A DNA stretch of 64,000 nt, from NCBI GenBank assembly GCA_013289585.1, contig JABCZR010000025.1, positions 1 through 64,000 on the forward strand, in the 5' to 3' direction. Below are positions 1 through 64,000 of this stretch, one piece after another. The notes beneath the pieces were generated by a model, which worked only from the letters and a program-made list of their open reading frames with translations, did no database searches and was not told the origin of the DNA. Each line of letters starts with the position of its first letter. The first letter of the stretch is position 1. The stretch comes from Acidobacteriota bacterium. GTDB lineage: Bacteria; Acidobacteriota; Terriglobia; Acidiferrales; UBA7541. The translations under genes and the position numbers were made by a program.

Positions 1-41
1 GATCGGATCGCACGGCTTTATAAAAGCCGTGCGATCCGATC
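1..41. repeat. Perfect 19-bp inverted repeat at the window edge
   Basis: The arm GATCGGATCGCACGGCTTT (1-19) is followed by 3 bases and its exact reverse complement at 23-41. It lies inside the coding sequence of the glycosyltransferase at the left edge. A perfect palindrome at the very first base of a sequence is more typical of a fold-back at a contig end than of biology; see the finding. Confidence 0.9.
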
Positions 42-2080
42 GGCACGAAATGGCCCTTCACTTCGCAACGTTGAATCGCCACCAGCCAATCCAATGCCTC
101 GAGCCCCGCCGAAATCATTTCCTCGTTCCCCGCCCGGCTGCCGGCCCGAATCAGCGCCTGCGGCAAACGCGCATTCGAATAAGCCAGCCCACTCTCGAAC
201 CACTTCCATTCGTCCGAACGGTTCGAACGGTACGAACTCAACAATCGATTTGCCAATGCATCGGAGGCGGTGAGGGCAGCGCGATCTCCCGGAAACGAGT
301 CGAGGTATTCCTGCAATCCCAGCAACGCGAAGGCGCACGCCCGCGGACTTTTGAACTCAACGGCCGCGGGAATGGCGAGTTCAAACATCCGCCCGGCGGC
401 GCCTCGCAATCCCGCATTCTTGGACCTGCCCAACACCGTTCCCAGTCCCCACAGCGCTCGCCCATGGCTGTCTTCCGAGCCTTCGGGTTCCTGCCATCGG
501 CATTCGTAGCTCAGGCAATTGTGGAACCGCTTGGTGATGGGATCAAACGCGTGCCACAGGAAAGCCAAATACCTTGATGCCAGGTCGGCGGAACCCGCGG
601 GCGCATGTACTCCCATTTCTTCCAGTAGTGTGGTTACAATCAGCGCGCGCGCGTTGTCATCTGTCGTGTACCCTTCCGGATAGTTCGGCACGACGAATAC
701 GGCATGCTCCACAATTCCCGTGTGATCCGTCATTCGAAACAAATGATCCAGCTTGATCGCGGGAAGCCGGTCGAGAGCTTTCTCGGTGTTTTGGGCCGAA
801 AACGTGGCGCGTGGATTCCGCAGCCGCTCATTGTAGATGCGTTCGAAACTCTCCATGTATTTCTGCGCCACCCGGTTCCACACCATGTCCCGCGCGTACA
901 AGTATGCGCGTTTCCGCATGGCGTGCCTTCCGGTCTCGTCATCCAAAAGAGCAATTGTTTTCTCGGCGATGGCGTCCGGATCGTCGAAGGGCACAAGTAC
1001 GCCGCGCTCGCCGTTCAGCAGTTCGATCGCATGTAAATAGGGCGTCGAGATGATCGCTTTGCCCGCGCTCAAGGCATACGCAAGCGTGCCGGAAACCACT
1101 TGCGCCTTATGTTTGTAGGGCGTGATGTAAATGTCCGCCGCGCCGATTAATTCGACTAGTTCTTGAGGGCTCACGAACCGGTTGCGGAGAATCACACTCG
1201 CTTCGACCCCCAGGTCCTTCGCCAGCTTCTGTAAAAAATGGCGGTATTTGTCACCTTCGTGTCTCAGCACGTGCGGGTGTGTGACCCCAGAAACCATGTA
1301 CACCACACTACTGTGCCGCGACAGAATTTTCGGCAGCGCCTGGATCACGTTTTCGATGCCCTTATTCGGCGAAAGCAATCCAAACGTGAGCAAGACATTT
1401 TTGCCTTCCGTTCCGAATCCATCCTTGTAGAAGCTCGGGTCGGTGAAAGGCAGATCTGGTATGCCGTGGGGGATGAGATCAATCTTGTCTCCCGGAACGT
1501 GGAAGACCTCCTGCAGAATCTCCACGGAGTTCTGACTCATGACGATCAAGCGGTCCGAAAGTGCCGCGATTTCCTCCATCACCGCGCGCTGGTCTGGGCT
1601 TGGCTCGCGAAGGACAGTGTGCAACGTGGTCACGAACGGCATCCGCAGCCGCCGCAGCAGTTCCAGAATATGTCCTCCTGCGCGGCCCCCGTAGATTCCG
1701 TATTCGTGCTGCAGGCACACAAGATCGACATTGCTGAAATTCAGAAAGTCTGCCGCTTGCCGGTAAGAAGCGATGTCCGCTTCGGAAAGCTCAAAGCGCA
1801 CCCGGTCCGGATAGTCGTAACCTTCTTCCGTATCATTCACCGGAAGCGCCAGCAGCTCAACCGTCCCATACTCCGCATGGATGGCATCGCACAAGTCCGT
1901 GGTGAACGTGGCGATCCCACAATGCCGCGGAAGATAATTTCCCACCACCGCGATCCGGTTCGGGAGTGCCGGGCGGGACGGTACCGGTGTCAGGACAACG
2001 GGTTTCTCTTCCAGGACCAGGGACTGCAGTTCAATCAGCGCGATGGGCTCCGACAGGGGCATAATTTTCGGGAGGGACAT
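1..2080 (-). CDS. Glycosyltransferase family 4-like protein, 3' end outside the window
   Basis: The reading frame is open from ATG at 2080 to base 1 (693 codons) with no stop, so the gene is partial. TAGGAATCGA just upstream gives a usable ribosome site. Residues about 40-430 look like a GT-B glycosyltransferase. There is a glycine-rich start (NRIAVVGNYLPRHCGIATF), then HEYGIYGG, HTVL and a second Rossmann half beginning near LTFGLLSPNKGIE. The usual GT4 EX7E segment is not obvious; the matching stretch reads ITPYKHKAQVVSGTLAYAL. Residues from about 460 on form a second, probably helical domain with TTDDNARALI (near 474), a fusion I recall from bacterial mannan- or oligosaccharide-related glycosyltransferases. 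Substrate unknown. The last six codons before the edge are doubtful because they lie in a palindrome. Confidence 0.8.
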   Translation of the reverse strand, partial: MSLPKIMPLSEPIALIELQSLVLEEKPVVLTPVPSRPALPNRIAVVGNYLPRHCGIATFTTDLCDAIHAEYGTVELLALPVNDTEEGYDYPDRVRFELSEADIASYRQAADFLNFSNVDLVCLQHEYGIYGGRAGGHILELLRRLRMPFVTTLHTVLREPSPDQRAVMEEIAALSDRLIVMSQNSVEILQEVFHVPGDKIDLIPHGIPDLPFTDPSFYKDGFGTEGKNVLLTFGLLSPNKGIENVIQALPKILSRHSSVVYMVSGVTHPHVLRHEGDKYRHFLQKLAKDLGVEASVILRNRFVSPQELVELIGAADIYITPYKHKAQVVSGTLAYALSAGKAIISTPYLHAIELLNGERGVLVPFDDPDAIAEKTIALLDDETGRHAMRKRAYLYARDMVWNRVAQKYMESFERIYNERLRNPRATFSAQNTEKALDRLPAIKLDHLFRMTDHTGIVEHAVFVVPNYPEGYTTDDNARALIVTTLLEEMGVHAPAGSADLASRYLAFLWHAFDPITKRFHNCLSYECRWQEPEGSEDSHGRALWGLGTVLGRSKNAGLRGAAGRMFELAIPAAVEFKSPRACAFALLGLQEYLDSFPGDRAALTASDALANRLLSSYRSNRSDEWKWFESGLAYSNARLPQALIRAGSRAGNEEMISAGLEALDWLVAIQRCEVKGHFVPIGSHGFYKAVRSD

Positions 2081-2219
2081 TCGATTCCTATGAATCTATG
2101 ACTTGCGGACGTTTCACCGCGTGGCCGTCCGAAAAACATTCAGCTTCGAGGTGCTTGGACTTCCGGGTCCGTCATTCGAATCCTCGCGCGTCACGGTTTC
2201 CCGGGGAGGCCGTGTTGCG

Positions 2220-2891
2220 TTACTCGTGCAAGAATACGGTCAACAACGACTTATTCACTTTGATTTTGCCGTTATACTCGATGAATCCCAGGTTCCGGAA
2301 TTTGTTCATGAAGAAATTCACCCGCGAACGCGTGGTTCCGATCATTTCCGCCAGCGTTTCTTGCGAAACTTTCGGGAGTATGGCGTCCGGGTGGTCTTGT
2401 TTCCCGTAGCGCGCGAGCAGCAGTAGCGAACGCGCCAGGCGCTTCTCACTCGAGTTGAAAAGCTGATCGATCAAATCCTCTTCCACGCGGATATTGTGCG
2501 CCAGCATATACACGATGAAATGGTCGGATAATCCATGTTCCGCGTGCAGCGCGCGTAGCAACTCGCCTTTCTCGATCACCAGGAGTGTGGTTGGGGTTAC
2601 CGCCTTTGCCGTGCCCATTCGAATCGTCTGGCCGGCCATGCATCCTTCGCCAAAAAAGTCCCGCGGGCCAAACATCGCTACCACTGCTTCCTTGCCGGAC
2701 CCATTGACTACCGACAACCTCACGCCGCCCTTCTGCACGTACATGACACTCTCTGCCGCTTCGCCCTGAGAATAAATCGATTCGCCCTTTCGGAATTCTG
2801 CGATCTTTCTCGCCACTCCCGCGGTATCCAGGAAGGCCTGCGGGTCAAAGGAGTCGCTTTTTCCAGGTGCCTTTTGTTTTATTGCTTTCAT
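2220..2891 (-). CDS. Crp/Fnr-family transcriptional regulator
   Basis: The 223-residue protein has a cyclic-nucleotide-binding-like beta-roll (about 25-135, with FRKGESIYSQGEAAESVMYV and FGEGCMAGQ) and a C-terminal winged helix (about 165-215, SQETLAEMIGTTRSRVNFFM). It has no N-terminal cysteine cluster, so it is not an iron-sulfur FNR. The cAMP pocket signature is not conserved in the classical form (the segment reads FGEGCMAGQTIRMGTA), so the ligand is unknown. Start ATG at 2891. It is transcribed away from the DUF3494 lipoprotein gene, with a shared 287-bp intergenic region that could carry its operator. Family assignment is secure; the regulon is not visible. Confidence 0.93.
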   Translation of the reverse strand: MKAIKQKAPGKSDSFDPQAFLDTAGVARKIAEFRKGESIYSQGEAAESVMYVQKGGVRLSVVNGSGKEAVVAMFGPRDFFGEGCMAGQTIRMGTAKAVTPTTLLVIEKGELLRALHAEHGLSDHFIVYMLAHNIRVEEDLIDQLFNSSEKRLARSLLLLARYGKQDHPDAILPKVSQETLAEMIGTTRSRVNFFMNKFRNLGFIEYNGKIKVNKSLLTVFLHE

Positions 2892-3178
2892 ATTGAAATC
2901 GAAGCGCCGTTTTCAGATCACGCCTCACGGCCCTTTCACCTTATCAAGGAGCCTTCTCCCCGTTCTGTGCAAAACAGCACAGTGGATGGCTTTGGTCACT
3001 CTACCTCAACACTGTTCCATATTGGACAGACGGCAGGATTAGTGAATGGTTATATACGCAGGGTCGCCCGTCGGGCGTGTTCTGTCTTGAACACCGGCGA
3101 ACCGTGGATTCTTGATTTTCTCTGGGTGGCTGCTTGCACGATCGAACGCTTTCATTTGTGGGTGAACAGGAGAAGCGA

Positions 3179-4255
3179 ATGCGTAAATTGAGAATGAGCA
3201 AACTTTGCATCCCGGCATTCCTATTCGCTGCCGTCGTGGGCGGATGCGGCGACCCGGACAAAACTACCGGGGGCCCTACCTCTCCCTTGACCCCACCCAC
3301 GGTCACCTTGGTGACGCCGTCGAACGGTTCCACTCTCGTTTGCCCTAATACCGCCATTATCACCGCAACCTTCAGCAAGGCGATGAACCCTGCGACGATC
3401 AACTCCCCGGCAACGACGTTTACTTTGACCGGGCCGGGCGGGAGCGTAGCTGGAACAGTTAACTACGTCGTGGCGACCCAGATTGCGACCTTCACACCCT
3501 CGGCCGCGCTCACAGCCAGCACTATGTATACCGCCACAGTCTCTACTGGCGCGAAAGACAATTTTGGCAATCCGCTCTCGGCCAATTTCGTCTGGACCTT
3601 CACGACCTCCGCTCCCTGTCCGCCGCCTGCCGGGGCCATAGCCTTGGGAACGGCTTGCACTTTCGGAATTCTGGGGGCCACCCCAGTCGTCAGCAATGTC
3701 GGTCCTACCCACGTCACGGGTGACGTTGGAATAAGTCCGGCGCTTTCGATCACTGGGTTCCCGCCCGGAACAATAACGGGTGGGTTTTTCATGGGAGCTA
3801 CTTCGCTTGCCGGAATGGCACAGAATGACCTGACCACGGCGTATAACGCTGCCGCGGGAGCAGCCGGAGGGGCCGCCCTTACCGGGGATATAGGAGGCCA
3901 GACACTTGCTCCTGGCGTTTATAAGGCCACTACCACGCTGGGAATCACCGGAAATCTGACTCTGAGCGGTAGCGCCAGCGGCGTCTGGATCTTCCAGGTT
4001 GGGACCGCATTGACGACGGCAGCCGGTCCAGGCAGTAGCCAAGTGCTCCTCACTGGCGGCGCAGTGCCTCATAACGTCTTCTGGCAGATCGGCAGTTCGG
4101 CGACGCTTGGAACCGGCTCTACGTTCGCTGGGACCATTATGGCTCAGGATTCCATCACCGTCGGCACCGGCGCGATCCTGAATGGCAGAGCCTTGGCACG
4201 CACAGGCGCAGTCACACTCGACAGCAATCCGGTAAACGTACCTCCATGCCCATGA
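3179..4255 (+). CDS. Lipoprotein with Ig-like and DUF3494 (ice-binding-like) domains
   Basis: The start at 3179 is chosen because AGGAG lies 6 bases upstream (3168-3172) and it gives a proper lipoprotein signal: MRKLRMSKL, hydrophobic stretch, then VVGGC with Cys23 as the lipidation site. Residues about 38-145 are a bacterial Ig-like (Big_5) domain (PSNGSTLVCPNTAIITATFS ... NPLSANFVWTFTT). Residues about 150-358 match the DUF3494 ice-binding/adhesin fold, a Gly/Thr/Ala-rich beta-solenoid (THVTGDVGISPA, GGQTLAPGVYK, GVWIFQVGTALTT, STFAGTIMAQDSITVGTGA). Family members bind ice or act as surface adhesins; which applies here is unknown. Directly followed by the OmpA-like gene. Confidence 0.88.
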   Translation: MRKLRMSKLCIPAFLFAAVVGGCGDPDKTTGGPTSPLTPPTVTLVTPSNGSTLVCPNTAIITATFSKAMNPATINSPATTFTLTGPGGSVAGTVNYVVATQIATFTPSAALTASTMYTATVSTGAKDNFGNPLSANFVWTFTTSAPCPPPAGAIALGTACTFGILGATPVVSNVGPTHVTGDVGISPALSITGFPPGTITGGFFMGATSLAGMAQNDLTTAYNAAAGAAGGAALTGDIGGQTLAPGVYKATTTLGITGNLTLSGSASGVWIFQVGTALTTAAGPGSSQVLLTGGAVPHNVFWQIGSSATLGTGSTFAGTIMAQDSITVGTGAILNGRALARTGAVTLDSNPVNVPPCP

Positions 4256-4350
4256 GCGATTTGCTCACGGAAGCGGGTCGGGGCTGGTTCACTTCATGGA
4301 AGGCTGGAGAAGCAGGAATTCACGTGATTAAAGTTCGGAGGAATATTCGC

Positions 4351-6138
4351 ATGTCATCTCATTTAAAGGGCCGTATTGGCCGTGTTTTCGCGATGCTGCC
4401 GGTCATGATTGCTGGCCTGTCGATGCTTGCCACTATCACTGCAGCTCAGGAGGAGCCTCCTCCAAAGGTCGAGCTGTACGGCGGATACTCCTACTTTTAT
4501 CCGGGAGCGAATATCAATGGACAGCTCCCGGGAGGGCTGCTGCCACTATCCAGCCGTCTGGAATCCAATCCGCGAGGCGCTGGCGCCAGCCTGACCTATG
4601 ATTTCAACCGCTGGTTTGGATTGACTCTGGATACCAGTTTCCATTGGGGCAGCGGTGAAGTCGGTCTCCCAAAAAGAATTGACGACGCCGCTCTGAATAC
4701 CCTCTCGCTCGGCCCAAAGATCACCTTCCGCGCCAAACACTTTGCACCATTCGTTGAGGTGTTGGTGGGCGACCATCGTCTGATGCCTGACGCCTTCCAC
4801 GATATCGACAAGTTAGGCTTCATGTTTGGAGGTGGTCTCGACGTCAATGTGTCGCGCCACGTTGCGCTGCGCCTCTTCAGAGTAGACTATGTCTACTCGA
4901 ATTACCGGTACGGCGCTCCCTCTGTCACCCCGAACACGGATATCCGTGGTCTGAGAGCTCAGGCCGGCCTGAATTTCATGTTTGGCGGCGGCCCCCCTCC
5001 AGTCCCACCCACTGCCTCTTGCTCGCTCCAGCCCACGGAAGTCTTTGCTGGTGAGCCCGTCACCGCCACCGCCAGCGGCTCCAATTTCAATCCCAAGCGC
5101 ACCGTCACGTACAGCTGGAATGGCACGGGAGTAAAAGTTGCCGGAGCCGAAGCCTCCACGCAGATTGATACCACGGGCCTTCTGCCCGGCTCCTACGAAG
5201 CCACCGCCAGCTTGAGCGACGGCAGCAAGAAGGGCGTCGCATCCTGCAGCGGCAGATTCAGGGTCAAGGAACCCCGTCCACCCACGATTTCCTGCGCGGC
5301 GGACCCTGCCGCGTTGCAAACCGGCGGCACCACAACCATCCGCTCGACGGCCAGCAGCCCGGATGGCCGCAGGCTCGTCTACAGCTATACCGCTACCGCC
5401 GGTGAGATTTCCGGCACTGGTGCCACCGCCACACTAAATACGCAGAGCGCACAACCAGGCCGCATCACCGTCACTTGCAATGTCAACGATGACCGCATAC
5501 CGCCCCTGGCGGCATCGTCCACCACCAGCGTACTCGTGGAAGCTCCTCCGCCTCCTGCTCCGGCGCCGGAGATCAAACAATTGGAAACCAGGCTTTCCCT
5601 TCATAGCATTTACTTCGCAACCGCCCGGCCCACCGCGGAGAATCCTGAAGGTGGCCTGGTCGACAGCCAGGCGGCGATCCTGCAGACCCTCGCCGAGGAC
5701 TTCAAGAGCTACCTCAAATACATGCCGAATGCCCATCTGATTCTTGGCGGCCACGCGGATGTCCGTGGTTCGGAGGCTTACAACAAGGCCTTGACCGAGC
5801 GTCGTGTGGACCGTACCAGGAATTTCCTGGTCGAACATGGCGTCCTCGCCACCGCAATCGAGACGCGCTCTTTTGGCAAGGAAGACAACCTGACCACAGA
5901 ACAGGTGAAGGAACAGATCGACCAGAATCCCGACCTGACTCCCCAGGATCGTCAGCAGATGTTGACGAATCTCAGGGTCCTTGTCCTGGCTAACAATCGG
6001 CGCGTGGACGTCACTTTGAGCACCACCGGCCAGCAGTCCGTTCGCCGTTACCCCTTTAACGCTAAGGATTATTTGGCCTTGGTGAACACCAAGGGTGGTG
6101 AAAAGAAGCCGCCCGTCAGCAAGAAGCCTAAGAACTAA
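4351..6138 (+). CDS. OmpA-family outer-membrane protein with beta-barrel and Ig-like repeats
   Basis: The start at 4351 is preferred: CGGAGG sits 9 bases upstream and the product begins with a clear signal peptide (hydrophobic to about residue 32, cleavage near ITAAQ). The 595-residue protein has an N-terminal beta-barrel (about 38-215, KVELYGGYSYFYPG ... AQAGLNFMFGG), two Ig-like segments beginning after PPTASCSL and PPTISCAADP, a Pro-rich linker, and a C-terminal OmpA peptidoglycan-binding domain (about 410-540, with HLILGGHADVRGSEAYNKAL and ERRVDRTRNFL). It should anchor the outer membrane to the wall. It lies 95 bases after the DUF3494 lipoprotein gene and is probably co-transcribed with it; a hairpin terminator follows. 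Confidence 0.9.
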   Translation: MSSHLKGRIGRVFAMLPVMIAGLSMLATITAAQEEPPPKVELYGGYSYFYPGANINGQLPGGLLPLSSRLESNPRGAGASLTYDFNRWFGLTLDTSFHWGSGEVGLPKRIDDAALNTLSLGPKITFRAKHFAPFVEVLVGDHRLMPDAFHDIDKLGFMFGGGLDVNVSRHVALRLFRVDYVYSNYRYGAPSVTPNTDIRGLRAQAGLNFMFGGGPPPVPPTASCSLQPTEVFAGEPVTATASGSNFNPKRTVTYSWNGTGVKVAGAEASTQIDTTGLLPGSYEATASLSDGSKKGVASCSGRFRVKEPRPPTISCAADPAALQTGGTTTIRSTASSPDGRRLVYSYTATAGEISGTGATATLNTQSAQPGRITVTCNVNDDRIPPLAASSTTSVLVEAPPPPAPAPEIKQLETRLSLHSIYFATARPTAENPEGGLVDSQAAILQTLAEDFKSYLKYMPNAHLILGGHADVRGSEAYNKALTERRVDRTRNFLVEHGVLATAIETRSFGKEDNLTTEQVKEQIDQNPDLTPQDRQQMLTNLRVLVLANNRRVDVTLSTTGQQSVRRYPFNAKDYLALVNTKGGEKKPPVSKKPKN

Positions 6139-6186
6139 CCGGGGCCTGCGGACACTCGTTGTCGGGGCTGTAGCCGAGGATGACCA

Positions 6187-6218
6187 GAAGCCGGGGATAG
6201 GGAAGTATCCCCGGCTTC
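6187..6218 (+). terminator. Intrinsic terminator-like hairpin after the OmpA-like gene
   Basis: GAAGCCGGGGATA (6187-6199) pairs perfectly with TATCCCCGGCTTC (6206-6218) around a 6-base loop. The following CGTCATTTGATTT is only moderately T-rich. Placed 49 bases after the stop codon. Confidence 0.75.
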
Positions 6219-6325
6219 CGTCATTTGATTTCCCGATTGGAACAGCTTTCGGGCCATCTCCTGAACCGGGCTCGCCGCGCGCAGATTCCTAACCCCTTGC
6301 AGGCGAACAGCTTATAATTAATCAT

Positions 6326-6353
6326 TTGACTAACTATACCGATGTGATATAAT
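6326..6353 (+). promoter_or_regulatory. Near-consensus sigma-70 promoter
   Basis: TTGACT (6326-6331), 16-bp spacer, TATAAT (6348-6353). This is one of the best housekeeping-type promoter matches I noticed in the window. Predicted transcription starts near 6360, about 360 bases before the first plausible coding start downstream. Confidence 0.6.
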
Positions 6354-6721
6354 GCTTGTGAGATTTTGGCACGTTTCTTCTGTGCCTGCCTTGTATAGTT
6401 GCCCGCGACGCCCTCCTTCTATCGCCTACCAAATTTACGCATTCCAGGAGATTACTCTTTCGCCAACGCCGCCTCGTAAGTCCTTTGTCGGCAACGCTTA
6501 TGGACTCCCGTACAAGTATTACAAACAAAGGACTTAGAGCTTGCCCAAGTCCTTTAGATGCAACACTTACAGAAAACAGGGGGGTACATGGGGGTGGCTC
6601 CCCCAGCTTCCCTCAGCTCCTCTCATCACGGAGCATACGGCGCGACCGCCAATGCCCTCCAGAAAAATTCTGGGTCTGCCTGTCCAAAATTGCACAGCTT
6701 TCGGGTTTCAGTGCTCATAAC

Positions 6722-7183
6722 ATGCACCTATCGACGGCGAGAACGAGCGAAATTGCCCGGTATGCAAGGCTGGGCCGGGCAGTGTCCCTCCTCTCGCCGT
6801 TGTTTTTATTCCGCGCCTTCTACTGCGCCGTCCAGTCCCAGCTGAATCAGATTGAGGAATCTTTGCATCGCTTGCACGACTACCAGCGTGTATCGCTATT
6901 CTCTGGGATTTTTCTCGGACTTTGCCTCTATTCCTACCACGTGCGCGAACTTCTCGCCTGCTGGTTCTTCTTCTGCCTGCTCTTTGCTTTGGTGGCCCTC
7001 CTGATCCTGGGGGGCCTGCTCGCTTCTCACGCAGCGAAATACGTCATGGATTGGACGAATGCGGGGAGGCCTCCCCGTCTGGTGGCTGGAATCGATCCTG
7101 TCAAGCTTCAAGAATTGCCGGAGAGGTTGGAGAATTCAACCGCGCTCCTCTCCGCCGAGACTGGATTGCAGACTCCTGTATGA
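6722..7183 (+). CDS. Hypothetical small membrane protein (doubtful)
   Basis: The frame is open from further upstream, but the sequence before 6722 looks non-coding. I take ATG 6722 (153 residues). Two hydrophobic segments are visible, one around YQRVSLFSGIFLGLCLYSYHV and one around LLACWFFFCLLFALVALLIL. Between the N-terminus and these is a short amphipathic stretch (QSQLNQIEESLHRLHDY). No recognisable family and no clear ribosome site. It lies between a strong promoter and an integrase remnant, so it may be a decayed accessory gene. Confidence 0.35.
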   Translation: MHLSTARTSEIARYARLGRAVSLLSPLFLFRAFYCAVQSQLNQIEESLHRLHDYQRVSLFSGIFLGLCLYSYHVRELLACWFFFCLLFALVALLILGGLLASHAAKYVMDWTNAGRPPRLVAGIDPVKLQELPERLENSTALLSAETGLQTPV

Positions 7184-7488
7184 TCGCGCAGCTTGTGAAG
7201 TCCCGGCGCGCGATGTGCAAATGATTCGGCCCCCAACCAACTGCGGAAGGGAATTGAAAGCTCGCGCGGCATCCCGCTCACGTAATCGATAATCAACGCG
7301 AACAGATCTGAGATTTTCTTTTCTCTTGAGATCACGCAATTATTCTTCTTGATTTGTAAACGCGGAGTTAAAAGAACAGCGAAACAAGAAACCAAAAATG
7401 AATCCAAGCGAAAAGCGAAAGCAGCGCTTAGAGGAACAAGCGCTGCGGGATATCGCTTTGGCTTCGCACACGAAACTTCCACGGCCGC
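7184..7488. other. Gene-poor stretch
   Basis: About 300 bases between the doubtful membrane protein and the integrase remnant. I see no supportable gene, RNA or repeat. The A-rich segment around 7370-7420 may be decayed upstream sequence of the recombinase. Confidence 0.4.
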
Positions 7489-7845
7489 GTCGATCTGCTG
7501 CTGTGCGAAACAAGTGTGCTGCATACATTCTTGCATCCTGTGTTGAGAACCCTTGGGTTTCCTCAAGCTGGGATGCATGCGTTTCGTCATGGCTGCAATC
7601 GTAGGTGGGAATTGTCCGGGATGAATCCTGCCGTTCTTCGCCAACAAATGGGTCACAGCTCTGCCGTGATGACGGCGAGATATACCGGGGAAATTCCGCT
7701 CGACAAGGTGCAAGAGGCGTTCTCCAAGATGGAATTGGAAAATATGGAAGTTATTGGAAAACGGCCGCGCTGTACCGGCAGTCGCTTAGTTGTGTATAAT
7801 CAACAAACTAGAGGAATGAGCGGGCGTCGTACAATGGCAGTATAG
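7489..7845 (+). pseudogene. Tyrosine recombinase (integrase), C-terminal remnant
   Basis: In the frame read from 7489 the translation resembles the catalytic C-terminus of phage/XerC-type integrases. It has a lead-in (VLHTFLHPVLRTLGFPQAG), the H-x-x-R box (HAFRHG, near 7576), GHSS (second His) and MTARYTG with the nucleophilic tyrosine at 7681-7683. The N-terminal domain and first catalytic Arg are missing, and no start codon with a ribosome site is visible. The conserved part ends near 7761; the frame then runs into the tRNA-Gly gene and stops at 7845. Its position beside a tRNA that has served as an attachment site suggests an older island, now decayed. Confidence 0.75.
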
Positions 7846-7893
7846 AAGCTTCCCAAGCTTCGGACGTGGGTTCGATTCCCATCGCCCGCTCCA
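7820..7893 (+). tRNA. tRNA-Gly (anticodon CCC), CCA encoded
   Basis: A 74-nt cloverleaf. Acceptor GCGGGCG (7820-7826) pairs with CGCCCGC (7883-7889), followed by discriminator T and CCA (7891-7893). The anticodon stem GAAGC/GCTTC (7845-7849, 7857-7861) encloses loop TTCCCAA with CCC at 7852-7854. The T arm has TTCGATT flanked by GTGGG/CCCAT. The 3' end doubles as one edge of the island. Confidence 0.96.
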
Positions 7894-7898
7894 TAACT
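7867..7898 (+). repeat. Left attachment-like repeat (tRNA-Gly 3' end)
   Basis: This 32-bp segment covers the T arm, acceptor 3' strand, CCA and five bases beyond. It matches 14186-14217 at 31 of 32 positions (C7886 versus T14205). Typical of site-specific integration at a tRNA 3' end, leaving the intact tRNA on this side. Confidence 0.85.
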
Positions 7899-8059
7899 TC
7901 TGATGATTCAAATGGCCTTACCTGGCTAAGTTGGCTGAATCCAGCATGAAAATGGTCCGTTCTGGACTGTAGTTGGACTGAAGTTCTGGGGTGAACCCCT
8001 AAGCTGGCACAGTTTTTTTGGACACAGCTTCCGCATTCATAAGAGTGTTCTTGCATCTC

Positions 8060-9020
8060 CTAGCAGGAGAAGGGGTCTGGGGAAGGGGACGGCATTTGAG
8101 TCCCCTTCCCCAGCAGTCCCTTAGAATTCTTTTTGTTGTTCTCTTTGTTCTCAAAAAACACCATCGTCGCACTTCGAGATTCGGCTTGGGATTCGGTCTT
8201 TTGTTCAAATTCTTCCGGGGATCGATAGCCCAGCGCCGAGTGCAACCGTTGCCGATTGTAGTACTGGTCGATGAACTCTTCGATGTTCGCTCGCAAATGT
8301 TCAAGATCGTTGTACTTGTTGGCGTAGATTTCTTCCCGCTTCAGCGTCTTCATGAAGCTTTCGCAACTGGCATTGTCGTAGGGGTTTGCCGGCCGACTCA
8401 TGCTCGGAACCATGTGGTGCTTCTCGAGGATGGTTATATACTCCGCGCGAGCGTATTGCAGCCCTCGATCCGAGTGCTGCACGAGGCCGGGTTGCGGCTG
8501 TCGGCTCTCGATGGCTTGCTCCAACGCTCCGACCGTCAGCTGCATCGCCAGGGTACGATCCAGCGCCCAGCCCACTACTTTGCGAGAGAACCCATCGAGG
8601 ATCACCGCCAAGTAGACAAATTCCGCCTTCCGCCGAATGTAGGTGATGTCCGCTACCCAAAGCTGATTGATCCCGCTCAGCTTCATCCGAGCAGCTAAGT
8701 TCAGATATACCTCGAACTTGTGGTTCGAGTCTGTGGTGACCTTGAACCGCTTCGGCTGTAGGCCCAGCAGGTTATCTTCCCGCATGATCCGCATCACGCG
8801 CTTGTGGTTGATCTGCATTCCTCGACGGTGCAGCTCCGCGGTGATTCGCCGGTAGCCGTAGCGGCGGCGATGCTCCATGGCATTGTTGGATCGCAGATCG
8901 CACTTCCATCTCTTCCTCAACCGGTTGCTGTTCCTTCAGCGACCGGTAAAAGCTCCGGCGGCTGACCGGCACCATCTGACACATGCGCTCGATACTCAGG
9001 CTGCCTTGCAATGACATCAC
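8060..9020 (-). pseudogene. IS3-family transposase orfB, frameshifted
   Basis: The N-terminal part reads from ATG 9020 (MSLQGSLSIERMCQMVPVSR ... MEVRSAIQQ). The rest continues one frame over from about 8880 (AMEHRRRYGYRRITAEL) to the stop at 8060. The DDE catalytic triad is present in the second part: Asp in LWVADITYI, Asp in QHSDRGLQY, Glu in NASCESFMK. The break lies at the CAACAATG near 8881-8888 and looks like one extra or two missing bases. This is not the usual programmed site, so the element is probably inactive unless the break is a sequencing error. The tail after the conserved LGYRSPEEFEQ is unusually long (about 45 residues). Confidence 0.85.
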
Positions 9021-9358
9021 TTCTCGGATCTGGTCGTAGATGCCATTTCGCCAGAGCCGCTGTTGCGCTGGCGTCGAGCCTCGATTTTTTGCAAGGCACC
9101 TTTGAAAAAATCCACCTCCAGAGCCTTTTCTGCCAAAAGCTGCTTCAAGCGATGGATTTCTTTGCGGTGCGCTGATGCGTGCGTGCTAGGTCGCGACGAT
9201 TCTTGTCCTGGTTCAATCGTTTCCAGCTTCTTGCGCCACTTGTAGAGGCACCTCGGTCGTACCCCGAGTTCTCGTGCTAACTCACCGACATCTTCACAAG
9301 TCTCCATGCGATCGACGGCCATTCGCTGAAATTTCCGGGAGTATCTCTTTCTCTCCAC
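9017..9358 (-). CDS. IS3-family transposase orfA (HTH, leucine-zipper)
   Basis: 113 residues: an N-terminal helix-turn-helix (RKFQRMAVDRMETCEDVGEL, then ELGVRPRCLYKWRKKLE) and a C-terminal coiled coil (HRLKQLLAEKALEVDFFKGAL). It overlaps orfB by ATGA. A run of six A residues (minus strand, 9090-9085) occurs in LQKIE. A -1 slip there would give KNRGSTPAQQRLWRNGIYDQI and lead straight into the orfB frame, as in the programmed frameshifting of this family. Confidence 0.9.
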   Translation of the reverse strand: MERKRYSRKFQRMAVDRMETCEDVGELARELGVRPRCLYKWRKKLETIEPGQESSRPSTHASAHRKEIHRLKQLLAEKALEVDFFKGALQKIEARRQRNSGSGEMASTTRSEK

Positions 9359-9419
9359 TGTGGTTCCTTTCCCGGAAACTGTGCCCTATTTTTGTGTGTC
9401 AGTTCAAGGGTTCACTCCA

Positions 9420-9463
9420 TTCGTGATGACGCACACCTTGCCCGATAGTCTGTCTGACATCAT
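9420..9463 (-). pseudogene. Short-chain dehydrogenase start, cut by the IS element
   Basis: ATGATG at 9463 follows GGAGG with good spacing. The translation MMSDRLSGKVCVITN is the classic start of an SDR (GKVxxITG) and is broken immediately by the IS end at 9419. The sequence on the far side of the IS does not continue an SDR. The gene was therefore already truncated or the rest was lost. Confidence 0.55.
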
Positions 9464-9705
9464 GCGTCCTCCCCAGCCCCGGCGGCTTGTTTCTCGACCT
9501 CGCTGACACCAATGTCGGCCTTCATCTTTGTAACTTCGGCGAAGTGTCCCAATAGATGATCTCGCGCGCTTTGTTCGCGAGCGGCCGACCAGTCGCATTT
9601 ACTTCGCTATGGCCGTCCTAGCTAGCTTGAAAAACGGAGGGTCCTTCGGCTCGTTTACCATACGCCCAACCATAAACCAAGAGATAGGTCACTCGTTGGA
9701 AATGT
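9464..9705. other. Short region with a possible decayed reading frame
   Basis: On the minus strand an open stretch of about 45 codons (ending EVEKQAAGAGEDA, stop overlapping the SDR ATG as ATGA) has coding-like composition but no start. It may be the C-terminus of a deleted gene. Nothing else seen. Confidence 0.3.
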
Positions 9706-10677
9706 CTAGGCCACACGAAGCACGATCTTGCCGTGCGGCCTGCGTCTTGCCGCTCCCGGCCCACTGGGCGACATCCCATGAACCCCTGGCAGGTTCCCCG
9801 CGATGTCCTTCCAGGCCTGAGCCACATCCTCGAGCGCGTATACGGTCGCGACGTCTGGTCGTATCGTCCCCTCTTCCGGCAGTCGCGCGATTCTGCCGAG
9901 CCCTTCCCCTGACGGCGCGAGCCTCATCATCGCGCCCGACACACGGTGCCTCGCGGTCTCTTCCTGCGATACGGGCTGGGTCGCAGCGACGAGATGGCCG
10001 CCTTCCTTCAACACGAGGAACGACCGCTTCTGTGTATCGCCACCGATCAAGTCGAAGACCACATCGACCTTCTCTCGCAGAACCTTCTCGAACTGCGCTT
10101 CTCGGTAATCGATAACCCGGCTGGCGCCGATGGAGTTGAGGTATGCCTCATCGTCGCCGCTTACCGTGGCAATGACGGTGGCACCGGCATGCGATGCCAA
10201 TTGCACGGCATAGGCGCCCACAGCGCCGGCACCACCATGGATCAGGATCGTTTGTCCCTTTTCCAGGTGACCGTGGGTGAAGATTCCCTCAAATGCAGTT
10301 TGGGAGGCCACCGGCACTGATGCAGCCTCCTCAAAGGAGAGGTTGGATGGTTTCCTTGCGATGGCCGCCGCCTTGACAGCCAGATACTCCGCGTAAGCGC
10401 CCATTCCCGTGGTGGTACCGAACACGGCATCACCTGGCGCACATGCCGCAACGTCACTGCCAGTTTGTTCGACGACACCTGAAAACTCATGACCAGGTAT
10501 CCACGGCAGGTCGATTGGGAGTATCTGTCTTGCCGTTCCGGAGGCCTCAACAAGATCAAGATGATTGACGGCGGTACTCTTGATCTTCACCAAGATCTCG
10601 TCGCGTGCGATCGTCGGCCTCGCTACATCGTTGAAGACCAACTGCCCACCGTATTCCAACAATCTGACGGCTTTCAT
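9706..10677 (-). CDS. NADP-dependent quinone oxidoreductase-like protein (MDR superfamily)
   Basis: The start at 10677 is chosen because AAGGAG precedes it and MKAVRLLEYGG is the standard MDR beginning. 323 residues. GroES-like N-terminal domain (AVNHLDLVEASG, IPGHEFSGVV) and a Rossmann domain with the dinucleotide loop HGGAGAVGAYAVQLA, then GASRVIDYRE. It lacks the cysteine ligands of catalytic-zinc alcohol dehydrogenases, so a zinc-free quinone/enone reductase role is likely. Last complete gene of a minus-strand run with the nitroreductase, DoxX-like and NmrA-like genes. Likely product: reduced quinones or enones using NADPH. Confidence 0.85.
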   Translation of the reverse strand: MKAVRLLEYGGQLVFNDVARPTIARDEILVKIKSTAVNHLDLVEASGTARQILPIDLPWIPGHEFSGVVEQTGSDVAACAPGDAVFGTTTGMGAYAEYLAVKAAAIARKPSNLSFEEAASVPVASQTAFEGIFTHGHLEKGQTILIHGGAGAVGAYAVQLASHAGATVIATVSGDDEAYLNSIGASRVIDYREAQFEKVLREKVDVVFDLIGGDTQKRSFLVLKEGGHLVAATQPVSQEETARHRVSGAMMRLAPSGEGLGRIARLPEEGTIRPDVATVYALEDVAQAWKDIAGNLPGVHGMSPSGPGAARRRPHGKIVLRVA

Positions 10678-10741
10678 GCGAGTTCTCCTTGAGTCTGCCC
10701 AGTGGGCCCAAAATTGATTGGTTGTTGGCAAGTTTCGACGT

Positions 10742-11368
10742 CTACAGAATCACGGATACTTCCTCAAAATTGAGCCGAGGATTGCGTGGGTGGAGCTTGC
10801 TTGGGTCTCCATAGCCCAGGTTGCAGAGGAGATTCACCTTCCACTTGCCGTCAGGAAAGAATTCCGCATTCAGTTTGTTGGCGTCGAAACCGGACATCGG
10901 TCCGCAATCTAACCCCAGAGCACGCGCGGCCAGGATAAAATAAGCAGCCTGCAACGAACTGTTGCGGAAGGCGTTCTCGTTAATAAGGGTGTGGTTGCCG
11001 ACAAAATAGGAGCGCATATCAAACTGTGGAAAGAGCCTGGGGAGATTCTCGTGAAATTCGGTGTCCCAGGCGATGATAACTGTTACAGGAGCGGCCATGG
11101 TTTTGTCGACATTGCCGGGCGCTAGAACTGGTTTGAGAAGCGCCTTGGCGCCGGGAGTAGTCAGAAAAACGAATCTGGCGGGCGAGGCATTGGCGCTGGT
11201 CGGTCCAAGGCGCGCCAGTTCGTAAGCCTTGCGCAAGAGTTCTACCGGCACCGGCTCGGGAAGCCACGTAGAGTGGGTCCGCGCTTCGGAGAATAGTTGG
11301 TCGAGAGCCTCCTGTGAGATCGGCGTCCTGGTGGTAGCAAAGTTCGATGTTTCAGATTGATTTCGCAT
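10742..11368 (-). CDS. Nitroreductase-family protein, RutE/HadB-like
   Basis: 208 residues. Motifs follow the FMN-dependent nitroreductase family and especially the RutE subgroup: FSEARTHSTWLPEPV, LGPTSANASPARFVFL, FRNSSLQAAYFILAARALGL, GPMSGFD, NLGYGD. RutE reduces malonic semialdehyde in pyrimidine breakdown, but no other rut gene is here. Beside a DoxX-like protein and an MhqR-like regulator, reduction of quinones or nitro compounds is more plausible. It lies 25 bases after the DoxX-like gene and 64 bases before the oxidoreductase gene, consistent with an operon. Confidence 0.88.
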   Translation of the reverse strand: MRNQSETSNFATTRTPISQEALDQLFSEARTHSTWLPEPVPVELLRKAYELARLGPTSANASPARFVFLTTPGAKALLKPVLAPGNVDKTMAAPVTVIIAWDTEFHENLPRLFPQFDMRSYFVGNHTLINENAFRNSSLQAAYFILAARALGLDCGPMSGFDANKLNAEFFPDGKWKVNLLCNLGYGDPSKLHPRNPRLNFEEVSVIL

Positions 11369-11393
11369 TTTGATTGTCTCTTCTTAGGCGCGT

Positions 11394-11840
11394 TCAGCGC
11401 GAGCGTCGGGCATCCAGACTGAACGGCCCTGCGCCGAATTGAGAAATCAGCAGGGCGCCGCCGAGCATGGAGACATTTTTCATAAACAGAACCATTTGGA
11501 TCTGCGACATCATGGGATCGGTTACGGTCCAGAACTTGTGCATCATCAACGTGACCGGAATCAGGAACAGCACGATGAGCCACGCGCCAATTTTTGCGCG
11601 GTATCCCAGCAAAATGCTCAGTCCGCCTGCGATCGCCAGCACGCCAGAAAGCGGAACCGCGATCGAAGCGAAAGGCACGCCTTGTGAGGCCGCATAGCCG
11701 ATGGTTTGTTTATTAAAGTGATTGGCTCCAGCCAACAGGAAAATCAGCGCGAACAAAAACCGTCCCAAAACGACGACTGCACCCTGCCAATAGCTTGTTG
11801 CCTCCACATTTTTGGAAATTGCGATCGAATTCGTTGCCAT
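11394..11840 (-). CDS. DoxX-like membrane protein
   Basis: ATG 11840 is preferred because AGGAGG lies just upstream; the frame extends further but without a site. 148 residues with about four membrane segments (VVVLGRFLFALIFLLAG, IAVPLSGVLAIAGGLSILLG, IGAWLIVLFLIPVTLMM, FMKNVSMLGGALLI). The family is DoxX/DoxD-like. In Bacillus, DoxX-like MhqP and CatD sit in quinone-responsive operons with nitroreductases, matching this neighbourhood. Biochemical activity of the family is poorly defined. Confidence 0.85.
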   Translation of the reverse strand: MATNSIAISKNVEATSYWQGAVVVLGRFLFALIFLLAGANHFNKQTIGYAASQGVPFASIAVPLSGVLAIAGGLSILLGYRAKIGAWLIVLFLIPVTLMMHKFWTVTDPMMSQIQMVLFMKNVSMLGGALLISQFGAGPFSLDARRSR

Positions 11841-11931
11841 GTAACTTCCTCCTTTTGTTTGTTGAGTCCGCTTACGAGTAACCGCACAAACCAACTTTGT
11901 CTACACCGACTAGAATCAATTTCCTTTTCAA

Positions 11932-12855
11932 TCAGCGTGCTGCTGACTGGGTGTTCTTTGGAGCCGGAAAATTCGCTTGAGCCCACGCCGAAAACTTGGC
12001 AGGTTGCCGGCCTGCTATTTTGTTGGCGAGCGCGATTTGGTCGCGCGAATCGGAACCTAAGTACGTGTGCACCTGAAAGTAAGCGAACATTTCCGCTATC
12101 TCAGCGGCTCCAGGAAAGAAACCCGCGAAGACATCCTGCGGCACTTGGTGGAAAGAAAAGTTGTGCCCGTGTCGATTCAGCGTATCGATGATTTCATTGA
12201 AGCTCACGAAATCGCCGACTAGAGGCAGGCGTTCGCCATGACCTGCCTGATCGGGGCGAGCGAACGCTCCGGCGACGAGACTACCAAGTTCCGTAATGTC
12301 GCCCATGTGAATGCTGCGAGCAGTTGGATCCAGCGGGAGAGTCCAACCTGCGGATCCGTTAGGCTGTTTTTGCGGACCAAGAACGCCGGTAAGGTTCTGA
12401 AAATAGAAAGGCGCGATGACGAACGTGTGATTCGCAAACCCGGCCTCCTTCACGATCCGATCCACCTTGGCCTTGCCGGTAAAATGGGGGACGTGGAACT
12501 TGCCGCCGCTAATTGCTTCCACATCCGGCAACGTGGACCAGATAAAGTGTTTGACACCGGCCTCCCTGGCGGCGCGTACCGCGGCCGTTGCCTGCTTCAG
12601 TTCGTCCGCTCCGTGCTCCTGAAAGTTGGTTACCAGAAATACGCCATGCGCCCCTGCAAAGGCAGGCTTAAGGGTTTCGGGGCGATTCAAGTCCGCTTCG
12701 ACGACTTCGTCGGCGAGTTCGCGATGTTTGGCCGTATTGCGAGTCAGGGCGCGTACCTTGAATTGATTGCCGGCTTGAAGGGCGCGTACTACGGCGCCTC
12801 CTTGTTGCCCGGTTGCGCCGACTACAGCGATGAGTTTCTTATTCGTGCGTTCCAT
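11932..12855 (-). CDS. NmrA-like NAD(P)-binding protein
   Basis: Start at ATG 12855 (MERTNKKLIAVVGATGQQGG), where GAGAGG precedes by about nine bases and the Rossmann motif GATGQQGG follows at once. 307 residues. Typical NmrA-family features: VRALTRN after the first strand, GVFLVTNFQEHG, HFIWSTLPDVE, VPHFTGKAKVDRIVKEAG, FYFQNL. Such proteins are NADP-binding redox sensors or quinone reductases of the QorB type. First gene of the minus-strand run and divergent from the MarR gene; a 92-base gap separates it from the DoxX-like gene. Confidence 0.87.
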   Translation of the reverse strand: MERTNKKLIAVVGATGQQGGAVVRALQAGNQFKVRALTRNTAKHRELADEVVEADLNRPETLKPAFAGAHGVFLVTNFQEHGADELKQATAAVRAAREAGVKHFIWSTLPDVEAISGGKFHVPHFTGKAKVDRIVKEAGFANHTFVIAPFYFQNLTGVLGPQKQPNGSAGWTLPLDPTARSIHMGDITELGSLVAGAFARPDQAGHGERLPLVGDFVSFNEIIDTLNRHGHNFSFHQVPQDVFAGFFPGAAEIAEMFAYFQVHTYLGSDSRDQIALANKIAGRQPAKFSAWAQANFPAPKNTQSAAR

Positions 12856-12896
12856 ATGCCGTGTGCCTCTCTTTCCAGTATTTATTGATGCCCATT

Positions 12897-12950
12897 CTAT
12901 TGACATAGATACATGCTGCTGGACATCCGTTATACGAAATGTCAAAATAG
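12897..12950. promoter_or_regulatory. Candidate MarR operator between divergent genes
   Basis: In the 102-bp gap between the NmrA-like and MarR genes, CTATTGACAT (12897-12906) and ATGTCAAAATAG (12939-12950) form an imperfect inverted pair separated by 32 bases. Autoregulation and control of the divergent operon through this site is an inference. Confidence 0.4.
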
Positions 12951-12957
12951 TTTCGCC

Positions 12958-13431
12958 ATGGACAAGAACTCCCGAGATCCGGTTCACTGTTGGCTGGTAT
13001 GGGGAAAGGCCTTTCACGCTGCCGCGAAATATCTCTATGCGGGACTTGAGGAGACGGGAATCGACGATACCGACTTCCGGATACTTGAAGTGCTCCTCAA
13101 CAAAGGGCCTTTGCCGGTGAATACGATCGGGCCAAAGGTGCACCTTACGCCAGGCTCGATCAGTACGGCCGTTGACCGCCTCGTCGAAAAGGGCCTGGTA
13201 AGCCGGGTCGAGAGTTCTGAGGATCGGCGCGTCCGCGTCGTGTCGCTCACGGCAAAAGGCAAAAAATTGATCGCGCCGATTTTTCGCAAACACGCAGCCG
13301 AAATCAGGAAAGTCTTTGCCGATGCCAGCCCGAAAGAGTTGCGAGCTCTTGAAACGACATTGAAAAAGATTGGCAAGCGCGCCGAGAGTCTGGGGACCGG
13401 GGTCAATCCAAAGTGTTTAAGCCCACGATGA
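12958..13431 (+). CDS. MarR-family regulator, MhqR-like
   Basis: ATG 12958 (MDKNSRDPVH) gives 157 residues; an earlier in-frame start is possible. The winged helix runs from about 35 to 105: TDFRILEVLLNKGPLPVNTI, LTPGSISTAVDRLVEKGLV, EDRRVRVVSLTAKG. The C-terminus (IFRKHAAEIRKVFAD ... LKKIGKRAES) resembles Bacillus MhqR, which represses nitroreductase and DoxX-like genes and responds to quinones. Divergent from a run of exactly such genes. I infer a repressor sensing electrophiles; the sensing residue is not evident. Confidence 0.85.
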   Translation: MDKNSRDPVHCWLVWGKAFHAAAKYLYAGLEETGIDDTDFRILEVLLNKGPLPVNTIGPKVHLTPGSISTAVDRLVEKGLVSRVESSEDRRVRVVSLTAKGKKLIAPIFRKHAAEIRKVFADASPKELRALETTLKKIGKRAESLGTGVNPKCLSPR

Positions 13432-13457
13432 CATAGCGGCGGAGTGCGCGGATCATC

Positions 13458-13847
13458 TCAGCTTGGAGCGGAGATAAGATGCAAATACGCGTTCGCGCCA
13501 TACCATTTGAAGATGTTGCCGTGATTGTCGCGCACAGGCTCTACACGGAACAGGAACCACCGATAGTCTCCATCGAACCGGCGCAGGCGTGCTTCAATCT
13601 CGCCGGCCTTGCCGGAAGCCAACAGATGCCCCCAGAAATCCATGAGCCTATCGCGGTCTTCTGTGTGAACAGCCGCAGTCCAGCCCCAATCCGATGCCTC
13701 TTCCGCAGAGAGGCCGGTGTAATCTAACCAGCGCCGGTTGAGAAATTCAGCCGAGCCGTCGGGGCGAGCGGACCACGCCAGAGTAGGAATGGCGTCAACG
13801 TCTTGCGCCTGCCGAAGCTGCTCGATGCTTTGCCCTGCGGATGCCAT
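13458..13847 (-). pseudogene. PAS-domain fragment (truncated sensor kinase)
   Basis: The 129 residues are almost only one PAS_3 domain: PTLAWSARPDGSAEFLNRRW, LDYTGLSAEEASDWGWTAAV, RLRRFDGDYRWFLFRVEP, NIFKWYGAN. In full-length relatives the text continues into a helix and a histidine-kinase or response module. Here it ends with the unrelated AYLHLISAPS and a stop. It is probably the 5' part of a sensor kinase cut at the island edge; a free-standing PAS protein is less likely. Confidence 0.65.
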
Positions 13848-14484
13848 TCCCGAATTATAGTCCCATCGCGCAATTCAAACCCTTAAAAATCCATGTCAGG
13901 CTCGACTGAATTCACGCATCATTTTCGGACGATTGCGAGTGGGTCGTACGCAATGCGCGCTAGTGGACCGTTGTTGCTTACCGTCGGCACGCGCAGGGGA
14001 ATTACCGCACACGTTCCCCATACTTCGGATGTGGGTTTTTCGCGGCGTAATTTCGCGGAACCTGAAAGAGGCTCAACGAAGAGATTTGACTGGCTTTGCC
14101 TTTTCAGTCTCTCGATTCTGGACCGTTTTGGACCACGCGCATCGACTATCCCTAATAGCGCGAGTCTCTTACGAATGCGCAGCATTGGGTTCGATTCCCA
14201 TCGCTCGCTCCATAACTCCCCCTTTTCCGAAGACGTCAGGTTTCTCTGCTTGCGGTTTGCCTTCCCCTTGAGAAAGGCTGCAAGAAAAACCAATTCCCTC
14301 GTTCTAACGGCATGCAGAAACGGCAGTTGTACCGCCAGGCTGTCCGTTATAGTCAGAAAGATATTTGATGGAACAACCATCTTCGGATCGCGCGACATCC
14401 TATCCATTCAAGAACTCTTTCCATCCCCGGGTTGCTCATTCATCGCGCCTGCTTGTCCGCTCTGAAAATGAGGAGGCTACTGCT
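13848..14484. other. Island right end and upstream region of exported-protein genes
   Basis: No supportable gene. It contains the imperfect direct repeat at 14119-14134 and the partial tRNA copy at 14186-14217. The minus-strand open frame across it is a by-product of tRNA-derived sequence. The part after 14217 must hold the promoter of the 14485 gene, but no strong match is evident. Confidence 0.6.
14186..14217 (+). repeat. Right attachment-like repeat, partial tRNA-Gly copy
   Basis: 31 of 32 positions match 7867-7898, including the T arm, CCA and the following TAACT. The upstream bases do not fold as the remaining tRNA, so only the 3' end was duplicated, as expected of the far junction of an integrated element. 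Confidence 0.85.
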
Positions 14485-16530
14485 ATGTCCGCAAGAGCTA
14501 CATCGACGTTGAAATTGAGAAAAATGCCAGGCTCGCCGTTGGTTTGGATAACTCTGATCACACTTTTTTTTCTGATAGCCAGCAAGGCCAGCGCCCAAAA
14601 TGCTCCGCATTCGCCTGGCTGGGTCGTCTTGCCGGTTGAAGAGTACCGGACGCTGCACGCCCGTGCGTATCCCACTGCGGGCGATCCAGAGCCGCCGCCT
14701 GTGGAAGCGACGCTAACCCGCGTGGACTATGAACTGCGCATCAATGGTGATCTCGCTTCCGGCCGCGCCACCCTCACGGTCGATGTCCTCAAGGACGGAT
14801 GGGTGCGCGTTCCTATTCCTTCGGGTCTACTCGTTCGCGAAGCGCGGCTGGACGGTAGGCTCGTTTCTCTTGTGCCAAGCACCGCTGGAAAATCCGGCGG
14901 CCAACCCTCCGCGCTGCTCTCACATCCCGGCCGGGCCATCTTGCTGCTGGATATTGCGCTTCCCGTTGTCCTATCGGCCGGCGAGGAAAGCATTTCGCTT
15001 CCCTCGACCACATCGGGAGTATGTCGAGCTGCTGTCCAGCTACCGCGCCAGGGCGTGGATCTCAAACTCAGCGGTGGGCTGGTCTCTGAAAAGTCTGAAT
15101 CTGCGACGGAGAGCAAGTGGATAGCCTACGGCCGGGGGAACGAACCGCTTACGTTCACGTGGCGCAGAAAGACGGAAGATCACCGCACGACGCAACCATT
15201 GCGCTTGCGCGGCTCTCTGACGCAACTCCTGGGCCTCGGCGAGGACGCCACTTCCATCAACGCTGAAGTTAATCTGGAGGTCACTCAAGGAGCAGCCCAT
15301 GAAGTAAGAATCGAAATCCCGGAGAAAGTCACCATCAATCAGGTTCTCGGCGCAGTGGTAGCCGATTGGGAAGTAAAATCCGGCCAGCTCTCCGTCACCT
15401 TTCTTGAGCCGGTAGAACAAAGAGCACGATTCGTGATCACGGGCGAAACTCGCAGTCCCCGCGAGGGACAGATCGAGGTTCCGATTCTCCGGCTGGTAGA
15501 CACCGAGCGCGAAACCGGCGGCGTCGCCGTGGAGGTGCTCGGCGCTGGCGAGATCAAGGATGTTAAATCGGAAGGCCTGGAAAGCGCTGATGCCACCGAC
15601 CTCGGCGAAATGGTAGCCAGCCGTCAATCGCAGTCACTCACGGCCTTTCGCTTCCGCTCAAGCGCTGCGAAGTTAGCACGGTCTCTGACGGTGGAAGTGG
15701 CGCGCTACACGCCGCAGGCTGTCTTGCTCGCCAATGTTGAAGAAGCCCGTTATCAGGTGCTGATCAGCTCTGAGGGCAAGATCCTGGTTCAAGCGCGCTA
15801 TGCCATTCGCAATAACCAGCGCAACTTCCTGAAGATCAGCTTACCCCCTGGCGCTACGCTGTGGAGCGCGTCGTTAGCCGGCAAGGCTGTTCGCCCCGGG
15901 CAGTCGCCTGACGGTAGCCTCCTGCTCCCCTTGGACAAAGCACGCTCGGGCGAGGAAGCTCCGGAGTTTGCCGTCGAAGTTGTATATCTGGCGCGCGGGA
16001 ACGCCTGGAATGACAAAGGGCAATTTAGACTGGTGATGCCCGCTCTCGACTTGCCCGTCTCCAGGACCGGACTCCTCGTCTACCATCCTCCCATGTTCAA
16101 GGTGATTCCCGAACAGGGAGCATTTCGTATGGAGACGTATGCGAATCCAAGTTCCGCTGCTTTGAATCCACCTGCAGCTTTCGGCTCAGGTGCAGGCGGG
16201 GTTTCTGCGGGGATAAGCGGCGGCGCGTCAGCAATTGCAAGCTCTGGTCCCGCCGCCATGCGGGAGATGGCCGCCGCACCACTCTCGCCATTTGATGTGG
16301 ATGGTAAGGACGAGGTCAAAGCAAAGCAAGCGCAAGCAGCGACGCAGTCTCTACTCGACAAGTTCAGGGCCGATGCTCTGGCAGGGAAGCGCGCGGGGAT
16401 TCTTCCCATTCGTGTTTCTTTCCCTGTTTTCGGGCCGTCCCTCTATTTGGTCTCCGAACTGACCGGCGAGAATCAAGCTCCGATTGCAAACTTGACGTAT
16501 CAGCACGACAAAAAGGCAGGTGGCAAATGA
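14485..16530 (+). CDS. Large exported protein of unknown function, first of a paralogous pair
   Basis: ATG 14485 is chosen because GAGGAGG lies 8 bases upstream. 681 residues with a signal peptide (hydrophobic LVWITLITLFFLIASKASAQ). Mature part is beta-rich, starting WVVLPVEEYRTLHARAYP. The segment AIRNNQRNFLKISLPPGATL is mirrored in the next gene (VIRNQAQSFLKVALPGGASI), as is the leading LP-x-EEY motif. A Gly/Ser/Ala-rich linker lies around 565-605. No enzyme motif recognised. It overlaps the next gene by ATGA (16527-16530), so the two are translationally coupled and probably act together at the cell surface. Confidence 0.85.
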   Translation: MSARATSTLKLRKMPGSPLVWITLITLFFLIASKASAQNAPHSPGWVVLPVEEYRTLHARAYPTAGDPEPPPVEATLTRVDYELRINGDLASGRATLTVDVLKDGWVRVPIPSGLLVREARLDGRLVSLVPSTAGKSGGQPSALLSHPGRAILLLDIALPVVLSAGEESISLPSTTSGVCRAAVQLPRQGVDLKLSGGLVSEKSESATESKWIAYGRGNEPLTFTWRRKTEDHRTTQPLRLRGSLTQLLGLGEDATSINAEVNLEVTQGAAHEVRIEIPEKVTINQVLGAVVADWEVKSGQLSVTFLEPVEQRARFVITGETRSPREGQIEVPILRLVDTERETGGVAVEVLGAGEIKDVKSEGLESADATDLGEMVASRQSQSLTAFRFRSSAAKLARSLTVEVARYTPQAVLLANVEEARYQVLISSEGKILVQARYAIRNNQRNFLKISLPPGATLWSASLAGKAVRPGQSPDGSLLLPLDKARSGEEAPEFAVEVVYLARGNAWNDKGQFRLVMPALDLPVSRTGLLVYHPPMFKVIPEQGAFRMETYANPSSAALNPPAAFGSGAGGVSAGISGGASAIASSGPAAMREMAAAPLSPFDVDGKDEVKAKQAQAATQSLLDKFRADALAGKRAGILPIRVSFPVFGPSLYLVSELTGENQAPIANLTYQHDKKAGGK

Positions 16531-18740
16531 AAAAGCTCATAGCAACTCTCTTGACGTTGATGATGCTTCTTCCGGAGTACGCTTTGGCGGAGGAAAAGGC
16601 TCTTCCGCCTGTGCCCGGCTCGGGCAACGTTACCCTTCCGCTCGACGAATACAATCGTCTCCTTGACCTGGCCAGCAAGCCGGTCCACAAGGCGGACACG
16701 CCGCCCGTGCCGTACACGATGAAGCGCGCGGATCTAAAATTTCATGTCAGGGATGAATCTGTTCAGGGGACCGTTCAATTGCAGGGTGAAATTCTTCGCA
16801 GAGGCGCCACAAAAGTGCCGCTCACAACCGGCATGGCTATCCTCGACGCTCGGCAAGAAGGAAAGAGCCTGCCACTTGAATTGGAAAACGGAACGCACAC
16901 CGCTGTCCTCGCAGGTCCATCCGACTTCGCCGTCACGCTGGATGCGGGTCTGCCACTAAGTATCGAAGCCGGCAAAGCCTCCTTCAGCCTGCCCGTGCCC
17001 GCGGCCGGAAGCGCTCGCCTAACCTTTATCGTTCCGGGCGATCGCACCAACGTTCGAATCAATCCCGGGATAATCACATCGAGGTCCTCGGAAAAAGGTC
17101 AGACGGTCATCGAAGCCACACTCATCCCAGGTCAGCCCGCGAACATCTGGTGGACCACTCGTGAAGTTGCCGTGCCTGTTGTTCCGAAAGAAGTGCGTTT
17201 CCTCTCTGACGTAAAGACGCTCGTCTCCGTCAGCGAATCCGACATTCGAATCGCTGCTCTCGCCGATATCTCGGTAGTACAGGGCGAACCCACGCAATTC
17301 GAAATCGAAATTCCCGCCGGCTACGAAGTGACAGGGACGACGGGAGCTTCCGTCGAATCCACTGAAATCGAATCCGGCATCTTGCTCCTCAAAGTCACCG
17401 GACCGGCGCAGCGCGCACACCAATTCCTTATCTCCATGGAGAAATCCATCGCCGCCACGAAGACCGATGCGCCTTTCCTTAGTTTCAAGAGCGCCCAGCG
17501 CGAAACCGGCGAAATCCTGATCGAAGGCGCGGGAACCATCGAACTCACTGCGAAGGAAGCCGGCGGACTCAAGCGCATCGATACCAAGGAGACCAATCCG
17601 TATCTGCGTTCGCTTGCACGATTTCCGATGCAGGCTGCTTTTCGTTACCACAAACAGCCCAATGAAACGCCCAGCCTCGCGCTCGAATGGATGCGCTTCC
17701 CGGACAGCAGCGTGCTCTCCGCGGTTGCCGAACGCGCTGTAGTCACAACGCTGGTAACCACGGAAGGTCGCTCTCTGACCGAAGTAAAACTCGTGATCAG
17801 AAATCAGGCGCAATCCTTTCTGAAAGTGGCATTGCCTGGAGGCGCGAGCATCCTCACCGCCGAAATTGAAGGAGTAAAAGTGAAGCCGGTCGAAGGTCCG
17901 GACGGCAACCGCATTCCACTCGTGCGGCCCGGTTTGCGCACCAGCGATTCCTACACTGTCTCCTTCGTCTTCATGCATTCGGGCGCACCCTTTGCAAAAA
18001 GGGGCGGCTCCGATCTCGCGCTTCCGAAAATGGACATTCCCATTAATCTCCTGCAGTGGGAAGTGTTCCTGCCCGAGCGATACAAAGTGAAGGACTTCGG
18101 CGGCGACGCCATCGCCGCAAACCTCCTGCCGCCCGTCTCCCAAGACGTCTCCGGCGCGGAGTCGGACGGGGACATCACGGGAATCCCCGTCGCAGCTTCA
18201 ATGACCAACTACGAATCTGTCTCGCTGCTTCCGGGACAATTGGGCGGGCTCATCGTCGACTCCAGCGGAACGGTTGTTCCTGGCACGCGAATCACCGTCA
18301 CGCAAGTTGACACCGGAGCTTCGCGAAACGTGGTCACCGATTCTTCAGGGCGCTGGGTCGTTTCGAACTTGCCTTCCGGGCGAATCAAGATTGTGGCAAA
18401 CCATCCCGGTTTCAACCAATTGGTCAGTCAGATCAATTACGACGGGAGCAGGCCCATGCCGACGGTCTATGCACTGAATGCCGGCGCTCTGGCGGAATCG
18501 GTCGAAGTTTCCGCCAACAACGGCAACGTGGATTTGCAGAGTCTGCAGCGCGACGCCAAGAAGAAGGCGGAGAAGCAGCAGTACGCCGCCTCCGTCAACG
18601 TAGCAAATCTCCAGCAGCGCGTTTCCGGCGTGTACCCTGTTCGAATCGACGTGCCAAGGGCAGGGAGCTCTTACCATTTCGTCCGGCCGCTGGTGATCGA
18701 CGAAGAAACCAAGGTGAGCTTTACATACAAATCCAAATAA
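16527..18740 (+). CDS. Large exported protein with carboxypeptidase-regulatory-like domain
   Basis: 737 residues with a signal peptide (MKKLIATLLTLMMLLPEYALA). The first 540 or so residues parallel the upstream protein (LPLDEYNRLLDLASKP near the start, VIRNQAQSFLKVALPGGASI, then MDIPINLLQWEVFLPERYKV). Near residue 570-655 a carboxypeptidase regulatory-like Ig fold is inserted (GGLIVDSSGTVVPGTRITVT, SSGRWVVSNLPSGRIKIVA). The end returns to a beta-sandwich (YPVRIDVPRAGSSYHFVRPL). Role unknown; surface or periplasmic structural function is inferred. Converges on the pseudouridine synthase gene with a 3-base gap. Confidence 0.85.
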   Translation: MKKLIATLLTLMMLLPEYALAEEKALPPVPGSGNVTLPLDEYNRLLDLASKPVHKADTPPVPYTMKRADLKFHVRDESVQGTVQLQGEILRRGATKVPLTTGMAILDARQEGKSLPLELENGTHTAVLAGPSDFAVTLDAGLPLSIEAGKASFSLPVPAAGSARLTFIVPGDRTNVRINPGIITSRSSEKGQTVIEATLIPGQPANIWWTTREVAVPVVPKEVRFLSDVKTLVSVSESDIRIAALADISVVQGEPTQFEIEIPAGYEVTGTTGASVESTEIESGILLLKVTGPAQRAHQFLISMEKSIAATKTDAPFLSFKSAQRETGEILIEGAGTIELTAKEAGGLKRIDTKETNPYLRSLARFPMQAAFRYHKQPNETPSLALEWMRFPDSSVLSAVAERAVVTTLVTTEGRSLTEVKLVIRNQAQSFLKVALPGGASILTAEIEGVKVKPVEGPDGNRIPLVRPGLRTSDSYTVSFVFMHSGAPFAKRGGSDLALPKMDIPINLLQWEVFLPERYKVKDFGGDAIAANLLPPVSQDVSGAESDGDITGIPVAASMTNYESVSLLPGQLGGLIVDSSGTVVPGTRITVTQVDTGASRNVVTDSSGRWVVSNLPSGRIKIVANHPGFNQLVSQINYDGSRPMPTVYALNAGALAESVEVSANNGNVDLQSLQRDAKKKAEKQQYAASVNVANLQQRVSGVYPVRIDVPRAGSSYHFVRPLVIDEETKVSFTYKSK

Positions 18741-18743
18741 CGT

Positions 18744-19547
18744 TCACGTTCGAATGGAAGAGGCAGGCTCATGCATCTGTACACGCATCGCGCGATCCAG
18801 AGCCTGCTTTTCTTCCAGCTTCAGCGTTCGAGTTGCACCCTTGGCCAAATCACCTAACTTCAGCGGTCCGATGGCCACACGCACAAGCCGCAACACTTCG
18901 ATCCCCAGATGCTTCAGGATTCGTCGAATCTGCCGATTCTTGCCTTCGTCCAGCACGATCTCGATCCACGAATTGCGCTCTCCTTGCCGAAGAATGTTCA
19001 CGCTCTTCAAGCGAAGCCATTCACCATCCTCCGCACCGCGGACGCCATTCCGCAAAGCTTCCAGCAACCTTTCATCCGCGATCACCCCAACTTGTACATG
19101 ATAAACCTTATCGAGATGAGTCTCCGGCGCGGCAATCGGCGCCGCCCATTCCGAGTCATTTGTGAACAGCAGCAAGCCTTCGCTCGCTTTGTCGAGCCGC
19201 CCCACCGGCGCGACCCACGGCAGACCTTTCGGCAAACAATCGTATACGGTCTCGCGCCCTTTTTCGTCCGAAGCCGTAGTCACCAACCCGCGAGGTTTGT
19301 GCATCACCAAATAGATTTTGGCGTTTCGAATCACCAGCTTCCCATCCATCTCGATGCGGTCCTTGCCGAGATGCACCGGCGTTTCCGGATCACGCCTCAT
19401 CGCTCCGTTCAGCTTCACGCGTCCGGCAACAATCCACTCCGTTGCTTGTGATCGCGAACAAAATCCAAGCTTCGACATCGCTCGCGCGAGCCCGGTACTT
19501 TTCAAATTGGACTTTTGCGGAGTTCGCTGCTCGGTAGGCCGGCGCAC
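18744..19547 (-). CDS. 23S rRNA pseudouridine synthase, RluB/RsuA family
   Basis: 267 residues. S4 RNA-binding domain at 20-70 (ARAMSKLGFCSRSQATEWIV, GRVKLNG) followed by the pseudouridine synthase catalytic domain. The catalytic loop is GRLDKASEGLLLFTND, in which the Asp attacks uridine, and the RNA-contact end is EGKNRQIRRILKHLG. Start assumed at GTG 19547. A TATAAT lies only 6 bases upstream of it, so either the mRNA is nearly leaderless or transcription comes from the upstream deiodinase-like gene (44-base gap). Which of RluB, RluE, RluF or RsuA it equals cannot be told here. Confidence 0.92.
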   Translation of the reverse strand: MRRPTEQRTPQKSNLKSTGLARAMSKLGFCSRSQATEWIVAGRVKLNGAMRRDPETPVHLGKDRIEMDGKLVIRNAKIYLVMHKPRGLVTTASDEKGRETVYDCLPKGLPWVAPVGRLDKASEGLLLFTNDSEWAAPIAAPETHLDKVYHVQVGVIADERLLEALRNGVRGAEDGEWLRLKSVNILRQGERNSWIEIVLDEGKNRQIRRILKHLGIEVLRLVRVAIGPLKLGDLAKGATRTLKLEEKQALDRAMRVQMHEPASSIRT

Positions 19548-19591
19548 CCCGGCATTATAGGCAAGCCCGGGCGCAACACACCGTTCGAATT

Positions 19592-20368
19592 TTACTTCCT
19601 CGACTCAGCAGCTGCGGCCGGTGCTACCGCAGCCTGCTGACCTCCAGCCTGGTTCGCTGAACTCGCTGTTGTCGCTGGAGCCGGATCATGCTTCACAGCC
19701 CCGTAACGCGCAGCCAGCCAGTCCCTCGCCTCCACCGGCCTGTAGTTAAACGGCCCCATCCCGCCGCGATACGCGATGTGTCCGCTCTCATCAATAATGT
19801 AAATGCGCTCCGGCCAGGCGGAATACGCCAGATCCGCCGCATTGCTCATATCATCCACGCCGAAGGGCAACGGATACTTGAAGCGCTTCGTAAAATCGTT
19901 GGCAATGGCCATGCGCTGCTCCAACGTCTTAGGCTGCGCGTAACAAACATCTTCCTTCACGTTGGATTTCATCTGCCATTCGTCGGTGGGATGCGCTTCC
20001 CGCACATACACAGTGAGGAAATCAGCGTGATCCTTATAGTCGTTGTAAATCTGGACAACGTCGCCAACCTGGCGACGGAAGGGCGGTCAGGTAAAGCTCC
20101 CAAAAAAAACAACCAGCGGCCGCGCACCCGTCCGCTCGCGAAGATGAAACCGCGTCTCCCCATCGAGCGCCAAAAGCCGCGCATCCGGCGCTTCGTCACC
20201 CACCTTCAAGTTGCCTCGATGCATATGCGGCAGCGCGTACCGCACCATGTAGAGCGCATCCTTGGGGCCTCCGGCCATCAGCGAGAGCCCCGCGAACGCG
20301 GCCACCAGGAGGCCAATCACAACGCCCAGAGTCCATTTCCAGAATAACGGCATGCTCACCAGCTCCAT
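19592..20368 (-). CDS. Deiodinase-like selenoprotein with in-frame UGA (Sec94)
   Basis: One reading frame of 258 residues is interrupted only by TGA at 20089-20087. Upstream: an N-terminal membrane anchor (about 10-32, WKWTLGVVIGLLVAAFAGL) and the start of a thioredoxin fold (KVGDEAPDARLLALDGE, ARPLVVFFGSFT). After the TGA the same frame continues PPFRRQVGDVVQIYNDYK, VYVREAHPTDEWQ and, near the end, AWPERIYIIDESGHIAYRGG and MGPFNYRPVEARDWL. These match the iodothyronine deiodinase family (PF00837): the catalytic GSxTU(C)PPF, the EAHxxDxW block, and the LPERLYII...GPWNY block. The TGA falls on the catalytic Sec/Cys. A SECIS-like hairpin follows. Start may be 20368 or the inner ATG at 20353. 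Lies after kdsC and before the pseudouridine synthase, same strand. Substrate unknown; not necessarily an iodinated compound. Confidence 0.85.
20059..20077 (-). promoter_or_regulatory. Bacterial SECIS-like hairpin downstream of the UGA
   Basis: On the minus strand CGTCGCCA (20077-20070) and TGGCGACG (20066-20059) form a perfect 8-bp stem closed by the three-base loop GGU. The stem begins 10 bases after the UGA and the loop 18 bases after it. Bacterial SECIS elements sit directly after the UGA, with the loop roughly 16-37 bases away and a G among the first loop bases; all three conditions hold. Confidence 0.7.
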
Positions 20369-20529
20369 CTCTCGCTGTATTTTCGGCGCGCTTCTATTTC
20401 TACCCCTGCGTATCGACGCAACTTAGTACGACGCTTTTGCCCCGTACATAGTACAAATCTATTATCGTCGCGAACTGCAGCTCGCGCCTTGGGAAGACGT
20501 TCTCGCCGCGGTCCGCCACTCAGAAAGCT

Positions 20530-21090
20530 TCAAGCGCGCGCCTTTTCGATCATTTTCTCCCAGATGCCCTTCGACTTCAGAATCAGCTCCACCACCTCGC
20601 GCGCCGCGCCTTTGCCGCCGTTCGCTTTCGTGATGTAGTGCGCCGCGCGCAACACCTCCGGTGTGGCATTGCCAACCGCCACGGCCAACCCCACCCGCCG
20701 CATCACCAACAGGTCGGGAAGGTCATCCCCCAGGAATGCCACTTCAGACTCTCTCACGCCTGCTTTTTGCAGTACATCCTCGTAAGCCGCGATCTTGTGA
20801 CCCTGCTTCTCATAAACGTAGGTGATGTCCAATTCCTTGCACCGCCGCCGCAGTGCCGCGCTCCCGCGCCCGGTAATCACACCCGTGTGCAGGCCCGCCG
20901 TAACCGCCAGCGTCAACCCCTGCCCGTCGTGGGCATCAAAATTCTTGATCTCCAGCGCCGACCCGTCCGTCTGCGAGAGCAGCGTCACGCTGCCGTCCGT
21001 CAGTGTTCCGTCCACGTCCATCAATAGGACCTTGATCCTGCTCGCTCGTTTCTTCACCGCCGGTGAAGCACTGCCCGCTGTGCGTGCCAA
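20530..21090 (-). CDS. kdsC: 3-deoxy-D-manno-octulosonate 8-phosphate phosphatase
   Basis: 186 residues of the HAD superfamily, class C0 (no large cap). Motif I LLMDVDGTLTDG (nucleophile and acid Asp), motif II TGRGS, motif IV GDDLPDLLVM. The typical KdsC segment DAHDGQGLTLA is present. It hydrolyses KDO-8-phosphate to KDO for lipopolysaccharide. Start taken as TTG 21090, giving a short basic extension before RIKVLLMDVDG. Follows kdsA and kdsD on the same strand, so the three form the KDO operon. Confidence 0.93.
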   Translation of the reverse strand: MARTAGSASPAVKKRASRIKVLLMDVDGTLTDGSVTLLSQTDGSALEIKNFDAHDGQGLTLAVTAGLHTGVITGRGSAALRRRCKELDITYVYEKQGHKIAAYEDVLQKAGVRESEVAFLGDDLPDLLVMRRVGLAVAVGNATPEVLRAAHYITKANGGKGAAREVVELILKSKGIWEKMIEKARA

Positions 21091-21149
21091 AGTCTCTCCT
21101 CAACAAGAAAGTTCCAGCTTCGTCCGTTCGAACGAGTCGCTCGCCAAAA

Positions 21150-22109
21150 CTAAATCAATTCCAGCGTCCACAAATCGTGCAGGTGTACCACCCCCAGCAC
21201 GCCCTTCGCCTCATCCACCACCACCACCGAAGTAATCTTTCGCTTTTCCATCAAGTTCAATGCCTCGCTGGCCAGTACGTGCGGCCCGATCGTCTGCGGA
21301 TTTTTCGTCATCCCGTCACCGGCGCGCATTTCCAGCACCGCGCCGCGATGCTTTTCCATCAATCGCCGCAAATCGCCATCCGTCAAAATCCCCGCCAGCC
21401 GCCCGTCCGCTTCCGTGACCGTTGTCATCCCCAGTTTTTTGGCGGACATCTCGTGGAACACATCCGTCATCGGCGCAGTCGTCGAAACCCGAGGCAGCGC
21501 CGCGCCCGCGTGCATCAGGTGTTCCACGCGCAGCAATTTTTTCCCCAGTCGTCCCCCGGGATGGAGCGCCGCAAAATCATCCGGCCGAAAATCTCGCCGC
21601 TCCAGCAACGAAATCGCCACCGCATCGCCCACCGCCATCGCCACCGTCGTGCTCGCTGTCGGCGCCAGGTTCATCGAACATGCCTCCTCGCGCACACTCA
21701 CGTCCAGCACCACGTCGCTCGCCTCCGCCAGCGTGGATTTCGTATTTCCTGTCAGCGTCACCAGGGGCATCTCCAGCCGCTTCAGCGCTTCCAGCAGCCG
21801 CACGATCTCTTCCGTTTCGCCGCCATACGACACCGCCAGCATCGCGTCGCCCCGCGCCAGCATCCCCAGGTCGCCGTGCAGCGCCTCCGCGGCATGCAAA
21901 AAGAAAGACGGCGTTCCCGTACTGGATAGGGTCGCCGAAATCTTCCGCCCAATCAGCCCGGATTTTCCCATCCCGGTAACCACGACACGTCCCTTGCACG
22001 CAAAAAGCAGCTCCACCGCTTTCTCATAGCTCGCGTCCAGCCGCGCCAGCACGTCCTCAATCGCTTGTGCCTCAATCTTCAGCACCCGCCGCGCCGTCTC
22101 CAGGCTCAT
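21150..22109 (-). CDS. kdsD: D-arabinose-5-phosphate isomerase
   Basis: ATG 22109 is preferred because it overlaps the kdsA stop as ATGA; a GTG four codons upstream is possible. 319 residues. SIS sugar-isomerase domain (about 35-175: [61 protein letters not shown]) followed by two CBS domains ([18 protein letters not shown] ... [34 protein letters not shown]). Makes arabinose-5-phosphate, the substrate of KdsA. KpsF/GutQ paralogues look alike, but the KDO operon context favours KdsD. Confidence 0.93.
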
Positions 22110-22945
22110 TGCGCGCCCCACCGTCGCACCATCGCGCCCATCTCCTTCAATTTCGCAAGCAGGGCAGGGAGCTGCGCCAGCGGCAGCGCATTCGCTCCGT
22201 CCGACAAAGCCGCCGCCGGATTGTCATGCGTCTCCAGAAAAATTCCATCCACACCCGCCGCCACTCCCGCGCGCGCCAGCGGTTCGATAAATTCGGGCTG
22301 CCCACCGCTCGCATGTCCTTGCCCGCCCGGAAGCTGCACAGAATGCGTCACGTCATAAACCACCGGATATCCGAACTTCCGCATCACCGGGAACGACCGC
22401 ATGTCCACCACCAGATTCTGGTAGCCGAATGACGCGCCGCGCTCCGTCAAAATAATCTTTGTGTTCCCCGTGCTCGCCACTTTTTCCGCCACGTTGCCCA
22501 TGTCCCACGGCGACAAAAACTGCGCCTTTTTCACGTTGATGATTCGCCCGGTCTTGCCCGCGGCCATCAGTAAATCCGTCTGCCGCGCCAGAAACGCCGG
22601 GATCTGCAGAATGTCGCATACTTCCGCCGCCGCCGCGGCCTGCGACGCATCATGAATGTCCGTCAGCACCGGCAGCTTCATTTCTGATTTGATCTTGCCC
22701 AGAATCCGCAAACCTTCCGCGGGCCCCGGCCCGCGAAACGCCTTCACCGAGGATCGGTTGGCCTTGTCATACGAAGCCTTGAAAATGTAAGGCACGCTCA
22801 CATCCGCCGCAATTTTCGCAATCTTCTCCGCCATCATGAGCGCATGCGCTTCGCTCTCGATCACGCACGGTCCCGCAATCAGAAATAGGGGATTCCCACC
22901 GCCGAGGCGCAGCGATCCAAGCGCGATTTCACGTGTCTGAGTCAT
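22106..22945 (-). CDS. kdsA: 3-deoxy-8-phosphooctulonate synthase
   Basis: 279 residues, the normal length. DAHP synthase I/KdsA TIM barrel. Hallmarks: [11 protein letters not shown] near the start, [72 protein letters not shown], and [11 protein letters not shown]. Condenses phosphoenolpyruvate with arabinose-5-phosphate. First gene of kdsA-kdsD-kdsC. The divergent membrane-protein gene begins about 145 bases away. Confidence 0.96.
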
Positions 22946-23090
22946 CTTGAGATGTCAAATATACAGCAAGCTTCTAAGGCTACGCAGGCTGAGCTGGGTT
23001 TGCAACGTCGGAAGAATACACGTTGGGGCCAGGTTTCCGATTAGGGACTTACTAGGACTTAGAGGCGGCATCAGTGTAAACTCCTCTGCA

Positions 23091-24014
23091 ATGGCGTCTG
23101 ATTCTGCGAGTGAAACTCTCAATCTTGAAAAGGAGCAGAGGCAGGAACGCCTGCAGTGGGTTTTCTATGGCGTCGGTTCCATGCTCTTGGTGGTCTGTGG
23201 CTTTTATCTTCAAGAGAGTGTTGAGCTTCGCGTACTTCACGCCTACGGCCTCACCGTGCTCACTTATGGTGCCCTCATCTATGTTGAAGAATTTCAGCAT
23301 CTCAAAAGATTGTGGTTGTGGAAGGGCGTTCTAGCGACGATACCGCTGCACATCGTGTTTCTAGCTGGCTTGTTTTGGTGGGACGCACAAGGCCCCCTGA
23401 GTCCGGGATACATCCTTGCGAATAGAATTTTGTCGTTCTTCGTAGCTGAGATGGTTATATTCAGTTTGGTCATCGACCATTTCCAGGCAAGTGCATCGCC
23501 TGACGAACCGCCACGCAAACTCACGCGTCTCCTGCCTTGGCAAAACAAACCAAAGGCGAAGATCGAAAGAATCATCACGCTGGGCGGTGAAAGTGGAGAC
23601 GACTCTGACCCCGCAAGAGAGTCGAGGCGGAACTATTTACGATGGTTCTTCTGGGGTGTCAGCGCAATTCTACTGGTGAGCTATCTGCTATGGGGACCCG
23701 TCACCAGCAGAACGGGACTGTACATAATCAAAGTCGGCCTGCTGACAATTCTCAGCTATGGTCATCTCTTGTATGTGGAAGAAAAGGATGAACTCACGTC
23801 ACCGTGGCTTTGGGCGACAGTCTTAGTTGCGCTTCCATTTCAAGTGGCACTCATTGGGATAATCGTCGCAATCGACCGGCTGGCGCCCTATCTCGCTCCA
23901 AATCCCATTGTGTTCCTTTTCATAGTTTGGGTGGCCGCTTGGGTAGAGAAACGATTGATGGCCCAAATTACTGATGACTACCGGCCATGGGGTCCAGGTT
24001 TTCTGACTTCGTAG
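23091..24014 (+). CDS. Membrane protein with two homologous halves, unknown function
   Basis: ATG 23091 is the likely start (307 residues); the longer frame to 22947 crosses the kdsA promoter region and looks non-coding. Each half has about four membrane segments. They share a pattern: RLQWVFYGVGSMLLVV ... YGALIYVEEFQHLKRLWLWKGVL in the first, and NYLRWFFWGVSAILLVSYLL ... YGHLLYVEEKDELTSPWLWATVL in the second. This indicates an internal duplication around a YG-x-L-x-YVEE-x(4)-L/S-x-WLW motif. A charged cytoplasmic linker lies between. No family recognised. Confidence 0.75.
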   Translation: MASDSASETLNLEKEQRQERLQWVFYGVGSMLLVVCGFYLQESVELRVLHAYGLTVLTYGALIYVEEFQHLKRLWLWKGVLATIPLHIVFLAGLFWWDAQGPLSPGYILANRILSFFVAEMVIFSLVIDHFQASASPDEPPRKLTRLLPWQNKPKAKIERIITLGGESGDDSDPARESRRNYLRWFFWGVSAILLVSYLLWGPVTSRTGLYIIKVGLLTILSYGHLLYVEEKDELTSPWLWATVLVALPFQVALIGIIVAIDRLAPYLAPNPIVFLFIVWVAAWVEKRLMAQITDDYRPWGPGFLTS

Positions 24015-24152
24015 TTTCTCAAGCCCTGATTTAACGCGGAAATCGGAAACTAGCCCCGCTACCAGAATAAATGCAGAACCAAGCCGTCGGATTGCGGTGT
24101 CATCGAACGGGAAAGTCTCGCAATTCTTGAACGACACCGATCATCAGATAGG

Positions 24153-26198
<2,046 letters not shown>

Positions 26199-26666
26199 AT
26201 GAAATCCACTATTCGAATGACATCGGTTACGCTTCTGCTCTTCTGTGCGCTGGCGCTTGGCCTCTCCGCTCTAGCGCAACAATCCGTGCAAACCGGTCTC
26301 CGACCACCCGCAGCTTACGACGTCAGCCGCGAAGGTTCGCTGGTCGGTACTGTGGTCAAGTTTGAGGCCGCATCCGCCACTCCCCCGATAGGAGCCCATC
26401 TGTTGCTCCAGACGGCTTCCGGACAGATGGACGTGCATGTCGGCAATGCCAAGCTACTCCAGGCCAGCCACCTCTCATTAAACGCAGGCGATTCCGTTCG
26501 AATCGTTGGCGAAAACCTGTCTTTGGGCGACACGACGTTTTTCGCCGCGCGCATCGTGCAAAAGGGCACCCAAGCCGTGGCCGTCCGCAATTCGAAAGGT
26601 TTTGCTCTTCTTCCCACATCTGCGATGACCCATGACCAGCTCGAAGCACTGCGGGGTGCGCGATGA
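26199..26666 (+). CDS. Exported protein of unknown function
   Basis: 155 residues with a signal peptide (MTSVTLLLFCALALGLSALAQ). GGGGAAGGG-like purine run just upstream serves as ribosome site. The mature part looks like a small beta-barrel (GSLVGTVVKFEAAS, HLLLQTASGQMDVHVGNAK, LNAGDSVRIVGENLSLGD), reminiscent of OB-fold DNA/metal-binding periplasmic proteins such as DUF5666. Overlaps the following lipoprotein gene by ATGA, so they are a coupled pair. Confidence 0.8.
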   Translation: MKSTIRMTSVTLLLFCALALGLSALAQQSVQTGLRPPAAYDVSREGSLVGTVVKFEAASATPPIGAHLLLQTASGQMDVHVGNAKLLQASHLSLNAGDSVRIVGENLSLGDTTFFAARIVQKGTQAVAVRNSKGFALLPTSAMTHDQLEALRGAR

Positions 26667-28285
26667 AACGCCTGGCCCTGGTCTTCGCGGCAGCTGCCGC
26701 TCTCTGGAGCGCCGCCTGCAGTGGCGGCTCCGGTAATAACATCACTCCGCCGCCCCCCAACGGCACCTTCACCCTTGCCAGTCTCAGCGGCACCTACGCT
26801 TTCGTCACCAACGGCGAAGTGTTCGCCAACGGTGCGGTCACTGCCACTCCCCTCGCGCGAACCGGCAGTTTCATTGCGGACGGGCAAGGTGGCATCAAGG
26901 GTGGCGTCGAGGATGTAGCTCAACCCGGCGCTCTCCCGAGCCTGGCGATCCCTATCACCGGCGGCAGCTATACGATAAGCGCAGATGGTCGAGGGACACT
27001 CACGCTAAATTTGAATGCAAATGGTGTTGCATCTTCCATCACTTTCGGGATCACCCTGACTTCTGTCTCCGGTGGCCTGCTGATCGATGAGACTTCGACT
27101 TCCTCTCAGGCTTCGACCGGCAGCGGAAATTTCATCCAACAAAATACGGCCCTGTGCGCGAGCCCAATGACTTCTGTTGCGGGTCCTTACGTTTTCGACT
27201 TTTCCGGGTTCGATGGGGGCGGATTTCCTGCATCTCTAATCGGCGAATACACAGTCAGCGGCGGCGTAATCACCACCGGCTTTACGGATGTGAATGACAA
27301 CTTCGCTCTCAGCAGTGGGGCGATTACCGGGAGTTTTGGCACGGATGGCGCGAATGCCGCCGGACCGACGCTTTGTGGGCGCGGCTTGGCGCAGATTGCC
27401 GGAGCAGCTTACGTGTACTATGTCGTGAGTCCGACACGCGTAAGACTCATCAGCGCGGGCACCAGCGGTTCCATGCTAACCGGCGACGCCATTGCGCAAA
27501 GCAATCTTCCGGCCAATGTGAACGCTATCAACGGTGGTTTTGTGTTTATCGCCGCCGGCTCGTCTTCCGCGGGCGGCGGGATCACGCGCATCGGCCGGTT
27601 TACTGCCGCCGGCTCGTCTACCCTCACCGATGTCCTCCAGGACACCAACAATTCCGGCAAGTTCTTCCAGACAAATTCCACGACCAGCACAAACATCACG
27701 TTTGATCCCACTTTCGGTCGCGGAACCTTCAGCTTCACAGACCCGCAGTTTCCCAGCGCTCCGTCGATCTTCATTTTCTATTTGAGTTCGGCAACCCAAG
27801 GCGTAGTTCAGGAAGTGACCGTTTCAAGCGGCGCGCTTGTCGCTGTTGACGATGGCACCCTTGCCGCGCAATCCGGCGGCCCCTTCACCACCAGCAACGT
27901 TACCGGTCCTTACGCGCTCAATTGGAGCGGTTTGAGCTTTCAGCAGAACGGCCAGTTTGTCGATGAAGAAGATCTCGTCGGACAGGTCGCCATCTCCAAT
28001 TTGTTCCTGACAGGCACTTCGGACATTTTTCAATTCACAAACGGCGTACCGGTGACCAACCTCGCGACCGCCGGCAAGATCGCTTTCGCCGGGGATGGCA
28101 CAGGAGGAGATGGATCGGGGTCCAGTGGACTCCGAAATACCATGCCCATCAGCCTGAACGGTTCTTCGCAGATCCAGTTCGTGATTTACTTCGTGAACCC
28201 ACAATTGGCTTACTTCACCAATAACAGCAATTCCAGCACGACTCGTATTGTCGCCGGAGTGCTGCAGGCACAGCAGCAGCCCTAG
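26663..28285 (+). CDS. Large lipoprotein of unknown function
   Basis: 540 residues. Signal peptide ending in a lipobox (WSAAC, Cys19) followed by a Gly/Ser/Pro linker. The rest consists of repeated beta-rich blocks starting LSGTYAFVTNG, VAGPYVFDFSG, INGGFVFIAAG and VTGPYALNWSG. At least four copies of a G-x-Y/F-x-F type unit suggest a repeated sandwich domain. Such proteins are frequent in Acidobacteria. No enzyme motif seen; likely displayed on the envelope. A hairpin terminator follows. Confidence 0.82.
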   Translation: MKRLALVFAAAAALWSAACSGGSGNNITPPPPNGTFTLASLSGTYAFVTNGEVFANGAVTATPLARTGSFIADGQGGIKGGVEDVAQPGALPSLAIPITGGSYTISADGRGTLTLNLNANGVASSITFGITLTSVSGGLLIDETSTSSQASTGSGNFIQQNTALCASPMTSVAGPYVFDFSGFDGGGFPASLIGEYTVSGGVITTGFTDVNDNFALSSGAITGSFGTDGANAAGPTLCGRGLAQIAGAAYVYYVVSPTRVRLISAGTSGSMLTGDAIAQSNLPANVNAINGGFVFIAAGSSSAGGGITRIGRFTAAGSSTLTDVLQDTNNSGKFFQTNSTTSTNITFDPTFGRGTFSFTDPQFPSAPSIFIFYLSSATQGVVQEVTVSSGALVAVDDGTLAAQSGGPFTTSNVTGPYALNWSGLSFQQNGQFVDEEDLVGQVAISNLFLTGTSDIFQFTNGVPVTNLATAGKIAFAGDGTGGDGSGSSGLRNTMPISLNGSSQIQFVIYFVNPQLAYFTNNSNSSTTRIVAGVLQAQQQP

Positions 28286-28316
28286 AATTCAACTCGCTCG
28301 CAGTTTTTCTGAAGTA

Positions 28317-28356
28317 GCCCGCCCCGCGGAGTCACCGCTGGGCGGGTTTTATTTTT
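28317..28356 (+). terminator. Intrinsic terminator after the lipoprotein gene
   Basis: CCCGCC (28318-28323) pairs with GGCGGG (28341-28346), with further pairing inside (GCGG/CCGC), followed by TTTTATTTTT. It lies between convergent genes and overlaps the end of kdsB. Confidence 0.8.
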
Positions 28357-29089
28357 GCAGCAACTTCTCCACACGCGCCACGTCTTCCGGCACGTCCACG
28401 CTTACCGCGTCGTGCTCCACTTCCGCTACGCGGATCTTCCAGCCATTCTCCAGCCACCTCAATTGTTCCAACTGCTCGATGCGTTCCAGTTCTCCTGGCG
28501 GCAGTGTCGGATATTCCAGAAGCGCTTCGCGGTCGAACACATACAGCCCGAGATGCTTCAAGTGCCGCGCCAGCACTTTGCTTCCCGTGTCCCGCACCCA
28601 CGGAATCGGCGCGCGCGAAAAATAAATGGCATTGCCTTCGAAATCCAGCACCGTCTTCACTACGTTCGGATCCATGATATCTGCCGGCGTCTTGATCGGC
28701 GTGGCCACCGTAGCAATCGAAGCAGGCGGCTCTTCCAGAAGGGAAGTGACCGCGGTATCCACCGCCGCCGGATCCAGCAACGGCTCATCTCCTTGCACGT
28801 TTACGAAGACATCCCCTTCCACGTGCGCGGCCACCTCCGCCACGCGTTCCGTTCCCGTGCGGTGGTCCGAACGCGTCAGGCGCACTTCGCCGCCGAATGC
28901 TTCCACTGCTTTCACAATCCGTTCATCATCGGTGGCCACAATTACCTGGTTCACGCGCTGGGCCAGCCTGGCTCGCTCGAACACACGTTGAATCATGGGC
29001 TTCCCACCAATCAAGGCCAGCGGCTTGCCCGGCAAGCGCGTCGAACCATACCGTGCTGGGATCACCACCACGACCTTCGCCAAACTCAT
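28349..29089 (-). CDS. kdsB: 3-deoxy-manno-octulosonate cytidylyltransferase
   Basis: 246 residues, usual length. Nucleotidyltransferase start VVVIPARYGSTRLPGKPLA, then VIVATDDERI, GTERVAEVA, VNVQGDEPLLDP (metal-binding Asp), and FEGNAIYFSRAPIPW followed by KHLGLYVFDREAL. Activates KDO with CTP to CMP-KDO for lipid A glycosylation. Same strand as pyrG and the kdsADC genes, but separated from pyrG by two plus-strand genes, so not in one transcript. Confidence 0.96.
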   Translation of the reverse strand: MSLAKVVVVIPARYGSTRLPGKPLALIGGKPMIQRVFERARLAQRVNQVIVATDDERIVKAVEAFGGEVRLTRSDHRTGTERVAEVAAHVEGDVFVNVQGDEPLLDPAAVDTAVTSLLEEPPASIATVATPIKTPADIMDPNVVKTVLDFEGNAIYFSRAPIPWVRDTGSKVLARHLKHLGLYVFDREALLEYPTLPPGELERIEQLEQLRWLENGWKIRVAEVEHDAVSVDVPEDVARVEKLLQK

Positions 29090-29320
29090 TTCGTCTCTTA
29101 CCCCACTCGCGGGGAATAACTTACTTACTCCCCCGGTTTAGCCCAATGGAGGAGTTCCCCTGCGGCGATGCTATCACACGCCATTCGCTCCAGCCGGCGT
29201 ATCCATATGTGCGATTTTGCACATCCGCGAATTGCGCTTGTTTTCGGGAAAACGAGTGATAGAATTCCCGGGAGTCCCAACCGCGCGGCCGTCCTGGGGA
29301 TCCAGGATGATGGGGGTGCC

Positions 29321-30397
29321 GTGAAATGCGATCAGCAGGTTACCGTATTCAGGTCACGGTCTGAGTCAGTTCGTATTCTGATCTATTCCTTCCGTATCGT
29401 GCTGGTTGTTTGCCTGTTCGCTTGCCATACGCTTTCACCCGCTGCCGCGCAATCCCTCTCCGACGAAAACAAACCCAAGGAAGCTGTAAAGCAAGATGGA
29501 GCCAGGAAGGACGACGTCCGCAGGAATACTCCCGGCATGTCCTTCAAGCCCGGGCAGCTCATGAAGATGGACGTTGACCTTGCCTTGGTGAATGTCACCG
29601 TCACCGACCCTTACAACCGCCTGGTCACCGGGCTGGAGCCCGACAACTTTCGCATCTTTGAGGATAACGTCGAGCAGGAAGTGGTTACCTTCTCCGCCGA
29701 AGACGTGCCGATTTCCATCGGCGTGATTTTTGATTTCAGCGGCAGCATGTCCAACAAAGTAAGCAAAGCGCGCGAGGCCGCCATCCAGTTCTTCAAGACT
29801 GCCAACCCACAGGATGAATTCTTTCTGGTCAGCTTCAACGAGCGCGCGGAGCTGACCAGTTCGTTCACCAACAGCGTCGAAGATCTGCAGAGCCGGATGA
29901 TGCTCACGGCTCCCAAGGGCCGGACCGCGCTGCTTGACGCGCTTTATCTCGGCCTCAGTGAGATGAGGGGTGCACACAACGCCAAACGCGCCTTGCTCAT
30001 CCTATCGGATGGAGGCGATAATCATAGTCGCTACAACGAAAGCGATATCAAGCGGTTGGTGAAGGAAGCGGATACCCAGCTCTATGCGATCGGCATATTC
30101 GATCCGCTCGGCCTTCGCAATCGCACCACGGAAGAGCTCAACGGCCCCTCGCTTCTGAGCGAAGTTACGGAAATGACGGGCGGCCGGGTCTTTGGAGTTG
30201 AAAAGCTGGAAGAGCTTCCGGACATTGCTTCGAAAATCGGCATGGAGCTGCGAAATCAATATGTCCTCGGCTATCGACCAAGCAACAAGGCTCATGACGC
30301 GCGCTGGCGCAAGGTCAAAATCAAATTGCGCGCACCCAAGGGACTTCCTCCCCTCAGCGTCTATTCAAAGACAGGATATTACGCTCCCAGCCACTAA
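29321..30397 (+). CDS. Exported VWFA-domain protein (acidobacterial type), copy 1
   Basis: I take GTG 29321 (358 residues), after a G-rich stretch that can serve as ribosome site, because it places a signal peptide near the start (hydrophobic LIYSFRIVLVVCLFACHTL). The frame extends upstream to 29168 without support. VWFA fold with metal-site DFSGSMSNKVS (MIDAS DxSxS), TALLDALYLGLSEM, LLILSDGGDNHSRYN and a conserved N-terminal VNVTVTDPYNRLVTGLEPDNF block. The C-terminal ELRNQYVLGYRP and SKTGYYAP are shared with the next gene. Fits the VWFA-related family described for Acidobacteria. Probably protein-protein interaction at the cell surface. Confidence 0.85.
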   Translation: MKCDQQVTVFRSRSESVRILIYSFRIVLVVCLFACHTLSPAAAQSLSDENKPKEAVKQDGARKDDVRRNTPGMSFKPGQLMKMDVDLALVNVTVTDPYNRLVTGLEPDNFRIFEDNVEQEVVTFSAEDVPISIGVIFDFSGSMSNKVSKAREAAIQFFKTANPQDEFFLVSFNERAELTSSFTNSVEDLQSRMMLTAPKGRTALLDALYLGLSEMRGAHNAKRALLILSDGGDNHSRYNESDIKRLVKEADTQLYAIGIFDPLGLRNRTTEELNGPSLLSEVTEMTGGRVFGVEKLEELPDIASKIGMELRNQYVLGYRPSNKAHDARWRKVKIKLRAPKGLPPLSVYSKTGYYAPSH

Positions 30398-30422
30398 CTT
30401 TCGGGTTCGAGCATTTTCTGCC

Positions 30423-31412
30423 ATGCGAAAACTTTCTCTCCCTTTCTTCGCACTATTTTTGCTGGCTACCACAGCCTTGGGACAAATCCCCCTGCCCGGA
30501 CCGCCGCCACCGCCGCCTCCTCCTGGCGCGGCGACGAACTCTGGCAAGCAGGGCGCCGGAATCAAGGTGGATGTTAATCTGGTCGTCCTTCACACTTCGG
30601 TTCTCGACGACCGGGGACGGTTCGCGGACGGCTTGAAGCAGGATAATTTTCGCGTGTTCGAGGACAAGGTTGAACAAAAGCTTTCTGTCTTCAAGCGCGA
30701 GGACGTCCCCGTCAGTATGGGTCTGGTCATTGATAACAGCGGTAGCATGCGTGAGAAGCGTCCACGCGTGAATGAAGCAGCTCTGACGCTCGTACAAGCC
30801 AGCAACCCGCGCGACGAAGCGTTCGTCGTCAATTTCAATGACGACTTCTATCTCGATCTGGATAAGGATTTCACCAGCAGCATACCGGAGTTGAAGGAAG
30901 CTTTGGAGCGGATTGATTCCCGAGGTAGCACCGCGCTTCGCGATGCCATCATCGGCTCACTGGATCATCTCAAAAAAGGCACCAAGGACAAGAAGGTATT
31001 GCTCGTAGTCACCGACGGCGAAGACAATGCCAGCCACAACTCACTGGAAAAAACGCTTCGCGAAATTCAGAAAACCGACACGGTGATCTACACCATCGGC
31101 CTCCTCAGCAGTGAGGGCAAGAAAGAAGCCAAGCGTGCCAAAAAGGTTCTCCAGGAAATTGCGGCGGCCTCCGGCGGCGTCGCTTACTTCCCGGAAAGCG
31201 TCGACGACGTTCACAGCATCTGCGAACAAGTGGCGCACGACATCCGCAATCAATACATCCTCGCCTATTATCCTACGAATGCGCGCCGCGACGGCTCTTT
31301 CCGTGCCGTAAACGTGGACGTGATCCCTCCGCGTGGCCGTGGCAAACTCACCGCGCGCACACGTAACGGCTACTACGCCCCCGGCTCCCCCACTACGGCC
31401 ACCGGTAACTGA
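30423..31412 (+). CDS. Exported VWFA-domain protein (acidobacterial type), copy 2
   Basis: ATG 30423 (MRKLSLPFFALFLLATTALGQ) gives a clean signal peptide; 329 residues. A run of proline follows (PGPPPPPPPPG). Conserved block VVLHTSVLDDRGRFADGLKQ, MIDAS site VIDNSGSMREKRP, STALRDAIIGSLDHL, LLVVTDGEDNASHNS, and ending DIRNQYILAYYPTN and ARTRNGYYAPG. It starts 25 bases after copy 1 ends and is clearly a paralogue of it, so the two are likely one transcription unit from a tandem duplication. Confidence 0.87.
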   Translation: MRKLSLPFFALFLLATTALGQIPLPGPPPPPPPPGAATNSGKQGAGIKVDVNLVVLHTSVLDDRGRFADGLKQDNFRVFEDKVEQKLSVFKREDVPVSMGLVIDNSGSMREKRPRVNEAALTLVQASNPRDEAFVVNFNDDFYLDLDKDFTSSIPELKEALERIDSRGSTALRDAIIGSLDHLKKGTKDKKVLLVVTDGEDNASHNSLEKTLREIQKTDTVIYTIGLLSSEGKKEAKRAKKVLQEIAAASGGVAYFPESVDDVHSICEQVAHDIRNQYILAYYPTNARRDGSFRAVNVDVIPPRGRGKLTARTRNGYYAPGSPTTATGN

Positions 31413-31485
31413 CGATTTTCCTGTTTTGCCGATGCGGGGTACGTTACATCGTGCCCTTTAGTATTTCAGTTGTGTGAGTCGCCTG

Positions 31486-32457
31486 CTACTGAGGCTTTGG
31501 CAGCTGCAGAATCATTCCGCCGCCCTGTCCCGTTTGCACCGTCGGCAACTGGCCGTTCCACTTGTCGATCAGCGCGCGATTGTTTTCAATCCGCCGTAAC
31601 TCCAACAGTTGCGGAGTCAGCGAATTCTGCCGGATGCGATTGGCATCCGCTTCGCCCTGAGCGCGCGTTACAAGCGATCTGGCGTCGCCCTCGGCCTCCG
31701 CGATTTTCTTTGCGGCTTCCGCCTGCGTCGTTGCCAGTTCGTTTCGAGCTCGTTCCGCTTGTTGAATCGCTTGGGCCTTCGCGGTAATTGCCGTGGCGAT
31801 TACCGTCGGCACGCGCGGCGCGCCGATAAAGCCGAATTGCTGCACGCCCACGCCCACCGGCGAAAGTTTCTGCTCGATTTTCGTCTCGACTTTGCCCAGA
31901 AACTCCGCTTTTTTCTCGCCGTAGATATCTTCCACCACATACGTGGAAGCTACTTCGTTCAGCGAGTTGCGTACCACGTCGCGCAGAATTCCGTGCGTAA
32001 ACATCTCCATGTCCGATACGCGGTATTTCACGTAGAAGTCCGGCACTTTCGAAGGCTCGATCGCATACGAGAGCGAAACGTCCACGAAGATTTCCATTCC
32101 TTCCTTGGAATTGAAGCCCATCTCTTCGTTGATGGGATGTCCTTCGTTGGTGTCTTTAGTCCATTTCACCGTCTGCACGTAGGTGGGGAATTCAATAATC
32201 TGCGTGCTCAAGGGCGAATACACAACCCAGCCGGTGCGCACAGGTATTTCCGACGCTCCGCGCTGCTTGCCGGCAAGGTTAATCTCCACACCCACGTGTC
32301 CTGCCTCGATGCGCGTCACGCGGAGGAGAAAAACTCCCAGCAGAAGCACGACAACGAGAACACCGACGGCGATGGCCGCAAACGTCAGCGCCGGGCCACC
32401 ACGCTTCATTTCAAATGCACCTTCGTCACGTCCACCACCCTTCCTGAACATATCCAT
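31486..32457 (-). CDS. SPFH/prohibitin-family membrane protein
   Basis: ATG 32457 is chosen because GGGAGG lies 7 bases upstream. 323 residues. A short basic cytoplasmic start, one membrane segment (LTFAAIAVGVLVVVLLLGVFLL), then a prohibitin/band-7 domain (about 55-240: VTRIEAGHVGVEINLAGKQR, VRTGWVVYSPLSTQIIEF, FVDVSLSYAIEPSKVPDFYV) and a coiled coil rich in Ala/Glu (AERARNELATTQAEAAKKIA). Family members form membrane-associated rings that regulate proteases or organise lipids. Function here is not set by neighbours. Confidence 0.9.
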   Translation of the reverse strand: MDMFRKGGGRDEGAFEMKRGGPALTFAAIAVGVLVVVLLLGVFLLRVTRIEAGHVGVEINLAGKQRGASEIPVRTGWVVYSPLSTQIIEFPTYVQTVKWTKDTNEGHPINEEMGFNSKEGMEIFVDVSLSYAIEPSKVPDFYVKYRVSDMEMFTHGILRDVVRNSLNEVASTYVVEDIYGEKKAEFLGKVETKIEQKLSPVGVGVQQFGFIGAPRVPTVIATAITAKAQAIQQAERARNELATTQAEAAKKIAEAEGDARSLVTRAQGEADANRIRQNSLTPQLLELRRIENNRALIDKWNGQLPTVQTGQGGGMILQLPKPQ

Positions 32458-32554
32458 CACAATCCTCCCTCGTCTCAATGAACATGCGATCTAGGTATCC
32501 AGTGTATGGTCTCACGCATAAGGAAGTCGTGATGGAGCTAATCCGCTGGTCCAC

Positions 32555-33796
32555 TCATTTCCGGCGTGTGAATGCAGAGAGATCCGTGGGATCTGAAGGA
32601 GCGCTACGAATAGGAATGGTACGAATCTCGCCCAAAAAGCTCTTTCCGTGCGGAATTGTTCCGCCGAAATTTTCAGCGATGGTCTCGCCCATGTCCGCGA
32701 GGGTAGAGCGGACTCCAAGATTTGCTCCGGCCCCGCTGCCGGGCGAGTAGGCGAGAATCGGAACGTACTCGCGCGAGTGGTCGGTAGTCGGCCAGCGCGG
32801 ATCGGGATCGCAGCCGTGGTCGGCGGTGATCATCAGGAGGTCGGAAAAACTTAGCAACGGTAAGAAATCCGCCACCCAGAGATCGAATTCTTCGAGCGAT
32901 TTCGCAAATCCTTCAACGTCTTTGCGGTGGCCATACAGCATGTCGAAATCCACCAGGTTGCAGAAAATCAGGCCGCTCGTGCGCTCGCTGGCGGCTACGG
33001 TCAGCTTTTCCATGCCGTCGACGTTGCCTTTCGTGGTGACGTACTCGTTGACCCCGCGGCCATTGTAGATGTCGTGAATTTTGCCGATGCCAAAGACGCG
33101 CACTCTGCACTCGGCGAGGACGTCCATCAACATGGGTCTTGGCGGATCGACGGCGTAATCGTGCCGTCGCGTGGTGCGCACGAAGTTTCCCGGAGTGCCG
33201 GTGAAGGGCCGGGCAATTACTCTTCCGACGCGATGGGGGCCGTCCAGCAGTTTTCGGGCGATTTCACACATGCGATAGAGCTCAGCGATCGGAACAATGT
33301 CTTCATGCGTGGCGATCTGAAACACGCTGTCTCCTGACGTGTAAACGATGGGTTTGCCAGTCCGAACGTGCTCTTCACCCAGTTCCTTGATGATTTCCGT
33401 TCCCGATGCCGGCTTATTCCCAATGGTTTTTCTGCCAATCGCCTTTTCGAACTCTTCGATCAACTCCTTGGGGAATCCATTCTTGTAAACAGGAAAGGCT
33501 TGATCCAGCCATACTCCTGCCATTTCCCAGTGTCCTGTCGTGGTGTCTTTTCCTGGTGAGCGGGTTGCTCCTTTTCCATAGGCCCCGAGTGGAGCCGCCG
33601 CCGGAGTCTGGAATTTCAGCGGCGCGATATTAGCGAGTCCGAGCCGAACCAGGTTGGGGATTTTCAGGGGACGGGATTCCGCGATGTGCCCCAGAGTGCT
33701 TCGTCCGACGTCGCCATAGTCGGCCGCATCGGGAAGTTCGCCAATTCCCACACTATCCAGCACGATCCAGAAAATTCTTTCGAATTCGTGCATCAT
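32555..33796 (-). CDS. deoB: Phosphopentomutase
   Basis: 413 residues. Alkaline-phosphatase-like metalloenzyme: IFWIVLDSVGIGELPDA (metal Asp), GKDTTTGHWEMAGV, GNKPASGTEII, YTSGDSVFQIA (Thr that is phosphorylated), GRVIARPFTG, FCNLVDFDMLYGHRKD, MITADHGCDPD and TDHSREYVPIL (metal His/Asp). Interconverts ribose- and deoxyribose-1- and 5-phosphates in nucleoside salvage. Transcribed alone here; no deoA, deoC or deoD is adjacent. Confidence 0.96.
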   Translation of the reverse strand: MMHEFERIFWIVLDSVGIGELPDAADYGDVGRSTLGHIAESRPLKIPNLVRLGLANIAPLKFQTPAAAPLGAYGKGATRSPGKDTTTGHWEMAGVWLDQAFPVYKNGFPKELIEEFEKAIGRKTIGNKPASGTEIIKELGEEHVRTGKPIVYTSGDSVFQIATHEDIVPIAELYRMCEIARKLLDGPHRVGRVIARPFTGTPGNFVRTTRRHDYAVDPPRPMLMDVLAECRVRVFGIGKIHDIYNGRGVNEYVTTKGNVDGMEKLTVAASERTSGLIFCNLVDFDMLYGHRKDVEGFAKSLEEFDLWVADFLPLLSFSDLLMITADHGCDPDPRWPTTDHSREYVPILAYSPGSGAGANLGVRSTLADMGETIAENFGGTIPHGKSFLGEIRTIPIRSAPSDPTDLSAFTRRK

Positions 33797-33989
33797 TTGA
33801 CTCCTCTCCCCCGTTGCCGTGGGTCTTTACCTGTTTCGAGCGTAGTCGCTGGGACCGGTTTATGCCAGCGCCGGATGCTCGTCGATCTGCGCAGTTCTTA
33901 CTATCCCCTGCGTTGTTGTACAGTGTATTCCATCAGCGGGTGAACTATTTTCCTTCGACATGCGTAGTACAGGATAGTGGAGGTGTGCG

Positions 33990-34934
33990 GTGGCCCAGGA
34001 CGACAATCCGAGAAGAGTTTCTCTCGTTTTTCCCATCATTCTTATCACTGTTGGCGTTCTGTTTCTGCTGCGCACGTGGCGCCCGGCTTTTGACCCGGTT
34101 CCCATTCTATGGACGTATTGGCCGCTCATCCTTATCCTGATCGGCCTCGGCAAGATTTGGGACAACGCGAGGAGAAGCCGGAACCCTAACGCACCTGCTG
34201 GAGTTTCCGTCGGTGCCACCCTGGGCACGCTGGCGTTTGTGCTGATCATCGTCATTCTTTTATGGCATGGACGCGGTTTTCCGCGCAGGCATGAATCCTT
34301 TGCCGCGACGAAGCATATTGCGCAAACGGTGGAGCTTAAGGATGCAAAATCGATCAACGCAAAACTGGAGATGGGCGCGGGTCAATTGACCATTAACAGC
34401 GGGGCAATGCGTGTGATGGATACGGACTTTACGTATACCGATTCGTATGACGAGCCTCGCGTGGATTACAGCGTGACCGGCGGCGTCGGCAATCTCAACA
34501 TTACGCAGGGCTCCCGCTCCGTGCACATGGGCCGTTCGCAAAACGATTGGAACTTGCATTTCAGCAAGGACATCCCGCTGGAACTGAAAATCGATATGGG
34601 GGCGGGGCAGGGAAATCTTCATCTTCGGGATGTGCCTTTGACACGCCTAGATTTGAATATCGGCGCGGGGCAGGTCGATGTCGATCTGACGGGGGATCGC
34701 AGAACCGATCTGACCGCGGATATCGAGGGTGGCGTGGGTCAGGCGAGCATCCGTTTGCCGAAAAATGTCGGCGTGATCGCGGAAGCATCAGGTGGAATAG
34801 GCTCCATCGAAGTGCATGGACTGAAGCACAGTGGCGGCTCTTATACCAACGAGGCTTACGGAAAATCCCCCACGACAATTCGCCTGAAAGTAGAGGGTGG
34901 CATTGGTCAGATCGTTTTGAGCGAAGAGCTCTGA
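33990..34934 (+). CDS. Membrane protein with toast-rack-like beta domain
   Basis: GTG 33990 with GGAGG upstream (33978-33983). 314 residues. Three hydrophobic segments near the start (VSLVFPIILITVGVLFLL, TYWPLILILIGLGKIW, LGTLAFVLIIVILLW), resembling the LiaF-type N-terminal module. They are followed by a repetitive beta domain in which the motif GAGQ/GGVGQ recurs: LEMGAGQLTINSG, IDMGAGQGNLHLRD, LNIGAGQVDVDLTG, IEGGVGQASIRLP, VEGGIGQIVLSEE. Such proteins are thought to be envelope-stress sensors or scaffolds. No partner two-component genes adjoin. Confidence 0.8.
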   Translation: MAQDDNPRRVSLVFPIILITVGVLFLLRTWRPAFDPVPILWTYWPLILILIGLGKIWDNARRSRNPNAPAGVSVGATLGTLAFVLIIVILLWHGRGFPRRHESFAATKHIAQTVELKDAKSINAKLEMGAGQLTINSGAMRVMDTDFTYTDSYDEPRVDYSVTGGVGNLNITQGSRSVHMGRSQNDWNLHFSKDIPLELKIDMGAGQGNLHLRDVPLTRLDLNIGAGQVDVDLTGDRRTDLTADIEGGVGQASIRLPKNVGVIAEASGGIGSIEVHGLKHSGGSYTNEAYGKSPTTIRLKVEGGIGQIVLSEEL

Positions 34935-34980
34935 GGCCGGCTTTTCTCAGACATTCCCATTTTGATGCGCGACCTCAAGT

Positions 34981-35009
34981 TTGCCCTGATTTGACGACAG
35001 CCGTATAAT
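34981..35009 (+). promoter_or_regulatory. Probable promoter of uvrA
   Basis: TTGCCC (34981-34986), 17-bp spacer, TATAAT (35004-35009), 46 bases before the uvrA start. I do not see a LexA-type operator overlapping it. Confidence 0.55.
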
Positions 35010-35055
35010 TGGAAGTTTAGGCAGTGCTCATGAATCGCGCTGTCTAGGCTTCCCC

Positions 35056-38031
35056 TTGGCGACCAAAGAGATTACCCGCACAACCACGAATGTAGGCCCG
35101 GAGCAGGAGTCCATCCGCGTCCGCGGTGCCCGCGCGCATAACCTCAAGAATATCAGCGTGGACATTCCGCATGACGCAATCACGGTGGTCACCGGCGTCA
35201 GCGGCTCTGGAAAATCTTCGCTCGCTTTCGACACGATTTACGCGGAAGGGCAGCGTCGTTACGTGGAGTCGCTCTCGGCGTATGCGCGGCAATTTCTCGA
35301 GCGTATGGAAAAGCCGGACGTGGACGAAATCTCCGGGATCGCGCCGGCGGTAGCGATCCGGCAAAAAAATTCCACGCGGAATCCGCGGTCGACCGTGGCG
35401 ACAGCCACAGAAATTTACGATTATCTGCGGTTGCTGTTTGCGCGGTGCGGGCAGACGTTTTGTATCAAGTGCGGTGCGCAGGTTCGCAGGGACAGTCCGG
35501 ACGAAATTGCGACGCGAATTCTGGAGCTCTCCCCGGGGCGCCGGTTTTATGTTCTGCACCAGCTGCGAATCGGGGGGCCGGCTGCGACTGGTCCGAAACG
35601 AGGCGCGAAGAAGGCCACCGCTCCTGCTCCAGAGGTTCTTCGCCAAGCGCTCAGCGATTTGCAAAAACGCGGATTCAATCGGCTTTATCAGGAGGGGAGA
35701 ATTCACGAATTCTCTTCTCCTGAGACGTTGCTCGATGTGGATTTTTCGAAACCAGTATATGTGCTTGTCGATCGGCTGGCGGTCAACCCGGAGTCGCGCG
35801 CGCGGCTGGTGGATTCGATCGAAATCTGCTATCGGGAGGGGCAGGGCGAAGCGATTCTTGAATTCGTCGCGGATGGCTCGGGAAATTCCGCGGAGCGGCT
35901 AACCTTCAACGAGCGATTCGAATGCAAGAATGACGGCATGCTTTACCAGGAGCCGGAGCCGCGATTATTTTCGTTCAATAATCCTTACGGTGCTTGCCCT
36001 CGCTGTCAGGGATTCGGAAACACCATCGACTTCGACCTGAACCTTGTGGTTCCAGACCCCAGCAAGTCTTTCGATGACGGAGCTATCGAGCCGTGGACCA
36101 AACCGCGTTATCGCGTCCTTTTTCAGGACGCAAAAAAGTGGGCACGCGGACGTGGAATCCCGACCAATGTGCCCTGGCGGCAACTCACAGCGGAACAGCG
36201 CCGGCTGATTCTGGAGGGTGATCCGGAAAACGGCTATCAAGGCGTGAAGGGTTTCTTCGCCTGGCTCGAGCGCAAGAAATACAAACTTCATGTACGTGTG
36301 TTCCTCAGCCGCTTCCGCGGATATGCGACGTGCCCGGATTGCGGCGGCACTCGCTTGCGCGCGGAAGCCCGCGCGGTTCGCGTGTCGGGAAAATCGATCA
36401 CCGAAGTTTGCAAGTTCACGGTGAAGGAAGCGCGTATCTTTTTCTCGACGATGGAACTCTCCGACGCGCAGCTCAAAATCGCGGACAAGATTCTCGAGGA
36501 GATTCGAATGCGACTGCAATTCCTCGATGAAGTCGGCCTTGACTACCTGACGTTGGATCGCTTGACTTCTACGCTTTCCGGCGGAGAGTCGCAGCGGATC
36601 CAGCTGGCGACTTCGCTCGGCTCTCATCTGGTTGGCGCGCTGTACGTGCTCGACGAGCCCTCGATCGGGCTCCATCCGCGGGATACGCAGCGGCTTATCG
36701 ATATTTTGAAATCACTGCGGGATCTGGGGAACACCGTGCTCGTCGTGGAACACGACCCCGATACAATTCATGCGGCCGATTACGTGATCGATCTCGGGCC
36801 GGGCGCCGGTGAGCTGGGCGGAAAATTGCTTTTTGCTGGTTCGTACGACGCGATGCTGGACGAACACAAATCGTTGACGGGGCGCTACCTGAGTGGTGAG
36901 TTGCGGATTCCGGTGCCCAACGTGCGGCACAAGCCTAATGGGAAAGTGCTGCGGCTGTTTGGCGCGAGCTTGCACAATCTGCAAGATCTGGACGTGATGA
37001 TCCCCTTGGGCACGCTTGTGGTAGTCACGGGTGTCAGCGGTTCCGGAAAGTCCACGCTCGTTCACGATGTTTTGTACAAAGCGCTGGCGGCCAAGCGTAT
37101 CGGCGGCAGCGTCAAGGAATTCTGCGACCGGCTTGAAGGTGACGGTGAGATTCGCGAAGTGATCATCGTGGACCAATCGCCAATTGGGCGCACTCCGCGT
37201 TCGAATCCGGCGACCTACCTGAAGGCTTTTGACGCAATCCGCGAGGTATTTGCGGATACGCCGGATGCCAAGCGGCGCGGCTACGCGGCGGGTCATTTCT
37301 CGTTCAATGTTCCGGGCGGGCGGTGTGAAACCTGCCAGGGCGATGGCACGGTTACGGTGGAAATGCAGTTTCTGGCGGATGTGGAGCTGATTTGCGAAGA
37401 GTGCCGAGGTACGCGGTTTAAAAGTGGTGTGTTGGAAGTGCGCTACCACGGCAAAAATGTTCATGATGTGCTGCAACTGACGGTGCGGGAAGCACTAGCT
37501 TTCTTCGTAAACGTGCCGAAGATCGTTTCTAAACTCCGGGTCCTCAATGAAATCGGACTAGGCTATCTGCGATTGGGGCAGTCCGCCACGACGCTTTCCG
37601 GAGGAGAAGCGCAGCGCCTGAAGCTTGCGGCGCACCTGACGCGCACGGACAACCAAGGCATTCTTTATATTCTGGACGAACCCACCACCGGATTGCACTT
37701 CGACGATATTGCCAAGCTACTCAGCGCGTTCCGAAAGCTATTGGAAGGTGGTGCGTCGCTCCTGGTCATCGAGCACAACCTCGACGTGATCAAATCCGCG
37801 GACTGGGTGATCGATCTGGGGCCGGAAGGCGGCGACCAGGGTGGAAAAATCATTGCCACTGGTACGCCGGAACAGGTTGCGCGCAATACGCAATCGCACA
37901 CCGGGCGCTATCTCGCCCGGGTTTTGAACGGCAACGGGCAGGCAAAGCGCACAACGAACGGCGCATCGAAACCGGCAGGCCCTTCAGCTACAATTCCGAA
38001 TGGAGCCAAGAATTCTCCGGGCGAACCATGA
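35056..38031 (+). CDS. uvrA: Excinuclease ABC subunit A
   Basis: TTG start at 35056; 991 residues. ATPase of nucleotide excision repair that loads UvrB on damaged DNA. Two ABC modules: Walker [10 protein letters not shown] (about 47-55) and [14 protein letters not shown] in the second half; signatures [14 protein letters not shown] and [14 protein letters not shown]; Walker [14 protein letters not shown] and [14 protein letters not shown]-terminal zinc finger CETCQGDG ... CEECRGT is intact. In the first zinc finger the leading pair reads CKND instead of CxxC before [16 protein letters not shown] low-complexity tail (about 960-991) is not part of the usual enzyme. Overlaps the TPR gene by ATGA. 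Confidence 0.97.
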
Positions 38032-39395
38032 TGCATCCTGTAGTTCGCAAAGCTGGCTTATTTGCTGCACGCTTCGGGATGATCGTTCTGTCTTTCGTCT
38101 TGCCGCTATTTCTTGCGACCGTGCCCGCTGTTCGAACCATTGCTTATGCTCAGGACTCCTCAAAAGCCAAGCCGGCCGGACAATCCAGGTCTCAGAAAAT
38201 TGCAAATCCTCTGAACGACCTCCTTGGAGAAGCGCAGCGCGACATCGACAAAAACGATTTCGAAGCGGCCATTTCACCGTTGCAGAAAGTCATCGCCGAC
38301 CAACCGGATTTTGCTTACGCGCATTTTCAGCTTGCTTACGTGTATACAGCTCTGAAGAAAACGGACGAGGCGCGCGCCGAGTACGAACGCACTCTCTCCA
38401 TTGATCCGAAAATGACGGAGGCGTATCTGGACCTGGGTATTCTTCTCCTCGACAAGGATCCTGCCGCCGCAGTAGCCCCGCTCACTAAGGCGGCCGAGCT
38501 TCTTCCGGCGCAGAGCCGTCCGCACTTTCTCCTGGGAGTCGCGCTGGAGCGCAGTGGCAATCTGAGTGCCGCGGTGACGGCATTTGAAAATGCCGTGGTG
38601 CTCGACCCTCAGAATCTCGACACGCTGTTGCATCTCGCAGACACCTATCTGGCTTTGAACCGTCCTGCCAATGCGGAAACAAAGTTCCGCAGCGCGCTGG
38701 AGCGCCAACCGCAGGATCCGCGCACGTTGCTTGGCCTGGCGCGCAGTCTCGACTCCCAGAAAAAGCCGGATGCCGTGGAGGCATACCAGAAATACCTTGC
38801 CGCACAGCCTTCCGACACCGTAGCTCGGGCGCGTCTCGTGCACCTGCTCCTGGAGCAGAACCAATTCGACGCGGCGTTCGCCGAACTCAATCGCACGGAT
38901 ACCGGAAAGCCTTCGCTCGAATTGCTGAAGCTGCGCGCCGACATCCAGATCGGCCAAAAAAAATGGGACGACGCCATCGTCACTCTGCGGCAGGCCGTAG
39001 CTTTGGCTGCTGGCGATGCGGAACTCCACGGTGGGCTTGGGCGGACGTACATACAGAAGCGCGATTTCGCCAATGCCGAAAAAGAGCTTCGTGTGGCGTT
39101 GCGTCTGGATGCCAAGAACCTCGTTTACTGGAAGGATCTTAGCACCACGTTTTATCTGGCCGGGAACTATTCGGCTACCCTGGTTGCGCTGGATGAGATT
39201 GCAAAAGCGGAGCAACCCAGCGCGGGCACGTGGTTTATCCGCGCACTTTGCTACGATAAGCTGAACCAGCCGAAGCCCGCGCTGGAGGCTTATCAAAAGT
39301 TTCTCGAGTTGAATCAGGATAAGAATCCAGACCAGGTATGGCAGGCAGAACAGCGCAGCAAAGTGTTGAGAAGGATGCTGGAGCAAAAAAGGTGA
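38028..39395 (+). CDS. Exported TPR-repeat protein
   Basis: 455 residues with an N-terminal signal or anchor (FGMIVLSFVLPLFLATVPAV, then IAYAQDSS). At least eight tetratricopeptide-like repeats follow, e.g. EAAISPLQKVIADQPDFAYA, DEARAEYERTLSIDPKMTEA, SAAVTAFENAVVLDPQNLDT, NAEKELRVALRLDAKNLVYW. A periplasmic protein-binding scaffold is likely. Overlap of four bases with uvrA suggests the DNA-repair gene is the head of a longer transcript that includes this and the next three genes. Confidence 0.88.
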   Translation: MMHPVVRKAGLFAARFGMIVLSFVLPLFLATVPAVRTIAYAQDSSKAKPAGQSRSQKIANPLNDLLGEAQRDIDKNDFEAAISPLQKVIADQPDFAYAHFQLAYVYTALKKTDEARAEYERTLSIDPKMTEAYLDLGILLLDKDPAAAVAPLTKAAELLPAQSRPHFLLGVALERSGNLSAAVTAFENAVVLDPQNLDTLLHLADTYLALNRPANAETKFRSALERQPQDPRTLLGLARSLDSQKKPDAVEAYQKYLAAQPSDTVARARLVHLLLEQNQFDAAFAELNRTDTGKPSLELLKLRADIQIGQKKWDDAIVTLRQAVALAAGDAELHGGLGRTYIQKRDFANAEKELRVALRLDAKNLVYWKDLSTTFYLAGNYSATLVALDEIAKAEQPSAGTWFIRALCYDKLNQPKPALEAYQKFLELNQDKNPDQVWQAEQRSKVLRRMLEQKR

Positions 39396-39399
39396 CGGA

Positions 39400-39915
39400 T
39401 TGAAGGCCCACGGGCGATCTTTGGGAACATTGGGAGGCCTGGCGTTTTTGCTTTTGGTGTTGCCTCTCTGCGCCAAAGGGCAAGAGCTGAAAGATTTGCA
39501 GGCCCAGTTCGATAAAGAATCAAATGCAGTTCACAAGGCTAAAATGCTCAATCGGCTTGGTGAGGCGCAATTTGCGGAGGTACGCCGTGCAGAAAGGGCC
39601 GGCGATAGTAGCATCGTAGGCCTGACGCTGGAAAAATATCGCGACAATGTTCGTGCAGCATTCGACTCGTTGAAGAAACAGCATCCCGATGCGGAAAAAC
39701 AGCCGAATGGTTATCGGCATCTCGAGATTGAGCTGCGGAAGGGAATTCGTGAAGTCAAAGAAAGCCTGCTCATTGCGCCCGAACCTTATCAGCCTCCGCT
39801 GGAACTCGTTCGTCTGGACCTGTTGGCCATGGATGACGAGCTGCTGAAATTGCTCTTTCCACTCCGTCCGCTGAACCAGAAATCGCCCCTGCCACAACCG
39901 GAGAAGCAGCCATGA
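39400..39915 (+). CDS. Small exported protein, unknown function
   Basis: Start taken as TTG 39400, four bases after the previous stop; 171 residues. Signal peptide (LGGLAFLLLVLPLCAKGQ) followed by a helical, charged protein (DLQAQFDKESNAVHKAKML, IELRKGIREVKESLL). No family recognised. The helix-rich character and the position after a TPR protein suggest a complex partner. Overlaps the next gene by ATGA. Confidence 0.75.
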   Translation: MKAHGRSLGTLGGLAFLLLVLPLCAKGQELKDLQAQFDKESNAVHKAKMLNRLGEAQFAEVRRAERAGDSSIVGLTLEKYRDNVRAAFDSLKKQHPDAEKQPNGYRHLEIELRKGIREVKESLLIAPEPYQPPLELVRLDLLAMDDELLKLLFPLRPLNQKSPLPQPEKQP

Positions 39916-40427
39916 AATTAGCCTCGATCGTTTTCGTTTTTTTTGTATTGGCACTTCCAGTCGTTGCCCATGCGCGAACTGAGCAGCAGAAGGATTATCT
40001 TTCAGCTCTCGAAGCGGACAAAATTCGGGACGCCGAAACGGTCAACGAGCGCATAAAACTATTTCTTACGTTTGCCGATGATCGGCTGAAGAAATTTCAG
40101 TACGAGCTGGAGCACCCCTCCTCGAACCGCCATGCGGACATGCTGAATTCGATGCTGAACGCTTATGTCGGCTGCGTGGACGACGCGGCGGACCTGATCC
40201 AGCTGGGCATCGAAAAGCAGGACAATATCCGTGTGGGAGTCGACCTGATGGCCACGCGGACCAAGGAATTCCTGGTCATCCTGGAGAAGCTGGCCGCGGG
40301 AGGCGCGGAGATCGATATCTACAAGGAAAATCTTGACGACGCAATCGAGGGCACGCGAGACGCCATGAACGAAGCAGAAAAAGCCAAGAAAAAAGTCGCG
40401 CCTCCACCCGTGCGGAGAAAAAATTAG
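39912..40427 (+). CDS. Small exported helical protein, unknown function
   Basis: 171 residues with a signal peptide (MKLASIVFVFFVLALPVVAHA). The rest is predicted helical and charged (RIKLFLTFADDRLKKFQYEL, TRDAMNEAEKAKKK). Similar in size and style to the preceding gene, with which it overlaps by four bases. No recognisable motif. Confidence 0.75.
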   Translation: MKLASIVFVFFVLALPVVAHARTEQQKDYLSALEADKIRDAETVNERIKLFLTFADDRLKKFQYELEHPSSNRHADMLNSMLNAYVGCVDDAADLIQLGIEKQDNIRVGVDLMATRTKEFLVILEKLAAGGAEIDIYKENLDDAIEGTRDAMNEAEKAKKKVAPPPVRRKN

Positions 40428-40430
40428 CCC

Positions 40431-41171
40431 TTGAGTGAAGAGGCGAAAACGATGGAGCGGGGAGGCCAAAAGAGTTCTCTGGTGCCAGGAGGTGGGTCGC
40501 TCTTTCAGCGCGTTTTTACACGGCTCGGTTGTGAGGGACGGCCTCCGCGGTTCCGCGTCGAGTTCTACCCGTACTCCAGCCTGGTGCTGACCATTCGACG
40601 GCGCGAGGAGGTCGTGTACGTGCGCTTCTCCGATCTCTTGCGGCGCGCTTCTGGCACCGTGCTGGAGGGAGCGGCGGCACTACTGCTTGCACGGGTCTAC
40701 CGCCGCAAGGCCCCACGCGCTCTCGTCGAACCATATCTGGAATATGCACGGAGCGACCGCACTCGCACGCGCATGAACCGCATGCGCCGCGGGCGTGTGC
40801 GGTTAGCGGCAACAAATCCTCGCGGAGAGCATTTCGATCTCGAAAAACTTTTCGATCATTTGAATGCGGACTATTTTGGCGGAAACTTGCAGCGGCCGCA
40901 CATTGGCTGGAGCGTGAAAAACTGGCGGCGGCAATTCGGCTGCTATGATCCCGGGCCGAATCAAATTCTATTGAACCGCCGCATGGACCGGCCGGGAGTA
41001 CCGCAATTTGCGGTGGAATATGTCCTGTTTCACGAGCTGCTGCATGTGAAACATCCGACGCGCCGCTCCGGATGCAGCCTGGTTTCGCATTCGAAAGAAT
41101 TTCGTGAAGAAGAAAAGCGCTTCACGCAATTCGAACGCGCCCGGCGAGTCCTCGACCGCCTGGCGCGCTAG
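40431..41171 (+). CDS. SprT-like zinc metallopeptidase
   Basis: Start TTG 40431 (246 residues) or ATG 40452. The C-terminal half has a SprT/wss-type domain: LEKLFDHLNADYFGGNL, then the zinc motif VLFHELLHVKHP (HExxH) and a third ligand in SHSKEFREEEKRF. The N-terminal half (RFRVEFYPYSSLVLTIRRRE) is beta-rich and basic. Related SprT/Spartan proteins remove DNA-protein crosslinks. Placement three bases downstream of the uvrA transcript members invites a repair role, but that is inference. Confidence 0.8.
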   Translation: MSEEAKTMERGGQKSSLVPGGGSLFQRVFTRLGCEGRPPRFRVEFYPYSSLVLTIRRREEVVYVRFSDLLRRASGTVLEGAAALLLARVYRRKAPRALVEPYLEYARSDRTRTRMNRMRRGRVRLAATNPRGEHFDLEKLFDHLNADYFGGNLQRPHIGWSVKNWRRQFGCYDPGPNQILLNRRMDRPGVPQFAVEYVLFHELLHVKHPTRRSGCSLVSHSKEFREEEKRFTQFERARRVLDRLAR

Positions 41172-41193
41172 CCCTGCGGAACCTGCTTCAAAA

Positions 41194-41679
41194 TTACCTC
41201 TTCTCTTTTTCTTTTGCGACTTCCTTGTAGAGTTTTTCGATTTTCTTCCTGATTTTGTCGCCATCTTCCGCGTGGGGATAGAGATCAAGGTAGCGCTGAT
41301 ATGATTTGATAGCCTGCTTCTTCAACCCCTTTTTTTCCTGGGCTTCACCCAGGAACCGAAAGGGAATGGCGTAACCCGGTTTAGCCAGTGTGGCGTCTTG
41401 GAAGCGATCAATCGCCGCGTCCACATCGCCTTTATGCATGTAGTATTGCCCGACCTCCAGGTCTTTTTCGGCTCGTAAGGGATCCCAGGTTGGCTGGTCG
41501 GGCGCATTCTGGGTAGCGTTGTCCTTGTTCGGCTTGACAGGAGCTTTTGGCGGAGGAGCATCTTGTTGGTCCGCGGGCTTCGACGCGGAATCCCCGGGAG
41601 GATTCTGTGCGCGGGCCTGGAAGTACGCAAAAAACAGTGAAGCGATCACGAAGATGAGAATTGGTTTGGTGAATCTCAT
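41194..41679 (-). CDS. Exported TPR protein, small
   Basis: 161 residues: signal peptide (PILIFVIASLFFAYFQARAQ), a Pro/Asp/Lys-rich linker, then about three TPR-type helices (EKDLEVGQYYMHKGDVDAAI, FRFLGEAQEKKGLKKQAIKS, DKIRKKIEKLYKEVAKEKEK). Resembles the outer-membrane-biogenesis BamD-like repeats in style but lacks a lipobox. It converges on the SprT-like gene and is divergent from uvrC. Role unknown. Confidence 0.82.
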   Translation of the reverse strand: MRFTKPILIFVIASLFFAYFQARAQNPPGDSASKPADQQDAPPPKAPVKPNKDNATQNAPDQPTWDPLRAEKDLEVGQYYMHKGDVDAAIDRFQDATLAKPGYAIPFRFLGEAQEKKGLKKQAIKSYQRYLDLYPHAEDGDKIRKKIEKLYKEVAKEKEKR

Positions 41680-41766
41680 ACCTAAACGGAGGCTCTCCCT
41701 GTTCTCCGATTCCCTCTAGTATGATGGAAGTTGTCTGGCGATTGAAGTGTTCCGCGCAACGCTCTC

Positions 41767-43596
41767 ATGGAACCCCGCGAAAAAGCCGCTCAGCTCCCGG
41801 AAACGCCAGGTGTCTACCTTTTCAAAGACGCTGGCGGCACGGTGCTCTATGTGGGCAAGGCCCGCAACCTGCGCAGCCGCGTGCGCTCTTATTTCCTGGA
41901 ATCGCGCTGGATCGACGCCAAGACCGGTTCGCTGGCCCGCGAGATTGCCGATTTGGAAACCATCGTTGTCGACAATGAGCGCGAAGCGCTGGCGCTGGAA
42001 CACAACCTAATCAAGCAGTACCGCCCCAAGTTCAACGTGGTTCTCCGCGACGATAAAACCTATCCATACATCAAGTTCACCGCGGGAGAGAAATATCCGC
42101 GCGTTTATTTCACTCGCCGCATCAAGAAGGATGGATCGCTCTATTTCGGCCCGTATTTTCCGGCCAGTCTTGCCCGGCGTATTCTTCATTTCATTCACAA
42201 GCGCTTTCTGGTTCCTTCCTGCACGGTGGACTTGACGCGCAGCCACCCTCGGCCGTGTCTGCAGTACTACATTAAGAGGTGCCTTGGGCCGTGCGTCGCG
42301 GGTTTGACGACCGACGATCGTTATGCGGAAGCTGCCCACGATGCGCGGCTGTTTCTGGAAGGCCGACGCCACGATTTGATTCGAAGTTTGGAACAGCGGA
42401 TGTCCACCGCTGCGGAAAAGGAGCTGTTCGAGCAGGCCGCAGCTTTTCGCGACTTGCTTCGCACCCTGGAAGATATCGAAGAGCGGCAACGCATCGCTTC
42501 CGCGCAGGGCGATGACACCGACGTGCTTGCTTTTTATGCCGAGCCACCACTGGTAGCCGCGAATCTTTTTCATTTGCGGGGAGGCCGCGTCGTCGATCGC
42601 CGGGAATTCTATTGGGAGGATCTTGAGGAGTTTGACGCGCAGGAATTTGTGACTTCTCTTTTGAAGCAGCTCTATCTGGAAGCGGAGTATCTGCCGAAAG
42701 CGATCCACGTCTCCGCGGATTTCGAGGACCGCGAGCTGCTGGAAGAGATGCTCACGGAACGCGCGGGGCACAAGGTGGAAATCCTTACCCCCCAGCGCGG
42801 CAGCAAACGGGCTTTTCTGGACCTGGTCGAAAATAACGCTAGGCATTCGTTCGAACAGCGATTCCGTGTGCTGAAGCCGAGTTCGAAAGCTATTGGCGAG
42901 GCATTGCAGATCACGCTGAACCTGGCGGAAGAGCCGAAGCGCATCGAGAGCTTTGATATTTCGCACATCCAAGGAACGGACACGGTCGCCTCGATGGTGG
43001 TTTGGGAAAACGGTCGGATGAAAAAATCGGACTATCGCAAATTTATTATTCGGGGTGATGAGAACGCGAACGGGAATTCTCTAATGCAAAACGACGATTT
43101 TGCCAGCATGCGGGAAGCGGTCACGCGCCGGTATCGGCGGGTACTGGAAGAGAAGAAGGAATTACCCGGGCTAATCCTAATCGATGGAGGCATCGGCCAA
43201 TTGCACGCTGCGGCACAGGCCCTTGACTCGCTGCAGATCATCAATCAGCCGCTGGCCAGCATCGCGAAAAAAGAGGAAATTCTCTATGTTCTCGGCCAGG
43301 AGGATGAACCTATCGTTTTGGAGCGGCACTCGCCGGTGCTTCACCTAATTCAGCAAATCCGCGACGAAACCCATCGATTCGCGGTTAGCTTCCATCGGCA
43401 GCGTCGTGGGAAGCGGCAGACAGAAACGGCGCTGAACGATATTCCAGGCGTCGGGCCCTTGACCGCGCAAAAACTCTTGAAAGAGTTTGGAAGTGTTGCC
43501 AATATTCGTCGTGCTGGCGTTGAGAAACTGAGCGGCGTGGTATCGCGCAAGAACGCCGAAAAGATTTTGGCGCACCTCGCGGGCGGGGGCGGATAG
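41767..43596 (+). CDS. uvrC: Excinuclease ABC subunit C
   Basis: 609 residues, the usual length. GIY-YIG nuclease domain at the start (TPGVYLFKDAGGTVLYVGKA), then a UVR UvrB-binding motif near 200-240 (KELFEQAAAFRDLLRTLEDI). The RNase H-like second nuclease domain follows (RIESFDISHIQGTDTVASMV, LILIDGGIGQLHAA), and then a C-terminal helix-hairpin-helix (IPGVGPLTAQKLLKEFGSVA). Cuts on both sides of lesions after UvrA/UvrB. Six kb downstream of uvrA; uvrB is not in the window. Confidence 0.97.
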   Translation: MEPREKAAQLPETPGVYLFKDAGGTVLYVGKARNLRSRVRSYFLESRWIDAKTGSLAREIADLETIVVDNEREALALEHNLIKQYRPKFNVVLRDDKTYPYIKFTAGEKYPRVYFTRRIKKDGSLYFGPYFPASLARRILHFIHKRFLVPSCTVDLTRSHPRPCLQYYIKRCLGPCVAGLTTDDRYAEAAHDARLFLEGRRHDLIRSLEQRMSTAAEKELFEQAAAFRDLLRTLEDIEERQRIASAQGDDTDVLAFYAEPPLVAANLFHLRGGRVVDRREFYWEDLEEFDAQEFVTSLLKQLYLEAEYLPKAIHVSADFEDRELLEEMLTERAGHKVEILTPQRGSKRAFLDLVENNARHSFEQRFRVLKPSSKAIGEALQITLNLAEEPKRIESFDISHIQGTDTVASMVVWENGRMKKSDYRKFIIRGDENANGNSLMQNDDFASMREAVTRRYRRVLEEKKELPGLILIDGGIGQLHAAAQALDSLQIINQPLASIAKKEEILYVLGQEDEPIVLERHSPVLHLIQQIRDETHRFAVSFHRQRRGKRQTETALNDIPGVGPLTAQKLLKEFGSVANIRRAGVEKLSGVVSRKNAEKILAHLAGGGG

Positions 43597-43684
43597 GCGG
43601 CATTAACCATTGTAAGCAATGCATACTGGTTAGCCCGCATTGCACCCGACTTGGCGCTATGCTACGGTTTCTTTGGAGGTTGCT

Positions 43685-43972
43685 ATGGCTGACAATGTTG
43701 GTTCCAAAGTGACGTATTTCCTCGTAGGGCTTGGAGTGGGCGCTCTCGTAGGGATTCTTTTCGCGCCAAAGTCGGGCGAAGACACACGCGATTTTCTTGC
43801 GAAGAAGGCCGATGAGGGCAAGGATTTTGCCCAGCGCAAAGCTCGTGAATTGCGTGAGCGCGCGGATGAATTGATCGAGCGGAGCAAGGAAGTTGCGGTG
43901 CGGAAAAAGGATTCCATCTCGGCAGCCGTTGAAGCCGGGCGCGAAGCCTATTTGCGCGAATCAAAGTCGTAA
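43685..43972 (+). CDS. YtxH-like small membrane protein
   Basis: ATG 43685 is selected by GGAGG five bases upstream (43675-43679). 95 residues: one membrane segment with a glycine pattern (VTYFLVGLGVGALVGILFAPKSGED) and a charged amphipathic helix. The pattern GxGxGALxGxLFAPxSGxxTR defines the YtxH/DUF759-like group, general-stress membrane proteins of unknown mechanism. Separated from the next gene by 58 bases. Confidence 0.88.
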   Translation: MADNVGSKVTYFLVGLGVGALVGILFAPKSGEDTRDFLAKKADEGKDFAQRKARELRERADELIERSKEVAVRKKDSISAAVEAGREAYLRESKS

Positions 43973-44030
43973 GGTCTCAGTAGGGCTGTAGCACGGGGTT
44001 CCGCTTCCAAGTGGGGCGGGTGGGGCGCCT

Positions 44031-44546
44031 ATGCAATTCTGGCTCGAATTTTTCAGCATCATTGCGGCAATCGCTCTGGTTGTGCAAGTCGTGATGCTAT
44101 CGCTTTTGTTTTTTCAGATGCGGCGCACGTCGGAGAACGTCAATCGGTTGGTCGGCGATCTGCAGACGCGCGTCGGACCCATCCTTACACGTGTGCAGAT
44201 TCTTCTGGACGATACGCAGCCAAAGATCTCCACAATGGTATCGGACGCATCGCACATCGTTTATCTGGCCCGCGGACAGGCGCAAAAGGTTGATCGCGTG
44301 CTGACGGATGCGACGGATCGGCTGCGCGGCCAGCTCGTGCATGCCGACCGAATCCTGACCGGGACGCTGGAAGCGGTTGAGGATGCGGGCATGAAGTTCA
44401 AGCACAGCTTTTGGCGTCCGGTCCAGAAGGCTTCGGCGTTGGTGCAGGGAATTAAGGTGGGCCTCGATCTTTTGCGTTCGCGGCGCAAGAATGGTCCCCG
44501 TGGCGATGAACCGCGCGAACAGCAGGAAGAAGAGCTTTTTATCTAA
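44031..44546 (+). CDS. Membrane-anchored coiled-coil protein (DUF948-like)
   Basis: 171 residues. One N-terminal membrane segment (FFSIIAAIALVVQVVMLSLLFF) then a long helical region (VNRLVGDLQTRVGPILTRVQ ... DATDRLRGQL), ending in a charged tail. Similar to DUF948 proteins that often sit next to a YtxH gene, as here. Role in envelope stress is inferred only. Confidence 0.78.
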   Translation: MQFWLEFFSIIAAIALVVQVVMLSLLFFQMRRTSENVNRLVGDLQTRVGPILTRVQILLDDTQPKISTMVSDASHIVYLARGQAQKVDRVLTDATDRLRGQLVHADRILTGTLEAVEDAGMKFKHSFWRPVQKASALVQGIKVGLDLLRSRRKNGPRGDEPREQQEEELFI

Positions 44547-44552
44547 TCCGCG

Positions 44553-45713
44553 TTAGCAGATCCAGCCGCCGCCGAGGACGCGATCTCCGTCATAAAAAAC
44601 AGCCGCTTGTCCCGGCGTAATGGCGCGCTGGGGCGAATCAAACGTTACACGCACGCGCTTCGCATCGAGTGGCTCAATCACTGCAGGCGCAGGCTCGTGT
44701 TTGTGGCGGATTTTTACGCTGGCGCACACGGCTGCTTCCGGCTTATCGCACGACACCCAATTCACATCATCGATTTCAAAGGTCGTTGTGCGGAGAACGC
44801 TGTCGTCACCGACCACGACACGGTTCTGTTTCTGGTCGATCGAAAGCACGTATAGCGGCTTGCCTACTGCAAAGCCAAGGCCTTTGCGTTGCCCGACCGT
44901 AAACTCATGGACGCCGTTGTGGCGTCCGATAACTTCGCCGGCCTCCGTTACGATTTCACCTGAGCCGCCTTGCAACGAACTTCCACTTTCACGGGAGTAA
45001 GCCTGAATGAATTGTACGTAATTGCCGTTGGGCACGAAGCACAACTCCATACTCTCCGGCTTTTCCGCGACGGGCAGCTGGGCGCGGCGGGCGACCTCGC
45101 GAACTTCCTCTTTGGTCAGTTCGCCGAGAGGAAATTCGCTGCGCGATAGCTGCTCCTGTGATAAACCCCACAGGAAATAGGATTGATCCTTGCTCTCGTC
45201 GCGCGCGCGCAAGAGTTCCCATCGGCCAGTTTCTTCGTTCTTTCGAATGCGCGCGTAGTGGCCGGTGGCGAGGCGCTCGGCCCCGATCTGACGCGCCATG
45301 CGCAGCAGTGGTTCAAACTTCACGTCGGTGTTGCAGTTGGTGCACGCGATAGGCGTGCGGCCTGAAAGGTACTGCTCGACGAACGGGCGCACCACGCGTT
45401 CTTCAAATTGCGCTTCAAAATTCACCACGTAGTGCGGAAACTTCAAGTGTTGCGCCACGGCTTTTGCGTCGTAGACATCGTCGAGCGAGCAGCAACGGTG
45501 TTGCGCGGGGCCCTCGCCCTGTAGTTCCGGCAAACGGCGCTGGTTCCAGAGCTGCATCGTTAATCCGACGACCGGCCGCCCTTGTTCCTGGAGCAAGGCG
45601 GGAACAGTAGAAGAATCCACTCCGCCGGACATCGCGACAGCGACGAGTCCACTCTGGATTTCAGAGCGCTCGGGGAGTGTGTCGAATTGGGTGGTAGCGG
45701 CCATGTTCACCAT
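44553..45713 (-). CDS. mnmA: tRNA-specific 2-thiouridylase
   Basis: 386 residues. PP-loop motif AMSGGVDSSTVPALL, catalytic cysteine in ACTNCNTDVKFEPLL, ATGHYARIRK, YFLWGLSQEQLSRSEFPLG, second catalytic cysteine in ELCFVPNGNYVQFI, and IGRHNGVHEFTVGQRKGLGF. Installs the 2-thio group on U34 of Lys, Glu and Gln tRNAs using sulfur relayed from a cysteine desulfurase, whose gene lies immediately upstream on the same strand (68-base gap). Converges on the DUF948-like gene with a 6-base gap. Confidence 0.96.
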   Translation of the reverse strand: MVNMAATTQFDTLPERSEIQSGLVAVAMSGGVDSSTVPALLQEQGRPVVGLTMQLWNQRRLPELQGEGPAQHRCCSLDDVYDAKAVAQHLKFPHYVVNFEAQFEERVVRPFVEQYLSGRTPIACTNCNTDVKFEPLLRMARQIGAERLATGHYARIRKNEETGRWELLRARDESKDQSYFLWGLSQEQLSRSEFPLGELTKEEVREVARRAQLPVAEKPESMELCFVPNGNYVQFIQAYSRESGSSLQGGSGEIVTEAGEVIGRHNGVHEFTVGQRKGLGFAVGKPLYVLSIDQKQNRVVVGDDSVLRTTTFEIDDVNWVSCDKPEAAVCASVKIRHKHEPAPAVIEPLDAKRVRVTFDSPQRAITPGQAAVFYDGDRVLGGGWIC

Positions 45714-45781
45714 ACCAGTTTAGCGGAATTTGCCCATGCATGCAGGGTACACGCTTTACAAGGCCAGAAGTGATCGTCGCA

Positions 45782-46975
45782 CTACCCATGAACTGCAGAC
45801 TTCTGATACGTGGGAGAAAGTTCGCGTAGCTGGGCGACGGCGGCGGGTACGACTTGGAGTGCAAACTCGATTTCCGGTTCGGTGGTGTGCCGGCCGAGGC
45901 TGAAGCGTAGGCTGGCGCGAGCTTCTTCCGGCGGCAAACCGATAGCGGTTAGAACATGCGAGGGCTCCACCGCGCCAGAGGAACACGCAGCGCCGGTTGA
46001 GCAGGCGAGGCCCTTCAAATCCAGTGCAATGAGCAAGGCTTCGCCTTCGACGCCGGGAAAGATGATGTTCGTAGTGTTGGGCGTGCGTGGGGAAGCACCA
46101 CCGTTCACGCGAGATTGCGGGACGCGCTGCAACAGACCCTGCTGCAATTTGTCACGCAAGGCAGAGACGCGCCTGGCGTCTTCTTTGAGTAACTTATGCG
46201 CGACTTCCGCGGCCTTGCCGAGTCCCACGATGCCAGCTACGTTTTCCGTGCCGGGGCGAAACCCGCGCTGATGATGCCCGCCGTAGAGAAGCTGGCGCAG
46301 CCGGGTCCCGCCACGAATATAAAGAGCCCCGATGCCCTTGGGAGCGTAGAACTTGTGGCCGGAGAGAGAAAGCAGATCGACCTGCAGCTCGTTCACGTCA
46401 ATTGTTACTTTGCCAGCGGACTGCACCGCATCGCTGTGGAAGTAGATCTCACACTCCTCGGCGATGCGGCCCACTTCTTCGAGCGGCTGCAGTGTGCCCA
46501 GCTCGTTGTTCGCATGCATCATTGTAATCAGCACGGTTTCCGGCCGCAGCGAATGCCGCAATTCCTCCAGATCAATACGCCCCTCGCGATCAACCTTCAG
46601 ATAAGAAATAGCCACGCCTTCTTTTTCCAGCGCCTCGCAGGCATTCAGGACCGCCTCGTGCTCGATGGCGGTGGTGATGACATGCTTGCCGATTTCTCCA
46701 GATCGAGCAGCCAGGATTGGCTGCGCCAAAATCCCGAAAATGGCGTGATTGTCAGACTCGGTGCCACCACTGGTGAAAACGATCTCTTGAGCACGCGCGC
46801 CGATCAATGCCGCAACTTGCTCGCGCGCCGTTTCGACCGCCGCCCTGGCACGCTGCCCTGGCGTGTGGATGGACGCCGCATTTCCAAACTCCCCGCCGAA
46901 ATACGGCAGCATTGCTTCGAGCACTTCAGGCTCGACCGGCGTCGTAGCGTTGTAATCAAGATAAACGCGGTTCAT
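45782..46975 (-). CDS. Cysteine desulfurase (IscS/NifS family)
   Basis: 397 residues. Class-V aminotransferase fold with PLP: YLDYNATTPVEPEVLEAMLP at the start, FTSGGTESDNHAI, TAIEHEAVLNACE, MMHANNELGTLQP, HSDAVQSAGK, SLSGHKFYAPKGIGALY (PLP-lysine), RPGTENVAGIVG, and the catalytic cysteine in CSTGAACSSGAVEPSHVL. Supplies sulfur to MnmA and, probably, iron-sulfur clusters. No iscU or regulator is adjacent, so the tRNA-thiolation role is suggested by position. Confidence 0.95.
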   Translation of the reverse strand: MNRVYLDYNATTPVEPEVLEAMLPYFGGEFGNAASIHTPGQRARAAVETAREQVAALIGARAQEIVFTSGGTESDNHAIFGILAQPILAARSGEIGKHVITTAIEHEAVLNACEALEKEGVAISYLKVDREGRIDLEELRHSLRPETVLITMMHANNELGTLQPLEEVGRIAEECEIYFHSDAVQSAGKVTIDVNELQVDLLSLSGHKFYAPKGIGALYIRGGTRLRQLLYGGHHQRGFRPGTENVAGIVGLGKAAEVAHKLLKEDARRVSALRDKLQQGLLQRVPQSRVNGGASPRTPNTTNIIFPGVEGEALLIALDLKGLACSTGAACSSGAVEPSHVLTAIGLPPEEARASLRFSLGRHTTEPEIEFALQVVPAAVAQLRELSPTYQKSAVHG

Positions 46976-47093
46976 GGCAATGTTTTAAGCATATCAGGGG
47001 ACAGACGGAAGTGGCGAGAGGGGCTCGCAGGATGGAGAAGTTGCCCGAGGTTGCCTCGCCGAAGCCCGAGGAGAGAGCGTCCGAGAAAGAACC

Positions 47094-47366
47094 CTAAAGT
47101 TCTGTGGTCGCGTCCTGCGTTCCGTTTGCGGGCTGCGATCGGAAGCGCCAGTTGAACAGGTTGCTGGTGTACAACGCGATACAAAGAAGGTTGGCCGGTA
47201 CGAAGCCGAACTGCGCCGTGCGTATGCCGATAACGCAGACCACCGCGCTATTGATTCCCGCGACGACCCATCCCTGCCAAAGCTTCTTGCCAATCAGCAC
47301 GGTGGCGAGCACAGTCAAAATGCAAGACAGGTAATCGAGGCGAATAATGTGGAGCATATTCAGCAT
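47094..47366 (-). CDS. Small membrane protein, unknown function
   Basis: ATG 47366 is used as start (90 residues); the frame extends upstream to 47597 but that part looks non-coding. About three membrane segments (LDYLSCILTVLATVLIG, GWVVAGINSAVVCVIGI, FVPANLLCIALYTSNLFNW). The G-W-x-x-(A/G)-x-N-S spacing and the final aromatic patch remind of half-size PnuC/YgjV-type proteins. No good ribosome site, so the start is uncertain. Confidence 0.6.
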   Translation of the reverse strand: MLNMLHIIRLDYLSCILTVLATVLIGKKLWQGWVVAGINSAVVCVIGIRTAQFGFVPANLLCIALYTSNLFNWRFRSQPANGTQDATTEL

Positions 47367-47912
47367 GTTTTCTTGCTGAGCCGGAACAGAACTGGCGGAT
47401 GGATCCACCAACTGTTTTGGCTCTGGAAGTTCTTTCTCTAGCTGGCCAGGCCGATTGTCCCCGCAATTCAGATACTCTGTTCGCAGGGTTTTTCGAGGAA
47501 CGCGCACATGCGCTGTGTGCGAACGATCGCTTCGGTGCCATCGAATAGAGTGCAATCGTGTGGCCAAATCGCCACGCTGCTTGGAACGAGCGGCCACTAC
47601 TGCGATGCCAATAAGTCTTTTGCTAAGCAGCGATTAGGACTGACGCAAACTGCGGTCGAAGGGACGCAACAGGATACTTCCCAACAAGACGCTCATAGTG
47701 AGACGTTTTGTATCAACCTGAAACTTCTCCGTGTGATAGTGCGATAGAAAACTGCGACCGAGACCGCCCAGGCAACCGGATGAGCTGTAGCGGAGACCGA
47801 CTACTTTTGTTGGCGGCATGGCCGAATGTGAGAGTACCATTCTGGGTACCAACCGGCAGAGGAAAGAGCTGCTGCGAGTCGCAATTCGAATCAGTCTTGA
47901 GCCGAGGGATTT
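47367..47912. other. Long intergenic stretch
   Basis: About 550 bases with only short, unconvincing frames on either strand. No RNA gene or repeat recognised. Confidence 0.45.
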
Positions 47913-48068
47913 ATGAAAAGCAATCAAATGCTCCCTTGCAAATGCGGTCACTCCAAAAGCATCCACGCCCGCGTGTACGTCAAAGTGAAGCCACCCGATC
48001 TCCCGAGCGACTGCAATTATCCCGGTTGCAAGTGCCCCAACTACCGCCCGAAGAAGAGCAGTCAGTGA
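47913..48068 (+). CDS. Small Cys-rich, putative zinc-ribbon protein (51 aa)
   Basis: ATG 47913 follows GAGGGA. The 51-residue product starts MKSNQMLPCKCGHSKSIHAR, then has VYVKVKPPDLP and ends CNYPGCKCPNYRPKKSSQ. Five cysteines and two histidines are arranged as CxCxHx(4)H ... Cx(4)CxC, which could hold a zinc ion. The size is below normal gene-calling limits, but the composition, ribosome site and Cys spacing support a real gene. It ends 184 bases before ubiD. Confidence 0.6.
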   Translation: MKSNQMLPCKCGHSKSIHARVYVKVKPPDLPSDCNYPGCKCPNYRPKKSSQ

Positions 48069-48251
48069 AGGGCGGAAACTGAAAACGCAACGTCGGCACT
48101 TCACATTCCTGCAATGCAAGATGAGTTTCCTCCGGGTAGCGTGGCCCAGGCCGCCGCCGAGGAGCTATCTACAGCCTCAGCCATGTTAGAGTGGCCCTTC
48201 CTAAACGATGGCGGGGAAGTCTTCCCGCACCTGTCACGCGGAGGCCATAGA

Positions 48252-49724
48252 GTGGCATATCGAGACTTAAGAGACTTCGTAAGGACGCTCGAGAAAGAGG
48301 GAGAGCTGAAGCGCATTCGCGCCGAAGTGGATCCTATCCTCGAAATTACCGAAGTGACCCAGCGCGTAGCGCGCGACAAAAACCGCGCGGCTGAAAGTGT
48401 CGGCCCCGCCCTTTTGTTTGAAAAGCCCAGAGGCTCACGCGTTCCCCTGCTTGTCAATACCTTTGGCAGCGTGAGGCGGATGGAATTGGCATTCGAAGTC
48501 GGCAAGCTCGACGATGTAGCCGCCCGCATCCGCGGGTTTTTGGCCATGGAATCCCCGCAAGGATTGTTCGACAAGATTAAAATGCTGCCGAAGCTCGCAG
48601 AATTGGGTTCATTTTTTCCAAAGAGTGTGAAAATCGGAGCCTGCAAGGAAGTCATTCACCAGGGAAAGGACGTCAACCTCTTCGATTTTCCAATTTTGAA
48701 GTGCTGGCCCCAGGATGGCGGCCGCTTCATCACCTTCCCACTGGTCTTCACGAAAAACCCGGAAACGGGCAAGCGCAACGTGGGCATGTACCGCATGCAG
48801 GTGTATGACGAGCGCACTGCCGGCATGCACTGGCAGACGCAGAAGCATGGGGCCGAACATTTTCGCCGCGCGCGTGCTGCGAACCCGGATGGCCGCATCC
48901 CGGTAGCGGTTGCGATCGGTGCCGATCCGGCAACCGCGCTCGCGGGCATGCTTCCTATTCCGCCCGACCTCGACGAAATGATGTTTGCGGGATTCTTGCG
49001 TCGCGAACCGGTGGAAATGGTCCCCTGCGAGACGAATGACCTGGAGGTTCCTGCCAACGCGGAAATCGTTCTCGAAGGCTATTCCAATTTAGACGAGATG
49101 CGCACCGAAGGACCTTTTGGAGATCACACCGGGTTTTATTCCCTAGAAGGGGAGTATCCGGTGTTTCACGTCGAGTGTGTCACCCACCGCAAAGACCCGA
49201 TCTATCTAACGACGGTCGTCGGTCCACCGCCGCAGGAAGACTTCTACATGGGCCACGCTGTAGAGCGCGTGTTTCTTCCGGTGATGAAAATGCAATATTC
49301 GGAAATCGTCGATGTGGCCATGCCTGCGGAAGGCATTTTTCATAATTTGATGATTGTGGCCATTCGAAAGTCCTATCCCGGCCACGCGCGCAAGATCATG
49401 AACGCCATTTGGTCTCTTGGTCAGGCGATGTTCACGAAAGTCCTTGTTGTCGTGGACCACGACGTGGATATCCACAACTATGGCGAAGTCGTGTGGAAGG
49501 CGCTCTGCGCGATGGACCCCGAACGCGACGTACAATTCAGCCTTGGCCCTGTCGACACGCTGGATCACGCCGCGCGTATGCAGGATTTCGGCTCAAAGAT
49601 GGGAATTGATGCCACTCGCAAGTGGGAGACAGAAGGATTTACCAGGCCCTGGCCGGATGAGATCCTGATGGATGATGCCACCAAGGCAAAAATTCATTCG
49701 CTCTGGAAAAGCTTACAACTGTAG
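48252..49724 (+). CDS. ubiD: UbiD-family decarboxylase
   Basis: GTG 48252 is chosen (GGAGG about 7 bases upstream) and gives the normal UbiD beginning VAYRDLRDFVRTLEKEGELK; 490 residues. Other family features: GPALLFEKPRGSRVPLLVNT, RFITFPLVFTKNPETGKRNV, GMYRMQVYDERTAGMHWQ, and EGPFGDHTGFYSLEGEYPVF. Prenylated-FMN-dependent decarboxylase of 3-polyprenyl-4-hydroxybenzoate in ubiquinone or menaquinone synthesis; closely related enzymes act on other aromatic acids. No ubiX (the prenyl-FMN synthase) is visible nearby. Confidence 0.9.
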   Translation: MAYRDLRDFVRTLEKEGELKRIRAEVDPILEITEVTQRVARDKNRAAESVGPALLFEKPRGSRVPLLVNTFGSVRRMELAFEVGKLDDVAARIRGFLAMESPQGLFDKIKMLPKLAELGSFFPKSVKIGACKEVIHQGKDVNLFDFPILKCWPQDGGRFITFPLVFTKNPETGKRNVGMYRMQVYDERTAGMHWQTQKHGAEHFRRARAANPDGRIPVAVAIGADPATALAGMLPIPPDLDEMMFAGFLRREPVEMVPCETNDLEVPANAEIVLEGYSNLDEMRTEGPFGDHTGFYSLEGEYPVFHVECVTHRKDPIYLTTVVGPPPQEDFYMGHAVERVFLPVMKMQYSEIVDVAMPAEGIFHNLMIVAIRKSYPGHARKIMNAIWSLGQAMFTKVLVVVDHDVDIHNYGEVVWKALCAMDPERDVQFSLGPVDTLDHAARMQDFGSKMGIDATRKWETEGFTRPWPDEILMDDATKAKIHSLWKSLQL

Positions 49725-50041
49725 GGCGGAAATGAGAGAGTGCCATCAACTGATAACCGTCCCTGCGGACAGGGCGTACCAAGCGAAAAAGTACAACTAA
49801 TAGTGGTAGTATTAGGGATGCTCCACAATTACTTATGGTACTACCCCACAATACCCCCCAAACTGCCTAGAACTACCCGTATTCATAGGGCAACAGCCCT
49901 ATAGATTCCCTTGACGGTCTGAATGCTAAAATGTCATAAAGCTCCCACGGGCCGCACCCTCCGGCAATCCGCAGCGCAGGTCGGGTGCAACGAAAGAATT
50001 TGTTTTTAGGCTTGAAGTCGAATGCCGGGGTGGCGTTCCTC
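49725..50041. other. Upstream region of the pilus operon
   Basis: Holds a perfect 7-bp hairpin ATAGGGC/GCCCTAT (49885-49902, loop AACA) directly followed by the promoter-like pair at 49911-49939. The 49790-49870 segment is TA-rich with runs of C and no gene. Confidence 0.5.
49911..49939 (+). promoter_or_regulatory. Candidate promoter of the pilus operon
   Basis: TTGACG (49911-49916), 17-bp spacer, TCATAA (49934-49939). The hairpin immediately upstream (49885-49902) could be a regulator site. Confidence 0.45.
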
Positions 50042-50239
50042 GTGAGTGAATCGCGCGAAGTGATGAACGTACGACAGGCGTCTCAGTATCTGGGCATCTC
50101 CCCGGATACCCTGTACCGTTACATCACCGAAGGCGAAATTCCCGCATTCAAACTTGGAAATCGTTGGAAACTGCGTAAAACGATCCTGGACCGTTGGATG
50201 GAACGCAAGATGAGCCAGGCGACGTCAAGGCGCCGTTAG
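50042..50239 (+). CDS. Small helix-turn-helix (excisionase-type) DNA-binding protein
   Basis: Start GTG 50042 (65 residues) or ATG 50063; the frame opens at 49985. Residues MNVRQASQYLGISPDTLYRY form a MerR/excisionase-like winged helix and GEIPAFKLGNRWKLRKTILD the wing. Family members bind DNA as small regulators. Located 45 bases before pilM on the same strand, so it may regulate or belong to the pilus operon. Confidence 0.82.
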   Translation: MSESREVMNVRQASQYLGISPDTLYRYITEGEIPAFKLGNRWKLRKTILDRWMERKMSQATSRRR

Positions 50240-50284
50240 GCTGGCGTGGGCGACAGGGACGTTTGCTAGAAAAGGGGCCGCGAT

Positions 50285-51334
50285 ATGTTGGGATTGGGCA
50301 AAAAAAGCCGGCAACTCGTGGGATTGGACATCGGGTCCAGTTCCATTAAAGCGGTCGAGCTGAAATCGACGAAGGCGGGCTACGAGCTCGTGAGCTTCGG
50401 CATGGAAACGTTGGCGCAGGACACCGTGGTGGATGGCGCAATCATGGACGCACCGCAGGTAGCCAACGCCATTAGCAAGATTTTCGACGCACAGAAAATC
50501 AAGACCAAGAACGTAGCCACTTCGGTTTCAGGACACTCTGTGATTGTCAAGCGCGTACCGCTGCCTCTGATGACCGAAGATGAACTCTATGATCGCATTC
50601 CTTCCGAAGCCAGCCAGCACATTCCCTTCGACATTGCCGACGTAAACCTTAGCTACCAGCTTCTGGAATCGATGGACGCGCAGATGGACGTCCTGCTCGT
50701 AGCCGTCAAGAAGGACAAGATTCTGAATCACACGAACGTCCTGGCGCAGGCGGGCAAGACCCCCGTGGTTGTCGATATCGACGCTTTCGGATTGCAGAAC
50801 TGCTTCGAAGTGAATTACGAGCCCGACGCTGGGCAGACGGTTGCCCTGCTGAACATCGGTGCCAGCGTTATGAACATTAATATCGTCCGGGGCGGCGTGC
50901 CGCTGTTTACCCGCGACGTCAGCGTTGGCGGAAATCAGTACACCGATGCGCTGCAAAAGGAATTGGACCTGAGCTTTGAAGATGCGGAGCGCCTGAAGCG
51001 CGGGGATTCGCTTCCCAGCGTGACCGACGAGCAGAAGCAGCAGATTCTGCGCAGCGTCTCCGACATTCTTACCCTGGAAATTCAGAAGACTTTTGACTTC
51101 TTCCGGGCGACTGCCAGCGGTGAGAGTATCCAGCGAATTGTGGTGGCGGGGGGCACGGCGCGCGTTCCGGGCCTGGTGGACCTGCTACGTGAGGAATTTG
51201 CGATGCCCGTCGAAGAATTGAATCCGTTCCGCAAAGTGCTCATCAATCCCAGCCGGCACAGCGATGACCAGATCCGCGAGATGGCCCCGCGGCTTGCCAT
51301 TGCCGTTGGTCTGGCGCTGAGGAGCTTTGACTAG
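50285..51334 (+). CDS. pilM: Type IV pilus assembly protein PilM
   Basis: 349 residues of the actin/FtsA-like ATPase fold: LVGLDIGSSSIKAVELK (phosphate-1 loop), SGHSVIVKRVPLPLMTEDEL, VVVDIDAFGLQNCFEVNY, LLNIGASVMNINIVRGG and VVAGGTARVPGLVDLLREEF. Cytoplasmic partner that binds the N-terminus of PilN and connects it to the motor. First of pilMNOPQ; 2 bases to pilN. Confidence 0.96.
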   Translation: MLGLGKKSRQLVGLDIGSSSIKAVELKSTKAGYELVSFGMETLAQDTVVDGAIMDAPQVANAISKIFDAQKIKTKNVATSVSGHSVIVKRVPLPLMTEDELYDRIPSEASQHIPFDIADVNLSYQLLESMDAQMDVLLVAVKKDKILNHTNVLAQAGKTPVVVDIDAFGLQNCFEVNYEPDAGQTVALLNIGASVMNINIVRGGVPLFTRDVSVGGNQYTDALQKELDLSFEDAERLKRGDSLPSVTDEQKQQILRSVSDILTLEIQKTFDFFRATASGESIQRIVVAGGTARVPGLVDLLREEFAMPVEELNPFRKVLINPSRHSDDQIREMAPRLAIAVGLALRSFD

Positions 51335-51336
51335 CC

Positions 51337-51975
51337 ATGATTCGAATAAACCTTCTTGGACAAGTTCGACCGAAGTCCGCACGCCGCCCCGTAGATACCG
51401 GAGCAGCATTGCCGGTGGTGTTCATCGGCGCGGGCCTGGTCCTTGGCGCCCTGGTTCTCGGGTTCTTTTACTACACCTGGCAAAAACAGCTGAATGAAGA
51501 GAACGGCCGCATCAAGGCGTTACAGGCCCAGAAGGCGGATCTGGAGCAAACCAAGCTGCAGGTGGAAGCGTTCGAAAAGCAGAAGACCATCTTGATGCAG
51601 CGAGTCTCCACCATCGAACAGCTGCAACGTGATCGCACGGGTGGCCAGGAACTTCTCGACATGGTTGCGAATACGGTTTCGCGCACCGAAAACCTGTGGC
51701 TTACCGAAATGACTCGCCATGGGAACAGCCTCTCGATTGATGGCGCGTCTGCCTCCATCAACGCTGTGGCCAATTTCATCACCGCTCTCAAGCGTTCCGG
51801 ATATTTCCAGAAGGTGGAAATCAAGGAAGCCAAGCAGGACGACAAGAATCTTTCCGTGCAAACCTTTACGTTTTCGATTACCGCTGAAATTACTCCGCCA
51901 CCGATAGCGCAGGCGCGTCCAGCCAGCTCCACGGCTCCGCCCGCAGCTCCTGCGGCGCCGGGGAAGAAAGGGTAA
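51337..51975 (+). CDS. pilN: Type IV pilus assembly protein PilN
   Basis: 212 residues. Conserved cytoplasmic start MIRINLLGQVRPK (PilM-binding), a single membrane helix (VVFIGAGLVLGALVLGFFYY), a coiled coil (NEENGRIKALQAQKADLEQT) and a ferredoxin-like periplasmic domain (RTENLWLTEMTRHGNSLSID). C-terminal tail is Pro/Ala-rich. Forms the inner-membrane alignment complex with PilO. Confidence 0.94.
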   Translation: MIRINLLGQVRPKSARRPVDTGAALPVVFIGAGLVLGALVLGFFYYTWQKQLNEENGRIKALQAQKADLEQTKLQVEAFEKQKTILMQRVSTIEQLQRDRTGGQELLDMVANTVSRTENLWLTEMTRHGNSLSIDGASASINAVANFITALKRSGYFQKVEIKEAKQDDKNLSVQTFTFSITAEITPPPIAQARPASSTAPPAAPAAPGKKG

Positions 51976-51984
51976 GGGGGCGCC

Positions 51985-52635
51985 ATGGCTAATCCGTTCC
52001 GAGATATGTCCGTGATCATGCAAGCGCTGGTAGCGGCGGCCGTCGCCGTGGTGCTGGTCCTGGTCGGCGTCTATGTGCCGGGATCGCCGATTGCGCGGGA
52101 GCGCGATGAAGTGGACAAAGCGGTTCAGCAACGCACTAAATTGAATCAGGAAGTGACGCAACTTCAGGTCTACAAGCAGCGCTACGGGGAACTCAAGCAA
52201 CAGATGGATGCCTTGTCCAAGCAACTGGACACGCTGAAAACCATCGTCCCGGAAGAGAAGGAAGTGGATGAATTTATCCGCCTACTGCAAGGCGCGGCGA
52301 GCGCTTCCAACGTGCAGCTCCGGAAATTGACGGCGCAGGCGATCGTCCCCCGCGAATATCACTACGAAATGCCATTCGAAGTGCAGGCCGACGGGCCCTA
52401 TTTCAACATCCTCGACTTTTTTGGGCGGCTGGGACGGTTGTCCCGGATTATCAATGTGGGCGATCTGGTCTTTGACGATCCGGATAAGCCGAAGGGCACC
52501 AAGTATCCCACGCGTCCAGGCACCACAGTTTCGGCTGTTTTCACGGCAACAACGTTTTTCACCAAGCCCGCTGACACTGGTGCGGCTCCCGCTGCTGGAG
52601 CAAAGCCCCAGGCCGCCGCGGCTGGAAAACACTGA
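51985..52635 (+). CDS. pilO: Type IV pilus assembly protein PilO
   Basis: 216 residues. Short cytoplasmic start, membrane segment (MQALVAAAVAVVLVLVGVYV), coiled coil (NQEVTQLQVYKQRYGELKQQ), and a periplasmic domain with the typical EEKEVDEFIRLLQGAASASNVQLRKL and GPYFNILDFFGRLGRLSRIINV. Pairs with PilN and contacts PilP. RBS-like AAGGGGGC just upstream. Confidence 0.94.
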   Translation: MANPFRDMSVIMQALVAAAVAVVLVLVGVYVPGSPIARERDEVDKAVQQRTKLNQEVTQLQVYKQRYGELKQQMDALSKQLDTLKTIVPEEKEVDEFIRLLQGAASASNVQLRKLTAQAIVPREYHYEMPFEVQADGPYFNILDFFGRLGRLSRIINVGDLVFDDPDKPKGTKYPTRPGTTVSAVFTATTFFTKPADTGAAPAAGAKPQAAAAGKH

Positions 52636-52652
52636 GCGGGAATGAGCGAACT

Positions 52653-53282
52653 ATGCGTTCAGCGATAACTCTCGGACTAGGGATCATCATCGCGGCAGCC
52701 GCACCCGGCGTGCTCGCGCAGGTCAGCCCTTCGACACCCAACAGCGTGAAGTCCGCACTGTCGGGCGCCGGGGCGCCGGCGAGTCAAGCTTCTAAACCGG
52801 CACCTGCGGCCGCGACCAAGCCCACAGCGCAAGCTGCCAAACCAGCGGCCAAGCCGGTCGTCAAGTCCCCGGCGAAACCGGCGGTCAAAAAGGTAAAGGC
52901 GGATGCTTCTCCTGCTGCACCCGCGCCTGCCGATAGCGAGATGAAGCAGGCTCGCAGAGATCCTTTTGAGTCTTTGGTCAGCCGCCAGAAGGCACAGGCT
53001 AACGCCATCGCCAAGCTTCCTCCGGGCAAAGCAGGTCTGCAGGTCAGCACCCTGCGGCTCGACGGCATCGTGAAGTCGCCTAACGGAATGATCGCCGTGG
53101 TTTCGAATCCCCAGGCGCGCACGTATTTCCTCCGCGAGGGGGATCATCTTTACGACGGCAGTGTGGAAAAGATTTCGATGGATGGTGTGTCTTTCCATGA
53201 AGAGGGCAAAGATGCCTTCGGCAAGCCCATGGAACGCCAAGTGAACAAGCGAATTTATCCGAGTGCAGGAGAACAGCAATGA
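52653..53282 (+). CDS. pilP: Type IV pilus assembly protein PilP
   Basis: 209 residues with a signal peptide (AITLGLGIIIAAAAPGVLAQ), a long low-complexity Lys/Pro/Ala linker (about 40-100) and the PilP beta-sandwich (RRDPFESLVSRQK, LRLDGIVKSPNGMIAVVSNP, REGDHLYDGSVEKISMDG). There is no lipobox, unlike the Pseudomonas protein, so it is soluble or held by its linker. Overlaps pilQ by ATGA. Confidence 0.93.
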   Translation: MRSAITLGLGIIIAAAAPGVLAQVSPSTPNSVKSALSGAGAPASQASKPAPAAATKPTAQAAKPAAKPVVKSPAKPAVKKVKADASPAAPAPADSEMKQARRDPFESLVSRQKAQANAIAKLPPGKAGLQVSTLRLDGIVKSPNGMIAVVSNPQARTYFLREGDHLYDGSVEKISMDGVSFHEEGKDAFGKPMERQVNKRIYPSAGEQQ

Positions 53283-55336
53283 AGACGAATTGGCCGGCCC
53301 TTCGGCATGGCTGCCTGATCCTAGCGAGTATGGCCTTGGCCACGAGCCCTGTGCTTGCTCAAGCGCAGGAATCCTCCGGCGCAACTGCGACCGCGTCGGT
53401 GATCTCCAGCGTTGCCATCACGCAAGCTGCGCAACGCGCAGCGGTGCGGGTGGAAGGCGAGGGACGTCTCGACGTCCACGCTGTCCGGATGCAGAACCCG
53501 GATCGCCTCGTGCTGGATTTTGCGGGCGCTCGGCTAGCCGTCCAAAAGACGGCCATCCCGGGTGTCGCGGCTCCTGTGCGCGGCGTTCGCATCGGACAAT
53601 ATCGTCCGGATGTTGCACGCGTGGTCATCGATTTGACGAGTGCGACTCCCTATCAGCTTTCGCGGGACGCCGGCTCTGTAGTGATCTACTTCGACGCCCA
53701 GACTGCTGCGCCAGTGGACGTTCTGGCGAAGGAATCTTCGGCCGCCGCCCTGCCCGTCGAGACGGCTCATCAGGAATTTCAGTACACGGCAGCAACGCCG
53801 CGTTTGGCCGTGGCCCATTCTCCGAACAAATCGCAGGTTCCAGCTCCTCGCTTCGCTTTGCCCAGCGAACTGACCCAGCCCTCAGTCGTATTGGCATCGT
53901 TCAGCGGGAAGAATGAGCCGGCTCGTCCGGATGGTGGTACACAGCAAGCCTCTCAGCAGGCTGTACAGCAAGCCACTACTGCCGCAACCATGCTGGCCAC
54001 TTCGGCTTCGCAGGGCCAATCGTCGAACCCGGCCCCCGTGCCTGCGGCTTCCTCCCCGAAATACACCGGGGAACCCATCTCCGTGAACCTCAAAGACGTT
54101 GACCTGCGTGACTTTTTCCGTCTCATCCACGAAATCAGTGGATTGAACGTCGTGCTGGACCCCGCAGTCAAGGGCACCCTGACGATCGTTCTCGATGAAG
54201 TGCCGTGGGATCAGGCGCTCGACATCGTTTTGCAGAACAACAGCCTGGACAAGCAGCTCAACGGAAATGTGTTGCGCATCGCCACTCGCGCCACTCTGAA
54301 GAGCGAAGCGGAATCAACCCGGGATCTCGAAAAGGCGCAAGCGGAGGCCATCGCTCCCGTTACAGTTCCACGCGTCCTGAGCTATGCCAAGGCATCTGCG
54401 CTGGCCCCGATCCTGAAGAAGTTTCTCAGCACCCGCGGCGATATTTTGTTTGATGACCGTTCGAACCAGCTCATTATTCGCGACATTCCTTCGGTCATTC
54501 CCAACATCGATAACCTGATCCGCAACCTGGACCGCAAGTCCCAGCAGGTCGAAATCGAAGCTCGCGTCGTTTCCGCGTCCCGCTCTTTTGCGCAGGACAT
54601 CGGCACGCAACTCGGTTTTGCAGGCCAGACCAATGGAGGTCGTTCACTCTTCGGCGGCACGCCTCAAGTCGGCGCCAGCGGTCAGAATCCGCCTACCACG
54701 TTGAATCCGCCGCTCATTTCTACCGGTACTCAGACTACTGGCAACGGCATTACCAACGGACTTCCGCTGAACACCAATTTCCCGGCGGGCGCTCCTACGA
54801 GTGGTTTTGGCTACTCTTTCCGCTCCTCGAATTTCGCATTAGACTTCTTCATTACGGCTGCGGAATCCAAGGGCGTTGGCAAGTTACTCTCGAAGCCCAA
54901 GGTCATCACGCAGAACAACGAAAAGGCGACGGTGAAGCAGGGTACTAAGATCCCGATTCAGACGACCATCAACAACACGATTTCGGTTCAGTTCATTGAT
55001 GCCGTGCTGAAACTCGAGGTCACCCCGCAAATTACCGCGGAGGGCACCATCTTCATGGATGTACTGGTGGAGAACACGCAGATCGACACCGGTATTCCTC
55101 GCGTCCAGGGTATCCCGGCTCTCGATACAGAATCGGCCGAGACCAAGGTCACCGTTGCCGATGGCGGCACCGTCGTAATCGGCGGCATCATCATCTCTTC
55201 GCAGCGCGTCGATATCCAGCAGGTACCCATCGTCGGCAGCTTGCCGCTGATCGGGAATCTTTTCAAGCGCACCAGCGTGACCACACAATCCCAGGAACTG
55301 CTGTTCTTCCTGACTCCGCGAATTATCCCCGGATAA
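53279..55336 (+). CDS. pilQ: Type IV pilus secretin PilQ
   Basis: 685 residues. Signal peptide, one AMIN peptidoglycan-binding domain (about 45-150), a Gln/Ala-rich linker, then STN and N-domains (VPWDQALDIVLQNNSLDKQL, PITVPRV-type segment SYAKASALAPILKKFLSTRG). The C-terminal secretin domain follows (GTKIPIQTTINNTISVQFID, LEVTPQITAEGTIFMDVLVE, TKVTVADGGTVVIGGII, VPIVGSLPLIGNLFKRT). Forms the outer-membrane gate of the pilus. Only one AMIN domain, fewer than some homologues. A strong hairpin follows. Confidence 0.96.
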   Translation: MKTNWPALRHGCLILASMALATSPVLAQAQESSGATATASVISSVAITQAAQRAAVRVEGEGRLDVHAVRMQNPDRLVLDFAGARLAVQKTAIPGVAAPVRGVRIGQYRPDVARVVIDLTSATPYQLSRDAGSVVIYFDAQTAAPVDVLAKESSAAALPVETAHQEFQYTAATPRLAVAHSPNKSQVPAPRFALPSELTQPSVVLASFSGKNEPARPDGGTQQASQQAVQQATTAATMLATSASQGQSSNPAPVPAASSPKYTGEPISVNLKDVDLRDFFRLIHEISGLNVVLDPAVKGTLTIVLDEVPWDQALDIVLQNNSLDKQLNGNVLRIATRATLKSEAESTRDLEKAQAEAIAPVTVPRVLSYAKASALAPILKKFLSTRGDILFDDRSNQLIIRDIPSVIPNIDNLIRNLDRKSQQVEIEARVVSASRSFAQDIGTQLGFAGQTNGGRSLFGGTPQVGASGQNPPTTLNPPLISTGTQTTGNGITNGLPLNTNFPAGAPTSGFGYSFRSSNFALDFFITAAESKGVGKLLSKPKVITQNNEKATVKQGTKIPIQTTINNTISVQFIDAVLKLEVTPQITAEGTIFMDVLVENTQIDTGIPRVQGIPALDTESAETKVTVADGGTVVIGGIIISSQRVDIQQVPIVGSLPLIGNLFKRTSVTTQSQELLFFLTPRIIPG

Positions 55337-55365
55337 TCTCGGAGGCCATCTTCCTTCAAAGGACC

Positions 55366-55395
55366 GAAACGAGGAGACTCCAGTCTCCTCGTTTC
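55366..55395 (+). terminator. Strong hairpin between pilQ and the M24 peptidase gene
   Basis: GAAACGAGGAGACT (55366-55379) and AGTCTCCTCGTTTC (55382-55395) are a perfect 14-bp inverted repeat around a 2-base loop. It ends 4 bases before the ATG of the next gene and contains the only purine-rich stretch usable as its ribosome site. It could terminate the pil transcript or hide that site. Confidence 0.75.
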
Positions 55396-55399
55396 ATTT

Positions 55400-56482
55400 A
55401 TGACCACACCGTTTTCAGCTCGCCGCCGTGCCTTGGCCAGATTGCTCCCACAAGCGAAGCTCGATTGCCTGCTGGTCACTCATCCGGCCAATTGGTTTTA
55501 CCTGACCGGATTCACAGGGGAATCCGGCGCCCTCCTAGTCTCGCAGAAGGGATCCGCTTTGGTTACGGACGGACGGTTCACCGTCCAGGCAGGAGAAGAG
55601 ACATCCGGAGTGCGGATTGTCCTGCAGAAAGGTTCCCTGTTCGAATCCATCGGGCAGTTCTTGAAGACTGCACCGATACGGCGCGTGGGATTTGACCCCA
55701 CCCAATTGACGATTGCTCAACTCGGAAGGGTTCGAAAGTTCGCAGGGGCGCGCTTGCGCTGGATTTCAGCTCCCGGCAAGGTGGAAACTCTCCGGATGCG
55801 CAAAGATCCGTCAGAGCTCGCGCAAATGCGCAAGGCAGCCCTATTGGCAGGCGAAGTGGTTCAACACGCAATCGGTTTGCTGAAGCCGGGAATCCGTGAA
55901 TTTGAGGTGGCGGCCGAAATCGAGTATCAAATGAGAAAAAAGGGCGCCTCCGGACCAGCTTTCGAAACGATTGCTGCATTCGGCTCTCGCGCGGCGCTTC
56001 CGCATGCGCGTCCCACGGCCAAGCGCTTGAGGAAAAATGAGTTGGTCGTGCTGGACCTCGGTGTTATCCTCGGCTACTATTGTAGCGATATCACCCGCAC
56101 GGTTTTCTTGGGGCGAGCCCCGGGGCGTATCCGGACCTGGTACAAGGCAGTCTTGGAAGCGCAAACGGCTGCCATTGCTGCGGTTCGTAGCGGCGCAACC
56201 TGTGGTGATGTGGATACAGCCGCAAGGCAGGTTTTGACGGACTATCGTCTCGATCACCTCTTTGTGCATAGCACCGGCCACGGTCTTGGGCTGGAAGTAC
56301 ATGAGGATCCCCGGGTAGCAAAGGGGCAGAAGACGCGCCTAGAACCCGGAAACGTCATCACTATTGAACCTGGCGTGTACGCGAAAGGCGTCGGGGGAAT
56401 TCGCATCGAAGATGATGTGGCCGTGCACGCTGACAGAACCGAAGTACTGACCCGCGTTCCGCGGGATTTCATCGAGCTCTAA
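55400..56482 (+). CDS. M24-family aminopeptidase P-type protease
   Basis: 360 residues. N-terminal creatinase-like domain ([20 protein letters not shown]) and a pita-bread catalytic domain. Metal ligands: Asp in [19 protein letters not shown] (two Asp), His in [12 protein letters not shown], Glu in [15 protein letters not shown], and Glu in [11 protein letters not shown]. Removes N-terminal residues before proline (Xaa-Pro). Sits between pilQ and accB and has no good free ribosome site, see the hairpin. Confidence 0.93.
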
Positions 56483-56489
56483 AACAGGC

Positions 56490-57020
56490 ATGAAACGCAA
56501 AAAGACTACGAAGTCGGACTCGGCGTTTGCCAGCCCGGAGATACACCAGATCGAGCAGCTCCTTCAGTTCATGACGGAGCACAATCTCGAGGAATTTGAG
56601 TATTCGCGCGGCGACCTTCGCATCCGCTTGCGCAAACCTTCCGCCGGGATGGTTCTTTCCGCGCCTCGGGGCATTGTTGCGCAGGAAAGCGGTGACGGCG
56701 GTTCTTATGATGCTCCCCAAGCTGGCGGAGGTTCAGCCAAGCCGTCTTCCGGAGCGCACTCCGCCGAGGATCTGCACCTGGTCAAGTCACCGATTGTCGG
56801 CACGTTTTACAGCGCTCCCAGCCCGGGCGCGGACGATTTTGTAAAACCCGGAGCGCGTGTCGAGGCTGGTCAGACGCTCTGCATCGTCGAAGCGATGAAG
56901 CTGATGAACGAGATTGAAGCGGACGTCACCGGCGAAGTCGTTCGAATCTTCGTGGAAAGCGGACAACCGGTCGAGTATGGCCAACCCCTCTTCGGCATCC
57001 GTCCGAGCCGGAAGAAGTAG
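56490..57020 (+). CDS. accB: Biotin carboxyl carrier protein of acetyl-CoA carboxylase
   Basis: 176 residues. N-terminal region ([19 protein letters not shown]), a Gly/Ser/Pro linker, and a biotinyl domain with the canonical [16 protein letters not shown], in which the lysine is biotinylated. [19 protein letters not shown] is the usual lead-in (thumb region). Starts 7 bases after the peptidase stop, and accC follows 15 bases later. Confidence 0.97.
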
Positions 57021-57035
57021 CCGGCGCCTCCGTTC

Positions 57036-58385
57036 ATGTTTCAGAAAATCCTAGTCGCCAATCGGGGAGAAATAGCTTTGCGGGTCATTTGTGCCTGCAA
57101 GGAGCTGGGTATTTCGACCGTCGCTGTGTACTCCGAAGCAGACCGCCACTCGCTCCATGTTCGCTTCGCCGATGAAGCCGTATGCATCGGCCCGCCCCGC
57201 AGCAGCGAAAGTTATTTGAATATTCCGCAAGTAATCAGCGCCGCGGAAATCACCAACGTCGACGCCATCCATCCCGGCTACGGATTCCTCAGCGAAAATG
57301 CCAATTTTGCCAAGGTCTGCGAAGCCTCGGAAATCACTTTCATTGGCCCGAAGCCGGAAATCATCGAAATGATGGGCGAGAAAGACCGCGCGCGCCGCGA
57401 GGTGCGAGCCGCTGGCCTTCCCACGATTCCCGGCAGCGAAGGAGTAGTCGAAGGCGAAGAGCAGCTCGCAAAGGAAGCTGCGAAGATCGGCCTTCCGCTC
57501 ATTCTCAAAGCCTCCGCCGGAGGCGGCGGCCGCGGTATGCGCGTCGTGCGCACACAGGAAGAGTTGCTCGCCGCTTATCAAACCGCGCGCAGTGAAGCCC
57601 AGCAAGCCTTTGGTACTCCTGACGTCTACGCGGAGAAATTCCTCGAACAGCCGCGTCACATTGAATTCCAGGTTCTCGGCGATCAACACGGCAAAGTCAT
57701 CCATCTTGGCGAGCGCGAATGCAGCATCCAGCGCCGCCACCAGAAGCTTGTCGAAGAATCTCCTTCGCCAGTCCTGGATGCCAAACGCCGCAAGGATCTC
57801 GGCGCCAAGGTCGTCAAGGCCCTCACCGAAATCGGTTACACCAATGCTGGCACCGTCGAATTCCTGATGGATCGCGATGGCGCACTCTATTTTATTGAGA
57901 TGAACACGCGCATTCAGGTCGAGCACCCCGTCACCGAGCTGGTCACCGGCGTGGACCTTATCAAAGCGCAGATTCGCATCGCCGCTGGCGAAAAAATGGA
58001 AGATGCCACCGGCGAGATCCATCACTCTGGTCACGCCATCGAGTGCCGCATTAATGCCGAGGATCCTGAAACCTTTGTGCCTTCGGCCGGACGGATCAGC
58101 ACGTTCCAGGCACCAGGAGGCACCGGCGTGCGCGTGGACTCCGCGGCATATGCCGATGCCGTCATTCCTCCGTACTACGATTCGATGATCGCCAAGCTTA
58201 TCGTCAAGGGCCGCGATCGCAACGAGGCCATTGGTCGTATGAAGCGCGCCTTGGAGATGTTCGTCATCGAGGGCATCAAGACCTCCATTCCCCTGCACCG
58301 CAAAATTTTTGCCGACCCTGATTTCGCTGCAGGGCGCTTCGATACCCACTTTATCGAGCGTTTGCTCGGAACGACGGGGAAATAA
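57036..58385 (+). CDS. accC: Biotin carboxylase of acetyl-CoA carboxylase
   Basis: 449 residues. ATP-grasp enzyme: [20 protein letters not shown] at the start, [34 protein letters not shown] (glycine-rich ATP loop), [34 protein letters not shown], and [16 protein letters not shown]. Carboxylates biotin on AccB for fatty-acid synthesis. Carboxyltransferase subunits accA/accD are not in the window. Confidence 0.97.
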
Positions 58386-58388
58386 GCT

Positions 58389-59036
58389 TTGAACCGCCTT
58401 GTCCTCCCGCGCCTGTATGTGATATTAGACGCAGCATTGCTTACCATTCCCGAAATAGAGTGTGCCCAGAAACTCGCCGATGCCGGCGTCCGTTTGCTCC
58501 AGTACCGGAACAAGACGGCGTCTTCCCGGCAGCTTTTTGAATCTGCGAGCCGGCTCTCTGCGCTCCTGATTCCGCCAGGCGTTTCGTTTGTCGTCAATGA
58601 CCGCGCCGACGTCGCAGCTCTCTCTGGTGCCGGCGGGGTTCACGTTGGTCAGGAGGATTTGAGCGTCCAGGCGGCGCGGTGTGTGATCGGTTCCGACAAA
58701 TGGGTTGGGGTTTCGACCCACAACCTGGAGCAATTCGAACGCGCCGCTGCAACTTCCGCCGACTACATTGCGGTTGGGCCGGTCTTCTCCACGTCCACAA
58801 AGACAAACCCGGATCCCGTAATTGGCTTGAATTTCATCAGCAAGGCTCGCGCGCTTACCTCCAAACCCATCGTCGCCATTGGCGGAATCACTCTGGACCG
58901 CGCCGCGGAAGTTATTCGCGCTGGCGCCGATTCCGTTGCGGTCATCAGCGATATCCTCTTCGCGCCTGATCCCGCAAAGCGCGCGCGCCAGTTTATTGAT
59001 CTGCTCGAAGCCGCGGACCATGCGGCTGTTGTCTGA
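58389..59036 (+). CDS. thiE: Thiamine-phosphate synthase
   Basis: TTG 58389, three bases after accC; 215 residues. TIM barrel with LYVILD, RLLQYRNKTASSRQL (phosphate contact), FVVNDRADVAALSGAGGVHV, GVSTHNLEQFERAA, YIAVGPVFSTSTK and IVAIGGITLDRAAEVIRAGA. Joins the thiazole and pyrimidine moieties of thiamine. No other thi genes adjoin and no TPP riboswitch is seen upstream. Confidence 0.92.
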   Translation: MNRLVLPRLYVILDAALLTIPEIECAQKLADAGVRLLQYRNKTASSRQLFESASRLSALLIPPGVSFVVNDRADVAALSGAGGVHVGQEDLSVQAARCVIGSDKWVGVSTHNLEQFERAAATSADYIAVGPVFSTSTKTNPDPVIGLNFISKARALTSKPIVAIGGITLDRAAEVIRAGADSVAVISDILFAPDPAKRARQFIDLLEAADHAAVV

Positions 59037-59048
59037 GGCGCCTGGCCA

Positions 59049-60611
59049 ATGTCTGACACTGCGCATTCCGTTCCGCAAGCCGCCGCGAAAGACGGGCCCG
59101 GCTTCGTACGCGCCATCGGATTGTTTGACGGCACCATGATCGTTGTCGGCTCCATGATCGGCTCCGGCATCTTCATCGTTGCCGCCGACATTTCCCGCCA
59201 GACCGGTTCCCCCGCCGGACTCATTTTCACCTGGATCCTCACCGGCCTGCTCACCATTTCCGCCGCTCTTTCCTACGGCGAGCTCGCCGCCCTCTTTCCT
59301 CACGCCGGCGGTCAGTACATCTATCTTCGTGAAGCGTACTCGCCGCTTTGGGGCTTTCTCTACGGCTGGACGTTGTTTCTCGTGATTCAGACCGGCACCA
59401 TCGCTGCCGTCGCCGTGGGATTCGCTCGCTATCTCGGTGTCTTGGTGCCTTCCATCTCGCCAACTGCGTGGATCGTTCACCCCATCGCCCTCGGCTCGAA
59501 ATACGCCATCAGCCTCTCGGTCCAGCAATTGGTCGGCGTCCTGATGATTATTCTTCTTACGTTCATTAATACACTGGGCGTTCGGCTCGGCAAGCTGATT
59601 CAAAATATCTTCACCAGCGCGAAAACCCTCTCCCTCGTTGGATTGATCTTCCTCGGCATTTTTATCGGCAGAAACGCCGGTGCAATGATCGAGAACTTCG
59701 GCCACTTCTGGGCCATTCGAAACGCTCAGCCGATCGAGCCCGGCACCAGTTTCCTCCGAAGTTTTCTGCCTACCATCACCGCCGCAAGCGGTGCCTTCGG
59801 TTTGTTTGTCGCTTTTGGAGTGGCGCAAGTCGGCTCGCTATTTTCCGCCGACGCCTGGAACAACATTGGCTTCACCGCCGCCGAAGTCAAAAACCCCAAG
59901 CGCGACGTCGCTCTCTCCATGGCCTTCGGCACCATCATCGTCATCGCCCTCTATTGCCTCGCGAATCTGGCTTATCTCTTCACACTTCCCCTTGTTCAAA
60001 TTCAAACCGCTCCCGACGACCGCGTTGCCAGCGCCGCCCTCAACGCCATCTTCGGTCCTGCCGGCGCCATGATCATGGCTGTGGCCATCATCATTTCCAC
60101 GTTCGGCTGCAACAACGGTTTGATTCTGGCAGGCGCGCGTGTCTCCTATGCCATGGCCAAAGACGGCCTCTTTTTTAAATCTACCGGCAAATTGAATAGT
60201 AAAGGTGTCCCGGGCTCGGCGCTCGTCTATCAGGGAATCTGGATCACCGTGCTGATCCTGTTGCGCACGCGCCGGGTGGATGCGGCCGGAGCCGTCACTT
60301 ATGGCAATCTATACAGCAACCTGCTTGAATACGTAGTCTTTGCCGCATTGCTGTTCTACGTGATGACAACAATTGGAATTTTTGTGCTGCGCGGGAAGCG
60401 GCCCGATGCAGACCGGCCCTATCGTGCGTTCGGCTACCCGTTTGTTCCTGCGCTCTATATCCTGGCTGCTGCCGCCATTATGCTCGTCCTGCTGCTTTAT
60501 CAGACCCAAACTGCGGGTGCGGGGCTGGTGATTGTGCTCATCGGCTTGCCGGTTTATTTTCTGTGGTCGTGGTGGTCGCGGCGGAGCGCGCGAACGGATA
60601 CCACACAATAA
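59049..60611 (+). CDS. APC-superfamily amino-acid permease
   Basis: 520 residues, about twelve to fourteen membrane segments. The first transmembrane helix carries the APC motif GTMIVVGSMIGSGIFIVAA (broken helix, substrate site). Further features: GELAALFPHAGGQYIYLREA, TFINTLGVRLGKLIQN, DAWNNIGFTAAEVKNPKRDV, and FGCNNGLILAGARVSYAMAK. Resembles the L-type/serine-threonine exchangers such as SteT. Substrate not predictable. Twelve bases after thiE. Confidence 0.9.
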   Translation: MSDTAHSVPQAAAKDGPGFVRAIGLFDGTMIVVGSMIGSGIFIVAADISRQTGSPAGLIFTWILTGLLTISAALSYGELAALFPHAGGQYIYLREAYSPLWGFLYGWTLFLVIQTGTIAAVAVGFARYLGVLVPSISPTAWIVHPIALGSKYAISLSVQQLVGVLMIILLTFINTLGVRLGKLIQNIFTSAKTLSLVGLIFLGIFIGRNAGAMIENFGHFWAIRNAQPIEPGTSFLRSFLPTITAASGAFGLFVAFGVAQVGSLFSADAWNNIGFTAAEVKNPKRDVALSMAFGTIIVIALYCLANLAYLFTLPLVQIQTAPDDRVASAALNAIFGPAGAMIMAVAIIISTFGCNNGLILAGARVSYAMAKDGLFFKSTGKLNSKGVPGSALVYQGIWITVLILLRTRRVDAAGAVTYGNLYSNLLEYVVFAALLFYVMTTIGIFVLRGKRPDADRPYRAFGYPFVPALYILAAAAIMLVLLLYQTQTAGAGLVIVLIGLPVYFLWSWWSRRSARTDTTQ

Positions 60612-60621
60612 TTCAATTTTC

Positions 60622-60660
60622 TTGTAGGGGTGCAGCATCCTACGCCCCTACAATGTTTTT
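60622..60660 (+). terminator. Intrinsic terminator between the two permease genes
   Basis: TTGTAGGGG (60622-60630) pairs with CCCCTACAA (60645-60653), followed by TGTTTTT. Good stem and T-run. Separates the long accBC-thiE-permease unit from the second permease. Confidence 0.82.
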
Positions 60661-60716
60661 AGGCCAATTTGGCAGTGCCTTGAAGCATCGGGGGAATCCC
60701 CCAGAGGAGGAGTTGC

Positions 60717-62246
60717 ATGGGCAACCCCTTGTTTGCAACCAAGTCGCTCGACACGCTGATGAAGGAGGCTTCCGATACTGGAGAGCACAGCCTCAAACGC
60801 GCGCTCGGCCCAGTGAATCTGGTCACTCTTGGAATTGGCGCCATCATCGGCGCGGGCATCTTCGTGCTTACTGGCTCGGCGGCATCGCTTTATGCCGGTC
60901 CCGCGATCATGTTGTCCTACATGCTTGCCGGGACCGGCTGCGTTTTCGCTGGGCTTTGTTACGCAGAATTCGCTTCGATGATTCCCATCGCCGGTTCCGC
61001 CTACACCTATGGCTACGCGACGCTCGGTGAACTCGTCGCTTGGATCATTGGCTGGGACCTAATTCTGGAATACGCATTTGGTGCGGCGACCGTCGCTAGT
61101 GGCTGGAGCAGCACGCTGGTGGCCTTCCTGCAGGACTACGGCATCAGCCTTCCACCGCAGATCTGCGATGTGCCGGGAGCGCAATGGGCTCTTTATGAGG
61201 GCCGATGGTCACCAGTAAACACTCTAAGTCTGAGCGCAGAGCAACTCGCCGCACTTCCGCACGTGACCTCCAGCTTCAACCTTGTCGCCTTTCTCGCCAT
61301 TCTGGCGGTCACCACCATCTTGATTATCGGCATTAAGGAATCGGCGAACTTTAACAGCGTCGTCGTCTTTGTGAAGTTGGCCGCTGTGCTGACGTTTATT
61401 GCCGTGGCACTCCCGTATGTCCTCAAGAATCCTCAAGTCTCACACGATAATTGGAAAGTATTTCTCCCACCCAACACCGGAAGTTTTGGCTCGTTCGGAT
61501 GGTCTGGCGTCATGCGTGGAGCGAGCGTTGTATTCTTCGCGTATATCGGGTTCGACGCGGTGTCAACCGCAGCGCAAGAGGCAAAAAACCCGCAAAAGGA
61601 CATGCCGATTGGCCTCTTGGGATCGCTCATTGTTTGCACGATCCTCTACATCGTCGTCTCCGGTTTGCTGACCGCAACGGTACATTATTCTCACTTGAAT
61701 ATCGGCGCTCCCGTTTCCTTGGCCATTCGGCAGACCGGTGTCAAGTGGGGGAGTTACGTGATTAACGCTGGTGCGCTCGCTGGGTTAAGCACGGTAATGC
61801 TGGTAATGCTGCTCGGCCAATCGCGCGTTTTTTATTCGATGGCTAACGACGGGCTCTTGTGGAAATGGGCGGGTGATATCCATCCACGTTTCCGAACCCC
61901 TTGGAAGTCAACCGCCATCGTCGGCATCTTGGTTGCCTTCGTGGGATCACTGGTGCCGATTGGTACGCTTGGTCAACTTGTCAGCATCGGCACCTTGTTT
62001 GCTTTCGTCATCGTCTGCGCCGGCGTTTGGGTTCTGCGCGTACGGCGGCCGGAACTCGCACGCCCATTTAAGACGCCCTGGGTTCCGTTCGTTCCCATCA
62101 TGGGAATTGTAATTTCACTGGCGCTGATGGCTAGCCTCAACGGGCTTACGATACTGCGCCTGTTTATATGGTTGGGTATTGGCTTGGTCGTTTATTTCAC
62201 CTACAGTGTGAAGCACAGTAAGGTTCGCAACGCTGCTCGGCAATAA
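60717..62246 (+). CDS. APC-superfamily amino-acid permease, cationic type
   Basis: 509 residues with about thirteen membrane segments. APC motif in LVTLGIGAIIGAGIFVLTG, then CVFAGLCYAEFASMIPIAGS, YATLGELVAWIIGWDLILEY, FFAYIGFDAVSTAAQEAKNP and SRVFYSMANDGLLWKW. The long segment between membrane helices 3 and 4 and the GSAYTYGYA motif match the CAT/YfnA branch. GAGGAGG lies just upstream of the ATG. Distinct from, and not a recent duplicate of, the previous permease. Confidence 0.92.
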   Translation: MGNPLFATKSLDTLMKEASDTGEHSLKRALGPVNLVTLGIGAIIGAGIFVLTGSAASLYAGPAIMLSYMLAGTGCVFAGLCYAEFASMIPIAGSAYTYGYATLGELVAWIIGWDLILEYAFGAATVASGWSSTLVAFLQDYGISLPPQICDVPGAQWALYEGRWSPVNTLSLSAEQLAALPHVTSSFNLVAFLAILAVTTILIIGIKESANFNSVVVFVKLAAVLTFIAVALPYVLKNPQVSHDNWKVFLPPNTGSFGSFGWSGVMRGASVVFFAYIGFDAVSTAAQEAKNPQKDMPIGLLGSLIVCTILYIVVSGLLTATVHYSHLNIGAPVSLAIRQTGVKWGSYVINAGALAGLSTVMLVMLLGQSRVFYSMANDGLLWKWAGDIHPRFRTPWKSTAIVGILVAFVGSLVPIGTLGQLVSIGTLFAFVIVCAGVWVLRVRRPELARPFKTPWVPFVPIMGIVISLALMASLNGLTILRLFIWLGIGLVVYFTYSVKHSKVRNAARQ

Positions 62247-62542
62247 GGCCCCTAAAGCCCAACGCTAGGTTTTTCGGTCGGCCGGTCGGTCCATTCTTCT
62301 CGGACCCGCCATCTCCGCCGGATCTTTCACCGCGACTGGCGCGGCAGCTTACCCTCCTGGGCCGATCCACGGCAGGCAGGGGAACCGCTTTTTCTCCTCG
62401 TCCACGCATTCTGCTTCACTCAAATAATTCTGAGCGCGGTGGCGAGGAATCTCTGCCGAAGCCCCGGCCGGCTCTCATCTCTCTCAGTCTTCCCCTGCAC
62501 TCCTCACTCCGATTCAGGTAAAGTATTGGTTTCACTGACGGC

Positions 62543-64000
62543 ATGATGACACCTTTCCGTACGAACCTCAAAGAAGTCTGGAACCGCCTCTCCTGGCTCG
62601 ATCTTGTTTCCGCCCTGGTGGTTGCGGCCGGATTGCTCTTGGCGGTCCTCGGATTCGGCGCCGGACCCTCGAACTTCCTCAAGTACCTCGCCGTTTTGGC
62701 CGCGCTCTACCTGCTCGTTCGCCTGATTGGCTGGTGGCGCAACCGCTTGTTGTGGAGTTTGCGCAATCGCTTGATCGTCGCGTACCTCTTTATCGCCGCC
62801 GTCCCTTTCCTATCCATTGTGACCTTGGCTGTGTTGGCTGCCCGCATCCTGTATTCGCAGTTGGGCGCGTATTTGCTCTACGAGGACATCCATCAGCGCA
62901 TCGCCATGATCGCGGATATCTCGGAGCACATCGCCATTGCGCATCAAACGCTTCCACCAGGGATCACGGAGAGTGAATCGGAGCGCATCCTGGCGGCGCA
63001 ATCCCACGCGGTTCACGATCGCGAACTCCCCGGCTTGAGCATTGTTTTTTCCTACGACAAGGCTCTCGCTCAAAACGTGATCCCGCGGGGCAAGAGATCG
63101 TTCGCTGGTTTATTGCAGGAGGACGGAGCTCGGTCAGATGCTCTTTCTATCGTCAGCCTGCGTCTCATTCCCGATCGTAAAGGAGACCGTGTTGTCATTC
63201 TCCGAATACCGGTTACACCAGATTTCCTTAACACGGTCGCACCGGATCTCGGCAGCATTCAGTTGAATCTTCTGGAACGCTATACTGGAGGCCCGCCGCG
63301 AGGACTCCTCTACAAATCAGGAGACACACAATATGTTGCAGCTGGCCGCATCGTCGCGAGCAACCGCACGCTCCAGAATGCGGCGTTCTGGATTGATAGT
63401 CCTGTCGACGTGGTTTCCAGGTTGGACTCCGCTTATGTCGGCCGCGACGGCACCGTCGAGTCGAACCGCCCGGTCTTCGCTGCCTCCAGTGCGCGTCCCT
63501 CTCGCTTGAACGCCCGCATCTTCACTTCGCTCGGAGAACTGCGCGACTCCTATCTTCTTTTTTTTATTCTAATTGGAATTGTGTTCTCCTTGGTTGAAGC
63601 CGCCGCGCTTTCCACCGGATTCGTGCTCACGCGCAGGATCACCAGGGCTGTCGCCGATCTGTACCGCGGCACGCAGTACGTACAAGCCATGGACTTCTCT
63701 CATCGAGTGCAAATCGAGCGCCATGACCAGCTCGGTGAATTAGGCCAATCCTTCAATGAAATGACCGGCTCTATCAGCGGCCTCATCGAAGAACAGAACA
63801 AACGTCAGCGCCTCGAAAATGAAATCTCCATTGCCCGCGAAGTCCAGAATCAGCTCTTTCCCAGCAGCCTGCCGTCCGTGCCTGGTGTGGAAATCGAAGC
63901 CATCTGCAAAGCGGCGCGCTCTGTCAGCGGCGATTACTATGATTTCATCCAGCTCAGCCCCACTCATGTCGCCATCGCCATCGCCGATATTTCCGGCAAA
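62543..64000 (+). CDS. RsbU/SpoIIE-type protein phosphatase with HAMP, 3' end outside the window
   Basis: ATG 62543 or 62546 opens a frame to the last base (486 codons). Membrane segments LVSALVVAAGLLLAVLGFGA and LIVAYLFIAAVPFLSIVTLA, a periplasmic sensor region (about 110-325), another membrane pass (YLLFFILIGIVFSLVEAAAL), a HAMP-like stretch (TRAVADLYRGTQYVQAMDFS), then the start of a PP2C-like phosphatase domain (IAREVQNQLFPSSLPSVPGV, CKAARSVSGDYYDFIQLSP). Such proteins dephosphorylate anti-anti-sigma factors. Partners are beyond the window. No clear ribosome site. Confidence 0.9.
   Translation, partial: MMTPFRTNLKEVWNRLSWLDLVSALVVAAGLLLAVLGFGAGPSNFLKYLAVLAALYLLVRLIGWWRNRLLWSLRNRLIVAYLFIAAVPFLSIVTLAVLAARILYSQLGAYLLYEDIHQRIAMIADISEHIAIAHQTLPPGITESESERILAAQSHAVHDRELPGLSIVFSYDKALAQNVIPRGKRSFAGLLQEDGARSDALSIVSLRLIPDRKGDRVVILRIPVTPDFLNTVAPDLGSIQLNLLERYTGGPPRGLLYKSGDTQYVAAGRIVASNRTLQNAAFWIDSPVDVVSRLDSAYVGRDGTVESNRPVFAASSARPSRLNARIFTSLGELRDSYLLFFILIGIVFSLVEAAALSTGFVLTRRITRAVADLYRGTQYVQAMDFSHRVQIERHDQLGELGQSFNEMTGSISGLIEEQNKRQRLENEISIAREVQNQLFPSSLPSVPGVEIEAICKAARSVSGDYYDFIQLSPTHVAIAIADISGK

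Follow-up and report, generated by a model that had tools for sequence, protein, structure and literature searches.

The locus examined here raises the question of whether a minus-strand TGA codon at 20087..20089 separates two genes or is read as selenocysteine (Sec) within one. In the window, by which we mean the whole 64,000-nucleotide stretch of the Acidobacteriota contig JABCZR010000025.1 that was analysed, the ORF listing and translation revealed that TGA 20089-20087 is the sole interruption between two same-phase minus-strand open frames. Translation across it from ATG 20368 gives a product with GSFT[U]PPF, EAHPTDEW and WPERIYII...GPFNY blocks, bearing out an earlier sequence-only reading in which the two frames together encode one protein. 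That reading had also expected automated callers to split the gene in two, and standard ORF calling does yield two ORFs. The alignment of the joined product to PF00837, which it had called for, runs across the TGA, because the joined score (134.5 bits, E 4.9e-39, cut-off 27) exceeds that of either half alone (74.2 and 16 bits). The minus-strand interval from 20353 (or 20368) to 19592 is confirmed as one gene read through TGA. The same triplet is the ordinary stop of the neighbouring KdsC, KdsA and RluB, and an Rfam scan of the stretch gave a single chance match, far under the gathering score.

The product had been proposed to comprise 258 residues with Sec at residue 94. The single joined gene stands, but its true start is probably ATG 20353 rather than the alternative ATG 20368, since the N-termini of close relatives align at ATG 20353, 88 codons upstream of the Sec codon. 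Moreover, automated start choice among the relatives favours a position about 90 codons before the Sec codon, and a GGAG is located 9 nt upstream of ATG 20353. From this start, the deiodinase-like gene would span 19592..20353 (minus strand) and encode 253 residues, with Sec as residue 89 in the FGSFT-U-PPF motif and TAA as the stop codon.

The TGA is shared by most relatives. These were searched for with two patterns, and the search was not biased to TGA because one of the patterns spells the catalytic site as Cys. Among the 126 motif loci, the catalytic codon is TGA in 118 and TGC or TGT in eight; TGA followed by PPF occurs in 116, representing 100 distinct stretches. In the T-x-PPF form, TGA is found in 117 of 118 loci, some of which are duplicated in the set, and TGC in L080 only. 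The 80 loci retained from named genomes (of 310 relatives) likewise comprise 79 with TGA and one, again L080, with TGC. Locus L103 has TGA within a variant motif and falls outside the 126. To the suggestion of checking whether homologues carry Cys or Sec at the catalytic position, the T-x-PPF homologues answer with Sec (TGA) or, in a single case, Cys. Outside this form the family includes Cys members, such as L021, and in L030, a weak PF00837 match (29.2 bits), neither Sec nor Cys occupies the site. The TGA recurs in many separate assemblies, and the 16 best-scoring PF00837 matches of the phylum contain exactly one TGA each.

Matches to PF00837 were found in 38 of 396 genomes of the phylum, in 26 of 61 genomes of the window's family and in 13 of 14 of its genus, its own genome included; the carriers belong to Acidobacteriota, plus some Planctomycetota, Myxococcota and Verrucomicrobiota. 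In three loci (L090, L028 and L014) the frames end 57, 43 and 113 codons after the Sec codon, respectively; these early ends are probably assembly errors or decayed copies. At L017:1480-3252, a Cys-form deiodinase domain ends a long frame, preceded by a region that resembles TPR repeats by eye.

Pairwise codon alignment gave dN/dS values of 0.04-0.17 after the TGA in 17 of 18 distinct relatives; in the 18th, L075, dS is saturated. By this sequence-based measure, the codons downstream of the TGA are under purifying selection. An ungapped count gave 0.41-0.65 for five of 21 rows (L073, L074, L075, L077 and L136), three rows of the set (L136, L137 and L146) being duplicates of L077, L065 and L078. 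Gapped alignment of L073, L074, L077 and L136 revealed indels and dN/dS of 0.06-0.14.

Downstream of the TGA, the minus strand encodes a bacterial SECIS hairpin (20059..20077) with the sequence CGUCGCCA-GGU-UGGCGACG, which starts 9 nt past the UGA and places a GGU loop on an 8-bp stem 17 nt past it, with a folding energy of -12.3 kcal/mol. According to the accessible text of PMC13188914, a bSECIS element has a loop of 3-9 nt with G in the first two loop positions, a stem of 4-16 bp, a distance of 16-37 nt from the UGA and an MFE of -7.5 or lower. The window hairpin agrees with these rules in its 3-nt GGU loop, 8 bp, 17-nt distance and energy. The 43-nt RNA around it folds at -13.3 (z -1.79), with 8 of 200 dinucleotide shuffles equal or better, so that the window segment alone is modestly better than such shuffles; among 5000 synonymous variants, 0.62% are equally stable.

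The survey of relatives, based on unique segments (100 with TGA and seven with Cys), compared them with synonymous-codon shuffles that keep the protein. A hairpin of -5 kcal/mol or lower was found in 87 of the 100 TGA segments vs 23.7% of the shuffles, and one of -7.5 kcal/mol or lower in 62 vs 11.1%; 13 and 38 TGA segments, respectively, fall short of the strict rule at these two cut-offs. None of the seven Cys segments has a hairpin at -5 kcal/mol. Of 95 segments, 26, 13 and 15 have six perfect pairs in one of the three main registers of the stem, and 10 in a competing upstream register. Pairing is seen in 88.4% of the cells of 43 segments that represent the register of the window hairpin, vs 66.1% after shuffling; six of seven pairs have changes on both sides, and covariation is 0.498 vs 0.155 (0/500 shuffles); these rows (set A2) were chosen by eye out of the 95 for one register, and the counts therefore lean towards structure. 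All 95 segments, which mix three registers, still give covariation of 0.353 vs 0.159 (0/500), with further pair types weakly above shuffles (53/500) and pairs with a change on both sides not above them (348/500). The covariation cells count sequences, not events, and L015, which contains N, was excluded from set A1. The SECIS-like hairpin anticipated after the TGA is thus borne out by the bSECIS rules, a covarying stem and its loss in the Cys form. In a close relative (L059:6256-6291, 84% identity), which has the TGA, the hairpin is nearly absent under the bSECIS rule (-0.1 kcal/mol); either the element is weaker here or the sequence contains an error.

The search for selA, selB, selC and selD that had been recommended recovered all four in the same genome, each above its cut-off (572, 363, 65.6 and 353 bits, respectively). 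The selC gene has the anticodon TCA and lies on the same contig as the deiodinase-like gene, 49 kb off, and selA, selB and selD are located elsewhere. Within the assemblies, the homologues and the sel genes, none of the signs that the sequence-only reading had named against itself was seen. Of the 396 genomes of the phylum, 250 contain selA above cut-off. Among the 23 genomes that have a TGA-bearing hit over the Pfam cut-off, 21 match selA strongly (E 1e-123 or better), compared to 229 of the remaining 373 (Fisher p 0.002, uncorrected for kinship), and selA is present in 15 of the 16 genomes with the best-scoring UPPF hits (p 0.006, likewise uncorrected). Two genomes, G314 and G341, have TGA forms with selA not above cut-off. 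G341 has selB and tRNA-Sec beside its TGA form; either its assembly has a gap or the Sec pathway is being lost from this genome.

In ten named genomes, selA exceeds its cut-off in all nine TGA carriers but not in G456, the carrier of the Cys form. G456, an assembly of unstated completeness, is the source of L080, where the catalytic codon is TGC and no hairpin is found in register; its best selA match scores 21.1 bits, its best selB match (118) is under the cut-off, and the single hit above cut-off in a tRNA-Sec search is a tRNA-Ser. With Cys in place of Sec and neither hairpin nor machinery found, L080 serves as a natural control for UGA recoding, as a single case of Cys replacement in the T-x-PPF form. 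In the source genome, contig C26:27947-31096 of G000 (L152 and L153) encodes the alpha subunit of a formate dehydrogenase, likely a second selenoprotein of that genome, whose frame includes a single TGA within a VUHGP context.

With high confidence, we read the locus as a single gene that encodes a deiodinase-like selenoprotein anchored in the membrane. The proposal that the TGA sits on the catalytic residue of such a protein finds support in the PF00837 match, the TGA conservation, the hairpin and the machinery. With the hairpin at 20077-20059 as its guide, SelB would deliver Sec-tRNA(Sec) to the UGA at 20089-20087, and recoding would give a product of 253 residues rather than an 88-residue fragment. 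By itself an in-frame TGA looks like a pseudogene or a sequencing error, with a true stop and a dead 3' half, and the two ORFs of standard calling agree with that appearance. However, the same-codon TGA in 117 of 118 T-x-PPF loci, the downstream dN/dS of 0.04-0.17 and the relative that has Cys at this codon, where the Sec machinery was not found, make such decay practically negligible. It is also very improbable that the UGA is read by another route, be it a suppressor tRNA, near-cognate readthrough or a reassigned code: KdsC, KdsA and RluB all end in TGA, the full Sec machinery and the SECIS hairpin are present, and Sec is replaced by Cys rather than by Trp or Gly.

The catalytic part of this selenoprotein is a deiodinase/thioredoxin-fold domain (19697..20218, minus strand; residues about 46-219) that contains S86, T88, U89, Y116, E119 and H121. 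The AF2 model (pLDDT 89.7, pTM 0.81) is most similar to mouse Dio2, with a Z-score of 22.7 and an rmsd of 2.2 over 167 aligned residues at 38% identity, and to mouse Dio3, with a Z-score of 21.8 and an rmsd of 2.8 over 172. Foldseek returned the same top two, and the sequence also matches the PDB chains of Dio2 (E 6.2e-28) and Dio3 (E 2.1e-26). The next fold matches, at Z 16.5 and below, are thiol-disulfide enzymes and one-Cys peroxiredoxins. All 44 aligned rows (alignment A4, the window plus 43 of 127 loci) match PF00837 at E <= 0.001. NF038285 (deiodinase family protein) scores 195.2 bits over positions 177-336 of 347, below its curated cut-off of 250.

In Dio2, the residues Ser127, Thr129, Tyr157, Glu160, His162 and His182 are proposed to form a proton relay with Sec, Phe224 (Dio3 Phe258) to open the thyronine cleft, and Lys241 (Dio3 Arg275) to clamp the thyronine (accessible part of PMC11592359). 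Sequence alignments to Dio2 and Dio3, from which the residue correspondence was taken, showed that the relay equivalents S86, T88, Y116, E119 and H121 are invariant in all 44 rows, and that the sixth relay position (Dio2 His182) is Pro in 42. The position of the thyronine gate (Phe224/258) is Pro in all 44 rows and that of the clamp (Lys241/Arg275) is variable. Since five relay residues match and the gate and clamp positions do not, most of the deiodinase chemistry seems to be preserved and the hormone site seems to be missing. The position of the second Cys of a CxxC or UxxC motif is occupied by Phe92 in all 44 rows. Cys137 was rejected as a general intramolecular resolving Cys, as it is present in 25 of 44 rows only.

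The membrane anchor that had been claimed appears as a single N-terminal hydrophobic segment (20273..20329, minus strand; residues 9-27, mean hydropathy 2.42), within a helix at residues 3-27 of the AF2 model, and most members of the alignment have such an anchor. Compared to the positive charge after the anchor, that before it is higher in 23, tied in 13 (including the window) and lower in seven of 43 members, the incomplete L013 being left out. In addition, the N-termini of L114, L117 and L128, from Planctomycetota and Verrucomicrobiota, resemble signal peptides by eye. From the charge bias around the anchor and these signal-peptide-like N-termini, we tentatively infer that the catalytic domain most likely faces the periplasm.

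The gene had been noted for its position by KDO synthesis genes. The adjacency is real, but it carries no meaning for function, because the synteny is limited to the window's clade: 24 of 80 loci have KdsC in the examined flank, and every one of these belongs to the clade, although some contigs end too early to tell. Among 301 neighbour ORFs at 51 loci outside the clade, no family occurs in more than six loci, and none of the neighbour genes at the loci examined indicates a substrate or a reductant. Operon or partner logic with the KDO genes was rejected as evidence of function. The order PyrG-KdsA-KpsF-KdsC-deiodinase-RluB, with 69-88% protein identity to the window, also occurs in L058 (CAJCHZ010000056.1), which is labelled Betaproteobacteria and is probably, given this resemblance, a mislabelled genome bin. 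On the plus strand of the window, two long adjacent ORFs of 721 and 737 aa occupy 14365-18740; a number of close relatives keep both next to the gene, at 65-82% identity.

The single frame, the recoding signals, the Sec machinery, the fold and the conserved relay residues come directly from the computations; the topology, the reductant and the reaction are inferred. The likeliest role of the protein is that of a selenolate reductase that acts on small molecules and is recycled by thiols. With the N-terminal helix as anchor and the catalytic domain most likely in the periplasm, the Sec89 selenolate would be aided by the S86-T88-Y116-E119-H121 network, the proton relay of animal deiodinases, in reducing a small-molecule substrate, either a hydroperoxide or a carbon-halogen bond. 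Sec89 would then be recycled by thiols, in some members perhaps via Cys137.

Within this selenolate chemistry, peroxide reduction is somewhat favoured over dehalogenation. A membrane-bound, one-Sec peroxiredoxin-like peroxidase, in which Sec attacks H2O2 or lipid peroxides and is reduced by external thiols, has a little under an even chance. It agrees with Redoxin and AhpC-TSA as the secondary Pfam matches of 40 of the 44 members, with the one-Cys peroxiredoxin AhpE at Z 15.5, with the membrane anchor and the lack of CxxC or UxxC, and with P181, invariant where animal deiodinases carry Phe. The deiodinases are nevertheless clearly the nearest fold (Z 22.7 vs 15-16), and the EAHPxDxW loop and the relay are of the deiodinase type. 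The five of six proposed relay residues kept in all 44 rows would also suit an enzyme that reductively dehalogenates iodinated or brominated aromatics in soil, but with His182 replaced by Pro in 42 of 44 rows, Phe224/258 by Pro in 44 of 44 and a variable Lys241/Arg275, the thyronine-binding positions are not retained, and we put this activity at roughly one chance in four. A thiol-disulfide oxidoreductase of the ResA/TlpA type, acting on proteins, is less likely still. ResA and related enzymes rank next in the fold search and the anchored Trx-fold architecture is alike, whereas all 44 rows have Phe (UPPF) where CxxC has its second Cys, and Cys137 is present in 25 only.

The gene is real and widespread among relatives, and its class is already known in bacteria. 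Deiodinase-like selenoproteins with a bacterial SECIS were described in 2005 from Sargasso Sea marine metagenomes, with a proposed redox role (accessible part of PMC1088965), and were counted in a 2008 marine survey whose accessible text gives no motif (PMC2398784). Their publication since 2005 makes such an enzyme less unusual in a soil-type bacterium than had been claimed. In the accessible parts of two reviews the bacterial motif is listed as UxxC (PMC9312934, PMC13188914), and the functions of such selenoproteins are called largely uncharacterised in the latter; a deiodinase homologue is described in Dictyostelium (PMC2375036, in part). For Acidobacteria, the available portion of PMC1794560 counts three selenoprotein families and names no deiodinase, nor does that of PMC12013277. 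In the accessible parts of the open-licence literature (including PMC1088965, PMC9312934, PMC13188914, PMC2398784, PMC2375036 and PMC9402790), no deiodinase-like selenoprotein is tied to Acidobacteriota, and neither an Acidobacteriota-centred clade with UPPF and an anchor nor a natural Cys replacement is described. Standard ORF calling halves such genes, and therefore selenoproteins of this kind can remain without a name in the genomes of soil bacteria.

An animal-type UPPF active site in bacteria bears on the origin of the animal hormone enzymes. In the tree, both mouse enzymes group with the window's protein (25 rows, support 96/96), although AU tests did not reject other placements of the mouse enzymes (p-AU 0.45 and 0.44); the UPPF form is not monophyletic in this tree, with 4 changes. 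A widespread soil clade of anchored, periplasm-facing selenoenzymes might perform proton-relayed dehalogenation of halogenated aromatics and be ancestral to the animal hormone use, a scenario that we consider unlikely, at about one chance in five. If it were true, natural or man-made halogenated aromatics would be the substrates, and animals would later have turned the enzyme on thyroid hormone. Named Polyangium genomes are among the lineages that have the UPPF site and most of the relay, which makes the function of bacterial deiodinase-like proteins directly testable.

Compared to the bacterial deiodinase-like family of 2005, the present one shares the Pfam family PF00837, the bacterial Sec codon and the downstream SECIS. 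It differs from the family of the reviews, which has UxxC, in carrying UPPF like the animal enzymes; the 2005 alignment figure of PMC1088965 may already include this form. By contrast with the marine family, the carriers here are Acidobacteriota-centred, and most members have an N-terminal anchor.

ResA is an anchored Trx fold, an architecture that the present protein shares, and a single catalytic chalcogen is shared with the one-Cys peroxiredoxin AhpE. Unlike ResA and AhpE, the present protein has no CxxC and possesses the deiodinase loop, and their fold scores are about 5-7 Z below those of Dio2 and Dio3. With mouse Dio2 and Dio3 (9h48, 4tr3), it shares the Trx fold, the EAHPxDxW deiodinase loop, the GSxT-U-PPF motif (Cys in the crystals), the N-terminal membrane helix with its linker and the S/T/Y/E/H relay. 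It differs from them in that His182 and Phe224 (Dio3 Phe258) are replaced by Pro, the position of Lys241 (Dio3 Arg275) is variable, no thyroid hormone is expected, and a bacterial SECIS lies within the coding region.
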